Below, piece by piece: positions 1-64,000 of a stretch of DNA of 64,000 nt; positions within the stretch are counted from its first letter, which is position 1, and each line of letters begins with the position of its first letter. The notes under the pieces are model-generated. The model was not told the DNA's origin, did no database searches, and saw only the letters and a program-made list of their open reading frames with translations. Both the position numbers and the translations under genes were made by a program. The stretch is taken from positions 248,001 through 312,000 of the forward strand of contig NZ_CP100351.1 in assembly GCF_024204645.1 (NCBI RefSeq), given 5' to 3'. The DNA is from Desulfomicrobium sp. ZS1. Lineage in GTDB: Bacteria > Desulfobacterota > Desulfovibrionia > Desulfovibrionales > Desulfomicrobiaceae.

Positions 1-527
1 TTCTTCTTCTTCACCGGGAATTTGACATGGGTTACGACTTGGCAGCAGCTGTCGATGCAGGACAGGCACACTCCGGCGTACATGTCCTCCAGCGGCATGG
101 TTTGCATTCCCTCAAGCGTGGTCACTTCCGCGGTTGTTTCCAATGCCGTCAGGGCCACGGCCGCATCCGCGGCGGGGTTGCCGGTGACGATGTTGCCGAC
201 GATCGTGCCCATGTTGCGGATCTGCAGGGAGCCGACCTTGCGGCAGGCCTGGGCCAGGGCCGGGGCGTGCTTGAGGATGAGGTCGGACTTTGCGGCCTGG
301 GCGTGGGTCACGCTGGCGCCTATCCGGATGTAGCCGTTCTCCTCCGTGATGTTCTTGAGTTCCGCGATCTGGGTGAGATCGACCAGCACATCGCAGGTGT
401 TCTTTCCATCCTGCAACTCCAACATCAGGTCGGTGCCGCCGGCAATGATCCTGGCTTTTCCCCTGTTGGTACTGAGGAATGTGACCGCTTCGGACACAGT
501 CGCCGGAAAAACATAGTTCTGAACCAT
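1..527 (-). CDS. Molybdenum hydroxylase FAD-binding subunit (CoxM/XdhB type), 3' end outside window
   Basis: I translated this frame by hand; it runs off the left edge, so only about 175 N-terminal residues are visible. The protein begins MVQNYVFPATVSEAV. It carries the two FAD pyrophosphate-binding signatures of the xanthine dehydrogenase/CO dehydrogenase medium subunit: IIAGGTDLM (about residues 27-35) and RNMGTIVGNI (104-113). Family members pass electrons from a molybdopterin subunit through 2Fe-2S clusters to FAD in the cytoplasm. The start ATG has GGAGGACAGCT in front of it. The cysteine-rich stretch CLSCIDSCC near residue 155 is unusual. The partner molybdopterin and 2Fe-2S subunits are expected further left but cannot be seen. 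The gene lies downstream of, and in the same direction as, a sigma54 two-component system, and a possible sigma54 promoter sits at 591-607. Confidence 0.8.
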   Translation of the reverse strand, partial: MVQNYVFPATVSEAVTFLSTNRGKARIIAGGTDLMLELQDGKNTCDVLVDLTQIAELKNITEENGYIRIGASVTHAQAAKSDLILKHAPALAQACRKVGSLQIRNMGTIVGNIVTGNPAADAAVALTALETTAEVTTLEGMQTMPLEDMYAGVCLSCIDSCCQVVTHVKFPVKKK

Positions 528-590
528 AGCTGTCCTCCGTTGTATTTTCAGACGCGGCCGGGATGCCGTTACCGAAATTACGGGGAGCAA

Positions 591-607
591 TGGAAGGAAC
601 ATGCCAA
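591..607 (-). promoter_or_regulatory. Possible sigma54 (-24/-12) promoter for the molybdenum hydroxylase gene
   Basis: On the minus strand this reads TTGGCATG-TTCC-TTCCA. The -24 half matches the TGGCA consensus and the spacing is correct. The -12 half has TTCC where TTGC is expected, so one nearly invariant base is missing. A sigma54-dependent regulator gene lies just upstream, which is the main reason to note it. Confidence 0.3.
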
Positions 608-660
608 TATGCTCGTTTTCAATATGCTGATTTTTTTATCTTTATTGGGGCATGAAAGAG

Positions 661-690
661 AAGAGGCTATAACCTGGGTTATGGCCTCTT
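661..690 (-). terminator. Stem-loop downstream of the response regulator gene
   Basis: AAGAGGC-T-ATAACC-TG-GGTTAT-G-GCCTCTT forms a 13-bp arm with one internal mismatch. It lies between the regulator stop (779) and the next gene. The run after it on the minus strand is CT-rich, not a clean T-tract, so termination is plausible only. Confidence 0.35.
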
Positions 691-778
691 GCTGGCGGAT
701 AGAGAGAAGAAATCAATTTATGGATTGTTCACGGATAGATGGAGGCGATAGTTCGTTCGGAATACCCTATGCAAAGAG

Positions 779-2149
779 TTATAGGTCATTTCCTTTTTTC
801 AAGCGCTTGCTGAGCGCGGGTTGGGAGATGCCGAGCATGCGCGCCGCCACGGTCTGAACACCGTGCGCCCTCGCCATCGCTTCCCGCACCAGGGCCTGCA
901 CCGCGTCGTCAATGCTCGGCAGGGTGGCGGGGAAGCACAATTCTTCGGCGCCCCCGAGCAGTCCGGGGGCATCCGCCTCCGGCCCGCAGGAAAAATCCCC
1001 GCCATTCCAGCGCCCCATGGCATCAAAGACCAGGGCGCGCAGTTCGCGGACATTGCCGGGAAAGGGATACCCGCTGAGCCGGTTCAGCAGGCAGCGGCTC
1101 GGCACAGGCGCGGTCTTGCCGAAGTTGGCCGCCGCCTGCCTGAGGAACAGGTCCAGGAGCACGGGAATGTCTTCCATGCGCTCGCGCAGGGGAGGGATGC
1201 GGACCAGATGCGTGCACAGGCGGTAGTAGAGGTCTTTGCGGAAGCCTCCGTCGCGGGTCATGGCCTCCAGATCGCGGTTTGTGGCCACGACCATCCTCGC
1301 CTCGGAGGGGCGGGGCACGTCCGCCCCCAGGGGCAGGTATTCCCGTTCCTGCAACAGGCGCAGCAGCTTGACCTGCGAGGACTCGCTCAGGTCGCCGATC
1401 TCATCCAGAAACAGGACTCCGTCCCCGGCCTGCTCCACCAAGCCCTTGCGGGCGGTCATCGCCCCGGTGAAAGCGCCCTTGCGGTGTCCGAAGAGGGTGT
1501 CGCTGAAAACCATGTCGTCGAGCCCGGCCACATTGACCGCCACGAAGGGCTTTTGCGGGCAGGCGATCTTGTGCACCGCCTGGGCCATCAGTTCCTTGCC
1601 AACGCCTGTTTCGCCGGTGATCAGGATCGGCTCCGAGGAGCAGCCGACCGCTTCGATATATTGGAAGATCTGGCGCATCTTGAGGCTTGCGGTGCTGAAG
1701 TGCGCGAAGGCCTCGGGTTTTCCCAGACGGTCGACCACAAGGCATTGGCGCAAGGAGGAATTTTCCCGGCGCAACCTGCTCATTTCCAGAGCCGTGCGCA
1801 CGGAGGCCGCCAGGCGCTCCTCCTCCACGGGTTTGGCCAGGTAGTCCAGGGCGCCAAGTTTCATGCACGCGACGGCGGATTCGATGGTTTCAACGCCCGT
1901 GGCCACAATCACGGGCAGTTCCGGGTGTGTCTCACGCACCTTTGTTAAAATTTCCTGACCGCTGACCCCCGGCATGCTCAGGTCGAGAATCAAGGCACCA
2001 AGAGGCTGGTTGTCGATGATCTGCAAGGCTTCCCGCGGGTTTGAGCAGCAGATGATGTTGTCGATGCCAAAGGAGCGCAGGCTCAGGTTAAAGCTGTTCA
2101 GGATATCGATCTCGTCATCGACGATCAGGACGGGAAAAGGCTGAATCAT
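779..2149 (-). CDS. Sigma54-dependent response regulator, NtrC family
   Basis: The 456-residue protein has the standard three-part layout. An N-terminal receiver carries the acidic pair D11-D12 and the likely phospho-acceptor D56 in ALILDLSMPG. The central AAA+ domain has Walker A GETGVGKE, the sigma54-contact loop GAFTGA and Walker B LFLDEIG. The C-terminal helix-turn-helix ends ISQPALSKRLKK. It should activate sigma54 promoters when phosphorylated. Its ATG overlaps the TGA of the upstream kinase fragment (ATGA), so kinase and regulator formed one translationally coupled operon. The kinase is now split by an insertion sequence, so the phosphate donor is probably lost. Likely targets are nearby genes such as the molybdenum hydroxylase gene downstream. 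Confidence 0.92.
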   Translation of the reverse strand: MIQPFPVLIVDDEIDILNSFNLSLRSFGIDNIICCSNPREALQIIDNQPLGALILDLSMPGVSGQEILTKVRETHPELPVIVATGVETIESAVACMKLGALDYLAKPVEEERLAASVRTALEMSRLRRENSSLRQCLVVDRLGKPEAFAHFSTASLKMRQIFQYIEAVGCSSEPILITGETGVGKELMAQAVHKIACPQKPFVAVNVAGLDDMVFSDTLFGHRKGAFTGAMTARKGLVEQAGDGVLFLDEIGDLSESSQVKLLRLLQEREYLPLGADVPRPSEARMVVATNRDLEAMTRDGGFRKDLYYRLCTHLVRIPPLRERMEDIPVLLDLFLRQAAANFGKTAPVPSRCLLNRLSGYPFPGNVRELRALVFDAMGRWNGGDFSCGPEADAPGLLGGAEELCFPATLPSIDDAVQALVREAMARAHGVQTVAARMLGISQPALSKRLKKGNDL

Positions 2150-2775
2150 GACGTGGCGTCTCCATTGTTCTGTGCAGGAAAGGTGAGCGTGACCGTCGTT
2201 CCGGCCCCCTGTCTGGAATCAAACGCCATGTCTCCGCCATGTTCCCGCATGATCCTGGAGGATATGGACAGGCCAAGTCCGGTGCCTCCGCAGGTCCGTT
2301 TTGTCGTGAAAAACGGGTCGGTGACGTGGGGCAGATCGTCGCAGCGTATTCCTTGCCCTTCGTCCGACACCTTGAGCCAGACGAGCATGTTGTCAGGGTC
2401 GAAACCTGTCGAAATCCGGATGGACTTGTTCTTGTCATCGATTGCTTCACAGGCATTTTGCAGCACGTTGATGATGACCTGTTCGATTTTCTGGAAATTG
2501 CCTTGAAAATGAGGGATTCCGTATCCGTAGGTGATTTCCAGGAAATTCGTGGATTTGCGGAGCTGATTGTCGAGCAGCAGCACGGCGGCGTTGAGTACGC
2601 CATTTATGTCTATGATTTCATTGAGCACGGAAGACCCTTGGCGGGCATAATTCTTCAGATCCTGCACGATATGCTTGATGCGCTTGGAGGAGGCCATGAC
2701 GCCGGTAAAGAGTTCGGGGACGCTTTCCCTGGCGAACGAATAGCGCAGGTTGCCAATTAGGAAGTCCCCGTTATC
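2146..2775 (-). pseudogene. Sensor histidine kinase, 3' fragment (ATPase part), cut off by IS1380-type insertion
   Basis: These 209 codons encode the end of a PAS-type histidine kinase: the second dimerisation helix (ASSKRIKHIVQDLKNYAR) and the HATPase domain with N-box NVLQNACEAI, G1 box SDEGQGI, F-box TDPFFTTK and G2 box GTGLGLSIS. The phospho-histidine is absent; it lies in the 5' fragment at 4464-5966. Joining the two fragments after removing the element and one copy of TTCCAG gives a continuous frame ...SILDQYLE-DNGDFLIG... An open frame extends into the insertion sequence from a TTG, but no ribosome binding site is visible. If any of it is translated, the product would be an ATPase domain without a histidine. 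Confidence 0.88.
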
Positions 2776-2781
2776 TTCCAG
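2776..2781. repeat. Target-site duplication, left copy (TTCCAG)
   Basis: TTCCAG directly abuts the left end of the insertion sequence. An identical copy abuts the right end at 4464-4469. Such duplications mark a fairly recent, unrearranged insertion. Confidence 0.85.
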
Positions 2782-2800
2782 CCTGAATCCGTGAATAAGT
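2782..2800. repeat. Left terminal inverted repeat of the IS1380-family element
   Basis: CCTGAATCCGTGAATAAGT; pairs with 4445-4463 with two mismatches. It is the end downstream of the transposase gene. Confidence 0.88.
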
Positions 2801-2972
2801 GTTGCCAACGTTGTTGGCTCGAAATTTCAACCATATTTTTCGAAAATTCAGGCGACTTTCGACCTGAAAATTTTCAACTGAAGGACAATTGTCGCTTCGC
2901 AAGCTCCGAGAACCGACTTTTTGCAGTTTTCAGACGCACTACTCCTAGGAATGCAGCCTAATGACCATCTCG

Positions 2973-4325
2973 TTACGCCGTCTTGAGACGATAGAACAGG
3001 TCAGAGACCACCTTGAACCATGGCTCCGGGCAGGAGACATGCAGGATTACCTTGCGTGCATGGCGGGTGATCCGGGCGCAAATGCTCATCATGCTCCGCA
3101 TGACCGTCTTGGTTCTTCGGCGGTTGGCTTTTTTCAGTCCCAGCATCCGAGCCACAACCAAGTCCACGGAGGCTACCCGAAGCATGTTGTAGACCAGCAT
3201 GCCCAAGCGCAGGAAGGCGGCATTCACGGCAAACTTGCCCGACGGCAGGCGTTCCATGTCCATCTCGGTCTTGAATTCCCCGTGATACTGCTCGCTGGTG
3301 CCCCGCTTGCGATACAGTTTCAAAGCCTGGTCGGCATCAAATTCCAGGTTAGTCCACAATACGCAGACGCGGACCTCTGGAATCATCATGAACACACCGT
3401 CCTTGCTCAACACTTCCGTGACCTCGAAAATCTGGCGGACCGGACTTTTCTTCTTGCCAAGCTCACGCATCACGAAGCCTCGGTAGATTCGGCCTTTTTC
3501 TCGGGACGTTGCGAAATTCTCTACTTTCTGCGCGTGCTCCTTGGCAGTAGCGAGCCAGCCGGTCACCGGTTCCCTGCGCAGATTGTGCTTGATGATGAAG
3601 CCGGTGCGCGACTGCGTGCACAGCGTCTCCAGACGCTCCTTGCTGTCAAATCCGCTGTCGGCGACCACGAGAACGTTCGCTTCCACCATGGACTTGGCGT
3701 ACCCGAGGCTCTCCAGGATGAACTCATCCGTGCCCTCGCAACTGGAATGGCTCGATCCGGGACGAAGCTTGCCGTTGACCATCCAGCCGCCACCAAGATG
3801 AGCAAAGATCGGAGCGAAGCCGAATCTCTTGTCGTACGCTGCGCTGGCACCTTCCTTCTCGGTGTCGGCGTTGTCGAAAATGCTGACGTCGATATCAAGG
3901 CGCACCCAGTGCTCTTTCTTGTTGTCGTCCCTGGTCATATCAATGATCTCAGGCTGCATTCCGGTCTTCTTCCACAGTTCGACCGAGCAACGGGGCAACT
4001 GGGCATCCAGGTCAGTTTCCAAGGCGATCCGCTGAAACCGTTGCCGCAAAATCTCGGCGGAAGGAACGCGTCCAAGGCCAAGGCTGGTCGCGAAAAAATC
4101 GTCGCCGTAGTATTCACGGACATGGTCGAAATCCGTTTTGCCTTGGCACATGAGGCCGACCAATGTGCGGAAAATTTCGCGCTCCTTGATCTGCGGAGCT
4201 TTTCCAGGCCCAAGACGGTCGACCAGTGTATCCAGCCCGCAAACCCTGGCCATCTCGCTAATCAGAGCCAGACCGACATGGCCAATGTTGTTTCCTTCGT
4301 TTCGTTTGATATCGGTGATGAGCAT
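2973..4325 (-). CDS. IS1380-family transposase
   Basis: The 450-residue DDE transposase starts MLITDIKRNEGNNIGHVG. I chose this ATG over an upstream in-frame ATG at 4364 because AGGAG lies six bases before it. Family signatures are visible: LDIDVSIFDNAD with the first catalytic Asp, VVADSGFD with the second, and the YRKRGTSEQYHGEFKTEMD block containing the catalytic Glu region, followed by ERLPSGKF. The frame is uninterrupted and of full family length, so the element may still be active. The protein cuts and joins the element ends. Confidence 0.93.
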   Translation of the reverse strand: MLITDIKRNEGNNIGHVGLALISEMARVCGLDTLVDRLGPGKAPQIKEREIFRTLVGLMCQGKTDFDHVREYYGDDFFATSLGLGRVPSAEILRQRFQRIALETDLDAQLPRCSVELWKKTGMQPEIIDMTRDDNKKEHWVRLDIDVSIFDNADTEKEGASAAYDKRFGFAPIFAHLGGGWMVNGKLRPGSSHSSCEGTDEFILESLGYAKSMVEANVLVVADSGFDSKERLETLCTQSRTGFIIKHNLRREPVTGWLATAKEHAQKVENFATSREKGRIYRGFVMRELGKKKSPVRQIFEVTEVLSKDGVFMMIPEVRVCVLWTNLEFDADQALKLYRKRGTSEQYHGEFKTEMDMERLPSGKFAVNAAFLRLGMLVYNMLRVASVDLVVARMLGLKKANRRRTKTVMRSMMSICARITRHARKVILHVSCPEPWFKVVSDLFYRLKTA

Positions 4326-4444
4326 TGCAAACTCCTGTCGCACCCAATGGGTGCTAAAAATCATTCAGGAAAAGCAAGTTCAATATACCGATATCATTGA
4401 TTTATTTCAAGTGTAAAATGTTTCAAAACTGTATATTCAATGCA

Positions 4445-4463
4445 ACTTTTTCACGGATTTAGG
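4445..4463. repeat. Right terminal inverted repeat of the IS1380-family element
   Basis: Read on the minus strand it is CCTAAATCCGTGAAAAAGT, the partner of 2782-2800. It lies about 120 bp upstream of the transposase start. Confidence 0.88.
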
Positions 4464-4469
4464 TTCCAG
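4464..4469. repeat. Target-site duplication, right copy (TTCCAG)
   Basis: Identical to 2776-2781 and directly adjacent to the right end of the insertion sequence. Confidence 0.85.
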
Positions 4470-5966
4470 ATATTGGTCCAGAATGCTTTTTGCATCATGC
4501 CACATTCTGGAGAGAAGCGGAATATTGAGAATTATTGCATTGTTCGGATTGTTTATCTCATGTGCGACGCCGGAGACCAATATCCCAAGAGATACCATCT
4601 TGCCTGCTTGGACGAGTTGCTCGTATTCAATTTTTGCGCGTTTTTCAGCATTCTTTCTTTCTGTAATGTCGCGGAATGCGATGAGCGTCGTTCCAGATCT
4701 GATGGATGCTTTCTTTATGTTTGCTATGAGAACATGCTTGCTCTTGAATTTGTCAGTGATTTCAACTTCGATGTTGTTAATCTCGTTTATCGATTGCAAC
4801 TCATGCGAAGAATAGAAATCATATCCGACGAGATCGAATATGGATTCAAATTCATGCCGTATTTCGTCTTCGTCATAGCCGAATATGTTTCCGACGTTGC
4901 AGCTGATGAAAATGAATTTTCCTTCGTCGGTTGTGAGAAATATCGAGTCCGAGATGCTGGCCAGCGTGATGCGGTGAAATTCTTCGGACTCCTGGAGCAT
5001 GTCCACCCATCGTTTGTAGCTGGTCAGGTCTTTGTAGTTCTTGACGATTCCGAGCACTTCGCCGGAAGAATTCCGAAGCGCGGAAGCTTTGACGAGACAT
5101 GATTTGCGGTCTCCCGACTCGGAGATGAACTCTTTCTCGAAGTCGGTCTTGTTGGACCCGACGACGAGTTCCTGCAGGATGCAATGGTCGGTGCACTTGT
5201 GCCTGCAGGGGAAAATGTCGAAGCATTTCGCCCCGATCACCTTGTCCATCTTCATCTCTACCAGTTCGGCGAAGGCGCGGTTGGCGCGGATGACATTTCT
5301 GTCCGTGTCGAGAACGAGAATGCCGTCACCCGAAGTGTCGAAGATCTCTTTGAGTTCCAAGTAGGCGTGTTCCAGATTCCGTTCAATTCTCCGTCGGTGG
5401 TCGATCTCTTCGTTCAACGAGGCATTGTATTCCTGCAGCGACTTGGTTCTGTCCTCGATGATTTTTTCCATCATGTGCAGAAGCGCCTGCTTTTCACTCT
5501 CTTTTATTTTTATGTCTGTAATGTCTCTGAATGTTGCGAGAACATAATTTTTTTCATCGACATCAATTTTGCTTAAGGTGACCTCCGTATCAATTGCTAT
5601 TCCGTCACGGCGTATGTCTTTCCACTCAAATTTCTGTATATTTCCACGCAATGCTTCGTTTATTTTCGCTTGCGCAATTTCATACGACTTCCCGCCGTCA
5701 GGTTGCAACAATGGAGCGAAATCGCTTGGAAAAAAACCGATTATGTCTTCTTTTTCGCATCTCCATATTTGACACGCTTCTTTGTTGCAGTCAGTCAATT
5801 TGTCATCAATGAGCAGTATTCCATCGGAGAGTCCCTGGAAAATGGCCTCGTATTTTTCCAATTTTTTTTCTAACAGACTAATTTTTTGATTCTGTTCGGC
5901 GATAATGCGTTCCGGATGATCTGTGCTGTTCAAAGTGAGATGGTCTTCTCTGGTATTTTGTGTCAT
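4464..5966 (-). pseudogene. PAS-domain sensor histidine kinase, 5' fragment, truncated by IS1380-type insertion
   Basis: This part encodes about 501 residues: an N-terminal coiled stretch, three PAS-type sensor modules (about residues 30-170, 195-310 and 325-440 by motif), a short coiled coil, and the H-box GILVSGVAHEINNPNN with the phospho-histidine. The frame then enters the insertion sequence and stops after eight foreign codons (PKSVKKLH, stop at 4437). No transmembrane segment is seen, so it was a soluble sensor. I start at ATG 5966, which has GAGG five bases upstream; a TTG at 5981 is an alternative. Without the ATPase domain this fragment cannot autophosphorylate. With 2146-2775 the intact kinase would be about 710 residues. 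Confidence 0.88.
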
Positions 5967-6380
5967 AACGTCCTCATTCAAAAATGAATAACTCTCACTT
6001 CGCGCGTACGGTGATTTTTCCGCATCTCATCCAGTTCGTCACCCGGATTCCGCCGGATGGCGAATCGCTGCCTCTCAATGCGGGAGGCGCGCCGGCAAGC
6101 AGACGTGAACTTTGAAATCCCATGAACTTTAAGCTCCAACACATTGAGCATGTCAACTTTTTTGGATGCGGGATATTTTTTGCCTCTTCAATTCAGCGGG
6201 TTCCCTTCAAGGCATCCTGTTGGGCGGTGTCGCTGCGCTTGGAGGTCAAGCTCATGATGGCTCCGCGTCCCCCGTTTGGCGCTGGGGAAGACGGGGTGAT
6301 TTTTCTTTACCCCCGGTCTCTGCGGACGTAGAGAGTCGCATCTTTTTCATCTGAATCTTTCACCTTTGCCGTAGGACATC
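5967..6380. other. Divergent intergenic region, no gene recognised
   Basis: About 410 bp between the kinase and the pseudouridine synthase gene. It must hold promoters for both directions, but I see no confident -35/-10 pair, sigma54 site or terminator. Short open frames here lack ribosome binding sites and recognisable composition. Confidence 0.5.
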
Positions 6381-7112
6381 ATGCACCAACCATCCCGCCC
6401 AGGCGCAAGGCATTTGCCGCCGGGTCTGAATATCATCCATGAAGACCGGGATATCATCGTCGTAAACAAGCCCGCCGGGATGCTGACCATGGCCACGGAA
6501 ACGGAAAAAACGCGCACGGCCTATTACGCCCTGACCGACTACGTGCGCAAAGGCAATGCCAAGTCCCGGTACAGGATTTTCATTGTCCATCGTCTGGACC
6601 GCGAAACTTCCGGGGTCGTGCTTTTCGCCAAGACCGAGGTTGCCAAGCGCACCTTGCAGGACCAGTGGGAAGATACCACCAAGATATATGCCGCGGTGGT
6701 ACACGGGCAGATGGGCAAGCCCTCGGGCATGCTGAGTTCCTATCTGGTCGAGAGCGGGGTGCACAAGGTCTATGCCACGCGCGACGCGGCCCTGGGCAAA
6801 CTGGCCCGGACGGCCTGGACCGTGCTCAAGGAGAGGGGGGGATATTCGCTTCTGGATGTGACGCTCCTGACCGGACGCAAGCATCAGATTCGCGTGCAGA
6901 TGGCGGATGCGGGGCATCCGATCGCCGGAGACAAGAAATACGGAGTCAAAGGCGACACCTTTTCCCGTTTGGCGCTGCACGCGCGTTCCATCACTTTTGC
7001 CCATCCCTTTTCGGGCCGGAGCATGACGCTCGACGCTCCGGTGCCGAGCGTGTTCGCGCAGCTGGTGGGACGCGTGGAGGCGGAAGGCGCGGAAGAGAAA
7101 ATGAGGCTGTAA
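6381..7112 (+). CDS. RluA-family RNA pseudouridine synthase
   Basis: The 243-residue protein converts specific uridines in rRNA or tRNA to pseudouridine. The hallmark HRLDRETSGVVLFAK is present, with the catalytic aspartate at about D73. Further family motifs are VNKPAGMLT near residue 35 and TGRKHQIRVQMADAGHPIAGDKKYG in the C-terminal third. There is no N-terminal S4 RNA-binding domain, so it resembles the short RluA/YhcT-like forms more than RluC/RluD. The exact target base cannot be assigned. It converges on the glnQ-like gene, with 12 bp between the two stop codons. Confidence 0.88.
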   Translation: MHQPSRPGARHLPPGLNIIHEDRDIIVVNKPAGMLTMATETEKTRTAYYALTDYVRKGNAKSRYRIFIVHRLDRETSGVVLFAKTEVAKRTLQDQWEDTTKIYAAVVHGQMGKPSGMLSSYLVESGVHKVYATRDAALGKLARTAWTVLKERGGYSLLDVTLLTGRKHQIRVQMADAGHPIAGDKKYGVKGDTFSRLALHARSITFAHPFSGRSMTLDAPVPSVFAQLVGRVEAEGAEEKMRL

Positions 7113-7124
7113 CGGTTCGGCCGG

Positions 7125-7865
7125 TTACATTTCCTGACAGGTACCGACGATCTTGCCCAGAAAGTCCCGCAGGCGGGAGTTTTTGGGGTTGCTGAAAAAT
7201 TCCTGCGGGCTGTTTTCTTCCTGAATCACCCCGTCGTCGATAAAGATGACCCGGTCCGCCACTTCGCGGGCAAAGCCCATCTCATGCGTGACCACGATCA
7301 TGGTCATGCCTTCGGCCGCCAGTTTCTTCATGACTTCAAGCACTTCTCCGACCAGTTCCGGGTCCAAGGCCGAGGTCGGTTCGTCAAAGAGGATGACCTT
7401 GGGCTGCAGAGCCAGGGCGCGGGCAATGGCCACGCGCTGCTTCTGCCCGCCGGAGAGTTGTTCCGGATAGGCCTGGGCCTTGGAACCAAGGCCGACTTTG
7501 GCCAGCAGATCGTAACCCAGGTGCTCGGCTTCAACGCGGGGCATCTTGCGGACCTTGACCGGGCCGAGGATCACGTTGTCGAGCACGCTCATGTGCGGGA
7601 AAAGATTGAACTGCTGAAAAACCATGCCCGCCTCGGTGCGAACGTAATTGATGTCCGTGCGCGGGTTCATGATGTCGTGTCCGTCGACGATCACGGTGCC
7701 CGAGGTTGGCGTTTCCAGGCGGTTGATGCAACGCAGCACCGTGGACTTGCCCGAGCCCGAAGGCCCGATGATGCAGACCACCTCTCCCGAGGCCACGGTC
7801 AGGTTGACCCCCTTCAAAACTTCCAGATCGCCGAACTTCTTGTGCAGGTTCTTTATTTCAATCAT
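7125..7865 (-). CDS. Polar amino-acid ABC transporter, ATP-binding protein (GlnQ/HisP type)
   Basis: The 246-residue ATPase energises amino-acid uptake. It has Walker [10 protein letters not shown] (about residue 34), the Q-loop in [10 protein letters not shown], signature [15 protein letters not shown], Walker [14 protein letters not shown] and the switch histidine in VVTHEMGFA. The length is the family norm. It is the last gene of a three-gene operon; its ATG overlaps the permease stop (ATGA), giving coupled translation. Confidence 0.93.
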
Positions 7866-8542
7866 GCGCGCTTTCCGCTGGTCTTGTTGATCAGTCTGTT
7901 TTCAAGTGTTTTCAGTGCCTTGGCAATGCTCATGGTCATGACCAGATAGACCATGGCAACGGCCATGTAGACCTCGAAGGCCCGGAAATTGACGGCCACG
8001 ATCTCCTGCCCGGTACGCAGCAGCTCGCCCACGCCGATGACCATGAGCAGCGAGGTGTCTTTGAGGCTGATGATGAACTGGTTGCCGAGCGGCGGGATCA
8101 TGCGTTTGAAGGCCTGCGGCCAGATGATGTAACGCATGGTCTGAGCCCGGGTCAGGCCGATGGAACGCCCGGCCTCGGTCTGGCCGACATTGATGGACTG
8201 GATGGCTCCGCGCACGATTTCGGCGATGTAGGCGCCGGAGTTGATGGCGATGACGATGACGCCGGCGATGAGCGGCGGGATGCGCAGACCCACGGCCATG
8301 GGCACGCCGTAGTAGAGGAACATGGCCTGCACCAGCATGGGCGTGCCGCGAATGAGCTCCACGTAGAGGTCGGCCAGTTTGCGCACGAAAAAGGGGCGGG
8401 CCAGCTTCATGAGACCAGTGGTCACCCCGAGCAGAAAGCCGAAAAACAGGCCGCCGACGGTCAGGTAGATGGTATACCAGACTCCGCGCATGAGCATGGG
8501 CAAGGTGTCGATAACGACGCTTGGTTCGAATTGAAAGGCCAT
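7862..8542 (-). CDS. Polar amino-acid ABC transporter permease (GlnP/HisM type)
   Basis: The 226-residue integral membrane protein forms the translocation pore, probably as a homodimer because only one permease gene is present. It shows about five hydrophobic segments and the EAA-loop sequence [22 protein letters not shown] that contacts the ATPase. I start at ATG 8542 ([10 protein letters not shown]). A longer open frame reaches 8623, but it overlaps the binding-protein gene and adds nonfamily residues. The ribosome binding site is weak, and a strong hairpin (8556-8580) sits just upstream, which suggests lower expression than the binding protein. Confidence 0.9.
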
Positions 8543-8555
8543 GGGTGTCTCGAAA

Positions 8556-8580
8556 TGGAGGCAGGAAGGTCCTGCCTCCA
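8556..8580 (-). promoter_or_regulatory. Intercistronic stem-loop between binding-protein and permease genes
   Basis: A perfect 11-bp inverted repeat (TGGAGGCAGGA / TCCTGCCTCCA) encloses a 3-nt loop and fills the 56-bp gap between the two genes. No T-tract follows. Such hairpins commonly protect the upstream mRNA from 3' decay, so that the binding protein is made in excess over the membrane parts. That role is inferred. Confidence 0.65.
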
Positions 8581-8598
8581 GGAATGGTTTAAACGGAA

Positions 8599-9339
8599 TT
8601 ACTTGGGCTCGGTGCCGAACCATTTGATGTACAGTTCACGGTAGGCGCCGCTGTCTTTGAGCTTCTTGAGGGCTTCGTTGACCTTGGCGACCAGTTCGCT
8701 GCCCTTGGGGAAGCCGATGCCGTAGGACTGGCCCATGTACAGGGGACCGACGATCTTGGTCTGTTCCTTGCCCACGGTGCGCACGAATTCGGATATTACC
8801 GGGGAGTCGAAGATGACCGCGTCGGCTCCGCCGGCCATGAGTTCCATGAACATGGCGTCATTGTTGGGGAAGAGCTTGACTTCCTTGGCTCCGGCTTCCT
8901 TCTTGGCGAAATCTTCGCTGGTGGTGCCGAGCTTGGTGGCCACGATCTTTCCGGCCAGGCTTTTGACGTCGGTGATCTCGGCGTTGTCGGCCTTGACCAG
9001 GATCAGGAGGCCCGCATTGTAGTAGGGGTCGGAGAAGTCGACCACTTCGGCGCGTTCGGGCTTGATGGTGATGCCGGCAATACCGACGTCAATCTGGCCG
9101 GACTGCAGGCCGGGGATGATGCCGTTGAAGTCCATGGGCTGCAGGTCGTATTCCGCGCCGATTTCCTTGGCGATGGCGTCCCAGAGTTCCACGTCGAAGC
9201 CGGTGTGTTTGCCGCTTTCGGGGTCTTTGAATTCAAACGGCGGAAAATTGGTGTCCGTGGCCACGATCAGCTTTTTGGCTGAAGCGGTAGTCGCGCACAG
9301 GGCCAGGGCTAAAACGGCGAAAAGCAGGATGCGTTTCAT
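8599..9339 (-). CDS. Periplasmic amino-acid binding protein (GlnH/HisJ type, SBP_bac_3)
   Basis: The 246-residue protein captures a polar amino acid in the periplasm and delivers it to the permease. A Sec signal peptide is evident (MKRILLFAVLALALCATTASA, cut before KKLIVATD). The mature part has family motifs TNFPPFEF, GFDVELWDAIAKE, MDFNGIIPGLQSGQIDVGIAGITI and DFSDPYY. I start at ATG 9339, preceded by AAGGAGG five bases away; the frame is open further upstream but that part has no signal-peptide logic. It is the first gene of the operon. The ligand cannot be named from sequence alone. Confidence 0.92.
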   Translation of the reverse strand: MKRILLFAVLALALCATTASAKKLIVATDTNFPPFEFKDPESGKHTGFDVELWDAIAKEIGAEYDLQPMDFNGIIPGLQSGQIDVGIAGITIKPERAEVVDFSDPYYNAGLLILVKADNAEITDVKSLAGKIVATKLGTTSEDFAKKEAGAKEVKLFPNNDAMFMELMAGGADAVIFDSPVISEFVRTVGKEQTKIVGPLYMGQSYGIGFPKGSELVAKVNEALKKLKDSGAYRELYIKWFGTEPK

Positions 9340-9504
9340 GGAGCCTCCTTGGTATGGAATGAAAAAACGGGTTGGGCCACTATGGCGGAAAATCGTCCTT
9401 GCCATGGGCCAAAAAGCCGGAAAATGCAAGAAGGCTGTCGAAATCGGAATGGTTGGTTCGCTGAGCGGAATGGGTGTGGTGGTGCGTTTTTTGGAGATGA
9501 ATGC

Positions 9505-10318
9505 GTGGGGCGCGTGGCGGCGTGGTCCGGGCAAGGTCTGCCGGAACTCCTTCACTGGCCTCGTAATGCTTCCCGGCCTTGAGCTTTGGACATCTTTCGC
9601 GCTTCGTGCGGGGGGCGGCCGGGAAACAAACGATGCCCGGCTCAGTCAGACAGCCGACAGCCCTTGCCCGGACCACGCCGCCGCGCTTGAGGCGACTAGG
9701 AAGGGTGGTTGAGAAATATTGGGATCAGACAGAGCCGCTCCAACTCCCCTCCTGCCAAGGAGGGGTGCCCGAAGGGCGGGGTGGTTGCCTCTTCATGTGC
9801 GTGGGGCGCGCGTCGGCGCGATCCGGTCAAGGTCTGCCGGAACTCCTTCGCTGGCCTCGTAATGCTTCCCGGCCTTGAGCTTTGGACATCTTTCGCGCTG
9901 CGTGCGGGGGACGGCCGGGAAGCAAACGATGCCCGGCTCAGTCAGACAGCCGACAGCCCTTGCCCGGACCACGCCGACACGCTTGAGGCGACTAGGAAGG
10001 GTGGTTGAGAAATATTGGGATCAGACAGAGCCGCTCCAACTCCCCTCCTGCCAAGGAGGGGTGCCCGAAGGGCGGGGTGGTTGCCTCTTTATGTGCGTGG
10101 GGCGCGCGTCGGCATGGTCCGGGCAAGGTCTGCCGGAACTCCTTCGTGGGCCTCGTAATGCTTCCCTGCCTTGAGCTTTGGACATCTTTTGCGCTTCGTG
10201 CGGGGGACGGCCGGGAAGCAAACGATGCCTGGCTCAGTCAAACAGCCGACAGCCCTCGCCCGGATCACGCCGACACGCTTGAGGTGGTGCGGAAGGATGG
10301 TAGAGAAATGGACGTGTA
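9505..10318. repeat. Three tandem copies of a 296-bp palindrome-rich unit
   Basis: Units start at 9505, 9801 and 10097, exactly 296 bp apart; the third is cut short near 10318. Each unit holds nested inverted repeats. In unit 1 an outer pair of 21-bp arms lies at 9516-9536 and 9662-9682 (core GTGGTCCGGGCAAGG / CCTTGCCCGGACCAC). An inner pair lies at 9570-9578 and 9617-9625 (TTCCCGGCC / GGCCGGGAA). A separate hairpin, CCCCTCCT-GCCA-AGGAGGGG, follows. The arms have drifted between units. Open frames of about 99 codons occur in every unit, but 296 is not a multiple of three and they lack ribosome binding sites, so I do not call genes. The array lies between the 3' end of the glycyl radical enzyme gene and the promoter side of the amino-acid transporter operon. 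Confidence 0.9.
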
Positions 10319-10323
10319 AGGGG

Positions 10324-10343
10324 TGCAGGGGACGCGTCCCCTG
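10324..10343. terminator. Perfect 20-bp palindrome at the 3' side of the glycyl radical operon
   Basis: GCAGGGGACG-CGTCCCCTGC, 16 bp beyond the stop of the dehydratase gene. It can form a 10-bp hairpin in RNA, but no T-tract follows, so it may be an RNA-end stabiliser or a dispersed repeat and not a true terminator. Confidence 0.4.
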
Positions 10344-10358
10344 CCCGCCGGAGGCATC

Positions 10359-12719
10359 TTACGCCATTTCCTGTTCCGTGCGGCGGATGATTTCTTCCTG
10401 GTGGTCGAGGTCCAGATCGACGAAGTAGTCGCTGTAGCCAGCTACGCGCACCAGCAGGTTGCGGTGTTCGTCGGGGTTGGCCTGGGCCTCGCGCAGGGTT
10501 GCGGTGTCGACCACGTTGAACTGGATGTGGTGTCCGCCGAGGCGGAAATAGGTGCGGACCAGCTGCGCGAGCTTATCCAGGTCCTGATCGGATTTGAGCA
10601 CTCCGGGCAGGAAGCGTTGGTTGAGGAGGGTGCCGCCGGATTTGATCTGGTCCATTTTGGACAGGGACTTGACCACGGCGGTGGGGCCGTTTCTGTCCGC
10701 GCCGTGGGAGGGCGAGGTGCCGTCGGATTCGGGCAGGTGAGCGAGGCGGCCGTTGGCCGAGGCGCCGAGCATCTTGCCGAAGTAGACGTGGCAGGTGGTG
10801 GAGAGCATGTTCAGATGATAGCCTGTGCCTTTGGTGTTGGGGCGGCCGTCGATGGCGGTGAAGAGCGAGTCGTAGACGCGGCGCATGAGGTCGTCGGCGC
10901 GGTCGTCGTCGTTGCCGAAGAAGGGGGTTTTGTTCCAGAGTTTCAGGCGCAGGGCTTCGGAGTTTTTGAAATTGTCGCGCAGGGCGCTTGCGAGCTGGCC
11001 CATGGACACGGAGCCGGCGTCAAAGACGTGGGTCTTGATGGCCGAGAGACTGTCCGTGACCGTGCCGATGCCGCAGCACTGGATGTAGTTGGTGTTGTAG
11101 CGAGGTCCGCCGTTGTAGTAGTCGAGCCCTTTTTCGATGCAGTCCTGGATGACGGTGGACAGGAAGGGCGCCGGGGAATGGGCGGCGTACATGCGTTCGA
11201 TGTAATTGTTGACGCGAATCTTGAGGTCCACCACCCATTCAAGCTGGCGGGCGAAGGCGGCGTAGAGGTCGTCGAAGGTGGCGAAGCTTTCGGGCTCGCC
11301 GGTCCGGGGGCCGATCTGCTTGCCGGTCAATTGGTCGCGGCCGTTGTTTAGGGCCAGTTCCAGAATTTTGGGCACGTTCAGGTAGCCGGTCAGGATGTAG
11401 GCTTCCTTGCCGAAGGCCCCGGTTTCGATGCAGCCGGAGCAGCCGCCCTCGCGGGCGTCCTCCACGGTCTTTCCCACGCGCATCTGCTCCATGACCACGG
11501 CGTCGGTGTTGAAGATCGACGGGTAGCCGTAGCCGTTTCTGATGACCCGGGCGGCGGCTTTCAGGAAGCGGTCCGGGGTCTTCTGGCTGATGTGCACGCT
11601 GGTCTGGGGTTGCAGGAGCCTGAGTTCATCGACCACTTCGAGGATGAGGTAGGACAGTTCGCTGACCCCGTCGGAGCCGTCGCGCCTGAGGCCCCCGAGA
11701 TTGATGTTGGTGAAATCGTTGTAGGTGCCGCTTTCCTTGGCCGTGACCCCGACCTTGGGCGGGGCGGGATGGTTGTTGACCTTGATCCAGAGGCAGCAGA
11801 GCAGCTCCTTGGCGGTTTCGCGTGTCAGAGTGCCGTCGGCCAGACCCTGCGCGTAGAACGGGGCAAGGTGCTGGTCGAGGTGGCCGGGAGTCATGGCGTC
11901 CCAGCCGTTCAGCTCCGTGATGGTGCCCAGGTGCACGAACCAGTACATTTGCAGGGCTTCCCAGAAGTCGCGCGGGGCATGGGCCGGTACGTGCCTGCAG
12001 ACTTCGGCGATGCGGGTCAGCTCGGCCTTGCGCGCCGGGTCCGCTTCGGTCTTGGCCAGTTGCCAGGCCAGGTCGGCATGACGGTTGGCGAAGATGACCG
12101 CCGCGTCGCAGGCGATGTCCATGGCCTTGAGCTGTTCGGCCCGGTCCGAGGCCAGGGGGTCGCTTAAATAATCGAGGCGGGTCAGCCGCTCGGCGATGCG
12201 CTGCTTGAAGTCGAGCAGGCCCATTTCGTAGATCGTGCCGTCGAGGGCGGTGTGGCCCGGCGCGCGCTGCTCCATGAATTCGGTGAAGAGCCCGGCCTCG
12301 TAGGCGGTTCTCCATTCGTCCGGAATCCGGGAAAAGATGCGCTCGCGTATGGATCGGTTCGTCCAGTAGGGGATGACCTCGCGTTCGTAGGTCGCGATGT
12401 CGTTTTCCGAGACATGGTAGCTCGTCATGGGGCGGGTGGCCAGCACGCGCAGGTCTTCGGCAGAGTGACAGGTCAGTTCCGGAAAGGTCGGCACGCATTT
12501 GGGCCGGGGACCGCGCTCGCCGACGATGAGTTCGCCGTCGCCAAGGTAAATGGTTTTTTTCTCGCACAGGTCCTTGAAGACCAGGGCGCGCAGCACGGGC
12601 AGGGAGTGTTTGCCGTAATGTTCGCGGTAGAACGCGGTTTCGAGCAGGGCGCGTTCGATGGAGATGGACGGCGTGGCGGCGAAGCTCTCTTCGCGCAGGC
12701 GCTCTATTCTCTGATTCAT
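10359..12719 (-). CDS. hypD: Glycyl radical enzyme, trans-4-hydroxy-L-proline dehydratase type
   Basis: The 786-residue protein is a full-length glycyl radical enzyme. The thiyl-radical cysteine and catalytic glutamate are C430 and E432 in GCSGCIETGAFGKE. The radical glycine is G761 in VRVAGYSDYF. Each is exactly four residues before its counterpart in Clostridioides difficile HypD (C434, E436, G765), and D274 in NGWDAMTPG matches substrate-binding D278. Together with sequence similarity along the C-terminal half this favours trans-4-hydroxyproline dehydratase, which removes water to give pyrroline-5-carboxylate, over isethionate lyase or choline lyase. This hypD is unrelated to the hydrogenase maturation gene of the same name. 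The start follows directly on the activase stop, with GGAGGA inside the activase end. No pyrroline-5-carboxylate reductase gene is visible nearby. Confidence 0.85.
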   Translation of the reverse strand: MNQRIERLREESFAATPSISIERALLETAFYREHYGKHSLPVLRALVFKDLCEKKTIYLGDGELIVGERGPRPKCVPTFPELTCHSAEDLRVLATRPMTSYHVSENDIATYEREVIPYWTNRSIRERIFSRIPDEWRTAYEAGLFTEFMEQRAPGHTALDGTIYEMGLLDFKQRIAERLTRLDYLSDPLASDRAEQLKAMDIACDAAVIFANRHADLAWQLAKTEADPARKAELTRIAEVCRHVPAHAPRDFWEALQMYWFVHLGTITELNGWDAMTPGHLDQHLAPFYAQGLADGTLTRETAKELLCCLWIKVNNHPAPPKVGVTAKESGTYNDFTNINLGGLRRDGSDGVSELSYLILEVVDELRLLQPQTSVHISQKTPDRFLKAAARVIRNGYGYPSIFNTDAVVMEQMRVGKTVEDAREGGCSGCIETGAFGKEAYILTGYLNVPKILELALNNGRDQLTGKQIGPRTGEPESFATFDDLYAAFARQLEWVVDLKIRVNNYIERMYAAHSPAPFLSTVIQDCIEKGLDYYNGGPRYNTNYIQCCGIGTVTDSLSAIKTHVFDAGSVSMGQLASALRDNFKNSEALRLKLWNKTPFFGNDDDRADDLMRRVYDSLFTAIDGRPNTKGTGYHLNMLSTTCHVYFGKMLGASANGRLAHLPESDGTSPSHGADRNGPTAVVKSLSKMDQIKSGGTLLNQRFLPGVLKSDQDLDKLAQLVRTYFRLGGHHIQFNVVDTATLREAQANPDEHRNLLVRVAGYSDYFVDLDLDHQEEIIRRTEQEMA

Positions 12720-13640
12720 CTATCCTCCGATGCGGACTTCAAGCCCGCAGTGCTGCAAAATGTCCACGGCTCGGCCCACGTTGTCCGGATCGCTCTGCTT
12801 TATGGATTCACCGGGGTAGGGCAGGCCGAGCTTGGTGTATTTTCCCCGGGCAGAGGCATGGTAGGGGAGCACGTCGATACTGCGGATGCCCGGCAGGGAA
12901 GCGGCCAGAAGCCCGGTGCGGCGGATGTTCTCTTCGTCGTCGTTGAGGCCCGGAATGAGCGGCAGCCTGAGCGCGACCCGTGCTCCGGACTTTGCCAGCA
13001 GACGCAGGTTGGAGAGGATCAGGGCGTTGTCCACCCCGGTCAGGCGGCGGTGCGCGATGGGGTCCATGTGTTTTATGTCGAAGAGAAAAAGGTCCGTGTG
13101 TCGGGCCACCCGCGAGACTGTCGCGGCGCTGGCGAAACCGCTGGTGTCCACGGCGCGGTGCAGGTCCTGGCCTTTGCAGGCCAGAAGCATGGCTTCAAGA
13201 AAATCGGGCTGGGCCAGGGGTTCTCCGCCGGAAAACGTCACCCCGCCCTGATTTCCGGCGAAAAAGGGCGTTTCTTTTTCGATCTCGGCCATGACTTCGA
13301 GCACGGTCCATTTTCTGCCTACGGCTTCATGCGCCAAGGCCGGGCATACTTCGGCGCAGACGCCGCAAGCGGTGCAGGCGTCCTGGTTTCTGACGACGCC
13401 ATGGGGGCCGGGGCTCAACGCCCCTTGAGGGCACGCCGCCAGACACTCCCCGCAGCCAATGCATTTGCCCGGCACGGTGAGTATCCCGGGGGTCGCCGCA
13501 ATGCCTTCGGGGTTGTGACACCACAGGCAGGAAAGCGGGCAGCCCTTCAGGAACACGGTCACGCGCAGGTCCGGCCCGTCGTGCAGGGCGTAACGCTTGA
13601 TGGCGAAGATGACGCCGGAAGGGGAAGAGGTGGTCGGCAT
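12720..13640 (-). CDS. hypE: Glycyl radical enzyme activase (radical SAM)
   Basis: The 306-residue protein installs the glycyl radical on the dehydratase encoded directly downstream. The radical-SAM cluster motif CX3CX2C is seen as GCPLSCLWCHNPEG. Between it and the rest of the barrel lies a ferredoxin-like insert with two 4Fe-4S motifs (CIGCGECLAACPQGAL and CTACGVCAEVCP), as in most activases outside the PFL-AE group. GGVTFSGGEPL is the SAM-binding motif. I start at MPTTSSPSGVIFAIKRYALHDGP because it aligns with family N-termini; the ribosome binding site is poor. A Fur-like box lies 9-27 bases upstream. Confidence 0.9.
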   Translation of the reverse strand: MPTTSSPSGVIFAIKRYALHDGPDLRVTVFLKGCPLSCLWCHNPEGIAATPGILTVPGKCIGCGECLAACPQGALSPGPHGVVRNQDACTACGVCAEVCPALAHEAVGRKWTVLEVMAEIEKETPFFAGNQGGVTFSGGEPLAQPDFLEAMLLACKGQDLHRAVDTSGFASAATVSRVARHTDLFLFDIKHMDPIAHRRLTGVDNALILSNLRLLAKSGARVALRLPLIPGLNDDEENIRRTGLLAASLPGIRSIDVLPYHASARGKYTKLGLPYPGESIKQSDPDNVGRAVDILQHCGLEVRIGG

Positions 13641-13648
13641 TGGTAATT

Positions 13649-13667
13649 GATAATGAAAATCGTTAAT
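13649..13667. promoter_or_regulatory. Candidate Fur box before the glycyl radical operon
   Basis: GATAATGAAAATCGTTAAT matches the classical 19-bp Fur consensus GATAATGATAATCATTATC at 15 positions by my count. It ends nine bases before the activase ATG on the minus strand, so a bound repressor would block transcription. Iron control makes sense for enzymes needing three 4Fe-4S clusters, but this is inference. Confidence 0.5.
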
Positions 13668-13775
13668 TTTTTCAATGCGGAAAAGAAGAACGCTCCCGGG
13701 GAAATGCCGGAATTGGGCACGCTTGAAAAGAACGAAAAAAGACGTCATTTCCAAGGAAACTATTTAAATAAACTC

Positions 13776-13804
13776 TTGCCTCTTTTTTTTAAAATACGTA
13801 TTTT
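13776..13804 (+). promoter_or_regulatory. Possible sigma70 promoter for the RRM protein gene
   Basis: TTGCCT, 17 bp, then TATTTT, in an AT-rich stretch. It would give an untranslated leader of roughly 130 bases before the RRM gene. Match to consensus is moderate. Confidence 0.35.
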
Positions 13805-13939
13805 CCATAGCCATGTATCAACCATTCCGGTTGGTGCGTGGTACGAGGAGACGGGAAGGGTTTTGGCCCAAAGGCGCGACAGATCCGATGGGAGACTCAA
13901 CCTGGATTTTTCAGTTTTTTTACAGGAGACAAGTGCATC

Positions 13940-14209
13940 ATGTCGAAGAACATTTATGTCGGAAACCTGCCCTGGAGTGCCACCGAGCAGGACGTGGAAA
14001 CGCTGTTCGCAACCTACGGCCAGGTTGCAAACGTAAAACTCATTTCCGACCGTGAGACAGGCAGAGCCCGCGGATTTGGTTTTGTGGAAATGGAGAGCGG
14101 CGCTGAAGAAGCCATCGCCGCCCTGGACGGCGCCGATTACGGCGGACGTTCCCTGAAGGTCAACGAAGCCCGTCCCCGTCCCGAGCGTGAACGCCGGCCC
14201 AGATGGTAG
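13940..14209 (+). CDS. Small RRM-type RNA-binding protein
   Basis: The 89-residue protein is a single RNA-recognition motif. RNP2 is IYVGNLPW (residues 4-11) and RNP1 is ARGFGFVEM near residue 42, followed by a short basic tail RPRPERERRPRW. Such single-RRM proteins are common in cyanobacteria and deltaproteobacteria, where they are linked to cold or stress RNA metabolism. Start ATG 13940 follows AGGAG by about 11 bases. The long untranslated leader is typical of cold-responsive genes, but no regulatory fold was identified. A strong terminator follows directly. Confidence 0.9.
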   Translation: MSKNIYVGNLPWSATEQDVETLFATYGQVANVKLISDRETGRARGFGFVEMESGAEEAIAALDGADYGGRSLKVNEARPRPERERRPRW

Positions 14210-14228
14210 TCGCGTCGATCTGAGCCTT

Positions 14229-14259
14229 AAAAAAACCCTGCCTGGCAGGGTTTTTTTTT
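14229..14259. terminator. Bidirectional intrinsic terminator
   Basis: A run of seven A, CCCTGC-CTG-GCAGGG, then nine T. The T-tract ends the RRM transcript on the plus strand. The A-run acts as T-tract for the RND operon arriving on the minus strand. Confidence 0.9.
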
Positions 14260-14276
14260 GTCCGGCGGGCAGGGCG

Positions 14277-14456
14277 TTACTGGTCCTTTCCGGGCTCCGG
14301 GCCTGCATCCTCGTTTTCCTCTTCCGCCGGAAGAGGGTGCGGCACGCCTCAGGGGCGGCCTTTCATCAGACGTTCGCCGCTGCCCACCCCGTCCAGCCAG
14401 AACCAGCCCAGCGCTCCGGCCGTGGCGGCCAGCACAATCAGTACTCCAAGCTCCAC
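14277..14456 (-). CDS. Tiny membrane protein at the end of the RND operon; candidate selenoprotein (in-frame UGA)
   Basis: A GTG start nine bases after the RND pump stop, with AAGGAGG in front, opens a frame encoding MELGVLIVLAATAGALGWFW..., one clear transmembrane helix. The frame meets TGA at 14351-14349 after 35 residues (...LMKGRP), then continues in the same phase for 23 more codons (GVPHPLPAEEENEDAGPEPG..., acidic) to TAA. Twelve bases after the TGA lies a perfect 8-bp hairpin with loop GGC, which fits bacterial SECIS spacing and resembles the hairpin behind the UGA of the Hdr-like gene at 40048. So the product is either 35 residues or a 59-residue selenoprotein. Its position recalls small RND partners such as AcrZ, but I recognise no family. 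Confidence 0.5.
14318..14336 (-). other. SECIS-like hairpin behind the in-frame UGA
   Basis: On the minus strand CCTCTTCC-GGC-GGAAGAGG, an 8-bp perfect stem with a 3-nt loop. The first loop G is 21 bases after the UGA. Bacterial SECIS elements need a G among the first loop bases at roughly 16-37 bases from the UGA. Confidence 0.45.
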
Positions 14457-14465
14457 AACGCCTCC

Positions 14466-17400
14466 TTATTTGACCAGGGAGCGCCCGAAGCGCTTCAGGT
14501 CTTCCAGAATCATGTACAGGGACGGCACGATTCCCAAGGTGATGAAGGTCGAGAACACGATGCCGAATCCCAGCGACAGGGCCATGGGGATGAGGAACCG
14601 GGCCTGCCGGGATGTTTCCCAGATCATGGGCGCCAGCCCGCCAAAGGTCGTCACTGTGGTCAGCAGGATGGGGCGGAAGCGCTGCAAGCTGGCCTGGTGA
14701 ATGGAGGACAGGGCCGAATGCCCCAGACGGCGCTTGCCGTTGGCGCAGTCGATGAGCACCAGCGAGGCGTTGACCACCACCCCGGACAGGGCCACGATGC
14801 CGAAAAGCGAGACCAGGCTCAGGCTGTAGCCCATGAGCAGATGCCCGAAAATGGCGCCGACCACGCCGAACGGAATGCTGGTCATGATAATGAGGGGCTG
14901 CGCGTAGCTGCGCAGGGGGATGGCCAGCAGGGCGAAGATGCACAGGCTGCCCATGCCAAGCCCCAGCAAGAGCGCCCCGACCCCCTCTTTTATGTCGGCC
15001 TGCTTGCCTTCGAAGCTGAATTCCAGGCCCTGGTAGCGGTCCTGCAATCGCGGCAGGAAGTTGTCCCTGACGGAATTGATGATCGAGGCGGCTTCGGACG
15101 GAGGCGTCACGTCGGCGGTCACGGAGATGATGCGACGGCCATTGCGCCGCTCGATGCTGGTATAGGAATGTCCTTTGCTTACGTCCGCCACCTCGCGCAG
15201 CAGCACGCTTTTTCCGGCCGGAGTGCGCACCAGGAAGTCCTCGATATTCTGCAAGGAGATGCGTTCGTCCTCGGGTAGGCGGACCATGACCTTTATTTCA
15301 TTGCGGCCGCGCTGCTGGCGTAGGGCTTCCGCTCCGTAGAAGGCTGCGCGGATCTGGCGGGCCACGTCCTGGGAGGTCAGGCCCAGGCTGCGGCCTTCCG
15401 GACGGATGCGGAAATCGAGCTGGGTCTTTCCGGCGGAGAATCCGTCGTCGATATCCGAAACCTGGGCATAGGAGCCCAGCTCCTTGGCCAGATCCTCTCC
15501 CGCCTTTTCCAGAATCTGCGTCGAGCGGTGCGAAAGTTCGATGGTCAGAGCCGCGCCCGAACCCGGTCCGCCGCGATCCGATTCGAATTTGAGGTACTCG
15601 GCTCCGGCGATGTCGCCGACGCGCTCCCGCCACCGGTTGGTGAATTCCGTCGTGGACAGGGTGCGTTGTTCGGGCGGGGTCAGAAAGACGCGCACCGAAC
15701 CCTGATGCCCGCCGGAACTTGTGCCGACCTGGGAAAAGATGCCTTCGACCAGTTCCGCTCCGCCGTTTTCACGGGCCAGGTCGCCTGCGATGCGGACCAT
15801 GCGCTTGATGGCCGCCTCCGTGCGGGCCACCGGCGATCCGAAGGGCATGGCCAGTTCGACATAGGCGTAATCCGACTCGACCTTGGGGAACATGACGATG
15901 CCCATGCGCCCGCTGGCCACGTATCCCACCGTGGCGACAAGGACGGCCATTGCCACGGCCAGGGTCAGGTAGCGCAGGCGAATGGTCAGCATGAGCAGGG
16001 GCGAGACGACGGTGTTCACCATGTGCATGAACCAGGTGCTGAATTTGCCCTGCCATTTGTGCACGAAGGACAGCCAGGACCTGCCTCCTGACTTGAGGTG
16101 TCCGAGGTGGGAAGGCAGCACGAAGAGGCTCTCCACCAGCGAGATGATAAAGACGCTGACGACCACCGCCGGAAGTACGCCGAAAACCCGGCCCAGCACG
16201 CCGGGCACGAAGAGCATGGGCAAGAAGGCGACGACGTTGGTCAGCACCGAGAAGGTCACGGGCATGACCACCTCTCTGGCTCCGTTGGTGGCGGCCTTGA
16301 GGGGGGAGAGTCCCTGTTCCCTGTATTGGTATATGTTTTCGCCGACCACGATGGCGTCATCGACCACGATGCCGAGCGTGATGATGAAGGCGAACATGGA
16401 TATCATATTGAAACTCACCCCGAGTCCGGGAAGGATCAGAAACGACCCCATGATGGAAATGGGGATGCCCATGCTGACCCAGAAAGCGAGCCGGATTTCC
16501 AGGAACAGCGCCAGCAGGACAAAGACCAGACACAGGCCCATGAGGCCGTTGCGGGTCAAAAGGTCCATGCGTTGGCGAAAGATGTCGGAACTGTCGTTGC
16601 GCTTGGCGATGTGCACGCCCGGAGGCAGTATCTGGTTCAGGCGCTCCATGTGGCGCTTGACGGCGTCGGACACGGAGATGGGCGTCTGGTCGCCGACGCG
16701 GTAGATGTCGAGCAGGATGGCGGGCTGGTTGTTGTACAGGGCGTAGAGATCCGTGTCCTCGAATCCGTCGGTGATGCGGCCGAGGTCTTCCAGGCGGACC
16801 ACGGATCCTTCCGGAGTGCTGATGATGGGCAGCCCTGCGAATTCCTTGCCCAGTTCGCGGCGGTCCTTGACCCGAACCAGGATTTCCCCCTGCGCGGTCT
16901 TGACGCTGCCTCCGGGCAGTTCCAGTGCCGAGTTTCCGATGATTTCCGCCACTTCGCGCAGGGTCAGGCCATGGGCGCGCAGGGTGTCCTGGGAAATTTC
17001 AATGCCGATTTCAAGATCCCGGGCGCCGCTGAGGTCGATGCGGGTGATCTCCGGGTCTTGCAGGAGTTCGTCGCGCACGGTCTCGGCCATTTCGCGCAGC
17101 ACACTCTCCTGCAGGTCCCCGTAAACGGCGATGGACAGGGTCCGGCGCTGGTTCGAGGCGACGACCACTTTCGGGGTCTCGGTGTCTTCCGGAAAGGAGG
17201 AGATGCGGTCGACCTCGCCTTTGACGTCCTGGGCCAGGCGTTCCATGTCGGTCCCTTCCAGGGCCTCGATGGTGACCGTGCCCACGCCTTCCGTGGACGA
17301 GGACGTGACCTTTTTGATCCCGTCCAGCCCCGTGACCCGCTCCTCGATGGCCAGAACAATGCCCTTCTCGACCTCTTCCGGGCTGGCCCCGGGATAGGCT

Positions 17401-17564
17401 ACGGACACGGTCACGATCTCGGACTCGAATTCGGGAAAGACTTCCTGCTTGATCTGGGAGGCCATGATCAGTCCGCCTACGAGGCAGAGCAGCATGATCA
17501 GATTCGCGGCCACCGGATTGGAGGCCATCCAGGCGATGGCGCCGTGCTGAATTTTCTGGTGCAT
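14466..17564 (-). CDS. RND efflux pump, inner-membrane transporter (AcrB/HAE1 family)
   Basis: The 1032-residue protein has the normal length and duplicated layout of an AcrB-type pump: an N-terminal helix, a large periplasmic loop, a bundle of six helices, then the same again. Typical sequence includes FPEFESEIVTVSVAYPGASPEEVE near the start and GIVVDDAIVVGENIYQYRE in helix 4, with paired aspartates used for proton relay. It exports drugs or other small molecules with the adaptor and outer-membrane factor encoded upstream. The ATG lies four bases after the adaptor stop. The substrate cannot be predicted. Confidence 0.93.
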   Translation of the reverse strand: MHQKIQHGAIAWMASNPVAANLIMLLCLVGGLIMASQIKQEVFPEFESEIVTVSVAYPGASPEEVEKGIVLAIEERVTGLDGIKKVTSSSTEGVGTVTIEALEGTDMERLAQDVKGEVDRISSFPEDTETPKVVVASNQRRTLSIAVYGDLQESVLREMAETVRDELLQDPEITRIDLSGARDLEIGIEISQDTLRAHGLTLREVAEIIGNSALELPGGSVKTAQGEILVRVKDRRELGKEFAGLPIISTPEGSVVRLEDLGRITDGFEDTDLYALYNNQPAILLDIYRVGDQTPISVSDAVKRHMERLNQILPPGVHIAKRNDSSDIFRQRMDLLTRNGLMGLCLVFVLLALFLEIRLAFWVSMGIPISIMGSFLILPGLGVSFNMISMFAFIITLGIVVDDAIVVGENIYQYREQGLSPLKAATNGAREVVMPVTFSVLTNVVAFLPMLFVPGVLGRVFGVLPAVVVSVFIISLVESLFVLPSHLGHLKSGGRSWLSFVHKWQGKFSTWFMHMVNTVVSPLLMLTIRLRYLTLAVAMAVLVATVGYVASGRMGIVMFPKVESDYAYVELAMPFGSPVARTEAAIKRMVRIAGDLARENGGAELVEGIFSQVGTSSGGHQGSVRVFLTPPEQRTLSTTEFTNRWRERVGDIAGAEYLKFESDRGGPGSGAALTIELSHRSTQILEKAGEDLAKELGSYAQVSDIDDGFSAGKTQLDFRIRPEGRSLGLTSQDVARQIRAAFYGAEALRQQRGRNEIKVMVRLPEDERISLQNIEDFLVRTPAGKSVLLREVADVSKGHSYTSIERRNGRRIISVTADVTPPSEAASIINSVRDNFLPRLQDRYQGLEFSFEGKQADIKEGVGALLLGLGMGSLCIFALLAIPLRSYAQPLIIMTSIPFGVVGAIFGHLLMGYSLSLVSLFGIVALSGVVVNASLVLIDCANGKRRLGHSALSSIHQASLQRFRPILLTTVTTFGGLAPMIWETSRQARFLIPMALSLGFGIVFSTFITLGIVPSLYMILEDLKRFGRSLVK

Positions 17565-17568
17565 GGAT

Positions 17569-18750
17569 CTACCTTTCCTCGCCCAGAGTGACGGGCATGC
17601 CGTCGATGGGAGAGGCCAGCTCGCTGGTCACCACGGTGTCGCCGGATGCAAGGCCGTCCGAGATCAGCACCGTGTGCGTATCGCGCCAGACCACGGTGGC
17701 GGGCCGAATGGACAGGGTTGCGTTCTGCACGGTCCAGACCGTGTCGTTTTCGCGCAGGGCGGCCCTGGGCAGGCGGATCACGTTTTGAAGGCGGGTGCCC
17801 TCGATTTCCAGGCGCACGTATTCACCCAGCAAAATGGGCGCGGGTTTGGCTTCTAGGGGGGCCGGCAAGGAGACCTGCACCCGCGCCAGGCGGCCCTGCT
17901 CTTCCAGGTCTCCGCGCAGGCGCAGGATGTGGCCGCTGCGTTCGGCGCCGCTGGCTTGGGACAGGATGCGTACCTTCGAGCCGGGGCTGTTTTTTCCCGG
18001 AAGGGTGATCCAGGGCAGACGGTCCACCGGGATGGCGGCCTCGACCCAGAATTCGCCTGTATCGACCAGGGTGGCCAGAGTGTCGGTGATGGAGACCCGG
18101 GAGCCCAGTTCCACGGTCTTGTCCAGCACGAGGGCCGTGAAGGGCGTGGTCAGCGTGGTCCGCTTCAGATCGAGCCGGGCCTGCTCCAGCGCGGCTTCGG
18201 CCTGGCGGACCTTGGCCCTGGCCTGGGCGAGTTGCGGTTTGCGCAGGGCCAGGTCCGAACTTTCCCCGGCCTTGCCCGTCATTTCAAGGAGATCCCATTC
18301 GTGTCTGGCCACTTGCTGGTAGCCGATTTCGAGTTCCAGCGCGGCTGCGGCGCTTTGAAGTTCCGCCTCCCTGCTGGCCACGATCAGGCGGAAATCCTCA
18401 TCATTGAGCCGCAGCAAAGGGCTGCCTTTGGTGACGATTCCACCGGGAAGAAAGCCGGGGGCGATTTCGCGGACGATCCCGGCCACCTCGGCCCGGATCT
18501 GGGTCTGGCGCGCGGGAACGACGGTTCCCAGGACCTGGACGACGGCTGTCTGCGGCCCCGCCGTGACCGTGGTTGTTTCGACCAGGGGGGCGATGAGCGC
18601 CGGAGGGCGTTGCGGCGGTTTGGGCCGGGTCTTGATGAAGCGCACGGCCACGAAAATTCCGGCTCCGATCACAAGCAGGGACAAAACAAGGACCAAGAGT
18701 TTGATTCGTCTCGGCAAGGGACTCGTGTTGTCGCATTCAGGGATGATCAT
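17569..18750 (-). CDS. RND efflux pump, periplasmic adaptor (membrane fusion protein)
   Basis: The 393-residue adaptor links pump and outer-membrane channel. It has one N-terminal transmembrane helix (KLLVLVLSLLVIGAGIFVAV), a lipoyl half-domain (VQVLGTVVPARQTQIRAEVAGIV), an alpha-helical hairpin (about residues 110-190) and the second lipoyl half plus beta barrel (LKRTTLTTPFTALVLDKTVELGSRV). I start at ATG 18750, which overlaps the stop of the outer-membrane factor gene (ATGA); an open frame extends to 18825 but lies inside that gene. Confidence 0.91.
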   Translation of the reverse strand: MIIPECDNTSPLPRRIKLLVLVLSLLVIGAGIFVAVRFIKTRPKPPQRPPALIAPLVETTTVTAGPQTAVVQVLGTVVPARQTQIRAEVAGIVREIAPGFLPGGIVTKGSPLLRLNDEDFRLIVASREAELQSAAAALELEIGYQQVARHEWDLLEMTGKAGESSDLALRKPQLAQARAKVRQAEAALEQARLDLKRTTLTTPFTALVLDKTVELGSRVSITDTLATLVDTGEFWVEAAIPVDRLPWITLPGKNSPGSKVRILSQASGAERSGHILRLRGDLEEQGRLARVQVSLPAPLEAKPAPILLGEYVRLEIEGTRLQNVIRLPRAALRENDTVWTVQNATLSIRPATVVWRDTHTVLISDGLASGDTVVTSELASPIDGMPVTLGEER

Positions 18751-20144
18751 ATACTGTTTTCCGCTTTGGTATTTGAGGGAGCGTCGGGGAAAGAGGTGCG
18801 CCAGCCTTTGCCCAGAGCCCGGCAAAGTCCGGTCTGCAGGGTCAGAAGCGTTGCCTGTTCACGAATGTGCGTGCGATCGAGTTGCTGCAATTTCAGCAAC
18901 AGGGAAAGGACCGTGTCGTATTCGAGCACGCCGTTCTGGTAGCGGATCCGGGCGCTGGTCAGCGCAGCCTGGGCCGTGTCGCGCTGCGTCTTAAGGGCGC
19001 GGACCAGTTCGATCTGCTTGAGGACGGAGCTGACCGCGGTGTCCACTTCGGACAGGGCCGTGAATACGGTTTTTTCATATATTGCCAAGCGTTCCCTGCG
19101 CACGGCCTCCTGCCGTTCCACTTCGGCCCGGCGGCTGCCTCCGTCGATGATCGGGGCGGTCAGGGACGCGGCGAGATTAGCCAGCCAATTGTCGAAGATG
19201 CGGCTCGCATCGCCGCTGCTGTGCTCGAAATTTCCCGTCAGGCGCAGCGCCGGCATGCGGTCGGCCCTGGCGGCGGCCACGTCCCAGCCCGATTCGAGCA
19301 GGCGCTGCCAGGCGGCGCGGATGTCGGGGCGCTCGCGCAGTAGGTCCGCCGGAAGCCCTGTGCCTGGGATGGGCATGGGTTTCGGGAGAGTGGTGGCGCC
19401 GGCCAGATCCGCGCTGCCGGGCGCTTTGCCCAGGAGCAGGTTGATCCGGTTTTCCAGACGCACGGCTTCGGACTGCAGGGGGAAAATGACGGTTTCGGTC
19501 TGGGCGATGGCTTCGCGCTGCTGCAGCACATCCAGGGCAGAGGCGAGCGAGTTGGCGAAGCGCAGTTCAAGGGTGGAGAGGATGGCCGCATTGGTGCGCT
19601 GCTGCTCTTCAAGCACGGCGAGCTGCTGTCTGGTCGAGCACAGGGATATCCAGGCCCCGACGACTTCGCCGCTTAAGGTCAGGGCCGCTGTACGCAGGTC
19701 GTCGCGGCTGGCCATGACGAAAAGCGTATCGGCCTGCCGCAGCGCCCTGACTCGGCCCCAGAGGTCGAGTTCATAGCTGGCGGCCAGTCCCAGGCCATAG
19801 GCGTCGTTTTCGACTTGATTTTGGGCGTGGAGTTTGCTCCAGGACCGCGCCGCCTCGGCGCTGGCGTCCAGGGTCGGCCACAGGGCGCTGCCGGTTTTTC
19901 GCGCTGAGGCTTCGGCCTGTTCGAGCCGGGCCAGGGCCGTGCGAATGTCCGGGGCGAAGCGCAGCGCTTCATACATTAGCCTGTTGAGGTCTTTGCTGTG
20001 CAGTGCGCGCCACCACTCTTCGTCCGCCATATGTTCCCCGGCTTGCAGACGGTACGCCTGCGGCGGCTGTTGCACGGACGGAGGTACGGGGGCGAAGGCG
20101 TGGCATCCGCTCAGAATGAGAACAAGAAAAACGAGTAGCCTCAT
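18747..20144 (-). CDS. RND efflux outer-membrane factor lipoprotein (NodT/OprM type)
   Basis: The 465-residue protein forms the TolC-like exit duct. It begins with a lipoprotein signal (MRLLVFLVLILSGC, lipobox LSGC). The repeated TolC architecture shows as two related halves, with ALRFAPDIRTALARLEQAEAS and ERPDIRAAWQRLLESGWDVAAARADRMPAL, and coiled-coil segments. It is the first gene of the pump operon (outer-membrane factor, adaptor, pump, tiny protein), a less usual order. GGAG lies nine bases before the ATG. Confidence 0.92.
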   Translation of the reverse strand: MRLLVFLVLILSGCHAFAPVPPSVQQPPQAYRLQAGEHMADEEWWRALHSKDLNRLMYEALRFAPDIRTALARLEQAEASARKTGSALWPTLDASAEAARSWSKLHAQNQVENDAYGLGLAASYELDLWGRVRALRQADTLFVMASRDDLRTAALTLSGEVVGAWISLCSTRQQLAVLEEQQRTNAAILSTLELRFANSLASALDVLQQREAIAQTETVIFPLQSEAVRLENRINLLLGKAPGSADLAGATTLPKPMPIPGTGLPADLLRERPDIRAAWQRLLESGWDVAAARADRMPALRLTGNFEHSSGDASRIFDNWLANLAASLTAPIIDGGSRRAEVERQEAVRRERLAIYEKTVFTALSEVDTAVSSVLKQIELVRALKTQRDTAQAALTSARIRYQNGVLEYDTVLSLLLKLQQLDRTHIREQATLLTLQTGLCRALGKGWRTSFPDAPSNTKAENSI

Positions 20145-20272
20145 GCGATGCGCTCCGGAAGGAGGAGAAGGAAGCAGGTTGCGCGTGGCGTGACCATGCG
20201 TGCAATCTGAATCTGAAAGGTGAATGGGAGAGGGCCGCTCTTTTCAGTTGAGTTGAAGGTCGCGGGCGGGTT

Positions 20273-20668
20273 TCAGGCCGATAGCGATGTCGAGAATTTC
20301 TTGTCGACGACGAGGATGTGGTTGGTCAGCCAGCCGCTCAGAAAATGGTACATGTCCCAGGCCAGTCCTTCCGAGGCCAGGATGATATCCAGATCAAAGA
20401 GCTGGAGCTGGTCGACGAAGGCCAGATGCTCATCCCGGTGCTCCGCCAGATCGGCGTAGCCTGCGGCATCCATGATCGTCTCCTCGGTCCGGAAGTGGTA
20501 CTGGGCGTATTCCTTGAGTTGGCCCAGGATTTCTTGCAGGTCGCCCATGGAGGACCGACCTATGCCGTCCGCCAGGGTGTTGATGATTTCGACCAGCCGC
20601 CGGTGCTGGGTGTCGACTTCGGGGATGTTCGTTTCAAAAGACTGATCCCAAACGATTTTTTTGTTCAT
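20273..20668 (-). CDS. Bacteriohemerythrin (single-domain di-iron O2-binding protein)
   Basis: The 131-residue protein has all seven iron ligands of a hemerythrin four-helix bundle: H22, H58, E62, H77, H81, H117 and D122, in the contexts DTQHRRL, YHFRTEE, HRDEH and NHILVVD. It binds oxygen reversibly in the cytoplasm and in anaerobes is thought to buffer or sense O2, or deliver it to scavenging enzymes. It stands alone, upstream of and in line with the RND operon, with 128 bp between. Confidence 0.95.
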   Translation of the reverse strand: MNKKIVWDQSFETNIPEVDTQHRRLVEIINTLADGIGRSSMGDLQEILGQLKEYAQYHFRTEETIMDAAGYADLAEHRDEHLAFVDQLQLFDLDIILASEGLAWDMYHFLSGWLTNHILVVDKKFSTSLSA

Positions 20669-20790
20669 TCCTTACGGCTCCTGGGCTTGGCGGTGCAGAG
20701 TATTACATATCATTAACCCAGAGCGCCCTGCGGGAAAAGGGGCAATTCTCGTTTAATCCCGGATTTGGCGGGCAAAGGCGCGGTTTGGGC

Positions 20791-21879
20791 TCAGGCGGAT
20801 TCGGTAGCCTTGCGGGGTGGATAGGTGAGGATGGATTCAGGGTCGGCCAGGGCGCGCAGGGCGGCCAGGGCCAGGGCGGACATTTCGTCCTCTCCCGCGT
20901 GGACCATGACCGGCCCCAGAAATTGCACGCGTTCGGCGATGCTGCCTGCCAGCTCCCGGTCATGCACGAGCCCGCCTGTCAGGATCACGGCATCGACCTG
21001 CCCGCGCAGTACCGCTCCCATGGCCCCGATTTCCTTGGCCACCTGATAGGCCATGGCCTGCCGCACTTCTCGGGCGAATGCGTCGCCCTTGCGGATGCGT
21101 TCCTCGATTTCCATGCCGCTCGCAGTGCCGAGGTAGGCCAGGAAACCGCCCTGGCCCGTGATCCTGCGCCGGATGTCCCGTTCGGTCGCGCCGGGGGCGA
21201 AGCACCAGTTTACGACTTCTCCGGCGGGCAGGCCGCCGCTGCGTTCGGGCGAGAAGGGACCGTCCCCGTCGAGGGCGTTGTTGGCGTCCACCACCCGGCC
21301 CAGCTCGTGCGCGCCCACGGACACACCCCCGCCCAGGTGGGCGATGATGAGGCGAAGCTCTTCGTAGGGCCGCCCCAGCCCTTCCGCCACGCGCCTGGCC
21401 ACGGCCTTGTGGTTCAGGGCGTGGAAGATGCTGCGCCGTGTTATGGAGGGGTGCCCGGAGTAGCGGGCCAGGGGCCCAAGTTCGTCCACGACTACGGGGT
21501 CGGCGATGAGCGAGGGGATGCCTGCGCTTGTCGCCAAGTCGTAGGCCAGGATGGCGCCGAGGTTGGAGGCGTGGGTTCCGAACGCGCAGGAGCGCAGATC
21601 GAATAGCATCTGCGGGCCGACGGCGTACACGCCACCGGGGATAGGGCGCATGAGTCCGCCCCGGCCGATGACGGCTCCAAGCTTTGAAACACTCTGTTCG
21701 TGCCGGATCATGGCCTGGGTGATCATTTCCTGCCGGAATTCCTCCTGGTCCATGACATGTTCAAAGCGCGCGAGATCGGCTGCGTCGTGGCGGATGGTTT
21801 CCACGAAGAGCTCCTGCCGGTCGTCAAAGACCGCGATCTTGGTGGAGGTCGAGCCCGGGTTTATGGCGAGAATCTTCAT
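20791..21879 (-). CDS. buk: Butyrate kinase (acetokinase family)
   Basis: The 362-residue kinase converts butyryl phosphate and ADP to butyrate and ATP, or acts on branched-chain or other short acyl phosphates. The ASKHA phosphate motif NPGSTSTKIAVFDD lies at the N-terminus, and IAHLGGGVSVGAHELGRVVDANNALDGDGPFSPERSG is the central signature. I start at MKILAINPG (21879); a longer open frame upstream is antisense-like filler inside ptb. The start overlaps the ptb stop (ATGA). Confidence 0.92.
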   Translation of the reverse strand: MKILAINPGSTSTKIAVFDDRQELFVETIRHDAADLARFEHVMDQEEFRQEMITQAMIRHEQSVSKLGAVIGRGGLMRPIPGGVYAVGPQMLFDLRSCAFGTHASNLGAILAYDLATSAGIPSLIADPVVVDELGPLARYSGHPSITRRSIFHALNHKAVARRVAEGLGRPYEELRLIIAHLGGGVSVGAHELGRVVDANNALDGDGPFSPERSGGLPAGEVVNWCFAPGATERDIRRRITGQGGFLAYLGTASGMEIEERIRKGDAFAREVRQAMAYQVAKEIGAMGAVLRGQVDAVILTGGLVHDRELAGSIAERVQFLGPVMVHAGEDEMSALALAALRALADPESILTYPPRKATESA

Positions 21880-22790
21880 GCATGGCTCCCGCTTGCGGCC
21901 ATGAGGATGCCCAGGGCCACGGCGTTGATCTTGGTCTGGTGGGAGTCGGCCCGCGAATTGAGCAGCACCGGGGCCTTGGTGCCCATGACCACCCCGGCCG
22001 AACGGGCCTGGGCGAAATACATGAGGCTCTTGTAAAAGATGTTGCCCGCCGCCAGGTCCGGGGCCAGCAGGATGTCCGCCCTGCCTGCCAACGGGTCGCG
22101 CATGCCTTTGTGCCGGGCGGCCTCGATGCTGATGGCGTTGTCCAGAGCGTAGGGCCCGCCCACGCGGCAGCCCGTCAGTTCTCCGCTGCGGTTCATTTCC
22201 ACCAGGGCCGCAGCGTCCACGGTGGCCGGCATTTTCGGGTTGACCTTTTCGGACTCGCACAAGACCCCGACCACGGGGTCCGGGTTGCCCAGTGCCCGGG
22301 CCACCTTGACGGCGTTGCGCACGATCTCGCGCTTGGTCTGAAGATCGGGCTTTATGATCATGGCCGCGTCGGTCAGCAGATAGAGCTTGTCGAAGCCGGG
22401 CACGTCCATGACCACGGTGTGGCTGACCGTTGCGCCGTTGCGCAGGCCCGCGTCGCGGTTCAGGACGGCCTTGAACAGGACCGAGGAGTCCACGAAGCCC
22501 TTCAAGAGGATCTGGGCGCGTCCCGAAGCCACGACCGTCACCGTGGTCGCCGCGCCGCAGGCCTCGCCCCGCGCGTCGACCAGCTCGAAGGGCGCGAGAT
22601 CCAGTTCGATTGTATCGGCGATGGATCTGATTTTGTCGGTGTTGCCGACCAGTATGAAATCGGCCAGCCCCATGGCCTGGGCCTCGGCCACGGCCTTAAG
22701 GGCCTCGGCGTCCTGGGCGCAGGCCACGGCCACGGTCTGCCGGGGCAGGGTCAGGGCCTTGTCGATGATGGACTTCATGGATGTGAGCAT
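21876..22790 (-). CDS. ptb: Phosphate butyryltransferase (PTA/PTB family)
   Basis: The 304-residue enzyme exchanges CoA for phosphate on butyryl-CoA, feeding butyrate kinase next door. PTA/PTB signatures include ILVGNTDKI, ALGNPDPVVGVLCESEKVNPKMPAT and the C-terminal GADILLAPDLAAGNIFYKSL-like block, then AQARSAGVVMGTKAPVLLNSRAD. I start at MLTSMKSIIDKA because AAGGAG lies six bases upstream of 22790. The long open frame upstream has no family sequence. Together the pair gives substrate-level ATP from acyl-CoA, or activates fatty acids when run backwards. The true acyl chain is uncertain. Confidence 0.91.
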   Translation of the reverse strand: MLTSMKSIIDKALTLPRQTVAVACAQDAEALKAVAEAQAMGLADFILVGNTDKIRSIADTIELDLAPFELVDARGEACGAATTVTVVASGRAQILLKGFVDSSVLFKAVLNRDAGLRNGATVSHTVVMDVPGFDKLYLLTDAAMIIKPDLQTKREIVRNAVKVARALGNPDPVVGVLCESEKVNPKMPATVDAAALVEMNRSGELTGCRVGGPYALDNAISIEAARHKGMRDPLAGRADILLAPDLAAGNIFYKSLMYFAQARSAGVVMGTKAPVLLNSRADSHQTKINAVALGILMAASGSHA

Positions 22791-22937
22791 GGCATCTCCT
22801 TGCGAGCCATGCCGATAGATCATCGATTGATTGAAAACAAGAGGTCCGCAACTGTTTTTGCCATTTTTGCAGCCTTGGTTGCGGGACTTGCCCCTGTGCC
22901 CGCACGGAGCTAAGCAGGGCCGATCTTCGGAGGAAGC

Positions 22938-24299
22938 ATGTATATTCGTACATCCGCGCTGGCCGCCGCATCCGTGGCCAGTTTTCTGGTTCCGTTCATG
23001 ATGTCCGCCGTGGCCATCACTCTGCCGGTCATGCAAGTCGAACTGGGGGCCACGGCCGTGGAGCTCAGCTGGATCGCGGGGAGCTATATCCTGGCCCTGG
23101 CCGCCATTCTGCTGCCTGTCGGGCGGCTGGCCGACATCCTCGGTCGCAGGCGCACCTTTGTCTGGGGCACGGCGGCGTTCGTGATCTTTTCGCTGTGCGC
23201 GTCCCTGGCCTGGTCCGTGACCAGCCTCGTGGCCCTGCGCGTCGTGCAGGGAGTGGGCGCGGCCATGATTCTGTCCACGGGCGTGGCCATCGTCACGGAA
23301 TTGTATCCGCGCACCGAGCGGGGTCGGGTCATGGGCATCATGGTCGCTTGCGTCTACCTCGGCCTGTCCGTGGGGCCGCTTGTGGGCGGAATGATGACCT
23401 CCCTGGCCGGGTGGCGCTCGGTCTTCTTTCTGTGCCTGCCTCCGGGCCTCCTGGCCTGGATCATGGCCCGCAGGATCGAGGACGAATGGCGTCCGGCGCA
23501 TGGCGAGGGCTTCGATCTGATCGGGAGTCTCCTGTACGCCGCTTTTGTAGTCTGCTGCGTCAACGGCCTGACCGGGCTGGCCAGGCCGGAGCGGGGACTG
23601 CCTCTGCTCGGGGGAGCGCTGATCCTGGGCCTTTTTTTCGTGCTGCGTTCGCGCAGCGTCGCCCATCCGCTCATCGATCTTTCGCTGTTCACGGCCAACA
23701 GGGTCTTTCTGCTCTCGAGCCTCGCCACCCTGGTCAATTATGCGGGCACCTTCGCGGTGGGTTTTCTGCTCAGCCTGTATCTGCAGGTGGTCAAGGGCTT
23801 TTCACCCATGCATGCCGGGTTCATACTGGTGGTTCAGCCGGTGGTGCAGAGCCTGCTCTCCCCGCTGGCCGGGGTTCTGGCCGATCGCTTCAACGCGGCC
23901 GGGCTGGCCAGCCTGGGCATGGCGCTGTGCGCCTTGGGACTGCTAGGGATGTGCGGGGTGGACCTGCACACCGGGCTGCTTGAAATTGGCGCGATTCTGG
24001 CCTTGCTGGGCCTGGGGTTCGCTCTTTTCGCCTCGCCCAACATGAGCGTGGTCATGGGCAGCGTCGAACCTCGGCATTACAGCATCGCCTCCAGCCTGGT
24101 CGCGACCATGCGCACTTTCGGCATGACCCTGTCCATGGGCATCTCCGCCGTGGTCTTCGGTTTCCTGCTGCAGGATCGCCAGATCGCTCCTGAAACGATC
24201 CCGGAATTTCTGGCCAGCATGCGCGTCATCTTCGCCGTCTGCGCAGGGCTTTGCGTGGCGGGTGTGTTCTGTTCCCTGGGTCGCGTCGGAAAGCGCTGA
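22938..24299 (+). CDS. MFS drug transporter, DHA2 (EmrB/QacA) family
   Basis: The 453-residue protein is a proton-driven exporter. Its hydrophobic pattern fits 14 helices. Motif A is seen as GRLADILGRRRTF after helix 2, and motif C-like sequence GLSVGPLVGGMMTSLAGWRSVFF lies in helices 5-6, typical of DHA2 members. GGAGGAAGC precedes the ATG. It diverges from ptb-buk. There is no adaptor gene beside it, so it probably exports to the periplasm. Substrate unknown. Confidence 0.9.
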   Translation: MYIRTSALAAASVASFLVPFMMSAVAITLPVMQVELGATAVELSWIAGSYILALAAILLPVGRLADILGRRRTFVWGTAAFVIFSLCASLAWSVTSLVALRVVQGVGAAMILSTGVAIVTELYPRTERGRVMGIMVACVYLGLSVGPLVGGMMTSLAGWRSVFFLCLPPGLLAWIMARRIEDEWRPAHGEGFDLIGSLLYAAFVVCCVNGLTGLARPERGLPLLGGALILGLFFVLRSRSVAHPLIDLSLFTANRVFLLSSLATLVNYAGTFAVGFLLSLYLQVVKGFSPMHAGFILVVQPVVQSLLSPLAGVLADRFNAAGLASLGMALCALGLLGMCGVDLHTGLLEIGAILALLGLGFALFASPNMSVVMGSVEPRHYSIASSLVATMRTFGMTLSMGISAVVFGFLLQDRQIAPETIPEFLASMRVIFAVCAGLCVAGVFCSLGRVGKR

Positions 24300-24402
24300 G
24301 CACGCTTTCGTGTTTGCATAGGATTATCTTTTCTTCGGGTTCGTCTTGGCATAGATTGTTCGCAGGGTGTTTTTCCAGGTCGCTATACGAGGAGGATTTG
24401 TA

Positions 24403-24669
24403 ATGCGTACGATGAAAATCATGATGGTCAGCGCGGTTGTCGTGTGCCTGGGGACTCTTTTCGCCTTTGCGAGCGAGCCCCAGGAACTGGTGGAGAAAAC
24501 CTGCAGCTCATGCCACGACATGGGACGGGTCCGCGCGGCCTACGGCGTCAAGGACCAGGCCGCCTGGTCGGCCACGGTGGCCCGGATGCTGGCCAAGGGC
24601 AACGCCCCTGCGGTCACTCACGAGGAACATGGGCTCATCGTCGATTGGCTCTCGGCCCAGACGAAATAA
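24403..24669 (+). CDS. Small periplasmic monohaem c-type cytochrome
   Basis: The 88-residue precursor has a signal peptide (MRTMKIMMVSAVVVCLGTLFAFA) and a haem-binding CSSCH at residues 34-38. The rest, with a probable methionine ligand in VARMLAKGNAPAV and the end EEHGLIVDWLSAQ, resembles small quinohemoprotein-type or class I cytochrome domains. Start ATG 24403 is preceded by GAGGAGGATTTGTA. It should carry electrons in the periplasm; its partners are not apparent from the neighbours. Confidence 0.85.
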   Translation: MRTMKIMMVSAVVVCLGTLFAFASEPQELVEKTCSSCHDMGRVRAAYGVKDQAAWSATVARMLAKGNAPAVTHEEHGLIVDWLSAQTK

Positions 24670-24697
24670 CCGTCATCCGTTTTTTCATGCAGGGAAG

Positions 24698-24732
24698 TCC
24701 AGTCTTTGGCCCGGCCAGGGACTGGATTTTTT
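24698..24732 (+). terminator. Intrinsic terminator after the cytochrome gene
   Basis: TCCAGTC-TT-TGGCC-C-GGCCA-GG-GACTGGA followed by six T; a two-part stem of 12 bp. Confidence 0.92.
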
Positions 24733-24787
24733 GTTGGCGTCGCATGGAGCCGACCTTTTTGGTCGTATTTAAAGTTCTCTGTCTTTG

Positions 24788-24815
24788 TTGACTTAAAAGT
24801 CGCAAATGGCATAAT
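24788..24815 (+). promoter_or_regulatory. Sigma70-type promoter of the tungstate/molybdate transporter operon
   Basis: TTGACT, 16 bp, CATAAT. It lies about 36 bp upstream of the wtpA start. No ModE-like palindrome or molybdenum-cofactor riboswitch was recognised in the 120-bp leader region. Confidence 0.6.
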
Positions 24816-24851
24816 GCTGGGCATCTTTTTCATCTCACCAGGAGGTTGCTC

Positions 24852-25829
24852 ATGTGTTCTTTTTCATTGAAAATGTTTCTTTTTGTTGCCCTGCTTGGGC
24901 TTTGCGCGGGAAGCCCTGCTTTTGCCGAGCTTTCGGGTAAGCTGGTCATTTTTCATGCCGGAAGCTTGTCCGTGCCCTTTGCGGATATGGAAAAAGCCTT
25001 TGAGGCAAAATACCCGAAGGTCGACGTACAGCGTGAATCCGGCGGGAGCACCAAGCTCGCCCGCATGATCACGGAGATTGGCAAGCCCGCCGATATCATG
25101 GCCTCGGCCGACTACGAGGTCATCGACAAGATGCTTGTGCCCGAGTTTGCGAAGTGGAACGCCCGTTTCGCCACCAACCAGATCGTGCTGTGCTACACGC
25201 CGTCAAGCAAGTATGCCTCCGAAATAAACGACACGAACTGGGCCGAGATCCTGCAACGCCCAGACGTTGTTTGGGGTCATTCCGATCCGAATCTGGACCC
25301 GTGCGGCTATCGCAGCCTGATGGCCATTCAGCTCGCCGAGAAGTTCAGCGGCCAGGTCGGACTGTATGACAAGGTGCTGGCCAACCGGCCGGAAAAGAAT
25401 GTGCGCCCCAAATCCGTGGAGCTCATTTCCATGATGGAATCCGGCAACATGGATTACGCCTTCGAATACATGTCCGTGGCCGTGCAGCACGGGCTCAAGT
25501 ATGTGACCTTCGACGACCACATCAACATGGGCAACTATGCCATGGATCCTTTCTATAAAACAGCCGTGGTCAAGGTCACAGGCAAGAAGCCGGGCGAATT
25601 TGTCGAGCTTAAGGGCAGTTCCATCACCTACGGCGTGACCATGCTTGATGGCGCCGCCAATCCCGAGGCCGCCGAAGCCTTTCTGGCCTATCTGCTCGAT
25701 GAGAAGGGCGGTCTTGCCATCCTGAAGGCGCAAGGGCAGCCGCCGCTTGTTCCCGTCAACGTGGCGACGCAGGAAATGCACGCCGCGCTGCCCGCATCGC
25801 TGGGGGCGCTGGTCAAGGTCGCCGAATAG
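24852..25829 (+). CDS. wtpA: Tungstate/molybdate ABC transporter, periplasmic binding protein (WtpA/ModA type)
   Basis: The 325-residue protein binds tungstate or molybdate in the periplasm. A signal peptide ends near GSPAFA. The mature protein opens [29 protein letters not shown], the WtpA hallmark, and has [27 protein letters not shown] and the C-terminal [20 protein letters not shown]. Start ATG 24852 follows GGAGG by six bases. First gene of a three-gene operon. Tungstate is likely to matter here because an AOR-family tungstoenzyme is encoded at 56372-58315, but which oxyanion is preferred cannot be read from sequence. Confidence 0.88.
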
Positions 25830-26660
25830 ATGAATACACGCGGCGTCGCGAATGGCCGGGGAGATTTCTTTGCAGCTCTCCCCGGCCGCGTCTTTCATGT
25901 CTGGCTTATGGCCTCGTGCGTGCTGGTGCTCCTTTTCATCGTCGCCCCTCTGGCCAGAACAGTGGTTTCTCCCGATGCGCATCGGATGTGGGAGACTCTG
26001 CGTGACACGGATGTGCTGCGTTCCGTGGGGCTGTCCATGGGCGCCTCGGCCATGGCCGCGCTGCTGGCCCTGATTTTCGGTACGCCCCTGGCCTATGTCC
26101 TGGCCCGCAAGGAGTTTGCGGGCAAGAAGATCGTCGAGAGTCTCATCGATCTTCCGATCATGATCCCGCATCCGGTCATCGGCATCGCCTTTCTGACCCT
26201 GGCCGGGCGGGGCAACTGGTTTGGCCGGTTGCTCGGGAGCATGGGGATCGAGATCATGGGCACGGTCACGGGCATCACCGTGGTGCTCTTTTTCGTGGGC
26301 CTGCCCTTTTACATCAATACGGCCAAGGCCGGTTTCGAGAGCGTGCCCCCGCGCCTGGAAAAAGTTTCCCGCTCGCTTGGAGCCGGTCCCGGCGCGACCT
26401 TTTTCCGCGTGACCCTGCCCCTGTGCCGCCGCGCCATGTTGGTCGGCATGATCATGTGCATGGCCCGGGCCCTAAGCGAGTTCGGGGCCGTGGTCATCGT
26501 CGCCTATCACCCCATGATCGCCCCGGTGCTTATGTTCGAGCGTTTCACCGCCTATGGGCTCACGTATTCCCAGCCCGTGGCCGTGATCCTCATCGTGCTC
26601 AGCCTGCTGTTCTTTTTTGCCTTGCGGGTTGTTTCCCGGCCCCGAAGGAGGCACGCATGA
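25830..26660 (+). CDS. wtpB: Tungstate/molybdate ABC transporter permease (WtpB/ModB type)
   Basis: The 276-residue membrane protein has about six transmembrane helices and the EAA-loop motif EKVSRSLGAGPGATFFRVTLPLC. Family residues DLPIMIPHPVIGIAFL and ALSEFGAVVIVAYHPM are typical of molybdate/tungstate permeases. Its ATG follows the wtpA stop with no gap. The stop overlaps the ATPase start. Confidence 0.9.
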   Translation: MNTRGVANGRGDFFAALPGRVFHVWLMASCVLVLLFIVAPLARTVVSPDAHRMWETLRDTDVLRSVGLSMGASAMAALLALIFGTPLAYVLARKEFAGKKIVESLIDLPIMIPHPVIGIAFLTLAGRGNWFGRLLGSMGIEIMGTVTGITVVLFFVGLPFYINTAKAGFESVPPRLEKVSRSLGAGPGATFFRVTLPLCRRAMLVGMIMCMARALSEFGAVVIVAYHPMIAPVLMFERFTAYGLTYSQPVAVILIVLSLLFFFALRVVSRPRRRHA

Positions 26661-27697
26661 TCCGCGTCAATTCCCTGGGCCTTTGTTTTGGTGGATTTTG
26701 CTTGCGGGATGTCAGTTTCGATGTGGCTCCGGGCGAGTTTTTCGCCCTGATGGGACCGACGGGGTCCGGCAAGACTTTGATTCTTGAATCCATCGCCGGA
26801 CTGGTCGATCAGGCCCGGGGCAGCATTCATATCGCCGGGCAGAGGGTGGATAGCCTGCCCCCCGAAAAGAGAAACGTGAGCCTCGTCTACCAGGACAATG
26901 CCCTCTTCCCGCATTTGAGCGTGCTGGACAATGTTACCTACGGTCAGCGCTACCACGGCATCGCCGAGGATCAGGGTCGGCGCATGGCCCTTGAGCTGCT
27001 GGAGCGGCTTGGCCTGTCCCATGTGGCCGGGCGTTTACCCTTGAACTTGAGCGGCGGCGAGAAGCAGCGCGTGTCCCTGGCCCGCGCCCTGGCCTGCAAG
27101 CCGGATGTGGTGCTGCTCGACGAGCCGCTTTCATCCCTGGACCCCCAGTTTCGGGGGGATCTGCGCGCGACGCTCAAGGAGCTGCACCGGCATTCGGGGC
27201 TGACTTTTCTGATGGTCACCCACGATTTCGTGGACGCCCTGACCCTGGCCGATCGGGCGGCGGTGATCCGTGGAGGCGGGTTGGAACAGGTCGGGGCGGT
27301 CAATGACGTGTTTCGCAAACCGGCGACCGCGTTCGTGGCAGGCTTTGTGGGCATGAAAAATATCTTTCCCGTGGAGGGGCGCGAAGAATGCGCCCTGGGC
27401 AAAGGAGAGCATTTTGCCGTATCCGGGGCGACCACTTCCGGAAATGTGGCCTTGAGGCCTGAGGATGTGTTTGTTTCCCTGCGGGAAAATCCCTCGTCAG
27501 AAAAAATCAGTCTGCCCGGAACGTTGCTGGCTGTGTGGCACGAAGGCTTTTCCTGGTTCGCGGACGTCTCGTGCGGCAACTCCCGCTTCACCGCGGCCCT
27601 GGACCGCCAGTTTTTGGCGCAGGGCAGACTTGATCCGGGGCAGCCCGTTTGGCTGGGTTTTGCCCCGCAAAGTCTGCATTTTATGCCGGGATGTTAG
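26657..27697 (+). CDS. wtpC: Tungstate/molybdate ABC transporter ATP-binding protein (WtpC/ModC type)
   Basis: The 346-residue ATPase has Walker A GPTGSGKT, Q-loop LVYQDNALFPHLSVLDNV, signature LSGGEKQRVSLARAL, Walker B VVLLDEPLSSLD and switch histidine MVTHDFVDAL. A C-terminal domain of about 110 residues with LRPEDVFVSLRENPSSEKISLPGTL matches the TOBE-type oxyanion-sensing region, which may allow feedback by bound tungstate or molybdate. ATGA overlap with the permease gene. Confidence 0.9.
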   Translation: MIRVNSLGLCFGGFCLRDVSFDVAPGEFFALMGPTGSGKTLILESIAGLVDQARGSIHIAGQRVDSLPPEKRNVSLVYQDNALFPHLSVLDNVTYGQRYHGIAEDQGRRMALELLERLGLSHVAGRLPLNLSGGEKQRVSLARALACKPDVVLLDEPLSSLDPQFRGDLRATLKELHRHSGLTFLMVTHDFVDALTLADRAAVIRGGGLEQVGAVNDVFRKPATAFVAGFVGMKNIFPVEGREECALGKGEHFAVSGATTSGNVALRPEDVFVSLRENPSSEKISLPGTLLAVWHEGFSWFADVSCGNSRFTAALDRQFLAQGRLDPGQPVWLGFAPQSLHFMPGC

Positions 27698-27720
27698 CTT
27701 CACGCACTTGCACTGCATAA

Positions 27721-27768
27721 AGAATAGGTCCTATAGGTCCCATGAGACCTATAGGACCTATTCTTTTT
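27721..27768 (+). terminator. 19-bp-stem intrinsic terminator after wtpABC
   Basis: AGAATAGGTCCTATAGGTC, a 6-nt loop, then its perfect complement and TTTTT. Each arm contains two copies of a TAGGTCC word, so the structure also looks like a dispersed repeat used as a terminator. It ends only a few bases before the ribosome binding site of the thioesterase gene. Confidence 0.85.
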
Positions 27769-27781
27769 CAAGGAGGATTTC

Positions 27782-28234
27782 ATGACCAATACACCCGTCC
27801 AGCACCGCTACGCCGAGGATTTGAGCTACTGCTACGGTTGTGGCAAAAACAACGCCCAGGGCCTGCATATCCAGACATACTGGGATGGAGAGCAGGGCGT
27901 GGGGCGCTTTACGCCCCGGCCGGAGCATATCGCACTGCCCGGATTTGTTTACGGCGGGATGCTCGCCTCTCTGGTGGACTGTCACGGGGTGGCCACGGCC
28001 GCGGCGGCCGCTTGCGCGGACGACGGGCAGCTTTCGCGCTATGTGACCGCTTCCCTGCACGTGGATTTTCTACGGCCCACGCCCCTGGGGCCGGAACTTG
28101 AGCTTGTGGCCCGGGTTACGGAGAGGCGGGGCCGGAAGATCGTGGTGGAGGTGGAGATTTCGGCGCTGGGAGAGGTGCGTGTCCGGGGCCAGGTCGTGGC
28201 CGCGCCCATGCCCCAGACCATGGGCCGGGAGTGA
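27782..28234 (+). CDS. Hotdog-fold thioesterase (PaaI/4HBT superfamily)
   Basis: The 150-residue protein probably hydrolyses an acyl-CoA. The hotdog core shows as FVYGGMLASLVDCHGVATAAAA, where the conserved G-G-hydrophobic-D pattern carries the acid residue, and YVTASLHVDFLRPTPLGPELELVARV, the central strand set. An N-terminal CYGCGKNNAQGLHIQTYW could bind a metal or simply be a conserved cysteine pair. AAGGAGG lies five bases before the ATG. It stands alone between the wtp terminator and the convergent regulator gene. Substrate unknown. Confidence 0.85.
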   Translation: MTNTPVQHRYAEDLSYCYGCGKNNAQGLHIQTYWDGEQGVGRFTPRPEHIALPGFVYGGMLASLVDCHGVATAAAAACADDGQLSRYVTASLHVDFLRPTPLGPELELVARVTERRGRKIVVEVEISALGEVRVRGQVVAAPMPQTMGRE

Positions 28235-28316
28235 TGCCGGTCCATGGAAAACGCAGCTCGGCCCAGCAGCGGTGATTCGTTATGTATCTGTTTGGATTCA
28301 TTGATGTGAATGGGCG

Positions 28317-29723
28317 TCATGCATTTCTTTCCACGTCTCTTTCCTTGAGCAGGGCATAGATTCTCGGTCTGGACAGCCCGGAGAGTCGGCAGGCCGTTGG
28401 AATGTCGCCCTTGCTGATCAGCATCAGATTTTTCAGATACCATGTCTCCAGTTCGGCCATGTGCTTTTCGCGGTATTCCCGGAGGGTGGGAAAGGCGTCT
28501 TTGTCCGTGATGGGCGGCGTTCTTTCCTCAAGCACGGGAAGCTCCGCGACCTGCAGTCGCGCGATACTGGCGCGGATGTTTCGGGACAGATGCTGGGGGT
28601 AGAGGATGGGTTCGGTTCCGGCGCGGACCACGGCCTGGTCCAGGGCATTGACCAGTTCGCGGATGTTTCCCGGCCATTCGTACTGCATCAGCGTGTCCAG
28701 AAAATCCGGTGAAAAACCCTTGTTGTCGATGTTCAGGCGCTTGCAGGCGCGGCGGACGAAGTGGCAGATGAGATCGTTCAGGTCATCGAGCAGGTCGCGC
28801 AGGGGGGAAAGCTCAAGGCGGATTCCGCGCAGGCGGTAGAACAGGTCCCGCCGAAAGGTGTCGGCGCGCACCATGGCCTCAAGGTCACGGTTTGTCGCTG
28901 CTACCAGTCTGAAATTACTGGTGATTTCTTTCGATCCCCCCACGGGTCTGAAGCTGCGCCCTTCCAGCACGCGCAAGAATACTTTTTGCGTGCTCACGGG
29001 CAGTTCGCCCACCTCGTCCAGAAACAATGTCCCGCCGTCGGCCTGTTTGACGAGTCCTACGGAGCGATTGTCCGCGCTGGTGAACGCCCCCCGTTCATGG
29101 CCAAAAAGCATGCTTTCCACCAGCGTTTCGGGTAGAGCCGCGCAATCGACGACCACGAAAGGTTTGCCCGTGCGCGAGCTGTTGGCGTGGATGGCGCGGG
29201 CAAAGAGCTCCTTGCCGGTGCCCGTCTCGCCGGTGATGAGTACGTTTACGTCCGTGGATGCAGCCTGGGCCACGATGTCCAGGCAGGAGTTGAGCAGGCG
29301 GCTGTTGCCGACAATGCCTTCGCGCCGCAGGGAGACGGGCGCGCATTTGGCCGGGCGTTCGAGGTGATACTCCAAGGCCCTGTCCGCCAGAACCAAGAGA
29401 CGCTGCATGTTCACCGGCTTGGGCATGAAGTTCCAGGCCCCGCCACGGATCGCGGCCTCGGCCGCGTCGGGGTCGCGGCTTTTGGACATGACGATGATTT
29501 CCGGTCGCGACGGCACCTCGCGCAGAGTGGCCAGGAAGTCCAAGCTGTTCTTGCCGCTGGCCTCATCGCCAAGCAGGACCAGGGAAAATTCGCCTACGTG
29601 CAGCATGGCCAGACCCTTGGAGAGGGTCGTGCTGTGGGCCGCATGCAGGTTGTTCTTGGCCATTTCCGCCATCAGCAATTGGCAAAAAGCCATATCCCCA
29701 TCAATAATCAGAATGTTGCTCAT
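28317..29723 (-). CDS. Sigma54-dependent transcriptional regulator (NtrC-like), divergent from the hdr operon
   Basis: The 468-residue protein has an N-terminal receiver-like domain, an AAA+ domain (Walker A GETGTGKE, GAFTSA in place of GAFTGA, Walker B LFLDEVGE) and a C-terminal Fis-type helix-turn-helix (ACRLSGLSRPRIYALLKE). The receiver is atypical: the acidic pocket reads IIDGD, and the phospho-acceptor strand is LVLLGDEASGKNSL, where the normal aspartate column holds G52 unless the alignment slips one residue to D53. Start ATG 29723 follows GGGAG. No kinase gene is adjacent. It is the obvious candidate to control the hdr operon on the other strand. Confidence 0.9.
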   Translation of the reverse strand: MSNILIIDGDMAFCQLLMAEMAKNNLHAAHSTTLSKGLAMLHVGEFSLVLLGDEASGKNSLDFLATLREVPSRPEIIVMSKSRDPDAAEAAIRGGAWNFMPKPVNMQRLLVLADRALEYHLERPAKCAPVSLRREGIVGNSRLLNSCLDIVAQAASTDVNVLITGETGTGKELFARAIHANSSRTGKPFVVVDCAALPETLVESMLFGHERGAFTSADNRSVGLVKQADGGTLFLDEVGELPVSTQKVFLRVLEGRSFRPVGGSKEITSNFRLVAATNRDLEAMVRADTFRRDLFYRLRGIRLELSPLRDLLDDLNDLICHFVRRACKRLNIDNKGFSPDFLDTLMQYEWPGNIRELVNALDQAVVRAGTEPILYPQHLSRNIRASIARLQVAELPVLEERTPPITDKDAFPTLREYREKHMAELETWYLKNLMLISKGDIPTACRLSGLSRPRIYALLKERDVERNA

Positions 29724-29751
29724 GAGGGCTCCCACGGTGTTGTCTTGCTGC

Positions 29752-29880
29752 GCGAGACAGAAGTTTTATCTTTTGGGGCATCGCAAAAGTGAGAGCTGTC
29801 GACTTTGGAGTGGCCCGTGACGGCATTTGCGAAATCATGCCTCTCTCCTACGCGATTTTACTGTCTCGTCAAGCGAGACT
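29752..29880. promoter_or_regulatory. Possible regulator binding sites between the sigma54 activator and the hdr operon
   Basis: The word GCGAGAC occurs at 29752-29758 and 29873-29879, and inverted as GTCTCG at 29863-29868. The last two form GTCTCG-TCAAG-CGAGAC. Upstream activator sites of NtrC-type proteins are usually such dyads. I could not find a convincing -24/-12 sigma54 promoter downstream; TTGGCATG at 29986 lacks a proper -12 element. Confidence 0.3.
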
Positions 29881-30027
29881 CATCTTTTGTCCCAAGACGA
29901 TCTGCATTTGTCTCTCACCTGTTCTCTATGCTTTTGTGTATCCCATTTTTTAAACAACAATCTGGATTAATTTAGAATGCAAGATTTGGCATGCAATATG
30001 TTCTTACGGACAACATGAGAGAGCGTG

Positions 30028-30104
30028 GGCGTTCTGGAGCGGAGTTCTTTTACATCACTCATATGGTTTGAAATGTAATTTTGATTCCGGCGTTTGGAGC
30101 GGAG
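30028..30104. repeat. Two direct repeats in the hdr operon leader
   Basis: GGCGTTCTGGAGCGGAG (30028-30044) and GGCGTTTGGAGCGGAG (30089-30104), start to start 61 bp apart (close to six helical turns). They precede the OrfA-like gene and could be protein-binding sites. Confidence 0.55.
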
Positions 30105-30177
30105 ATTCATTTTTCGCTTTTCCAGACCAGGAGTCAATGACCTGATGCCGGGGTGCCCCTGCGAGGAGGAGTTGAGG

Positions 30178-30447
30178 ATGAAACGCAAATGGGACGCAAG
30201 GACCAAGGCGCGTATCGTGCTCGAAGGGCTCATGGGCGGGTGTGTGAACGAGATCTGCCGAAATCATGAGCTGCGGCCGGGTCTGTACTATAAATGGCGA
30301 GGGCATTTTCTGGAGCATTGCCACCTTGTTTTCGAGGAGCAGCCCAGGGCGCCAAGCCAATCGGACCTGGCGGTCGAGAACGAGAAACTCAAGCGTTTGG
30401 TGGGTGAATTGACCTTGGAACTCAACAAGGGCGGAAGTCTTCGCTGA
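30178..30447 (+). CDS. Lone IS3-family OrfA-like helix-turn-helix protein at the head of the hdr operon
   Basis: The 89-residue protein looks like the OrfA (InsE-type) DNA-binding subunit of IS3 transposases: KRKWDARTKARIVLEGLMGG, then helix-turn-helix ICRNHELRPGLYYKWRGHFLEH, then a leucine-rich coiled coil NEKLKRLVGELTLELNK. No OrfB (integrase core) follows and no inverted ends were found. GAGGAGGAGTTGAGG precedes the ATG, and only 22 bp separate it from hdrA, so it is cotranscribed with the hdr genes. It is either a remnant or a domesticated regulator. Confidence 0.75.
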   Translation: MKRKWDARTKARIVLEGLMGGCVNEICRNHELRPGLYYKWRGHFLEHCHLVFEEQPRAPSQSDLAVENEKLKRLVGELTLELNKGGSLR

Positions 30448-30469
30448 TTATGGGACAAGGGGGGATGAC

Positions 30470-32479
30470 ATGGCCAGAAGGATCGGGGTGTATGTCTGTC
30501 ATTGCGGTTCGAACATCGCGGGCAAGGTCGATTGTCCGGACGTAGCCGCTTTTGCCAGAGGACTCAAAAACGTCACCGTTGCGCGCGACTATCAGTTCAT
30601 GTGTTCGGACCCCGGACAGGATATGATCATCCGGGATATTCACGAGCATGGGCTGGACCGGGTGGTGGTAGCCTCCTGCTCGCCGCGTCTGCACGAAAAG
30701 ACATTTCAGAAGGCCTGCGCCAGGGCCGGGCTCAATCCGTACCTCATGCAGCATTGCTGCATCCGCGAGCACTGCTCATGGGTAACCGCGGACAAGGCCG
30801 AGGCCACGGCCAAGGCCAAGCACATCGTCGAGGCCGCGGTGCTCAGGGTGCGCAGGCATCAGGAACTCCACTCCCGTGAAGTGGCCGTGGTGCCCGACGT
30901 CATGGTCGTGGGCGCGGGCATCGCCGGCATCCAGGCCGCGCTTGACGTTGCCCGTTCCGGACACCGCGTCATCTTGGTCGAGAAGTCGCCGTCCATTGGC
31001 GGGCACATGGCGCAATTCGACAAGACCTTTCCCACCCTGGACTGCGCGGCCTGCATCTCCACTCCGAAAATGGTGGCCGTGGCCCAGGAACCGAACATTG
31101 AGCTCCTGACTTGGAGCGAGGTCGAGGAGGTCACGGGTTTTGTCGGCAACTACACGGTCACGGTGCGGCGCAAGGCGCGTTATGTGCGTGAGGACATCTG
31201 CACCGGGTGCGGGGCGTGCCTGGAAAAATGCCCGACCAAGGTGGTCAGTGAATTCGAGGAAGGCCTCGGCATGCGCCGGGCCATCTACCGCAATTCTCCT
31301 CAGGCCGTGCCCAGCACCCCGGTCATCGACGCCGAGCACTGCAAGATGCTCACCAAGGGCAAATGCGGCATCTGCCAGAAGACTTGTCCCACCGGAGCCA
31401 TCGATTTCACCCAGCAGGACCGCAAAGAGGTCTATCAAGTGGGCAGCGTGATCCTGGCCACGGGATACGACACCATGGATCCCACGCCCATGACCGAATA
31501 CGGTTACGGCCGTTATCCGGAGGTCTACACCGCCCTGCAGTTCGAACGCCTGAACAATGCGGTGGGGCCTACCGGCGGCAAGATTCTGATGAAGAACGGA
31601 CAGGCGCCGGAAAGCGTGGCCATCATTCACTGCGTGGGCAGCCGTGACACGAATTATCACGAATACTGCTCCCGCACCTGCTGCATGTACGCCCTCAAGT
31701 ATGACCACCTGATAAAAGACAAGGTCGGACACTCTACGCAAATCTATAATTTCTACATCGACATGCGTTGTTTTGGCAAAGGGTACGAGGAATTCTACCG
31801 CCGTGTTCAGGACGAAGGGGTGACCTTCGTGCGCGGCAGACCTTCCGAAGTCGTGCAGGAAAACGGCAAGCTGGTCGTGGTGGGCGAGGATACCCTGCTC
31901 GGGATGAGGCTGCGCGTGCCCGTGGATATGGTCATCCTGTGCACAGCCATGGAGGCTCGAGCCGATACCACGGAAGTGGCGCGCGTCTTCGGCGTGTCCC
32001 AGGGCCGGGACGGATTTTTCCTTGAGGAGCATCCCAAGCTTGGTCCCGTCTCCACGGCCTCGGACGGCATTTACCTGGCCGGAACCTGTCAGGGCCCGAA
32101 AGACATTCCCGACGCCGTGGCCCACGCCGCCGGTGGCGCGGCGCAGGCTCTGGCCTTGGCTGCGCGCGGAGTGGTGTCCATCTCCCCCACGACCTCCTGG
32201 ATCAACCCCGATATCTGCGTGGGCTGCAAGATGTGCATCGGCCTGTGCCCGTACTCGGCCATCGAGTTCGACGAGCGCCGCCACATCGCGGTCATCAACG
32301 AGGCCATGTGCAAGGGCTGCGGCAGCTGCGCCGGGCATTGCCCCAGCGGCGCGGCCCAGATCAAGCATTTCCGCCAGGTGCAGGTTTTCAACGAGATAGA
32401 CGGTCTGCTGGACCGTAAACCGGACATAATGGCCCTGATTGGAGACATCTACCAAACCGCGAACCGAGCAGGGGCGTGA
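30470..32479 (+). CDS. hdrA: HdrA-type FAD/iron-sulfur flavoprotein (first copy)
   Basis: The 669-residue protein has the full HdrA layout. The N-terminal domain carries IGVYVCHCGSNI and SCSPRLHEKTF. The FAD-binding domain has VVGAGIAGIQAALD (near residue 147) and the cluster-binding DCAACISTPKM. Inserted 4Fe-4S motifs CTGCGACLEKCP (about 244) and CGICQKTCP (about 299) follow, then the second FAD half with GIYLAGTCQGPKDIPDAV. The C-terminus has two more ferredoxin motifs, CVGCKMCIGLCP (about 583) and CKGCGSCAGHCP (about 613). In methanogens and other anaerobes HdrA holds the bifurcating FAD. Here it is followed directly by mvhD, as in other Hdr complexes. Confidence 0.93.
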   Translation: MARRIGVYVCHCGSNIAGKVDCPDVAAFARGLKNVTVARDYQFMCSDPGQDMIIRDIHEHGLDRVVVASCSPRLHEKTFQKACARAGLNPYLMQHCCIREHCSWVTADKAEATAKAKHIVEAAVLRVRRHQELHSREVAVVPDVMVVGAGIAGIQAALDVARSGHRVILVEKSPSIGGHMAQFDKTFPTLDCAACISTPKMVAVAQEPNIELLTWSEVEEVTGFVGNYTVTVRRKARYVREDICTGCGACLEKCPTKVVSEFEEGLGMRRAIYRNSPQAVPSTPVIDAEHCKMLTKGKCGICQKTCPTGAIDFTQQDRKEVYQVGSVILATGYDTMDPTPMTEYGYGRYPEVYTALQFERLNNAVGPTGGKILMKNGQAPESVAIIHCVGSRDTNYHEYCSRTCCMYALKYDHLIKDKVGHSTQIYNFYIDMRCFGKGYEEFYRRVQDEGVTFVRGRPSEVVQENGKLVVVGEDTLLGMRLRVPVDMVILCTAMEARADTTEVARVFGVSQGRDGFFLEEHPKLGPVSTASDGIYLAGTCQGPKDIPDAVAHAAGGAAQALALAARGVVSISPTTSWINPDICVGCKMCIGLCPYSAIEFDERRHIAVINEAMCKGCGSCAGHCPSGAAQIKHFRQVQVFNEIDGLLDRKPDIMALIGDIYQTANRAGA

Positions 32480-32489
32480 GGAGGATTGC

Positions 32490-32915
32490 ATGAACCAGGA
32501 ATTTGAACCCGCCATTTTGGCATTTGTCTGCAACTGGTGCACCTACACCGCCGCCGATCTGGCCGGGACCTCGCGCATGGTGCAACAGCCCAACGTACGC
32601 CTGGTGCGCATGATGTGCACGGGCATGGTCGATCCCAAATATGTCATCAAGGCCCTTTTGTCCGGGGCCGACGGGGTGCTGGTCAGCGGCTGCCATCCCG
32701 GCGACTGCCACTACATCAACGGCAACTACAAGGCCCGGCGGCGGGTCAAGCTCTTGAACGAGATCCTGCCGCAGTTCGGCATCGACCAGCGGAGGTTGCG
32801 CCTGACCTGGGTCGGAGCCAGCGAGGGCAACGAGTTTGCGGCCACGGTCAATAATTTCATCAATGAAATACGAGAGCTCGGGCCGCTGGATGTGCGCGGC
32901 ATGGCAGCCCTTTAA
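32490..32915 (+). CDS. mvhD: MvhD/FrhD-type 2Fe-2S electron-transfer subunit
   Basis: The 141-residue protein passes electrons into HdrA. Its five conserved cysteines appear in FVCNWCTYTAADLAG, RMMCTGMVD and SGCHPGDCHYINGNYKA, the normal MvhD pattern. GAGGATTGC precedes ATG 32490. In methanogens MvhD links a hydrogenase or formate dehydrogenase to HdrA; here no such catalytic subunit is encoded alongside, and the FrhB-like protein next door may be the partner. Confidence 0.92.
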   Translation: MNQEFEPAILAFVCNWCTYTAADLAGTSRMVQQPNVRLVRMMCTGMVDPKYVIKALLSGADGVLVSGCHPGDCHYINGNYKARRRVKLLNEILPQFGIDQRRLRLTWVGASEGNEFAATVNNFINEIRELGPLDVRGMAAL

Positions 32916-32935
32916 GCGGACGGGGAGGAACAATC

Positions 32936-34078
32936 ATGGCCACCACTGTACGGATTGAAGTCGGCGAAAACGGCCCGGTGCCGGCCCTGCAGGATTTTTT
33001 CAAGAAATTGCTGGCGGACGAGTCCCTGTCCGGGATCATGGTCCCCGTGCACCTTTTCGGGGGCGGCATGCCCATGCCGACCCTGGTTACCGATCCGGCC
33101 CAGCTGGACCGGGCCGACCCATTGGCTCCGGCCTTTCCTATGAATAGCGCCAAACTTGTTTCGCGTCTGAGCAAGGGCTCGGCCGGAGAGCGTTTCGCCG
33201 TGGTCATGCGCCCTTGCGAGATCCGGGCCTTCGTGGAGCTGGTCAAGCTCAACCAGGGCTCTCTGGAAGAGGTCATCCTCATCGGCATGGATTGTCCGGG
33301 AGCCTACGACAACATGCATTACCGCGAATTTCTGGGCGAGCGCGAGCCCATGGCCGCCAGCGCCGATTTCCACAAGGCCCTGGCCGAGGGTCGCAAACCT
33401 GCCGCCGTGGATCTGGCCGGGGCTTGCCGGGTTTGCGAGCATCCCACGCCGCAAGGCACGGACATAGTTGTCGGTCTTTTCGGGGGCGATATTTTATCAG
33501 GCATCCAGATCATGGCTGCCAGTCCTCGCGGCGAGGCCCTGCTCGGGGCCATGGGGCTGCCGGCGCAGGAACCGGACGGGAAGCGCGAGGCCGCTGTCGC
33601 CGCCCTGGTCAGTGAACGCGAGGTCGCGCGCGACGCCATGTTCAAGGATGTGGAGGAGCGAACCTCGACCCTGGAGAAATTGGCCCAATATCTGGGTTCC
33701 TGCGTGAACTGCTATAACTGCCGGGTGGCCTGCCCGGTCTGCTACTGCAAGGAGTGCGTCTTCAACACCGACGTCTTCGAGCACAAGCCCTGGCAATACC
33801 TGGACTGGGCCAAGCGCAAGGGCAGCCTCAAGCTGCCCACGGATACGGTCTTTTACCACCTGACGCGCATGGCGCACATGAGCACGGCCTGCGTCGGTTG
33901 CGGCCAATGCTCCAACGCGTGCCCCAACGGCGTGGAGGTCGTGGAGCTTTTCCGCACCGTGGCTGCTCGCACGCAGAAGAGTTTTGATTACGAGCCTGGC
34001 CTGAGTCTGGACCAGGCCCCGCCCCTGACGGTGTTCAGGGAGGATGAATATCAGGATACGGTTTCGCACCTGGCTTGA
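32936..34078 (+). CDS. FrhB/FdhB-like flavo-iron-sulfur subunit with C-terminal ferredoxin domain
   Basis: The 380-residue protein resembles the beta subunits of F420-dependent hydrogenase and formate dehydrogenase: MRPCEIRAFVELVKLNQGSLEEVILIGMDCPGAYD is the FAD/F420 domain signature. The C-terminal third has the cysteine cluster CVNCYNCRVACPVCYCKEC and the ferredoxin motif CVGCGQCSNACPNG. Family members exchange electrons between a flavin and a soluble carrier. In a sulfate reducer the carrier is unlikely to be F420 and could be ferredoxin or NAD(P)H; that is inference. It lies 20 bp after mvhD. Confidence 0.85.
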   Translation: MATTVRIEVGENGPVPALQDFFKKLLADESLSGIMVPVHLFGGGMPMPTLVTDPAQLDRADPLAPAFPMNSAKLVSRLSKGSAGERFAVVMRPCEIRAFVELVKLNQGSLEEVILIGMDCPGAYDNMHYREFLGEREPMAASADFHKALAEGRKPAAVDLAGACRVCEHPTPQGTDIVVGLFGGDILSGIQIMAASPRGEALLGAMGLPAQEPDGKREAAVAALVSEREVARDAMFKDVEERTSTLEKLAQYLGSCVNCYNCRVACPVCYCKECVFNTDVFEHKPWQYLDWAKRKGSLKLPTDTVFYHLTRMAHMSTACVGCGQCSNACPNGVEVVELFRTVAARTQKSFDYEPGLSLDQAPPLTVFREDEYQDTVSHLA

Positions 34079-34094
34079 ATCCGAGGAGGAGGCA

Positions 34095-37000
34095 ATGAGG
34101 AAACAATACGGCGCGTTGGTGGTGGGCGCGGGCATCGCCGGAATTCGGGCGGCTCTTGATTTGGCCGTGACCGGACACAAGGTGGCCCTGATCGACAAAC
34201 GCCCCAGTCATGGCGGCATCTTAAGCCAACTGGATTACCAGTTTCCCTCGGATCACTGCGGCATGTGCCGCATGCTTCCGCTTATGAGTCGGGATGCGTC
34301 CAGCCAGTTTTGCCTGCGAAAGGGCATGTTTCATGAAAACATAGATTTGATGCTCTCAACGGAGCTGGCCTCTCTGGAGGGCGAGCCGGGCAAGTTTTTT
34401 GTCAGCCTGAGCCGCCGTTCTCCGCTGGTCGATCCGCACAAGTGCGTCAGTTGCGGGAAGTGCTCCGAGGTCTGTCCGGTCAAGGTTCCGAGCGAATTCA
34501 ACGCCGGGCTGACACAGCGTTCGGCCGTGTATCTGCCCGTGCCCCACGCCATACCCAACCATTACGTTCTGGACCTGGACAACTGCATTCGCTGCTGGAA
34601 ATGCCACGAGGCCTGTCCGACCGGGGCCATTGATCTTAAATTCGAAGAGCGGGCGCAGTTCGGCATTCTGGTTGCGGACGAGGATGAACAGACCCGCTTG
34701 ACGGTGCGGGAAAGCCTTGAGCACCTGCATTTCCCGGTCTTCGAGGCCGCGAGTGGTCAGGAGGCCTTGGATTTGCTTGAGTCCGACGCGCAGATCAATT
34801 TCGTGCTGGTCGGGCTTAACCTGCAGGGCGTGGACGCCCTGCGCGTCATGGCCCGCGCCAAGGAACTCAGTCCCGGCATGCCCGTGTCCGTCCTGACTGC
34901 CGCCGGAGAAGAGGAGGCTGCCGCCGAATTGATCCGGCGTGGAGCGCGGGATCAGTTCATGAAGCCGCTCTCGTCCAAGAAATTCGTGCCCTGGCTGGAT
35001 AAGCACTACATGCGCATCATGTCCGACACCACGGAGGAGTTGCAGGTCAGCGCGGTGATTTTGGCCGGGGGCTTTGACTGCTATCATCCCGACATGGACC
35101 CGAACGGAGGACGCGATATCTGGGGATACGGCCACCCGGCCGTGCTTACCGCCGTGGAGTTCGAGCGCCTGCTGAGCGGCACCGGGCCCACGGGCGGCAA
35201 GCTTAACCGCCCGGGCGACGGCAAGCCGGTGCAAAGGATCGCCTGGATCCAGTGCGTGGGCTCGCGCGATGTGGGCAAAAACGCCAACTACTGTTCCTCG
35301 GTCTGCTGCATGTTTTCCATGAAGGAGGCCATGCTGGCCAAGAAGGTCACAAACGGGGCGGTCGACGCCACCATTTTCTACATGGACATGCGTACCTTCG
35401 GCAAAGGCTGGGACGATTACCGTCTGCGGGCCGTGGAGCAGGGCGTGCATTTCGTGCGCAACCGGCCGCACTCCGTGGTGCCTGCCGCCGAGGGCGGCGG
35501 GGTGGTGCTTGAGTCCTTGAACGACGACGGTACGCGCCGTTCGGAAGAGTTCGACATGGTCGTCCTGGCCGTGGGCGCAAGACCTCCCAAGGGCATGGAT
35601 CAGTTCGCGGCCACGGTGGGCATCGAGACCAACGAGTGGGGTTTTTGCAAAACTCAGCCCTACGCTCCGGAGCGGACCAGCCGGGTCGGCGTGTTCGCGG
35701 CCGGTTCCTTCGGCGAGCCGAGGGACATTTCCGAATCCGTGATGCAGGCCGGAGCCGCATCCGAAGCCGCCGCGCGCATGATCAAGATCTACGACGTGTT
35801 GGGGCCGGCTCCCGCGCCGCCCGAGCCGGAGTATCCCGATGTTTCCCGCGAGCCGGTGCGTACGCTGATTGCCGTGTGCACTTCCTGCCCGACGCTGGGC
35901 AAGGCGGTGAATCTGGAAGAACTGGCGCGCACCGTGGGTCGGGTTCATTCGGTCGGCACCGTGCTGCCCGTGTTCCAGGCCTGCACTGAAGCCGGCTGGA
36001 AGCAGATCCTTGAAACAGTCAAGCAGAAAAAGCCCAACCGTATCCTTATCGGGGCCTGTATGCCCTACGCCTACATCCCGCGCTTGAAAGAGATGGCCCG
36101 CACCGTGGGGCTCAATCCGGCGCTCATGGATGTGGTTGACGTGCACACTCCGACCTTTAACGGTCAGGATGCCGTGGAAGTGGCCCGTGAGATATTCTCC
36201 ACCCTGTCCATGGCCGTGGCCAAGTTGCAGGGAGTCGATCCCACGCCGCCGGATGTGCTCATGGACGTGTCGCGCTCCGCATTGGTGGTGGGTGGCGGTC
36301 TGGCCGGTCTGACCGCGTCCATGGCCATCGCCGACCAGGGTTTCGGGGTCTGTCTGGTGGAAGCCGAGGAGGAACTCGGCGGCATAGCCCGGCGCCTGTA
36401 CACCCAACTCGATGGCACGGATCCGCGTAAATATATGGAGGACCTCGTCGCCCAGGTGGAGAAGCACCCGCGCATCAAGGTCTTCAAGGACGCTCGCGTG
36501 GTCCTGTCCCGTGGCAGCGCCGGACGCTTCCGCTCCGCCATCAGCGGCGACAGCGGCATCTTCCCGCTGGAGCACGGGGTGACCATCCTGGCCACCGGCG
36601 GGCATGAAGCCAAGATCTACGAAAGCGGGTTCTGCGTGCACAAGACCGTCATGACCCACTTCGGGCTGGAGGAGAAACTGGCCACGGGCGCGCTCGATGT
36701 GGGCAGCCTCGGCGCGGTGGCCATGATCCAGTGCTGGCGGTCCCGCAAGGAAGGCGAGCGCAACTATTGCAGCCGCATCTGCTGTCCCGAGATGCTCAAG
36801 AACGTGCTGACCATGAAGGAGCGCAAGCCCGAATTGCCCATCTATGTCTTTTACCGTGACATCATGGCCCAGGGATTCCTGGAGAGTTACTACACCCAGG
36901 CGCGCAAGGCCGGAGTGATCTTCATCCGCTATGACCTGGAGAATCCGCCCAAGGTGACTTTTGTCGAGGGTAAGCCTGTGATCCGGGCCCTGGATCCGAT

Positions 37001-37526
37001 CCTGGGTGCTGAAATAGAGGTGCATGCCGACATTCTGTCTCTGTCGAGCGGGGTGGAGCCCAATGATGTGGACGATCTGGTGGAGATCTTCGGGGTCAAG
37101 ACCGACCACAACGGGTTCTTCCAGGAGGCCGACAGCAAGTGGCGGCCCGTGGATTTCCTGAAGCAGGGCGTCTATATGTGCGGGCTGGCTCATTCGCCCC
37201 GGCGCATGGCCGAAACCGTGGCTTCGGCCAAGGCAGCGGCCCAGCAGTCCCTGCGCATTCTCTCCGCGGGTAAGGTGGCCCGGGAGACCCTGGTGGCTAC
37301 GGTCAGGCCGTCCCTGTGCTCCCTCTGCCAGGCCTGCGTGGCGGCTTGCCCCTACGGGGCGCGCACCGTGGACCTCGAAAACGAGCTCATACTGGTGGAC
37401 GAGATGCTCTGTCAGGGCTGCGGTGCCTGCGCGGCGGTCTGTCCCAACAGCGCAACAGTGATCAAGGGCTTCCATGACGGACCGATGATGGCGGTAATCG
37501 ACGCCGCTCTGGAACAATTGGCCTAG
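34095..37526 (+). CDS. Giant double HdrA-like flavoprotein with embedded receiver-like domain
   Basis: The 1143-residue protein contains two HdrA-type modules. Module 1 starts YGALVVGAGIAGIRAALDLA, has the cluster site DHCGMCRMLP and ferredoxin motifs CVSCGKCSEVCP and CIRCWKCHEACP. At about residues 189-305 it is interrupted by a response-regulator fold (FGILVADEDEQTRLTVRESL to FMKPLSSKKFVPWLDKHY). There the phospho-acceptor aspartate is G240 (VLVGLNLQG), while the Thr and Lys positions are kept. FAD module 1 then resumes (about 310-600). Next comes an HdrA-like cysteine domain (AVCTSCPTLGKAVNLEEL), FAD module 2 (LVVGGGLAGLTASMAIADQG) and a terminal 2x4Fe-4S ferredoxin (CSLCQACVAACP, CQGCGACAAVCP). 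ATG 34095 follows GGAGGAGGCA. Confidence 0.88.
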   Translation: MRKQYGALVVGAGIAGIRAALDLAVTGHKVALIDKRPSHGGILSQLDYQFPSDHCGMCRMLPLMSRDASSQFCLRKGMFHENIDLMLSTELASLEGEPGKFFVSLSRRSPLVDPHKCVSCGKCSEVCPVKVPSEFNAGLTQRSAVYLPVPHAIPNHYVLDLDNCIRCWKCHEACPTGAIDLKFEERAQFGILVADEDEQTRLTVRESLEHLHFPVFEAASGQEALDLLESDAQINFVLVGLNLQGVDALRVMARAKELSPGMPVSVLTAAGEEEAAAELIRRGARDQFMKPLSSKKFVPWLDKHYMRIMSDTTEELQVSAVILAGGFDCYHPDMDPNGGRDIWGYGHPAVLTAVEFERLLSGTGPTGGKLNRPGDGKPVQRIAWIQCVGSRDVGKNANYCSSVCCMFSMKEAMLAKKVTNGAVDATIFYMDMRTFGKGWDDYRLRAVEQGVHFVRNRPHSVVPAAEGGGVVLESLNDDGTRRSEEFDMVVLAVGARPPKGMDQFAATVGIETNEWGFCKTQPYAPERTSRVGVFAAGSFGEPRDISESVMQAGAASEAAARMIKIYDVLGPAPAPPEPEYPDVSREPVRTLIAVCTSCPTLGKAVNLEELARTVGRVHSVGTVLPVFQACTEAGWKQILETVKQKKPNRILIGACMPYAYIPRLKEMARTVGLNPALMDVVDVHTPTFNGQDAVEVAREIFSTLSMAVAKLQGVDPTPPDVLMDVSRSALVVGGGLAGLTASMAIADQGFGVCLVEAEEELGGIARRLYTQLDGTDPRKYMEDLVAQVEKHPRIKVFKDARVVLSRGSAGRFRSAISGDSGIFPLEHGVTILATGGHEAKIYESGFCVHKTVMTHFGLEEKLATGALDVGSLGAVAMIQCWRSRKEGERNYCSRICCPEMLKNVLTMKERKPELPIYVFYRDIMAQGFLESYYTQARKAGVIFIRYDLENPPKVTFVEGKPVIRALDPILGAEIEVHADILSLSSGVEPNDVDDLVEIFGVKTDHNGFFQEADSKWRPVDFLKQGVYMCGLAHSPRRMAETVASAKAAAQQSLRILSAGKVARETLVATVRPSLCSLCQACVAACPYGARTVDLENELILVDEMLCQGCGACAAVCPNSATVIKGFHDGPMMAVIDAALEQLA

Positions 37527-37544
37527 GCCAAGGGAAGGTGGATC

Positions 37545-38111
37545 ATGAACCAAACGCAAACAAAACCATGGAGCCCGGATCCCGTGACCCGGGAAATTCT
37601 TGAAGAGCTGCGCAGCGAGCTTGGGGCCTGCATGCAGTGCGGAACGTGTACCGCGTCCTGTCCCAACGGCTTCGCCATGGACGTAACGCCCCGGCAGATG
37701 TGGCGCATGGTGCAGTTCGGAATGTTGGACCAGATTCTTGAGAGCAAGACCTTCTGGATGTGCTCGTCCTGCTACATGTGCACCCTGCGCTGCCCGCGCG
37801 GGCTGAAGCTGACGCGGGCCATGGGCGCCCTGAAGCGCCTGGCCAGGGCGCGGGGGACCTGGAAGATCCGCAAGAACAGCGCATTCTACGACGCATTCAT
37901 GGACAACGTGGAGAAGTACGGGCGCGTGCAGGAGACGAGCCTCATGCCCGGATACTTCCTGAAAAGCCGCGATCCGCTCCTGCCGTTGCACTACCTGCCT
38001 CTGGGGGTGCGCATGATGAAGGCCGGCAAGCTGCACGTGCCAAGCAGTGCCCAGAAGGGGCGCCTCAAGAAACTCTTCGCCAAGGTGCGTGAGATGGAGG
38101 AGGAATCATGA
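37545..38111 (+). CDS. hdrC: HdrC-type 2x[4Fe-4S] protein
   Basis: The 188-residue protein has the two HdrC ferredoxin motifs, CMQCGTCTASCPNG and CSSCYMCTLRCPRG, about 55 residues apart. It wires HdrA to the HdrB catalytic subunit. Start ATG 37545 follows GGGAAGGTGGATC. The stop overlaps the hdrB start (ATGA). Confidence 0.92.
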   Translation: MNQTQTKPWSPDPVTREILEELRSELGACMQCGTCTASCPNGFAMDVTPRQMWRMVQFGMLDQILESKTFWMCSSCYMCTLRCPRGLKLTRAMGALKRLARARGTWKIRKNSAFYDAFMDNVEKYGRVQETSLMPGYFLKSRDPLLPLHYLPLGVRMMKAGKLHVPSSAQKGRLKKLFAKVREMEEES

Positions 38112-39025
38112 AATACGCCTACTATCCAGGCTGCTCGCTGCAGGAAAGCGCCCAGGAGTTCGACGTGTCGGTGCGGGCCGTCATGGCCGCCCTGGGAGTG
38201 GAACTCGTCGATATACCGGACTGGACCTGCTGTGGGGCCAGCGCGGCCGAACCGGTCAGCGCCCTCATGAATTACGCTCTTCCGGCCCGCAATCTTGCCC
38301 TGGCCGAAAGGGATCTGGCCGGGCTTGATGTGCTGGCCCCATGCAGCGCCTGCTATCTCAATCTCTTGAAGGTCAACCGTGAAGTCGTCGGTCACAAGGA
38401 ACTGCACGCCCGGGTCAACGAGGCCCTTGGCGCGATGGATCTGAATTACCGGGGCACCGTCGGGGTGCGGCACATTCTGGACGTTCTGGTCAACGACATC
38501 GGGCTTGATGCCATAAAAGAGAAGGTCGTCACCGACATGGGCGGGATGCGGGTGGCTCCGTACTACGGCTGTCAGATCCTGCGCCCTTACGAAGTTTTCG
38601 ATGATCCGCGCAAACCCGTGACCATGGACAATGTGCTGAGCGCCCTGGGGGCCAAGCCCCAGCCGTGGGACATGGGTAACAAGTGCTGCGGTGCCTCGCT
38701 CATGGTCACCCATCCGGAGGTGGCCATGCATTCCGTGGCCGCCATTCTGGAGGCCGCCGAAGGTGTTGACGCCGTGGCCACGGTCTGCCCGCTGTGCCAG
38801 ATGAACCTGGAGGCCTATCAGCACGACTCCGCAGCCGGGGGCCATTACGTGCCGATTTTGTACTTGACCCAGCTCATGGGCCTCGCGTTCGGGCTGGAAG
38901 AGCCTTCCGTACTCTTGGATAAGAACATGAGCATGGACGGGAGCATGCGCGCCGGGATCAGATCCCGGACCTGGCGGCACGAACCGCCAGGCGAAGGCGA
39001 CGAGACGCTTGCCCACGAAATTTGA
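38108..39025 (+). CDS. hdrB: HdrB-type CCG-domain subunit
   Basis: The 305-residue protein carries two CCG domains (YYPGCSLQESAQEF...TCCGASAAE...CSACY and YYGCQILRPYEVF...KCCGASLMV...CPLCQMNL), which in methanogen HdrB bind two noncubane 4Fe-4S clusters and reduce a heterodisulfide. The natural disulfide substrate in sulfate reducers is not settled (DsrC trisulfide and others have been proposed). The last 40 residues (KNMSMDGSMRAGIRS...) are not part of the usual family. Confidence 0.92.
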   Translation: MKYAYYPGCSLQESAQEFDVSVRAVMAALGVELVDIPDWTCCGASAAEPVSALMNYALPARNLALAERDLAGLDVLAPCSACYLNLLKVNREVVGHKELHARVNEALGAMDLNYRGTVGVRHILDVLVNDIGLDAIKEKVVTDMGGMRVAPYYGCQILRPYEVFDDPRKPVTMDNVLSALGAKPQPWDMGNKCCGASLMVTHPEVAMHSVAAILEAAEGVDAVATVCPLCQMNLEAYQHDSAAGGHYVPILYLTQLMGLAFGLEEPSVLLDKNMSMDGSMRAGIRSRTWRHEPPGEGDETLAHEI

Positions 39026-39046
39026 TTATAAACAAAGGGGGTAGTT

Positions 39047-39961
39047 ATGTTCAAGGACATCATCGTAGGCGTGACGCCCAGCGGCGTGGATGCATGCGCG
39101 GTTGAATCCGCGGTGGGTTTTGCCAAGAAGTTTGAATCCAACCTGTATCTGGTCCACGTGGCCGGCATGGAGCAGGGCTGGGGTTCCATCGAGACCCTGG
39201 AGGCCTCGGGCGAGACGGCCCGGCTGGAGGCGCGCATTCGGGAGATGTACGCATCCCTGCTGGCCGATCTGCCTAATGCCAAGGTGCAGGTGGTGGCCGG
39301 AATTCCGCATAACGAGCTCCTGCGCTTGGCGCGCAAGAAGGACACCGATCTGGTGGTCATGGGGCCGCACACCAAGGAATACGAGGAGAAGCGGGCTCAG
39401 ATGTGGGGCATGGCCGGCAGCACCTTGGAGCGGGTCAGCCAGAAGGCGCGCTGTCCAGTCATGATCGTGCACCGCGCTGTGGAGTGTAAGGACCCGGCAT
39501 TTGCCAACATCCTCGTGGCCACGGACTTTTCCGAGCAGTCCGAATGCGCTGTCAGCTACGGCGGGCAGATGGTGCGGCAGTACAAGGCCAAGCTCACTCT
39601 CATGAATGTCAGCGAAACCTCCACGGATTCGCCGCAGGGCCGCGCCGAGATCGAGGCAAGGTTGCAAACCGAATACGGCGACCGGCTGCAGGGCATCGAC
39701 AACTGTGTCTACGCTGGGCGCTTCGGGCGGCCGGCCATGGAGATCCTGAACATGGCCACCCAGATCGGCGCGGATCTGATCATCATGGCCCACCACTCCA
39801 ACGCCGACGACCCGGAAGAGGCTTTCCTCGGTTCCACGGTGGTCCAGGTCTCGGTCAACGCGCCCTGTCCGACCATGAGCGTCAATCGTCACTTCGACCT
39901 GCGTTGCGGCCTGATGTACGATCAGACCGGCCAGGTGGTTAATGTCGCGGCTACGGTCTAG
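39047..39961 (+). CDS. Tandem universal stress (UspA) protein within the hdr operon
   Basis: The 304-residue protein has two Usp domains. Domain 1 (about 1-145) opens MFKDIIVGVTPSGVDACAVESAVGFA; domain 2 (about 150-290) opens ANILVATDFSEQSECAVSYGG. ATP-binding Usp proteins end with G-2X-G-9X-G(S/T). A related pattern is GPHTKEYEEKRAQMWGMAGSTLERV in domain 1, and AHHSNADDPEEAFLGSTVVQVS in domain 2. AAAGGGGGTAGTT precedes the ATG. Its place between hdrB and the selenocysteine Hdr gene argues for an accessory or sensing role in the complex. Confidence 0.9.
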   Translation: MFKDIIVGVTPSGVDACAVESAVGFAKKFESNLYLVHVAGMEQGWGSIETLEASGETARLEARIREMYASLLADLPNAKVQVVAGIPHNELLRLARKKDTDLVVMGPHTKEYEEKRAQMWGMAGSTLERVSQKARCPVMIVHRAVECKDPAFANILVATDFSEQSECAVSYGGQMVRQYKAKLTLMNVSETSTDSPQGRAEIEARLQTEYGDRLQGIDNCVYAGRFGRPAMEILNMATQIGADLIIMAHHSNADDPEEAFLGSTVVQVSVNAPCPTMSVNRHFDLRCGLMYDQTGQVVNVAATV

Positions 39962-40047
39962 TTCATCGCATGCGCGCAGAAGGCGCTGAAGTCTTCTGCG
40001 CGCGTTTTAAGCCTTTTGGAAAACCATTCATTTCGGGGGATACCGGG

Positions 40048-41367
40048 ATGTTGAACGGAAAGATAATCGAGCTTGGCCGCGGAAAAAGTTCCTTTCTGGA
40101 AACAGTCAGGGACATTCTGCCCGAGGGGGGGAACCTGAACATGTGTCTGACCTGCGGGGCATGTTCCTCCGGTTGCCCGGCTTCCGGCCTGGAAGACATG
40201 GACCCCCGCAAGTTTTTGCGCATGGCGGCGTTGGGCATGGACGAGGAAATCCTGTCCACGCCGTGGGTGTGGATGTGCACCATGTGTCAGCGTTGCATCT
40301 ATGTCTGTCCCATGAAGATAGACATTCCCCGTCTGGTCTACGAGGTTCGGGCGGCCTGGCCCAGGGAGACCCGCCCCAAGGGCATCATGGGTTCCTGCGA
40401 TATGGCCCTCAAGAATGAGAGCGGCAGCGCCATGGGCACCTCTCCGGATGATTTCGCCTTCGTGGTCGATGACATCCTGACGGAATGCCGGGAGGCGCAG
40501 CCCGAATTCGCGGACATGGAAGCACCCATCGACAAGGAGGGCGCGGAATTCTTTTTGAACCAGAATTCGCGCGAGCCCGTGACCGAACCCGACGAGCTCC
40601 TGCCCCTGTGGAAGATCCTGCATCTGGTCGGAGCGGACTGGACGTATGGTTCAAAGGGCTGGGCCGGGGAGAACTACTGCATGTTTCTGGCGGACAACCA
40701 GAGCTGGGAACGCCTGACCAAGCAATCGGCGGACAAGGCCAGCGAGCTGGGGTGCAAGGTCTTTCTCAACACGGAGTGAGGCCACGTCACGTACTCAGTC
40801 CGGGCCGGACTGGAAAAATTCGGTATAGAGCATCGTTTCGAAGTCAAAAACATTTACGAATATTATGCAAAATGGATCAGGGAGGGCAAACTCAAAGTCA
40901 ACTCCGACTGGAACAAGGATTTGAAGATAAAGTTCACCGTACAGGACCCGTGTCAGATCGTGCGAAAAAGCTACGGAGACGCCATCGCCGAAGACCTGCG
41001 TTTTGTCGTGAAATCGCTTGTCGGCGAGGAGAACTTCATCGACATGGTTCCGAACCGTTCCAATAATTATTGCTGCGGCGGAGGCGGAGGGTTCCTGCAA
41101 TCGGGCTTCAAGGATCAGCGCCTGGCCTACGGACAGACCAAGGACGAACAGATAAAGGCGACCAAAGCCGATTACTGCATCGCCGCCTGTCATAATTGCC
41201 ACGCCCAGATTCATGAACTGAGCGAACACTATGAAGGGCATTACGGCGTGGTTCACCTGTGGACGCTCATCTGCCTCTCGCTTGGCATCCTGGGGCCTAA
41301 CGAACGGACGTATCTGGGTGACGATTTGAAAGAGGTCAATGTTTTTCACCCCGAGATCGCGGTTTAG
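40048..41367 (+). CDS. HdrD/GlpC-type iron-sulfur oxidoreductase, selenocysteine-containing (UGA codon 244)
   Basis: The protein is 439 residues if TGA 40777-40779 is read as selenocysteine. The N-terminal half has two ferredoxin motifs, CLTCGACSSGCP and CTMCQRCIYVCP. The C-terminal half is a CCG domain: NTE-Sec-GHVTYS, then DPCQIVRKSYGD, NYCCGGGGGFLQSG and ACHNCHAQIHEL. The Sec sits where relatives have the Cys of ECGH, so it probably ligates or neighbours the catalytic cluster. The frame is continuous across the TGA, has no other start with a ribosome binding site behind it, and a SECIS-like hairpin lies at 40796-40812. An Fe-S oxidoreductase of GlpC type is among known bacterial selenoprotein families. 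Start ATG 40048 has GGGGGA upstream; the frame is open to 39970. Confidence 0.88.
40796..40812 (+). other. SECIS-like hairpin of the Hdr-type selenoprotein gene
   Basis: CAGTCCG-GGC-CGGACTG: a 7-bp perfect stem with loop GGC, the first loop G 24 bases after the UGA. A SelB-binding element at this place directs Sec insertion. Confidence 0.75.
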
Positions 41368-41389
41368 GAAGGGGGTCCGGCAAAGATTG

Positions 41390-41423
41390 AAGCGGCCGCT
41401 TCCCGCAGGGGAGGCGGCCGCTT
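41390..41423. terminator. Hairpin at the end of the hdr operon, between convergent genes
   Basis: AAGCGGCCGC, a 14-nt loop, GCGGCCGCTT then T. A 10-bp GC-rich stem but a poor T-tract; it lies between convergent stops and probably serves as a terminator. Confidence 0.6.
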
Positions 41424-41450
41424 TGCTGTGGGGCGCAGGTGTTCCCCGGG

Positions 41451-42326
41451 TCAGGGTCTGGCCTGGGACCAGATCATGCCGCCGAGCATGAGCGCGCAGC
41501 CGACAAGGGCCTGGGTGGTGAGGATTTCGCCCAGCAGCATCCAGCCCGCCACGGCGGCAAAAACGGCTTCAAGGCTTAAGATGATGGCTGCCGGGGCCGG
41601 GCGGGCGTCGCGTTGGGCCACGACCTGCAGGGTGTAGGCCACGCCCACGCTCATCAGACCGCCGTAAAGCAGGGGGATGATGCCGGCCCAAAGACCGCTC
41701 AGGCTGATTTCTTCAAAGGCGGCGGCTCCGGCCAGGCTGATCAGGCTGCAGAAGGCGAATTGCACGGCGGCCAGTTTGATGGCGTCCACGGCCGAGAGGC
41801 CGCTGGTCAGCTTGCCGATGAGGAGCACATGCACGCCCCAGAAAAATGCTGACAAGAGGACCAGCGCGTCCCCCTTGTCCATGGTCATGCTCTCGGTCAC
41901 GCTCAGCATGTACATGCCCGCGATGGCCAGCACTGCTCCGGCCCAGGTGCCCAGGCCGTAGCGATGCCCGAGAAAGATGCCGATCAGCGGCACGAAGACC
42001 ACGTACAGTCCGGTGATAAAACCAGCCTTGCCCGCCGTGGTGTAGCACAGCCCGAATTGCTGCAGCCAGGCGCCCAGAAACAGGGCTCCGCCCATGAGCA
42101 CGCCGCCCCGGATCAGGGTGGCCAGCGGCGGAGCGGCGGTGGTGCGTTTTTTGTCCATGTTTGCGATGAGGGGCAAAAGGGCCAGGGCTCCCAGTGCGAA
42201 GCGGATGCCGTTGAAGGTCAGGGGGCCCATATGGTCCATGCCCATGCGCTGCGCCACGAAGGCCGCGCCCCAGATCAGGGCGGTCAGCAGGAGGAACAGG
42301 TTGGCGCGAGCGGTTCGGGAATTCAT
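41451..42326 (-). CDS. DMT-superfamily (EamA) metabolite exporter
   Basis: The 291-residue protein has ten predicted helices in two EamA repeats: ANLFLLLTALIWGAAFVAQ begins repeat 1 and ALVLLSAFFWGVHVLLIGK begins repeat 2. Members export amino acids or other metabolites. I start at MNSRTARAN (ATG 42326, AGGACC upstream); the open frame continues upstream into a tandem repeat that gives artefactual residues. Substrate unknown. Confidence 0.9.
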   Translation of the reverse strand: MNSRTARANLFLLLTALIWGAAFVAQRMGMDHMGPLTFNGIRFALGALALLPLIANMDKKRTTAAPPLATLIRGGVLMGGALFLGAWLQQFGLCYTTAGKAGFITGLYVVFVPLIGIFLGHRYGLGTWAGAVLAIAGMYMLSVTESMTMDKGDALVLLSAFFWGVHVLLIGKLTSGLSAVDAIKLAAVQFAFCSLISLAGAAAFEEISLSGLWAGIIPLLYGGLMSVGVAYTLQVVAQRDARPAPAAIILSLEAVFAAVAGWMLLGEILTTQALVGCALMLGGMIWSQARP

Positions 42327-42471
42327 GGCAGGTCCTGGTTGAAACGGTCGCCAGCGGAAATGGCTGCGGCCCAGCGGCAGGCTGTACCGACCGGTTTTCA
42401 GCGCGTCAAGGTTGTGAAGTGGGGGAGCGGGGGGATGGGCGGGTGAGGACGAATAGGGACTGATAGGGAGG

Positions 42472-42605
42472 GACGAACACGGACTGGCACAGACGAACAC
42501 GGACTGGCACAGACAAACACGGACTGGCATAGACAAACACGGACTGACACGGACTAACACTGACTAAAAATGCCGTGTTCGTCCGTGTCAGTCCGTGTTC
42601 GTCCC
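42472..42605. repeat. 20-bp tandem repeats ending in a long hairpin
   Basis: Units start at 42472, 42492, 42512, 42532 and 42552 (consensus GACGAACACGGACTGGCACA, decaying left to right). They are followed by an inverted stretch (42574-42605). The segment 42543-42561 pairs with 42575-42593 over 19 bp with one mismatch, around a 13-nt loop. The array fills the 304-bp gap upstream of the DMT gene and downstream of ydbL. It has no spacers and is not CRISPR. Confidence 0.9.
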
Positions 42606-42630
42606 TATTTTGCTCAGGATTATCAACGGT

Positions 42631-43002
42631 TCATTTCTTTTTCCATGCCCCATCGGGGCTCTGGATCCATGTTCCCGGAGCTTCTTTTTCCGCAATCTGG
42701 GCGGCCCGGGTCTGTCCTACCAAGGCGGGGGTGGCGTTCTGGCGGACGGCGATGGCCTTGTAGACTTCCTGGCGATCACTGTTTTCGGCGTTGATCAGAT
42801 CGGCGCTCGGCTTCTTTCCGGAGCGGAATTCCAGAAAGCCCTGGTTGTTTTCGCCGACGAGGCCCTGGGCTTTGAGTTCATTGATAACGGGCAGGCGGGA
42901 CAGCATCCTGTCCTTGATGCCCTGGGCGAAGCCGGACTGCACGCAGAACATGACAAAAGAAAGGGTCAGCAGAATCGGTATGAGGTGTTTTATTTTGCGC
43001 AT
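42631..43002 (-). CDS. ydbL: YdbL-type periplasmic protein (DUF1318)
   Basis: The 123-residue protein has a signal peptide (MRKIKHLIPILLTLSFVMFCVQSGFA) and the DUF1318 sequence RLPVINELKAQGLVGENNQGFLEF and RQEVYKAIAVRQNATPALVG. In E. coli ydbH-ynbE-ydbL work together in an intermembrane lipid-transport bridge, with YdbL thought to act as chaperone. Here it is the last gene of that operon. ATG 43002 with GGAG six bases upstream is preferred to 43017. Confidence 0.9.
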   Translation of the reverse strand: MRKIKHLIPILLTLSFVMFCVQSGFAQGIKDRMLSRLPVINELKAQGLVGENNQGFLEFRSGKKPSADLINAENSDRQEVYKAIAVRQNATPALVGQTRAAQIAEKEAPGTWIQSPDGAWKKK

Positions 43003-43013
43003 ATGGGGCTCCA

Positions 43014-43214
43014 TCATTTGCTTGGGTTCAGATTTTGATCGGCCTTGTCGATGTCGCCGAAGAAGTCTTCCAGGTCTTTTTGGACCCGTACGTTGACATC
43101 GATGGTGATGTGGATGGGTTTGACCTCCACCGGCGCCATCTGCACCTCGTGGCGGGTGCTGCAGGCGCTTTGCAGGAGCAGCATCACGGCCAGGGCCAAT
43201 AAGGGAATTCGCAC
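43014..43214 (-). CDS. ynbE: YnbE-type outer-membrane lipoprotein
   Basis: The 66-residue lipoprotein starts at GTG 43214 with GGAGG five bases upstream. The signal MRIPLLALAVMLLLQSAC ends in lipobox QSAC. The mature part HITIDVNVRVQKDLEDFFGDID is the YnbE signature; it forms a beta strand that extends the YdbH groove at the outer membrane in E. coli. It lies between ydbH and ydbL with almost no gaps. Confidence 0.9.
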   Translation of the reverse strand: MRIPLLALAVMLLLQSACSTRHEVQMAPVEVKPIHITIDVNVRVQKDLEDFFGDIDKADQNLNPSK

Positions 43215-43215
43215 G

Positions 43216-45891
43216 TTAACCTCCGTTTTTCATCAGTTCCAGGAGCTGTCTGTACTGCAAAAGTTGATCCAGTGGCAGACGGAAATTCACGTCCAGGCGG
43301 ATACCCTGGAAGATGGACCCCGGCGAGGAGGCACTGACCCGGGCGAAGCCTCCGATGTCTCGATTGTACGTGAAAGGCAGCGGCTTCTCGGGTTTGCCGT
43401 CAAGCTCCAGGGATACGACAAGTTCCCTGTCCTTGGTGTTCAAGCGGATTCTGGCCCAATCATAGGAAAAGTCCTTCAATGCTTCCGCGGCCAGATCCAA
43501 CTGCCCGTATTGCGGCGTGTCCGGGGGAATGCCCGCCGTCAGAATCTCCGTGCCCTTTATTTTAAGTATGCCTTTTTCGCCCGGAGTGGAATACAGAAAG
43601 CCGTTGTCGAAGGACAGGTTTCCGTCTGCGTAATGCACCGGGATGCGGCCGTTGGCGGTGCCTCCGCCCTGGGCCTGGGTCATGCCGAACTGCTCCAGGG
43701 CCTGCGTCATTTCGACCCGGTCGCAATAGAGTTCGACGGTGTAGTCCTCCACGTTCGGGTTGATCCGAAAAGCCTGGCTGCCGATGCGGCCTCCCGCCCA
43801 GTCAAAGCGGCACCTCTCGACCAGAATGCTGTGCAGGGCCTCGATCTGGAAATGGATGTCGCCCTGTTCAAGGATGATGGTGCCCAGCTGCAGGCGGTCG
43901 AAGTTCATGCGCCCGTCCGGGTCGGAGCGCATGCTCAGCAGGTTGGAAAAGGCCAGTTCGACAGCACCCTTGGTCAAGGTGATTTCGCTTTTCGCGTGCG
44001 CCAGAGACAGTCCGGTGAGCTTCAAGTCCGCGGGGAGCATGGGTATTTCCCGGCTCATGTCCAGACGCGCTGTCGCGTCCAGGCGGGCATTGCCTGACAG
44101 TTCGCCCACGGCCGGGAGGAGACTGGCCAGCTTGCCGGGCAGGGAGATGGTCTGGGCGGCCTTCATTTCGGCCCATGAGCCGGAAATGTCTTTGGCGTCG
44201 ATGTGTCCTTTCAGCGTGGCCCGGACCGCCACGGGCAAAGCAGAGAGCGTGCCGTCAAGGCTTGCGCCGTGCAAATCTTGCGCGATGTTGCATGAAATTT
44301 TTGCCAGGCCCTTGCCTTTCCATTTCAGATCGAGGTTCAGGCTGCCGGACGATGTCGCCGGGGCGGGCCAGGCCAGAGGCAGGCGCAGGGTCATGAGCGC
44401 GGCGGTGTCCCCGCTGTTGGCGCGTGCGCCGACATTGACGATGCCGTTCACGAAAAGCTGCTCGGCCATGGCAAAGGTGCATTGCCCGTCCAGTCTGGTC
44501 GTGGCCAGGGCCATGCCGGGTTGCCTGGCCTCCAGACGCGCCCCGGAGAGGTTTATTGTCCCGTTTAGGTCCGTCGCTACTGTCGCGTTCACGGTCAGGC
44601 TCAGGTTTGAGAGGGTCGCGTCGGAGGCTTCCCGGGTCAGGCGCAATCTGCCAAGGGTCAAGGCTCCGTCCACGACGGTGCCGGCTGTATTCGTGGAGGC
44701 TTCAAGGCTCAGGGTGGTCGCGTCCAGGGCCAGGTCCAGATCCGGGACGTGGTTCAGCCGGGCTGCAAGAGCTCCGAGTTCTGCTGCGGCGTGCATGCGC
44801 CAACCCTGATCCGTGGCCTGCAGCTCGCAGTTCCCGTCCAGGCGTGGCGCAGAGGAAAAGGCGATGCCCGGCAGGGCCGGTGTGGTGAGGCTCCAGGACC
44901 AGCCAAAGGACATGTCCTCAAGGTTTGCCGTGATGTCCTTAACGACCAGGGTCAGCGGCAGGGGGGCGCCCAGGCTCAGGGCCGAGAGGGAAAGCTGCGG
45001 CTCGTTTTGCCAGGCCAGGCTGAGCGTGGCGTTGCCATCCTGTGCCAGGGACGTGCCGCCGAGCACGGACTGGAAGGAGTCAAGGCCAAGTGTCGCTTCA
45101 AGAGCGGGCTTCTGGTCCGGGAGCAGGGACGCTTCGACCACACCCCGCAGGGTTCCGGCGAGAGGCAGTCCTTTAAGGGCCGGAACCATGCTGGCCAGGG
45201 CCGCGATGGACGCCGGCGGTACGACGCAGGTCAACTGGAAGTCGTTTTGTTGCAGATTCCCCTGGATTGCCAGGGTCACTGCCTGGCCGGCCAGCGCGGT
45301 TTTGGCATCGAGCAGGATGGCAGTATCGTCATCCAGGCTGCCATTCACGCTGAATGGCAGCGAGTGCCCAGAGTCCTGGCCCTCCAGCCTGATCCGGCCG
45401 TCCACGTACATCTGGCCAAATGTGGGCATGAATGTGGGCCCGGCGCTCGCGCCCGATGATTTCTCCAACCGGGGAAGACCGGGAATCTCCCATTTTCCGC
45501 CATTTCTTCGGACTCGGACCTCAAGACCTAAAACGCTGATCCGGTCAATCCGCCCGTGCAGCAGACCGGACAGGCTCCAGTCGACGAGCACTGCCCCGGC
45601 AGTCAGGCCATGCTCGCGCGACAGGGAAATGTCGCCCAGATCAAGCCCCCTGAAATCCGCCCGGCGGATGTCGACGCGCAGTTCAGGAGCCTGCAGGCTC
45701 CTGGCCAGCACGGGCACGAGGAGCTCCTGGGCGATGCGGGGCAGCGCGATCCACAGACCGGCGAGGACAAGGCAGAACAGCATCAGGAAAAACAGCAACC
45801 CGCGCAGGAGACGGGCCGGGGCTCGCTTGGCGGGCTGATTGTCGACTTTTGGGGCCGGTTTGTCCGGCGCGGGGCCGTTCGCAGTGGGCAT
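43216..45891 (-). CDS. ydbH: YdbH-family AsmA-like lipid-transport protein
   Basis: The 891-residue protein has one N-terminal transmembrane helix (LLRGLLFFLMLFCLVLAGLWI) and a long periplasmic beta-rich body typical of AsmA-like bridge proteins. The C-terminal YdbH domain shows as GGTANGRIPVHYADGNLSFDNGFLYSTPGEKGILKIKG and YDWARIRLNTKDRELVVSLELDG. In E. coli YdbH with TamB and YhdP moves phospholipid to the outer membrane. Start ATG 45891 has AAGGGA upstream; the frame is open to 45969. Confidence 0.9.
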   Translation of the reverse strand: MPTANGPAPDKPAPKVDNQPAKRAPARLLRGLLFFLMLFCLVLAGLWIALPRIAQELLVPVLARSLQAPELRVDIRRADFRGLDLGDISLSREHGLTAGAVLVDWSLSGLLHGRIDRISVLGLEVRVRRNGGKWEIPGLPRLEKSSGASAGPTFMPTFGQMYVDGRIRLEGQDSGHSLPFSVNGSLDDDTAILLDAKTALAGQAVTLAIQGNLQQNDFQLTCVVPPASIAALASMVPALKGLPLAGTLRGVVEASLLPDQKPALEATLGLDSFQSVLGGTSLAQDGNATLSLAWQNEPQLSLSALSLGAPLPLTLVVKDITANLEDMSFGWSWSLTTPALPGIAFSSAPRLDGNCELQATDQGWRMHAAAELGALAARLNHVPDLDLALDATTLSLEASTNTAGTVVDGALTLGRLRLTREASDATLSNLSLTVNATVATDLNGTINLSGARLEARQPGMALATTRLDGQCTFAMAEQLFVNGIVNVGARANSGDTAALMTLRLPLAWPAPATSSGSLNLDLKWKGKGLAKISCNIAQDLHGASLDGTLSALPVAVRATLKGHIDAKDISGSWAEMKAAQTISLPGKLASLLPAVGELSGNARLDATARLDMSREIPMLPADLKLTGLSLAHAKSEITLTKGAVELAFSNLLSMRSDPDGRMNFDRLQLGTIILEQGDIHFQIEALHSILVERCRFDWAGGRIGSQAFRINPNVEDYTVELYCDRVEMTQALEQFGMTQAQGGGTANGRIPVHYADGNLSFDNGFLYSTPGEKGILKIKGTEILTAGIPPDTPQYGQLDLAAEALKDFSYDWARIRLNTKDRELVVSLELDGKPEKPLPFTYNRDIGGFARVSASSPGSIFQGIRLDVNFRLPLDQLLQYRQLLELMKNGG

Positions 45892-45967
45892 GATCCCTTG
45901 TTTAGCAAAGGTTTGGGCAAAGGCAAAGAGCACGTTTGACTTGTTTCGAGACGGATTTGGCCGAGCC

Positions 45968-46002
45968 AAAAAAAACGCCCCGCTTCATGGTGAAGCGGGG
46001 CG
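45968..46002 (-). terminator. Strong intrinsic terminator
   Basis: On the minus strand CGCCCCGCTTCA-CCA-TGAAGCGGGGCG followed by eight T: a 12-bp perfect stem. It ends the transcript that starts near 46245, and any read-through from the UPF0280 gene. Confidence 0.92.
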
Positions 46003-46245
46003 AGTCATTTCAAGGCATTTTGGAATGTGATCGTTTCTTCGTGCTGTGAGTTTGAAGATTTTTGAACACGTAAAACTTCTTTGCGCAACGTTTGGTGACG
46101 GTCTCTCCGTCTGGTTTGCCTGGGATGACGGGAAAGTTCCCCCGCCTCGTAAGGCCTCTTTTGCGACGCTGCTTTCAGCAACCTCTCAACCGACGTGTAT
46201 AGCCCAATGGTCTTCCCTCCGTTGAGGTTAACTCGAACAACCTTT
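45968..46245 (-). ncRNA. Candidate structured small RNA, about 278 nt
   Basis: A good promoter (46252-46280) and a strong terminator (45968-46002) bracket about 278 bases downstream of the UPF0280 stop. The interval can form several short hairpins: AACCTCAAC with GTTGAGAGGTT, GCTG-AAAG-CAGC, GCCT-TACG-AGGC and GACGG-AGAGA-CCGTC. An open frame crosses it (46005-46274), but its ATG lies inside the promoter, has no ribosome binding site, and the product (basic, RHPRQTRRRDRHQT) looks noncoding. I compared it by eye with tmRNA, RNase P RNA, 4.5S and 6S RNA and saw no match. Confidence 0.45.
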
Positions 46246-46251
46246 GATTTA

Positions 46252-46280
46252 CTTATAAGCCCGGCGACAGGCATTGTCCA
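46252..46280 (-). promoter_or_regulatory. Sigma70 promoter of the candidate small RNA
   Basis: TGGACA, 17 bp, TATAAG on the minus strand, each hexamer one base from consensus. Confidence 0.65.
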
Positions 46281-46303
46281 GATGCGAAATGTTTTTTCGA
46301 GCC

Positions 46304-47044
46304 TTAGATCACGGCCAGTTGCATTTTTCCCCATACGCCGATCTTGCCTTCGCACTGCGTGAAAACGCCGTCGAGGCCAAGGGTCTCCCATTTTTGCGCC
46401 TGGGCCAGAACAGCATCCATGGCCTGGGCTCCGGTCAGGGCGTTGGCCAGGGCCGTGGCCGCTGCGTCGGCCAGGGCCGCGTCTTTTGACCTGACCACGA
46501 CCAGGTCCGCCTTCCCAAAACTGAGCGAGTGCCCGATCGTGGCCGAGGATGCGCAGAATGAGCAGGGAAAGTCCCCGGCTGCCACCGGCACGCAAAGGCG
46601 TACGGCCTGGTCCGGCATGTTCAGGATGCCGATGTGTCTGTCCCGGGTGGAGTAAAGGTAGGTGTCTCCACCGTTTTCGATCATAAGATCCGGCGAGCGT
46701 TCATGGAAGTGTTCGGCCAGCAGCTGGGACAGGGTGCCGGCCACGGCGGCCATGGGTCCGACGCCGGTCATGGTTCCGGCCCGGCACATGCGGCGAATGA
46801 TTTCCGGGGCGCCTGGGCTGGCTTCAAGAGGCTCGAGCGAGGTCAAAAATTCGGGGTGCACTGCCGCGTAGGTCTTGATCTGTCCGCGTAAAAGCCGGAC
46901 ATGGTCGGCCATGGGGGCGCCAAGGTCCTCCTGCGCCGCGACCCACAGGTCTGTTTCCTCGATGACAAGCTGGAAGGAGACGAGATCGAAATGCCGTGAT
47001 GCGCGGTATGTGCGGAACGGGGACAGGTGGGCGGATCGGGTCAT
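46304..47044 (-). CDS. UPF0280 family protein (ApbE-like fold)
   Basis: The 246-residue protein matches UPF0280: MIENGGDTYLYSTRDRHIGI, then DFPCSFCASSATIGHSLSFGKADLVVVRSKDAALADAAATALANA. The family is related to the flavin transferase ApbE, but its function is unproven; members occur in methanogens and sulfate reducers. Its ATG overlaps the stop of the GGDEF-EAL gene (ATGA), so it is cotranslated with a signalling operon. ATG 47044 is chosen over upstream starts that lie inside that gene. Confidence 0.87.
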   Translation of the reverse strand: MTRSAHLSPFRTYRASRHFDLVSFQLVIEETDLWVAAQEDLGAPMADHVRLLRGQIKTYAAVHPEFLTSLEPLEASPGAPEIIRRMCRAGTMTGVGPMAAVAGTLSQLLAEHFHERSPDLMIENGGDTYLYSTRDRHIGILNMPDQAVRLCVPVAAGDFPCSFCASSATIGHSLSFGKADLVVVRSKDAALADAAATALANALTGAQAMDAVLAQAQKWETLGLDGVFTQCEGKIGVWGKMQLAVI

Positions 47045-50000
47045 GTCGACGGATTCTCGCTGCATGCGGACATCAGGCTTTCGGTCTGTTCTTTGGACAT
47101 GGGCCGGCCGAGGAGAAATCCTTGAGCCAGGTCGCACCCGAGCTCCTGCAAGGTTTCAAGCTGCTGCCGGGTTTCCACGCCCTCGGCCACGATGCGCAGG
47201 TCCAGGATTTTTCCCAGCCCGATGATGGCCTTGATGATCTCAAGGTTGTTGGGGTTTTCGAGCATGGTCTGCACGAAAGAGCGGTCGATCTTGAGGATGT
47301 CGATGGGCAGGCGCTGCAGGTAGGACAGGGACGAATACCCGGTGCCGAAATCGTCCATGGCGATTTGGAAGCCCATTTTCTGCAGCCGCTCCAGCCTGGA
47401 TGTGGCTTGCTCGGGATTGTCCATGACCGCGGTTTCAGTGATCTCGAGTTTGATGTATCGCGCGTCGAGGCCGGTTTCATGTAGCAGCTCCGTCAGTACG
47501 GGAACGAGCGATGCCTGCAGCAGATCTTTGGGCGAAAGGTTCAGGGACAGGCTGATGTCAAGTCCGGGGAATTGCGATTGCCATCCGGCCAGCACCCGGC
47601 ATCCGCGGCGCATGACCCATTTGCCGATCTCGGTGACCAGTCCGGTCTCCTCGGCCACGGGGATGAATTCTCCGGGAGGGAGGTGGCCGCGCTGTGGGTG
47701 GTTCCAGCGGATGAGCGCCTCGAATCCCCGGAGTTTCTGTCCGCTTAAGGCATAGATGGGCTGAAAAAAGAGTTCGAATTCGTCTTCGACCAGGGCCTGG
47801 CGCAGGTCGTTTTCAAGCTGCACGGTCTGCACGACCTGTTCGTACATGCTTTTGCTGAAGACCTTGAACTGGTTTTTGCCCAGCTCCTTGGAGCGGTACA
47901 TGCTGATGTCGGCGTCACGCAAAAGGTCGTTGGGCGAGGTGTAGCGGGCGGTCTGCAGCACCACGCCGACAGACGCGCTGACCAGCACGTCCCGGTCCTG
48001 AATCTTGAGGGGCTGGCGGATGGTGTCCAGGAGCCGGCGGGTGATGCCGATGGCTTCATGATTGTTCTGGAAGTCTTCGAGCAGCACGGCGAATTCGTCT
48101 CCGCCCATGCGGGCCACCGTGTCCATGGTTCGCAGACAATGGGTCAGGCGCGCGGCCACTTCCTGCAGCAGGTGATCCCCGGCCTGATGGCCGAGGGTGT
48201 CGTTGACCCGCTTGAAGCTGTCCAGGTCGATCATGAGCACGGCAAAACGGTATTCGCCGTTGCGCTGCTGCCGGGTCATGGCCCGGTTCAGCCGGTCCAT
48301 GAACAGCACCCTGTTGGGCAGCCCCGTCAGGTTGTCGCGCAGGGCCTGCCTGGTCAGCTGCGCTTCGTAATTCTTGCGCTCGGAAATGTCGCTGAAGATG
48401 AAGAATGCCCCGGAGATCGTGCCGTCCAGCACATAGGGATAGCCGAGCATGGAGACGGGAATGATTCGTCCGTCCTTGGTCCTGCGCTGGGTTTCCGTGC
48501 TGACCGAGGTCCCGCTCAGCACCGTGGAGACGAAGGCGTAGCTTTCGTCGAGGCTGTCCGGGTGCAACAGCATCTCAAAAAGGGCATGGAGGTCGCTTCT
48601 GACGTAACCGAAAAGGCTGGTGAAGCTCGGGTTGATGTCCATGGGCGCCCCGTCCTTGCCCAGCAGCAGGATGCCTTGCGGGGAATTGTCGAAGAGCTGC
48701 TGGAAGAGGCCTTTCTGGATGGCGAGTCTGCGCTCGGCCTTTTTGCGTTTGGACACATCGCGCACGGAGCCTTCGAGGTGGCTGATGGAACCGTCGGATC
48801 GTTTTACGGTGCGCATGTTGATCGAGATCCAGGTTTTTTTTCCGCCTGCCATGAACGCGTCGAGTTCGAAGTTCTGAGCGGTGCCGAGCTTCAGGGCCTG
48901 GCTCAACAGCCGGACCCGGTCGGGTGAGGAGATGGCGCGTTGCAGGAAGCCCTTGGCGTCGGCCATCAGGCTGTCCATGTTGTCGTACCCGAAAATGCTG
49001 GCCATGGCCGGGTTGGCGCTCAAGAGATCGTGATCGAGCGAGATCTGGAAGATGCCTTCGGTCGCGTTTTCAAAGATGGCGCGGTGCTTTTTCTCGCTTT
49101 GGCTCAGCGCTTTTTCCGTGGCGTTGCGTGAAATGGCCAGCGCCAGATGGTCTGCCACCGAAGCCAGCACGTGTGTGTCCTTTTCGCAGACAAAGTGATT
49201 GTTCTCGGGCAGCGCGATGACCACGGATCCCAGCAGCTGTTCCCCGTAGCGCAGGGGAGAGGCAAACCACAACGCGGGCTGCGCTTTGTCATTGTCCAGG
49301 CCCTCCGGCCTGGTATCCGTGATTTGTGGGGACAAAGACAGCCAGGCCTCGGCGGAGAGCATGGAAATATGCTTCAAGGTCTCGTGTCTGGCCAGTTCTT
49401 GCCTGCTGAAAAATGGGAACGTGAGGTTTGAGCCTTCTTCGCCAAGAAGAGAGACGAACATGATCTGGATTTCAAGGTGCTCGGCCAGGATGTCGAAGAC
49501 TTTGGCGAGCAGGTCCCTGTCCGCAAGGGGGGTGCTGGCTGCGGTGGAGACCAGATAGAGGACCCGGGTTCCGATCTCGACGCGCTTCTTGTCGGTGATG
49601 TCCCGGATGGTCTGGATCGCTCCGGCGATGTTGCCGTCCTTGTCGTACAGCGCGGAGGCCTTGGCCCAGACGTAGGCTCCCCGCCCGCCGTGAAGGAGCG
49701 GGACAAAAATCTCCGTGGCCAGCCCTTCGAGGTTGCTCTGGGTGGGCTCGTACATGGGGTAGTCGCGGCTTGGGTCCTTGCCGATGAAGTCCAGAAGAAT
49801 GGGCCGCGGATGTCCGTAAAAGGGCGTGCCGTATTCATAGCCCGATTTGCCGAGGATTTCCTCTTTGGGAACTCCGGTCATGCCTTCTATGGCCCTGTTC
49901 CAGGCTATGACGCGGTGTTCGTTGTCGACCACCAGCGTGGCGTCGGGCAGAAATTCGATGATATGATCCAGGCGTTGCTGTACTCCAAGGAGAGCCTCCT

Positions 50001-50517
50001 CGGCCATGGCGCGGTCGGAAATGTCCCGGATCAGGACCAGAATCAGGTTGTCCTCGAGGTTGGCGAAGCGGGCTTCGTAGTGCCGGGTCCGGCCTGTGGA
50101 GTGGATGGCGTACTCGGCCTGGAAGAATGATGTTTCGGTCAACATGCGCATGGCCAGGGAGAACGCCTGGGGATCGGCGATATCCGGGATTTCGCGCAGG
50201 TTCTTCTTTAAAAGGCTGAGCGGTTCAACCCCGAAGAGGGCTTGCAGGCCGCCACGGCAATCCTTGACCAGGCCGTCGCGGGTGATCCACAGAAATACGT
50301 CCGGCAGGGCCATGAATACGGCGCGCATGACTTCGTTGCGGCGCACAAGCTCGGCGGAGCTGATTTCCAGAGCCCTTTCCAGAACCTCCTTTTCTTCATC
50401 GAATTGGCGATAGGCGTCATCGACGAGGTTCATGAAAGACCCGAGGTCTGCGGGCGACTCCCGCAAGGTTAGGCGGGCCCGCTTGAGCTGGCGTTGCAAG
50501 AGGCGATGCATACTCAT
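47041..50517 (-). CDS. Multi-PAS/GAF diguanylate cyclase-phosphodiesterase (GGDEF-EAL)
   Basis: The 1158-residue soluble protein has an N-terminal coiled coil (about 1-70), two PAS domains (about 70-320), a GAF domain (about 325-480), two more PAS domains (about 485-740), a GGDEF domain with intact active site RMGGDEFAVLLE, and an EAL domain with EALIRWNHPQRG and DDFGTGYSSLSYL. Both cyclic-di-GMP synthesis and hydrolysis motifs look functional. The ATG overlaps the stop of the FIST gene (ATGA). It likely reads redox or small-molecule signals delivered through the PAS/GAF modules. Confidence 0.92.
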   Translation of the reverse strand: MSMHRLLQRQLKRARLTLRESPADLGSFMNLVDDAYRQFDEEKEVLERALEISSAELVRRNEVMRAVFMALPDVFLWITRDGLVKDCRGGLQALFGVEPLSLLKKNLREIPDIADPQAFSLAMRMLTETSFFQAEYAIHSTGRTRHYEARFANLEDNLILVLIRDISDRAMAEEALLGVQQRLDHIIEFLPDATLVVDNEHRVIAWNRAIEGMTGVPKEEILGKSGYEYGTPFYGHPRPILLDFIGKDPSRDYPMYEPTQSNLEGLATEIFVPLLHGGRGAYVWAKASALYDKDGNIAGAIQTIRDITDKKRVEIGTRVLYLVSTAASTPLADRDLLAKVFDILAEHLEIQIMFVSLLGEEGSNLTFPFFSRQELARHETLKHISMLSAEAWLSLSPQITDTRPEGLDNDKAQPALWFASPLRYGEQLLGSVVIALPENNHFVCEKDTHVLASVADHLALAISRNATEKALSQSEKKHRAIFENATEGIFQISLDHDLLSANPAMASIFGYDNMDSLMADAKGFLQRAISSPDRVRLLSQALKLGTAQNFELDAFMAGGKKTWISINMRTVKRSDGSISHLEGSVRDVSKRKKAERRLAIQKGLFQQLFDNSPQGILLLGKDGAPMDINPSFTSLFGYVRSDLHALFEMLLHPDSLDESYAFVSTVLSGTSVSTETQRRTKDGRIIPVSMLGYPYVLDGTISGAFFIFSDISERKNYEAQLTRQALRDNLTGLPNRVLFMDRLNRAMTRQQRNGEYRFAVLMIDLDSFKRVNDTLGHQAGDHLLQEVAARLTHCLRTMDTVARMGGDEFAVLLEDFQNNHEAIGITRRLLDTIRQPLKIQDRDVLVSASVGVVLQTARYTSPNDLLRDADISMYRSKELGKNQFKVFSKSMYEQVVQTVQLENDLRQALVEDEFELFFQPIYALSGQKLRGFEALIRWNHPQRGHLPPGEFIPVAEETGLVTEIGKWVMRRGCRVLAGWQSQFPGLDISLSLNLSPKDLLQASLVPVLTELLHETGLDARYIKLEITETAVMDNPEQATSRLERLQKMGFQIAMDDFGTGYSSLSYLQRLPIDILKIDRSFVQTMLENPNNLEIIKAIIGLGKILDLRIVAEGVETRQQLETLQELGCDLAQGFLLGRPMSKEQTESLMSACSENPST

Positions 50518-51650
50518 CTTTGCTCCTGCAGCACGGTGACCATCATGGTCTGATTGTGCAGAAGGCATGCCTCTCCCGCTTCGCCGCAGGCGATTTCGCC
50601 ATAGGAATAAAAGCCGGTCAAGGTCGTGCGGGGGCCAAGAATTCGGGCCACGGTGTCGATCTCTTCGTCCACGAACTGCTTCAGCAGCATTTTGCGGCCC
50701 ACGCAGCTGACCAGGATGGCCAGCGCGTCGTCGTCATCCAGGCGGGCACGCTCCGCCGCTTCCTGCGCGCCATCCAAAAGATTGTCCATGTTGCCGCGCA
50801 TAAGTCGAACCGTCGCGCCGCGGGGCATTTCTCCGCCGAAGAGGAGGGCGTGGCTCTTCCGATCCAGTCCAAGGATGGTGCGCACCACCCAGTTTGAACT
50901 GCCGGCTTCGCGTAAATACAGAGGAAAGAGGTGCCCGCTGGCCGGAAGATTTTTTGCGTGTTTGCCCAGGTAGCGCTCGTAGAGTTCAAGGGCCGATTCT
51001 CCATCGAGTTCCAGCAGAACGTTGTCGTGGGATTCGGTGATCATCCGTTCCGGGCCGAAGGGCAACCATCCGCCACGCGTACCCTGGCCGATTTTGAGCG
51101 CCTCACCGTAAAATCCCAGACAAAGCACGCCGCCAAAGAGAATCTCCTGGCCGTGCACGATGGATGTGAGCTGAAAACGTTCGCCATCAGCCGCAAGGCC
51201 GCCGGTGATTCCGACGCCAGCGGGAAGGAACTCCGCAAGTCCGGAGGCCAGGGCGCATCCGTTGACGAGCAGGCCGTCGGAGAGGACAAAAACATGGGTC
51301 AAACCGGCGCTGGGCAGGTTGGCGGCCAGATGGCGGCACAGGCCCCGCGTGTCCTCATGGTCGCGCAGGCGCGCGGCGACCGACGCCAGGCGGGTCTTTT
51401 CAAAGGAGACCAGGGTCGCGGACATGGCGTTCTCAAGAAATGTCCCGCCGGAGACGATGCCTCCTGTGGAGCAGCCCACGATGATCGCTTGCGGGCAATG
51501 CGTCTTCAAGGACTTCACGGCGGCGGTGACGGTCTTTTGGTCCGTGTCGGACCAGAATACCAGCGCAAGACCTGCGTCCTGGCCGCAGGCCTTGGTGGAG
51601 TCGGATTCCCATTCTCCTGCGGAATTAATATGCATCTGACTGATAATCAT
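50514..51650 (-). CDS. FIST-domain signal-sensing protein
   Basis: The 378-residue protein has a FIST N domain (ALVFWSDTDQKTVTAAVKSLKTHCPQAIIVGCSTGGIVSG) and a FIST C domain (FPLYLREAGSS...LLFGGEMPRGATVRLMRGNMDNLL...CVGRKMLLKQFVDEEI...LTGFYSYGEIA). FIST proteins are thought to bind small ligands such as amino acids and usually sit beside signalling output domains. Here it is overlapped by the GGDEF-EAL gene, which suggests that it is its input. ATG 51650 is used; no clear ribosome binding site is seen. Confidence 0.9.
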   Translation of the reverse strand: MIISQMHINSAGEWESDSTKACGQDAGLALVFWSDTDQKTVTAAVKSLKTHCPQAIIVGCSTGGIVSGGTFLENAMSATLVSFEKTRLASVAARLRDHEDTRGLCRHLAANLPSAGLTHVFVLSDGLLVNGCALASGLAEFLPAGVGITGGLAADGERFQLTSIVHGQEILFGGVLCLGFYGEALKIGQGTRGGWLPFGPERMITESHDNVLLELDGESALELYERYLGKHAKNLPASGHLFPLYLREAGSSNWVVRTILGLDRKSHALLFGGEMPRGATVRLMRGNMDNLLDGAQEAAERARLDDDDALAILVSCVGRKMLLKQFVDEEIDTVARILGPRTTLTGFYSYGEIACGEAGEACLLHNQTMMVTVLQEQR

Positions 51651-51669
51651 GATTTTTTTTATGCGGATC

Positions 51670-52758
51670 CTAGTCCTGCCACCGTACGCGGATGCTTCGG
51701 ATGCTTTCAATGTTGGCAAAAAATGCCTCGACGACTTCGGGATCGAAATGACTGCCAGAGCTTTCGCGGATGATGGCCAGGCATTTTTCTTCCGGGAAGG
51801 CTTCTTTGTACGGCCTTTCACTGGCCAGGGCGTCATAGGTGTCGACCACCGCGACAATGCGTGCTGCAAGCGGGATATCTTCCTCGGCCAGGCCGAAGGG
51901 ATAGCCGCTGCCGTCCCATCGTTCATGATGCAGGAGGGCCAGCGTGCGGGCCAGGTCGAGCAACTCGTTTCCGTCCAGGTCCTTCCTGTCCCACTGCTCG
52001 CAGCTTGAGTGCGCCTCTTCCTTGCTGGTCAGCGGTCCCAGGATTTCGCATCCGAACATGCAGTGCTGCTGCATGATTTTCCACTCCACAGGGTTGAGCT
52101 TGCCGGGTTTTAACAGCACTTCGTCGGGGATGCCGATCTTGCCGATGTCGTGCAGCGGGGCGCAGTCGCGCAGGTTGGCGCAGTCGGCTTCGTCCAGCCC
52201 AAGAGCCTGGGCCAGAACCGCCGCGATTTCCCCGACCCGGATGACATGGTGTCCGGTTTCGTTGTCCTTGTATTCGGCGGCGCGGCTCAAGCGGTGCATG
52301 ATCTGGCGGCGGGTGCGTTCCAGTTCGGCGGTGCGCTCATGCACGAGCTGTTCAAGGTTGGTCTGATATTCCCTGTTTTCCCGGATCAGGCGGGCTTTTT
52401 CTATGACCTTGTTCAGCGTGTGAGCAAGGACGCTCAAATTGTGCAGAGGCTTGGTCAGAAAGTCCCAGGCGCCAATCCTCACGGCCTGTAGCGCGTCATC
52501 GACCACCCCGACGCCTGAAAGCACGATGATGGGCAGTTCCGGCGCTTCGAGCCGGGCCTGCTGCAGGAAGCCGTAGCCATCCAGAACCGGCATGTTCAAA
52601 TCGACGATGACGGCCGCAAGATCGGGCAGAACCGTGTGCATGGCATCAAGGCCTTCTTTCCCATTGCTCGCGTCGAGAGTGTCGTATCCAAGGTCTTCAA
52701 GATAGGCGCACAGGGAGCGGCGCAGCCCGTCTTCGTCGTCGATAACCAGTATATTCAT
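51670..52758 (-). CDS. Response regulator with HD-GYP phosphodiesterase output
   Basis: The 362-residue protein has a receiver (ILVIDDEDGLRRSL, phospho-acceptor in VIVDLNMPVLDG, KPL at the lysine site), a coiled-coil linker (about 125-165) and an HD-GYP domain with HDIGKIGIPDEVL and HHERWDGSGYPFGL. It should hydrolyse cyclic-di-GMP when phosphorylated. The large sensor kinase encoded 75 bp upstream is the probable partner. ATG 52758 is the receiver start. Confidence 0.92.
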   Translation of the reverse strand: MNILVIDDEDGLRRSLCAYLEDLGYDTLDASNGKEGLDAMHTVLPDLAAVIVDLNMPVLDGYGFLQQARLEAPELPIIVLSGVGVVDDALQAVRIGAWDFLTKPLHNLSVLAHTLNKVIEKARLIRENREYQTNLEQLVHERTAELERTRRQIMHRLSRAAEYKDNETGHHVIRVGEIAAVLAQALGLDEADCANLRDCAPLHDIGKIGIPDEVLLKPGKLNPVEWKIMQQHCMFGCEILGPLTSKEEAHSSCEQWDRKDLDGNELLDLARTLALLHHERWDGSGYPFGLAEEDIPLAARIVAVVDTYDALASERPYKEAFPEEKCLAIIRESSGSHFDPEVVEAFFANIESIRSIRVRWQD

Positions 52759-52833
52759 GGGGTTTCCCGTTTTGTCGGTCTGCATATGCTGTCTGACATG
52801 CCCGTCGTGATATGTTGAAATCCCGTCATCCGT

Positions 52834-55800
52834 CTAGGCATGGGCTTCATGTTTCACGGATTCCGTTGTTCCGGGCAGTTCGATGCTGAAAACTGTCCCG
52901 CCCTCGGCAGGGGCGTTGACGTACATGGTTCCGCCGTGTCCCTTGGTGATGATGAAGTAGGATACGGACAGCCCAAGGCCGGTGCCCGCCCCGGCGGTCT
53001 TGGTGGTGAAGAAGGGTTCGAAGATGCGTTTGCGGTTTTCCGGCGAGATGCCGGGTCCGTTGTCCCTGATGTCGATGCGTAGTCCCGTTTCCATTTTTCT
53101 GATCCGGATGCCGATGCAGGGATCGGTAAGGGGCGGTTCGGCTTCAGCCATGGCCTGGGCCGCGTTGCGCAGCAGGTTGAGAAGGACCTGCTCTATTTCC
53201 GTTTCCGTGCACAGCAGACAGGGCAGGTTGTCCTCTAAGTCCTTCTCGATTCTGATGGATTTGAAATCGTAGTTTTTCTTGAGGTCGTAGTCGCTGGAGG
53301 CGAGGCGCAGGGAGTTTTCGAGGATGGTCCTTATGTCGCAGACCGAGCGCCTCGACTCGCTGCGCCTGCTGAAATCGAGCATGTGGCGGATGATCTCCGC
53401 CGCCCGGACCGCTGCGCCCTGGATATCGCGAATGAAGACATCAACTTTACGTTCTTTCAGATACCTGTCCACTTGGCCGAGGTCTGCGCCGACTTTCGCG
53501 GCCGCTTCCATGTTCTTGGGGAAGTCGGTCCTGGTGCGCAGGGTGATGGTCTGGGCCGCTTGCAGCACGATGCCGAGCGGGTTGTTTATTTCGTGGGCAA
53601 TGCCGGCGGCAATGCCGCCGAGGGAGAGCATTTTTTCGGACTGGATCATGCTGTCCTGCAAGGCCCGAAGATGCGTTATGTCGCGGGTTATGGCCAGAAT
53701 GCAGGGCGTGTCGTCGATGTTCATCAGCCTGGCCGACGTCGAGCACTGCAGGATGTGCCCGTCACGGTGGCGCATGTCGAATTCAAAGTTATCGATCTGT
53801 CCGTCGCGCAGCAGGGCCTGCACGAAGTCGGTCCTTCTTTCGGGTGCGGCAAAGATGGTCAGCTCCAGCGTGCTTTTACCCAACGCTTCGTCCCGGGAGT
53901 AGCCGGTGGTGCGCGAGAAGGTTTCGTTGACCTCCAGCAGGACTCCGTCTTCCTGCCGGGCCAGGGTGATGATGTCCGGAGAAAGCTGGAAAAGGCGGGC
54001 GAACATCTCCTTGGAACGGCGCAGGTCTTCCTGGGCCTGTTTGAGTTCGGTGATATCCACGGTCATGGACAGGATGCAGGCCTCGCCGTCAAGGTTGATG
54101 AGTCCGCCGGAATACAGGATGTGTCCGGTCGTGCCGTCGGGCCTTTGCACCTGGGTTTCCATGTTGTGGATGTTGCGGCTGGCCTTGAGGCGCAGCAGTA
54201 TTTCTTGTTGGCGCGCTTGGTCGAAGGTTCCGACGTCTTTGGGCGAAAGCGTGAGAAGAACCTCGCGGCTGATGTTCATCCGGTCCAGAAAGGCAGTGTT
54301 GGCGTCCATGTACTTGCCGTCCGAAAGGCGGGTGATGACCATGGAGTAGGGAGCGTTTTCAAAAATCGTGCGGAATCGTTTCTCGCTTTCCATGATCTCC
54401 ATCTGTTTTTTCTTGAGCATGGAGATGTCACGGCCTTCAACGATGAAGTTGACGACCTGCCCTGTTTCGTTGCGGAACGGAGACATCGTGAAATCGAAGA
54501 ACGATTCCCTGCCTTCGGAATCGGCGTGCACGATCTCGCGCCGAACGGTTTTGCCATCTTTGACCTGATCGATGAGTTGCAGCAGGAGAAACTCGGCTTT
54601 GGTTTTGTCCGGCCACCAGGGTCCGTCCCAGAATGGTTTCCCGAGGACCTCCTCCGGCTTCGCTTTGATCCATTCCATGCTCGTGCGGTTGGCGACGAGG
54701 AGATTCCCCTGCAGGTCGAGCAGGCCGATGAATTGCGTGGTCTGTTCGAGTAGCGCCTTGTTCAGGGTCTGGGTGCGCTGCATTTCGAGCTGATTTTCCC
54801 TGCTTTTTTGGATGTCGAGGTTAAGGCCGATGATGCGCGTCGGCCGGCCCTCGTCGTCCCAGGAAACGGCGCGGCCTTTGCCCATGATCCAGCGCCAGGA
54901 GCCGTCCTTGGCGCGCAGGCGGTACTGGGCTTCATACATGCCCTTGCCGCCTTCGCTGATGTAGGCGGAAAAGCTGGCCAGCGCTTTTTCCCGTTCCTCG
55001 GGGTGAATCAGGGCGGTCCAGTCCTCCACGCCGCCCGTAACGACTTGGGGAGCGTACCCAAGCATGGCGTACCATTCCGGGCTGTGCACTTCCCGGCCTT
55101 CTGTCGGGTAGTGCTCCCAGAATCCGGCCTGGGTGGTTTCAAGGGCTAGGCGGAAGCGGTCGACCTGTTCCGTCAGGGCGGACTCGGTGCGCCTTAGATC
55201 GTTGATCTTTTTGCGCAGCGTGCGGCTCAGGGCCCAGGCGACTCCGGCCAGGACAAGGAAGACGACGGCCGTTAAAAGCGCCGCGAACTTCAAGGCTTCA
55301 AGGGTCTGCTTGCCCAGAAAAGAGGTCGGTAATTGAATCCAGCGATCAGTGATACTCTTTATGCCCGGCTCAGGGATGGACGCCAGTGCCTTGGCCACGG
55401 CGCTGGCCAGAAGTGGATAATGCTTGCTGACGCCGATGGACAGGTCCTGGGTCACGTCCAGATCTCCGGCGACGCGCAGGTTGGGCAGCTTTTCCTGTTC
55501 GATGTGCCATGCGGCCACGGCTAGGCTCTCCACAAAGGCGTCGACTACTCCGAATGAGACGTCGCGCAGCCCTTCGCGAATGGTCTCCAATTCCACCACG
55601 GTGAACCGGCCTTGGCCGGCCTTCTTGACCAGCGTCGCCGAGGCGTAACCCCGGACCACTGCCACGCGCATCCCGGCGAGATCTTCCAGGGACAGAGGGC
55701 CTTTCATATGGCGGGCGGTGACGATGACCAGCGGAATGCGGACAAAGGGCTGGGTGAAGAGCGTGTATTCGGAGCGTTCCGCGTTGTTGACGATAGCCGG

Positions 55801-56103
55801 GGCAAGCGCCGTGGTTCCGTCTTGCAGGCCCTCAAGGGCCTGGGTCCAGGGTATGCCCTGTTTGCGGAAGGTGATGCCGAGGCGTTCTTCGATCCGGGCG
55901 ATGAGGTCGGCGCTCAGGCCGGTGAACGTGCCGTCCGGTTTTTCGAATTCGATGGGGGGGAACGAGCGGTCAAAGGAAAGGGTCAGGGAATCCTTGTGCT
56001 CGGCCAGCCAGGCCCGTTCCTTGGGACTGAGGTCCAGCGGAGGGTTTGCCAGACATTGGCTGCAAGCGGTCAGCAGCAGGAGCAGGGCAAGGATGAAGCG
56101 CAT
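52834..56103 (-). CDS. Hybrid-input sensor kinase: periplasmic SBP_bac_3 domain, TM, multi-PAS, histidine kinase
   Basis: The 1089-residue protein begins with a signal or anchor (MRFILALLLLLTACSQCLA). A periplasmic amino-acid-binding-protein-like domain follows (about 30-260, LTLSFDRSFPPIEFEKPDGTFTGLSADLIARI), then a transmembrane helix (about 295-318, LKFAALLTAVVFLVLAGVAWAL). Four PAS/PAC modules come next (about 330-800), then H-box GGIAAGIAHEINNPLGIV and HATPase boxes NLLRNAAQAM, DNGPGI and GTGLGLSVSYF. It senses a periplasmic ligand and phosphorylates a regulator, most likely the HD-GYP protein downstream. Upstream in-frame ATGs at 56136 and 56178 are possible but lack the signal-peptide start. 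Confidence 0.9.
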   Translation of the reverse strand: MRFILALLLLLTACSQCLANPPLDLSPKERAWLAEHKDSLTLSFDRSFPPIEFEKPDGTFTGLSADLIARIEERLGITFRKQGIPWTQALEGLQDGTTALAPAIVNNAERSEYTLFTQPFVRIPLVIVTARHMKGPLSLEDLAGMRVAVVRGYASATLVKKAGQGRFTVVELETIREGLRDVSFGVVDAFVESLAVAAWHIEQEKLPNLRVAGDLDVTQDLSIGVSKHYPLLASAVAKALASIPEPGIKSITDRWIQLPTSFLGKQTLEALKFAALLTAVVFLVLAGVAWALSRTLRKKINDLRRTESALTEQVDRFRLALETTQAGFWEHYPTEGREVHSPEWYAMLGYAPQVVTGGVEDWTALIHPEEREKALASFSAYISEGGKGMYEAQYRLRAKDGSWRWIMGKGRAVSWDDEGRPTRIIGLNLDIQKSRENQLEMQRTQTLNKALLEQTTQFIGLLDLQGNLLVANRTSMEWIKAKPEEVLGKPFWDGPWWPDKTKAEFLLLQLIDQVKDGKTVRREIVHADSEGRESFFDFTMSPFRNETGQVVNFIVEGRDISMLKKKQMEIMESEKRFRTIFENAPYSMVITRLSDGKYMDANTAFLDRMNISREVLLTLSPKDVGTFDQARQQEILLRLKASRNIHNMETQVQRPDGTTGHILYSGGLINLDGEACILSMTVDITELKQAQEDLRRSKEMFARLFQLSPDIITLARQEDGVLLEVNETFSRTTGYSRDEALGKSTLELTIFAAPERRTDFVQALLRDGQIDNFEFDMRHRDGHILQCSTSARLMNIDDTPCILAITRDITHLRALQDSMIQSEKMLSLGGIAAGIAHEINNPLGIVLQAAQTITLRTRTDFPKNMEAAAKVGADLGQVDRYLKERKVDVFIRDIQGAAVRAAEIIRHMLDFSRRSESRRSVCDIRTILENSLRLASSDYDLKKNYDFKSIRIEKDLEDNLPCLLCTETEIEQVLLNLLRNAAQAMAEAEPPLTDPCIGIRIRKMETGLRIDIRDNGPGISPENRKRIFEPFFTTKTAGAGTGLGLSVSYFIITKGHGGTMYVNAPAEGGTVFSIELPGTTESVKHEAHA

Positions 56104-56210
56104 GGGCCATTCCGGGGATGAAGATGCAGACCGCATGACTCGGCCATGATTACTCCTGATACGTCGGCCATCCAGCAAGCAGGAACGCGGATGGTTCCTC
56201 CCCCTTTCGT

Positions 56211-56254
56211 GCGCACACCGCGCTCACCGATCTGACGCCCAGCGCGGTGTGCGC
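56211..56254. repeat. 14-bp perfect inverted repeat between AOR and sensor-kinase genes
   Basis: GCGCACACCGCGCT, 16 nt, AGCGCGGTGTGCGC. It lies downstream of the AOR gene and upstream of the kinase. Without a T-tract it could be a weak terminator, an mRNA-end hairpin or a dimeric regulator site. Confidence 0.75.
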
Positions 56255-56371
56255 GTCGTTGTTCGGGCGAGGCCTGGCTGGCTGAATCCAGATTTTGTAT
56301 GACATTTTCTGCCTTCGCTATCCGGGGCAGTCAAGCATTTAATGTTGTTGAAGATATGAGATGAATGCGGA

Positions 56372-58315
56372 TCAGGCCCGCTTGCCTCCGTGCGGATAGG
56401 CCGCAAGGGGCCAAAGCGTTGGCCCGGTCCATTCGGGGTAGGGCCCCTCGTCGTGCAGGCGTGCCCCTTCCCGGGCCAACCCCAGTTCCTGCATGCGTTT
56501 CTCCGTCGGAACGCCGGTTTGCGTGTCCTGTCCTTGCAGGGTGTAGTAGCGGCCCAGAAGAGCCCGGTGTCTGGCCCGCTCCCTTTCCATTTCTTCCGGG
56601 CTGTGGTGGTCCGGGTTCAGGGGGATGGAGTCGTGGGCGCTGGTGATGCCCTGACGGGCGTTGAAGGCTTTTTCCAGCGTATAGATGCGGTCCGCCGCTT
56701 CGAGAAGACTCGCTTCGGTGAAGACTTCCCCTGTGGCCGCGTTCAGCAGCCGGGCCAAGCCTTCGAAAAGGGGATATTTCCAGGCCAGGGGCAGGGCGTT
56801 GGCCCATGAATTGACCGCCCCCTTGCAGCGTCCCACCGAGTCGGCCAGGGTGCAGACCCGCTCCGAGAGAATTATGGCTTGCACCGGGTCGTCCATGTCC
56901 GCATGCAAGGCGCCGGAGGCCTGAAGCTTCGGGTACAGTTCCGGATCGTTCTCGCCGTAGGCCCAGCTGCGGCCGCGCAGATGGTCCGCCCCGCGCGTCG
57001 AGGTGGCGTGGGCCAGGGCGAAGAGTCCGGCCGGGTAAGGCCCGCGACTTAAGCCCTTGACGTGGTAGCAGTACTGCATGGCCTTGGGGCCGAGAATTTT
57101 TGCCATGGAGAGCATGCCCTCGGCCAGAATATTGCCGAAGCCCTCGCGCAAGGCCGTCAGGTGGACCAGTTCGACCTGGTCCTCGATATTTTCCCACGAC
57201 AGGTCGAGGCCGCCGGTCTGTTCACGGGTCAGGATGCCGCGCGCGAAGAGGTCCTTGGCCAGGGCCATGGTGTTGCCCAGCGGGATGACGTCGAGACCGT
57301 AGATGTCGCCAAGGTTGCTCATCTCCATGATGGCCACGGGATCGCAGACTCCGCAGTTGGTGCCCATGCAGAAGATGGACTCGTATTCAAGAGCCTCGCC
57401 GTGCTCGCCCTTGCGCGGGCCATCCGGGATTTCGTACACGTTCTTGCAGCGTACGGAGCAGTTTCCACAGCCTGTGCGGCCGATCTCGTATTTCTTCCAG
57501 GCTTCGGGCCGCAGTTCGGGAGGCACCTCGCCCGGTTCCAGGTATTTTGCGTAATTGCGAAAGCCGGGCCGCCAGTCGCTCATGCCGTGGTGGGAGCCGT
57601 ATTTGCTGGCCACATTCTGCTGAAATTCGTCCTTGGCGAAGAATTCGCGGTCCAGTCCGGCCAATTCCTTGAATGTGACGGGGTCGGCCAGGCTTATGGC
57701 ATGGTTGCCGACGACCACGATGGCTTTTACATTCTTGGATCCGAGTACTGCGCCGCTGCCGCGTGCGGCCGAGGCGTATTTATCGACAATGGTCGAGGCG
57801 AAGCGGACCAGATTTTCGCCTGCCTGGCCGATGCAGGCCACGGATGCTTTTTGGCCGTGTTTGGCCAGGAGCAGGTCGGTCGTTTCCCATGCGCCTTTGC
57901 CCCACAGGCCGGTTGCGTCATGCAACGCAGCCGTTTCCGGAGTGACCAGCAGATAGCATGGTCTGGGGGCGCGGCCGGTGATGATGATCTGGTCGGCGCG
58001 GGCGCGTTTCATGATTGTCGCAAAGCGTTCGCCGGCGTTGCCGTCGCCGAGGATGCCCGAGTAGGGAGAGAGGGTCGAAACTTCCATGCGGCTGGTCATG
58101 CCCAGTATCGTGCCGGACAGGGGGCCGGGCGCGATGCAGTAGATATTGTCCGGACTTAAAGGATCAAGCCCCGGCGCGATGCGGTCGAAAAGGACTTTTG
58201 AGTTGAGGCCGCGTCCGCCCAGAAAGGCCAACGCCAGATCACGGGACAATTTCCGGCCATGGACCAAGTCTGCCGTCAGGTCGATGTCGATGATGCGTCC
58301 GGTCCAGGCGTGCAT
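56372..58315 (-). CDS. Aldehyde:ferredoxin oxidoreductase family tungstoenzyme
   Basis: The 647-residue enzyme oxidises aldehydes to acids with ferredoxin, using a tungsten bis-pterin and one 4Fe-4S cluster. The N-terminal pterin domain shows GRGLNSKVLFDRI, GPLSGTILGMTSRMEVSTLSPYSG and GNAGERFATIMKRA. The cluster cysteines are in GCGNCSVRCKNVYEI and the late Cys in VGRCKGAV. Length is slightly above the 605-620 of archaeal AOR. ATG 58315 follows AGGAGG by six bases. It stands alone. Its need for tungsten ties it to the transporter at 24852-27697. Confidence 0.92.
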   Translation of the reverse strand: MHAWTGRIIDIDLTADLVHGRKLSRDLALAFLGGRGLNSKVLFDRIAPGLDPLSPDNIYCIAPGPLSGTILGMTSRMEVSTLSPYSGILGDGNAGERFATIMKRARADQIIITGRAPRPCYLLVTPETAALHDATGLWGKGAWETTDLLLAKHGQKASVACIGQAGENLVRFASTIVDKYASAARGSGAVLGSKNVKAIVVVGNHAISLADPVTFKELAGLDREFFAKDEFQQNVASKYGSHHGMSDWRPGFRNYAKYLEPGEVPPELRPEAWKKYEIGRTGCGNCSVRCKNVYEIPDGPRKGEHGEALEYESIFCMGTNCGVCDPVAIMEMSNLGDIYGLDVIPLGNTMALAKDLFARGILTREQTGGLDLSWENIEDQVELVHLTALREGFGNILAEGMLSMAKILGPKAMQYCYHVKGLSRGPYPAGLFALAHATSTRGADHLRGRSWAYGENDPELYPKLQASGALHADMDDPVQAIILSERVCTLADSVGRCKGAVNSWANALPLAWKYPLFEGLARLLNAATGEVFTEASLLEAADRIYTLEKAFNARQGITSAHDSIPLNPDHHSPEEMERERARHRALLGRYYTLQGQDTQTGVPTEKRMQELGLAREGARLHDEGPYPEWTGPTLWPLAAYPHGGKRA

Positions 58316-58345
58316 GGTGACCTCCTGCAAAAAGAGTTTGACGGC

Positions 58346-58374
58346 ATAGTATTTCTTTCGGAGGAATAATGCAA
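58346..58374 (-). promoter_or_regulatory. Sigma70-type promoter of the AOR-family gene
   Basis: TTGCAT, 17 bp, TACTAT on the minus strand, about 30 bp before the AOR start codon. Confidence 0.55.
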
Positions 58375-58439
58375 AGAATGGGACTCATGGGGCATGTGGG
58401 GCCTATGATTTTTCATCACCCATAGATCCCCTGCTTTTT

Positions 58440-59000
58440 TTACAAACCCTGCCACAATATTTTGCCGCCGATGCCCATGAGCACCAGCCCGCCGAGCACT
58501 TCGGCGTAGTGTCCGAGGCGGGTCTGGCAGCCCAGGAATTTGCCCAGATGCATGCCTGCGGCCGTGAAAAGCAGGGCGACCACTCCGATGATCGCGGCCG
58601 GAAACCAGATCGACAGCCTCAGCATGGCCAGGGTGAAGCCGACGGCCAGGGCATCGATGCTGGTGGCCACGGAAAGCATGATCAGTCTTGAGCCTGCGGT
58701 AGGGTCCTGGCAGACGTCGTTCTCGTCGTGGTGTAGCCCTTCCCAGAGCATGTGTCCTCCGATATAGAGGAGCAGGGCGAAAGTGATCCAGTGGCCGAAA
58801 CGCAGGAAATAGTCGCGTACGATGAGGCCCCCGAACCAGCCGATGATCGGCATCGCGGCCTGGAAAAGGCCGAAATGCCAGGCCAGGCGGAAGGTCTGCC
58901 GGTTGGTCACGATCCTCAGCGCCGCGCCGGCGGCGATGGCCACGGCAAAGGCGTCCATGGCCAAGGCGACAGCCACGGCCAGAATTTCAACAAAAGGCAT
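58440..59000 (-). CDS. mntP: MntP-family manganese efflux pump
   Basis: The 186-residue protein has six predicted helices and the duplicated MntP motifs: VALAMDAFAVAIAAGA in helix 1 and SVATSIDALAVGFTLAM in helix 4, whose aspartates are important for Mn export in E. coli. ATG 59000 has GGAG six bases upstream; the frame is open further 5' but without family sequence. I looked for a yybP-ykoY (Mn) riboswitch in the 215-bp gap to speA and could not recognise one. Confidence 0.93.
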   Translation of the reverse strand: MPFVEILAVAVALAMDAFAVAIAAGAALRIVTNRQTFRLAWHFGLFQAAMPIIGWFGGLIVRDYFLRFGHWITFALLLYIGGHMLWEGLHHDENDVCQDPTAGSRLIMLSVATSIDALAVGFTLAMLRLSIWFPAAIIGVVALLFTAAGMHLGKFLGCQTRLGHYAEVLGGLVLMGIGGKILWQGL

Positions 59001-59123
59001 TGCGCTCTCCTGCGGGTGAAGTGGCACAAGGCAGATAGCCCAGGGCGGCGCCCAAGGCAAAGGCGAATTTGGAACGATCCAGGCGCCTGAATCTCCTCAT
59101 GCGCCGGTGGGCCACAAGTTTTA

Positions 59124-59151
59124 TTGACGGCCTGCCCCCCGGCTGTTTAGA
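59124..59151 (+). promoter_or_regulatory. Possible promoter of the polyamine operon
   Basis: TTGACG, 16 bp, TTTAGA, about 65 bp upstream of the speA start. Confidence 0.4.
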
Positions 59152-59215
59152 GGGGTGCGCTGGTCCGGATTGTAGCCGGGTCTGCATTTTACAGGAAAGA
59201 TGGTGGAGGATTTTG

Positions 59216-61183
59216 ATGCGATCTCGGAATCTTGAAAAATGGACCGTGGAACGTTCTGTGGAACTCTACGGCGTGGACAATTGGGGCGGGGGATATTTTA
59301 AGATCACCCCCGATGGCAAGCTCGGCATCACGCCCTTTCCGGGCAAGGAAGTCTGCGTGCCTATTCCTTCCATTATAAGCGGTCTGCAGGAACGCGGTCT
59401 GGGGTTGCCAGTGCTGCTTCGGATCGAAAATCTGCTTGATGCGCAAATTTCTCTGCTCCATGACTCTTTTGCCTCGGCCATCAAGACCCTGCAATACAGT
59501 GGCGAATTTCGCGGCGTATACCCCGTGAAAGTCAATCAGCAGCAGCAGGTTTTGGAAGAGATCGCCAAAGTCGGGGACCGCTACAACCACGGCTACGAGG
59601 TCGGCAGCAAGGCCGAGCTGATCGCGGCGCTGTCCTTTTTGAAAAATCCCAAGGCCTGTCTGGTCTGCAACGGCTACAAGGATCAGGATTACATCGATCT
59701 GGCCCTGTACGCCTGCAAAATGGGTTTTTTGTGCTTTTTGGTGCTCGAAATGCCGAGCGAGCTGCCGCTGATTCTGGACCGGGCCAAGGCGCTGGGCATC
59801 AAGCCGCGCATCGGCGTGCGCATCAAGGTCTCCACGCAGGCGGGCGGACACTGGGCCGAGTCGGCCGGGGATCTGTCCATCTTCGGCCTGTCCACGGCCG
59901 AGGTCGTGGACGTGCTCGACCTGCTGCGTAGTCAGAACATGCTCGATTGCGTGCAGCTGCTGCATTTTCATCTGGGTTCCCAGATACCCAACATTCGCGA
60001 CATCCGCACCGCCGTGCACGAGGCCGCGCGCATGTACGCGGAGCTGGTCAAGGAAGGCTGCGCCATGGGCTTTCTGGACCTGGGCGGCGGTCTGGCCGTG
60101 GACTACGACGGCTCCCATACCAATTACGCCAGCAGCCGCAACTATTCCCTGGAGGAATACTGCACGGACATCGTCGAGTCGGTCATGGCCACGGTGGATG
60201 AGCACGAGCTGCCGCATCCGCACATCATCACCGAGTCCGGCCGGGCCACGGTGGCCTACTATTCGGTGCTGCTTTTTAATGTACTCGATGTCAGTCGCCT
60301 GGAAGACCGCACCGTGCCCCAGACCTTGGACGAGGAAGACCCCGAGGCCATCCACAACCTGCTTGAGGTCTACAATTCGCTTTCGCTCAAGAATCTTCAG
60401 GAGTGCTACAACGACGCCATCTATTACCGCGACCAGATGCGCCAACTCTTCCGCTTGGGCCAGTGCAGCCTGCGTCAGCGGGCCATGAGCGACACCATCT
60501 TCTGGGCCGTAATCCGCAACATCGCCGAGAAGCTGCCCGAGATGAAGAATCCGCCCTCGGCCTTGAAGGACGTGGACCTGGCCCTGGCCAGCATCTACTA
60601 CTGCAACATGAGCGTGTTCCAGTCCCTGCCCGACGCCTGGGCCATCGGACACCTCTTTCCGATCATGCCCGTGCACCGGCTGGACGAGTGCCCCGAAGAG
60701 CAGGCCATCCTGGCCGACATCACCTGCGACAGCGACGGCAAGCTGGACAGTTTCATCGACATCCATGGCGTCAAGCGCGTGCTGGAGCTGCATTCGGTCA
60801 AGCCTTGCGAGCCCTACTACCTGGGCGCGTTTCTGGTCGGTGCCTACCAGGAGACCCTGGGCGACCTGCACAACCTCTTCGGCGACACCAACGTGGTCAG
60901 CGTGCGTATCAATGAAGACGGCACCTACGATTTCATCCGCGAGCTGGAAGGCGACAGCGTGGCCGACGTGTTGTCCTACGTCGAGTTCGAGCCCAAGCAG
61001 GTCCTGGAGAACTTCCGCAAGGTGGCGGAGCAGGGCGTGCGCACGGGCAAGATCAGCCCTCAGGAGCGTTTTATGATCATGCGCGCCTATGAACGGGGCA
61101 TGCGCGGATATACGTATCTGAATGTGGACCGGGACTGCGAAAATACCGATGCCTGCGCGACCGGATTGACGAGCGGATTGTAA
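59216..61183 (+). CDS. speA: Biosynthetic arginine decarboxylase
   Basis: The 655-residue PLP enzyme converts arginine to agmatine. The PLP lysine lies in YPVKVNQQQQVLEEI, as in E. coli SpeA; other signatures are GYEVGSKAELIAAL, HFHLGSQIPNIRDI, FLDLGGGLAVDYDGS and ITESGRATVAYYSVL. ATG 59216 follows GGAGGATTTTG; an open frame begins at 59069 but lacks family sequence. It is the first gene of a three-gene polyamine operon. No agmatinase or agmatine deiminase gene is visible within the window. Confidence 0.94.
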   Translation: MRSRNLEKWTVERSVELYGVDNWGGGYFKITPDGKLGITPFPGKEVCVPIPSIISGLQERGLGLPVLLRIENLLDAQISLLHDSFASAIKTLQYSGEFRGVYPVKVNQQQQVLEEIAKVGDRYNHGYEVGSKAELIAALSFLKNPKACLVCNGYKDQDYIDLALYACKMGFLCFLVLEMPSELPLILDRAKALGIKPRIGVRIKVSTQAGGHWAESAGDLSIFGLSTAEVVDVLDLLRSQNMLDCVQLLHFHLGSQIPNIRDIRTAVHEAARMYAELVKEGCAMGFLDLGGGLAVDYDGSHTNYASSRNYSLEEYCTDIVESVMATVDEHELPHPHIITESGRATVAYYSVLLFNVLDVSRLEDRTVPQTLDEEDPEAIHNLLEVYNSLSLKNLQECYNDAIYYRDQMRQLFRLGQCSLRQRAMSDTIFWAVIRNIAEKLPEMKNPPSALKDVDLALASIYYCNMSVFQSLPDAWAIGHLFPIMPVHRLDECPEEQAILADITCDSDGKLDSFIDIHGVKRVLELHSVKPCEPYYLGAFLVGAYQETLGDLHNLFGDTNVVSVRINEDGTYDFIRELEGDSVADVLSYVEFEPKQVLENFRKVAEQGVRTGKISPQERFMIMRAYERGMRGYTYLNVDRDCENTDACATGLTSGL

Positions 61184-61216
61184 TCTTTAAAAAACATTTT
61201 TTTAAGGAGGAGTGCC

Positions 61217-62407
61217 ATGTCCAAAGTGCTCATTATCGGCGCCGGTGGCGTCGGCCATGTGGTGGCCCACAAGTGCGCCCAGGTTCCTGAGGTCTTCAGC
61301 GAGATCATGCTCGCCAGCCGGACCAAGTCCAAATGCGACGCCATCGCCGCGTCGATCAAGGAACGCACGGGCCGCACCATCCAGACGGCCGCCCTTGACG
61401 CCGACAACGTGGCCGAGACCGTGGCCCTCATCAAATCCTTTCAGCCCAAGCTGGTGCTGAACGTGGCCCTGCCCTACCAGGATCTTGCCCTTATGGACGC
61501 TTGCCTGGAGACGGGAGTTGATTACCTCGACACCGCCAACTACGAGCCTTTGGACGAGGCCAAGTTCGAGTACAAGTGGCAGTGGGCCTATCAGGACCGC
61601 TTCAAGGAGAAGGGCCTCATGGCGCTCTTGGGCTCCGGCTTCGACCCTGGCGTGACCAACGTGTACTGCGCTTACGCTCAGAAGCATCTGTTCGATGAAA
61701 TCCACGAACTGGACATCATCGACTGCAACGCGGGCGACCACGGCCAGCCCTTCGCCACCAATTTCAACCCCGAGATCAACATCCGCGAGATCACCCAGCG
61801 CGGCCGCTACTGGGAGCGGGGCGAGTGGGTCGAGACCGATCCCCTGTCCTGGCGCATGAGCTATGATTTTCCCGAGGGCATCGGCCCCAAGGACTGCTAC
61901 CTCATGTACCACGAGGAGCTCGAATCCCTGGTTCGGAACATCCGGGGACTTAAGCGCGCCCGCTTCTGGATGACCTTCTCCCAGAACTATCTCAACCATC
62001 TGAAGGTGCTGGAAAACATCGGCATGACCTCCATCGAGCCCGTGGATTACAAGGGCCAGAAGATCGTGCCCTTGCAGTTCCTGAAGTCCGTGCTGCCCGA
62101 GCCCGGCTCCCTGGGTCCCCTGACCAAGGGCAAGACCTGCATCGGCTGCGTCATGAAGGGCGTGAAGGACGGCAAGGAGCGCAAGGCCTATATCTATAAT
62201 ATTTGCAGCCACGAGGGGGCCTACCGCGAGGTCGGCTCCCAGGCCATCTCCTATACTACGGGCGTGCCGGCCATGATCGGGGCCATGATGATGCTGACCG
62301 GCAAATGGCGCGGCGCGGGCGTCTTCAACATGGAACAGCTCGATCCGGACCCGTTCATGGAGAAGCTCAATGTCCACGGTCTGCCCTGGGTGGTGGTGGA
62401 TCTGTGA
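61217..62407 (+). CDS. Carboxy(nor)spermidine dehydrogenase (saccharopine dehydrogenase family)
   Basis: The 396-residue protein starts with an NAD(P)-binding Rossmann motif VLIIGAGGVGHVVAHKCAQ. It carries family sequence PYQDLALMDACLETGVDYLDTANYEP and GSGFDPGVTNVYCAYAQKHLFDEI. In the carboxyspermidine route it condenses putrescine (or diaminopropane) with aspartate semialdehyde and reduces the product. Its place between speA and the decarboxylase fixes this over lysine metabolism. AAGGAGGAGTGCC precedes the ATG. It overlaps the next gene by one base. Confidence 0.92.
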   Translation: MSKVLIIGAGGVGHVVAHKCAQVPEVFSEIMLASRTKSKCDAIAASIKERTGRTIQTAALDADNVAETVALIKSFQPKLVLNVALPYQDLALMDACLETGVDYLDTANYEPLDEAKFEYKWQWAYQDRFKEKGLMALLGSGFDPGVTNVYCAYAQKHLFDEIHELDIIDCNAGDHGQPFATNFNPEINIREITQRGRYWERGEWVETDPLSWRMSYDFPEGIGPKDCYLMYHEELESLVRNIRGLKRARFWMTFSQNYLNHLKVLENIGMTSIEPVDYKGQKIVPLQFLKSVLPEPGSLGPLTKGKTCIGCVMKGVKDGKERKAYIYNICSHEGAYREVGSQAISYTTGVPAMIGAMMMLTGKWRGAGVFNMEQLDPDPFMEKLNVHGLPWVVVDL

Positions 62408-63576
62408 TGGATGGGCGCACCGCGTACCGGTTTGATCCCCGCCAGGTCGCCACGCCGTCCTTCGTGGTCGATCTGGGCCTGATTCGGCGCAACCTGGACG
62501 TGCTGGCGGAGGTCAAGGAACGGACCGGATGCAAGATCCTGCTGGCGCTGAAAGGTTTTGCCATGTGGAGCGTCTTTCCGATCCTGCGCCAGGTGCTCGA
62601 CGGGGTTTGCGCCAGTTCGCCGCATGAAGCGCGGCTCGGACGGGAAGAGTTCAAGCGTGAGGTACACGCCTTTGCGGCGGGCTATTCCCAGGCCGATATC
62701 TTCGACCTGTGCACCACGGCCGACCATATCGTCTTCAATTCCTTCGGTCAGCTGGAGAAATTCCGGGGCCTCATCGCCACCGAGGCGGCGCGTCTGGGTC
62801 GCGAGATCGAGCTTGGCGTGCGCATCAATCCGGAGCATTCCGAGGGCGCGGTGCCCATCTACGATCCGTGTTCGCCGGGGTCGCGTCTGGGCGTCCGGCG
62901 CAAGGACTTCCGACCCGACCTGCTGGAAGGGGTGACGGGCCTGCACTGGCACAACCTGTGCGAGCAGAACGCCGATTGCCTGGAGCGCACCATTGCGGCG
63001 GCGGAAAAGGGCTTTGGCGAGTTCTTCCCGCGCATGCAGTATGTCAACTTCGGCGGCGGCCACCACATCACCAGGTCCGACTACGACGTGGACCTGTTGT
63101 GCCGGCTCATCAGCGAGTTCAAGGCGCGCCACGGCGTGCAGGTCTATCTGGAGCCCGGCGAGGCAGTGGCCCTGAACACGGGCTACCTGGTCTCCACTGT
63201 TCTTGACGTGACGCAGGCCGACATGCCCATCGTCATCCTCGACACCTCGGTCCCGGCGCATATGCCCGACGTGCTCGAAATGCCGTACCGTCCGCACATC
63301 GTCGGGTCCGGCCTTCCCGGCGAAAAGCCCTGGACCTGCCGCCTGGGCGGCCAGTCTTGCCTGGCCGGAGACGTGGCCGGGGAATACTCCTTCGACAAGC
63401 CGCTCGTTCCGGGAGACCGCTTGGTTTTCACCGACATGGCCCACTACTCCATGGTCAAGACCAACACCTTCAACGGCATCCAGTTGCCGAGCATCGCGGT
63501 CTTTGAACCCGAAGATGACGCCATGCGGGTGGTGCGGAGTTTCGGCTACGAGGATTTCAAGGGTCGGTTGTCCTGA
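62407..63576 (+). CDS. nspC: Carboxy(nor)spermidine decarboxylase
   Basis: The 389-residue fold III PLP enzyme removes CO2 from carboxyspermidine or carboxynorspermidine to finish spermidine-type polyamines. The PLP lysine is in ILLALKGFAMWSVFP. Others: GVRINPEHSEGAVPIYDPCSPGSRLGV, GLHWHNLCEQNADCLERT, YVNFGGGHHIT and the substrate-site CLAGDVAGEY. Its ATG overlaps the stop of the dehydrogenase gene. Confidence 0.94.
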   Translation: MDGRTAYRFDPRQVATPSFVVDLGLIRRNLDVLAEVKERTGCKILLALKGFAMWSVFPILRQVLDGVCASSPHEARLGREEFKREVHAFAAGYSQADIFDLCTTADHIVFNSFGQLEKFRGLIATEAARLGREIELGVRINPEHSEGAVPIYDPCSPGSRLGVRRKDFRPDLLEGVTGLHWHNLCEQNADCLERTIAAAEKGFGEFFPRMQYVNFGGGHHITRSDYDVDLLCRLISEFKARHGVQVYLEPGEAVALNTGYLVSTVLDVTQADMPIVILDTSVPAHMPDVLEMPYRPHIVGSGLPGEKPWTCRLGGQSCLAGDVAGEYSFDKPLVPGDRLVFTDMAHYSMVKTNTFNGIQLPSIAVFEPEDDAMRVVRSFGYEDFKGRLS

Positions 63577-63600
63577 AAGTTTTTGGAAAATGAAGCAGCG

Positions 63601-63638
63601 AAGCGGGAGTCCGGAATATCTGGGTTCCCGCTTTTTTT
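63601..63638 (+). terminator. Intrinsic terminator of the polyamine operon
   Basis: AAGCGGGA, a 17-nt loop, TCCCGCTT running into seven T. Confidence 0.88.
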
Positions 63639-63716
63639 GGTCCTTCCGGAATTGCTGTGGGTCAATGACTTGGTTAGGAGTCTTCTCACGGAGGACAGAT
63701 GCCATTTCCTGAGCTG

Positions 63717-63932
63717 TATCAATGTGTTGGCATAGTTGCGACTCGTTGACGAAGCTGGAAAATGCTGGAATCCACATGACCGCGCAAAGGGCCATGGAAC
63801 TGATGCGTAATTTGGCATTTGTTCCTGTGCTGGAATGGGGAAAAGGCTTTGCGTATGGTTGAAGAACCGTCCCCGGAACAGGCCAAAATCCTGACCGCAT
63901 TCGGGCACGAAGCAGCGCGTGGGGTCTTGTAA
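63717..63932 (+). pseudogene. Possible decayed transposase C-terminus
   Basis: Two short plus-strand frames read LTKLENAGIHMTAQRAMELM...VPVLEWGK and, one base out of phase, ALRMVEEPSPEQAKILTAFGHEA then TAA at 63930-63932. The pieces recall the end of IS1634-type transposases, joined by a +1 frameshift near 63842. No start or inverted ends are visible. The rest of 63640-64000 is AT-rich with no gene recognised. Confidence 0.3.
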
Positions 63933-64000
63933 AAAAATCAAGAGCTAATATGTTGTATTATTATGAATAATTTTTTTTGAGCCAGAAGCTTGCGGAACTC

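Follow-up and report, generated by a model that had tools for sequence, protein, structure and literature searches.

The hdr operon described here lies in a window of 64,000 nucleotides (the whole stretch of Desulfomicrobium sp. ZS1 DNA that was analysed) and is read on the forward strand. It begins with the gene of a type I HdrA of 669 amino acids (30470..32479; assigned by Pfam, with the gene order kept in relatives), followed by those of an MvhD/FlpD electron-transfer protein (32490..32915; PF02662, E 7e-54), an FrhB/FdhB-like Fe-S protein (32936..34078; PF04432 and Fer4_8), a type II, two-module HdrA of 1143 amino acids (34095..37526; ORF, Pfam and PDB comparisons), HdrC (37545..38111; Pfam, adjoining HdrA in relatives too), HdrB with two CCG domains (38108..39025; PF02754) and a protein with a double universal-stress-protein domain (39047..39961; PF00582). 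A divergent gene on the reverse strand (28317..29735) encodes an NtrC-type regulator (REC-sigma54 AAA) whose receiver is without the acceptor Asp (D G G S K). Immediately 5' of the operon, an ORF on the forward strand (30094-30447) presents a transposase HTH (PF01527). On the same strand, 39970-41367 encodes an HdrD-like protein of 465 amino acids with one in-frame TGA at residue 270 (NTE-U-GH), which is probably read as selenocysteine. The genome contains a tRNA-Sec (86 bits); the hairpin after the TGA has an unremarkable energy (z -0.6) and matched no Rfam family. In another set of loci (L020-L038), the ORFs of receiver-less type II HdrA start abruptly at IISPKLVE or VISPKLVE, suggesting that the CxxC motif upstream contains an in-frame stop translated as selenocysteine.

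The start of the type II HdrA is fixed at the ATG 34095 because a Shine-Dalgarno sequence (GAGGAGG, 34083-34089) stands ahead of it. A 2x[4Fe-4S] ferredoxin interrupts the FAD domain of the protein, the arrangement that characterizes HdrA (5odc_A, E 1.6e-115, and a domain-by-domain alignment), and Pfam and PDB comparisons show the two thioredoxin-reductase-like FAD modules that define type II HdrA (PMC12054007). Module 1 starts with the first FAD/thioredoxin-reductase-like half (residues 1-108, 34095..34418), aligned with its GxGxxG glycines invariant, continues with the inserted 2x[4Fe-4S] ferredoxin domain (residues 109-186, 34419..34652; Pfam and alignment), whose eight cysteines are also invariant, and ends with the second FAD-domain half, placed by alignment (residues 313-565, 35031..35789). 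Module 2 comprises an HdrA N-terminal-type Fe-S domain (residues 588-722, 35856..36260) with C595, C630 and C655 conserved, and a FAD domain without ferredoxin insert (residues 726-1056, 36270..37262; Pfam and alignment). The protein finishes with a C-terminal 2x[4Fe-4S] ferredoxin (37290..37523; Pfam and conservation). Among 147 homologues, all the cluster ligands of module 1 are invariant, and so are E357 and K410 of the second FAD half, which correspond to E356 and K409 of the HdrA from M. thermolithotrophicus, located near FAD N5 and tied to bifurcation (PMC12054007). We infer from this set of residues that the protein is a probable electron-bifurcating flavoprotein. Within the genus, HdrA identity is 84-98%.

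Between the two FAD halves of module 1, residues 189-305 (34659..35009) constitute a CheY-like receiver domain. The initial annotation had proposed such a domain, situated between the ferredoxin insert and the second FAD half, and both the domain and its placement are borne out. PF00072 matches residues 191-297 (E 6e-15, 55.8 bits for a cut-off of 30.2), and among PDB sequences the domain matches the receivers of Spo0F, RssB and NtrC1. Modelled alone by AF2, residues 183-316 adopt with confidence the (beta-alpha)5 CheY fold (pLDDT 89.6, pTM 0.85), and the nearest solved folds obtained by Foldseek and VIA-align are those of NtrX and NtrC1, with Z about 20 and 1.4-1.7 Å over 127-129 residues. 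Residues 7-184 align to residues 146-313 of HdrA 5odc and residues 315-560 to its residues 318-562; about 130 residues replace about 4 of 5odc at the point where the inserted ferredoxin rejoins the first FAD domain. The position of the receiver relative to the FAD is deduced from this alignment: in a full-length AF2 model built with five sequences (mean pLDDT 42, pTM 0.28), the receiver alone is folded and the domain placement is not readable.

The five catalytic sites of the receiver, located by alignment, read D E G T K. They are the acid pair D195-E196, which is the metal-binding site of receivers (34677..34682), Gly240 at the phospho-acceptor position (34812..34814), where 105 of the 106 receivers from outside Desulfovibrionales have Asp, the switch Thr268 (34896..34898) and the conserved Lys290 (34962..34964). 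Receivers which keep the fold without at least one of the five catalytic residues are termed pseudo-receivers or aspartate-less receivers in PMC12632262 and PMC4395418, and the present domain is assigned to them on the basis of Gly240, a residue that had been correctly singled out at the start. Judged by these residues, the receiver cannot be phosphorylated, yet it is kept. The switch Thr and Lys had also been described as kept; they are indeed present in this protein, together with Asp195 and Glu196, but Thr268 is replaced by Ala in most congeners and is therefore not a conserved switch. Close relatives also differ at Glu196.

The distribution of this architecture was studied with a profile of the ferredoxin-receiver-FAD junction, in genomes all belonging to the phylum of Desulfomicrobium sp. 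ZS1. Among 348 genomes of the order, 64 have it, and these fall in 21 of 59 genera. A sample of 395 genomes from the phylum gave 11 carriers that are not members of the order, and in another class, that of genome G668, the counts are 134 out of 389 genomes and 69 out of 148 genera. This spread over the order, the phylum sample and a second class rules out the oddity of a single sequence. About half of the congeners do not have the insertion, and in 22 genomes with receiver-HdrA there are 3-11 matches to P0001 each, at most one of which contains the receiver. A tree built on residues 315-1142, with the receiver columns left out, grouped every HdrA that has the receiver into a single clade (support 100), which splits into two sister clades, Desulfovibrionales (100) and the rest (89). 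No receiver-less member appears inside the clade, and the three states need two label changes, which is the minimum; on this tree, the receiver was inserted once into HdrA. Receivers in general are catalytic, and for this reason the complete receiver is most simply the ancestral form.

The two sister clades differ in their active sites. All five catalytic residues are present in 105 of 106 distinct sequences outside Desulfovibrionales and in 0 of 63 inside; the only outside receiver with an acceptor Gly (DDGTK, locus L137 of genome G911) is close to a contig end. Similarly, all 100 full-length proteins from outside the order have Tyr as their aromatic switch residue at K-3, a position that varies inside. 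Outside, the mean frequency of the top residue is 0.73-0.82 in the receiver, 0.71 in the ferredoxin and 0.49 in alpha5 and the linker into the FAD domain (residues 294-312, 34974..35030). Inside, conservation is lowest in the receiver (0.51-0.60) and reaches 0.71 in the alpha5-linker, with W300, D302, K303, R307, S310 and D311 nearly fixed in Desulfovibrionales only. This displacement of conservation may mean that what was once a dynamic switch has turned into a structural or docking element of fixed shape. The receiver is also the fastest-evolving part of HdrA, with 36-45% identity to distant relatives compared with 46-86% for the flanks. Its dN/dS within the genus is 0.05-0.23, most flanks showing 0-0.15 and the N-terminal domain of module 2 up to 0.25; the receiver is relaxed relative to the rest of HdrA, yet under purifying selection. 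A decay of the receiver was rejected, the reading frame being intact and dN/dS well below 1.

The gene order adds a second difference between the clades. In operons with a complete receiver, the genes hdrA, mvhD, frhB-like, hdrA(REC), hdrC and hdrB are followed by histidine kinases, which are HAMP-PAS-PAS kinases and REC-kinase hybrids. Among the 72 loci outside the order with at least 4 kb of downstream sequence, 55 have a co-directional histidine kinase at most 5 kb downstream, versus 1 of 24 loci inside, and the value expected from the kinase density of six such genomes (about 39 Mb with 565 matches to HisKA) is about 3.6%. In 41 of the 55 kinase-bearing loci, the downstream region is without any receiver protein lacking a kinase domain, and in 63 of the 72 outside loci the stretch contains no sigma54 regulator. 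Because the kinases are located downstream, usually with no classical response regulator, HdrA is probably their output, and the complete-receiver loci give the impression of a dedicated two-component system that ends in HdrA. Three observations limit the strength of this link: in 17 of the 72 outside loci, no kinase is nearby and the active site is still kept; a receiver-less paralogue (G1061:C1:1976932-1979418) is followed at about 1.8 kb by a kinase match, which means that a kinase close to hdrA is not peculiar to the receiver paralogue; and with two sister clades, the co-occurrence of kinase and intact active site amounts in effect to a single deep event and not to many independent ones.

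In many Desulfovibrionales, a kinase and an NtrC-type regulator are encoded divergently upstream of the hdr operon. Every scored locus with an adjacent kinase has a complete NtrC receiver. The loci without the kinase have lost the NtrC acceptor, with the single exception of L107, which keeps the Asp. HdrA has the acceptor Gly in 11 loci without the kinase and 2 with it, and the acceptor Asp in 19 with the kinase and 4 without, counts which are not independent since the loci are related. In Desulfomicrobium sp. ZS1, both the NtrC-type regulator and HdrA have Gly at the acceptor position, and it appears that the whole hdr locus has been stripped of phospho-signalling.

What the analysis shows directly is the fold of the domain and where it is inserted, how it is distributed, which residues it keeps, the order of the genes and the selection that acts on it; phosphotransfer, gating, the role of the pseudo-receiver and bifurcation by the complex are inferred. 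We consider it fairly probable that the domain arose as a phosphorylatable control element of HdrA, served by its own kinases, which became a retained pseudo-receiver in Desulfovibrionales. The Hdr complex would be made of type I HdrA, MvhD, the FrhB-like protein, type II HdrA, HdrC and HdrB, and a receiver of NtrC-type fold would have entered HdrA in a single event, at the hinge between the end of the inserted ferredoxin and the FAD domain. Among the carriers outside the order, most would have their complete receiver phosphorylated by the histidine kinases of the operon; the phosphate would displace alpha4-beta5-alpha5 together with the linker, and this movement would reposition the ferredoxin arm or change its access to FAD, raising or lowering the flow of low-potential electrons. 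Desulfovibrionales have lost the phosphorylation chemistry of the receiver and the downstream kinase genes, and their alpha5-linker has become fixed; in the lineage of Desulfomicrobium sp. ZS1 the upstream NtrC-type partner has lost its Asp as well. The pseudo-receiver most likely acts without phosphate, as a rigid spacer or as a docking or allosteric module of the ferredoxin arm. To the broader proposal, a two-component system whose output is the Hdr bifurcating flavoenzyme, switched post-translationally in many Desulfobacterota and frozen to a pseudo-receiver in Desulfovibrionales, we give an even chance.

Other readings of the same data were considered. In the lineage of Desulfomicrobium sp. 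ZS1, the receiver might be a vestige, an inert spacer left after the loss of the kinase whose removal would disturb the FAD fold. The rapid divergence of the domain relative to its flanks, the degeneracy of every HdrA receiver site in Desulfovibrionales and that of the adjoining NtrC receiver are in line with this idea, but we judge it unlikely: the purifying selection and the newly conserved alpha5-linker, with its six fixed residues, argue against a decay of the pseudo-receiver, the frame is intact, and the clade of the tree has no member that has dispensed with the domain. A somewhat better case, although still a tentative one, can be made for a pseudo-receiver that senses a ligand, a redox change or a partner protein without phosphate and thereby gates HdrA. 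Regulation of this kind is discussed for pseudo-receivers in PMC12632262, four of the five catalytic positions are kept here (D195, E196, T268 and K290) and selection is purifying; against it, Thr268 and Glu196 vary in close relatives, and no ligand pocket was identified.

For the relatives outside the order, the operon kinases could serve distant regulators or the neighbouring REC-kinase hybrids instead of HdrA. In its full form, this explanation supposes that they phosphorylate only the hybrid or a distant transcription factor, and that the HdrA receiver is a phosphate sink, or a dock tethering a kinase that reads the redox state. Hybrid REC-HATPase proteins are indeed found in 49 of the 55 kinase-bearing loci, and a sink receiver would keep its residues too, but the fully conserved Asp, Thr, Lys and Tyr fit an output switch rather than mere docking, and we regard this explanation as improbable. 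Returning to the phosphorylatable control domain and its retained pseudo-receiver, the suggestion of the initial annotation that a signalling fold gates a bifurcating flavoprotein stands as regards the fold, which is real, shared by many genera and under purifying selection; gating itself is a plausible proposal. For metabolism and regulation joined in one chain, the strongest case is the sister clade with complete receivers, the protein described here being non-phosphorylatable. What had escaped that annotation is that the pseudo-receiver is a derived state and that phospho-control of HdrA is best supported in the relatives outside the order.

Compared with known systems, the protein resembles the archaeal type II HdrA of methane metabolism by its two thioredoxin-reductase-like FAD modules, its clustering with MvhD, an FdhB/FrhB-like protein and HdrBC, and the conservation of E356/K409; it differs by the receiver that ends the module 1 ferredoxin, which is not described for the archaeal proteins, and by the kinases which follow in relatives (PMC12054007). 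Type III HdrA, or HdrL, also has a foreign domain beside the inserted ferredoxin, but there it is a GltD redox domain bringing NAD(P)H, whereas here it is a signalling domain without cofactor (PMC12054007; PMC2702500). In the relatives, the first gene of the receiver-HdrA operon encodes an HdrA with an insert of this type III kind. By its described gene content, the Hdr locus VIII of Desulfobacterium autotrophicum HRM2 (hdrL/hdrA4, fdhB, hdrBC) resembles the complete-receiver operons, and the hdr loci of this organism include response regulator and kinase neighbours (PMC2702500); no receiver is mentioned there for HdrA4. As in the pseudo-receivers treated in PMC12632262 and PMC4395418, the acceptor Asp is missing; the searched passages of these papers name neither HdrA nor a similar flavin enzyme as a pseudo-receiver partner. 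The closest folds are those of the NtrC family, but the HdrA receiver is internal instead of N-terminal and has no sigma54 or DNA-binding output.

No description of an HdrA-receiver fusion was found in the freely accessible literature. To our knowledge, little is known about the control of flavin-based electron bifurcation beyond gene expression. If the proposed mechanism is true, a receiver at the ferredoxin arm and the kinases of the operon would let an environmental signal act directly on the redox branch point in sulfate reducers and organisms related to them. The presence in well over a hundred genomes of a complete receiver, usually beside its own sensor kinases, suggests a direct control of electron flow by signals. 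The two sister clades, with an intact or a degenerated receiver at the same site of the same enzyme, also offer a natural experiment on the role of pseudo-receivers, which is presented as an open question in PMC12632262.

Additional receiver proteins were observed around these operons. In four loci (L091, L092, L094 and L095), a conserved REC-HATPase protein of about 390 amino acids, with no recognised HisKA domain, is encoded downstream of hdrB and adjoins a HisKA kinase. In L093, the same operon encodes a universal stress protein (14207-15520) whose two Usp domains flank a receiver. Finally, a lone receiver of about 153 amino acids lies downstream of the operon in L100, L113 and L114, and in L115 a receiver shares one ORF with the USP.
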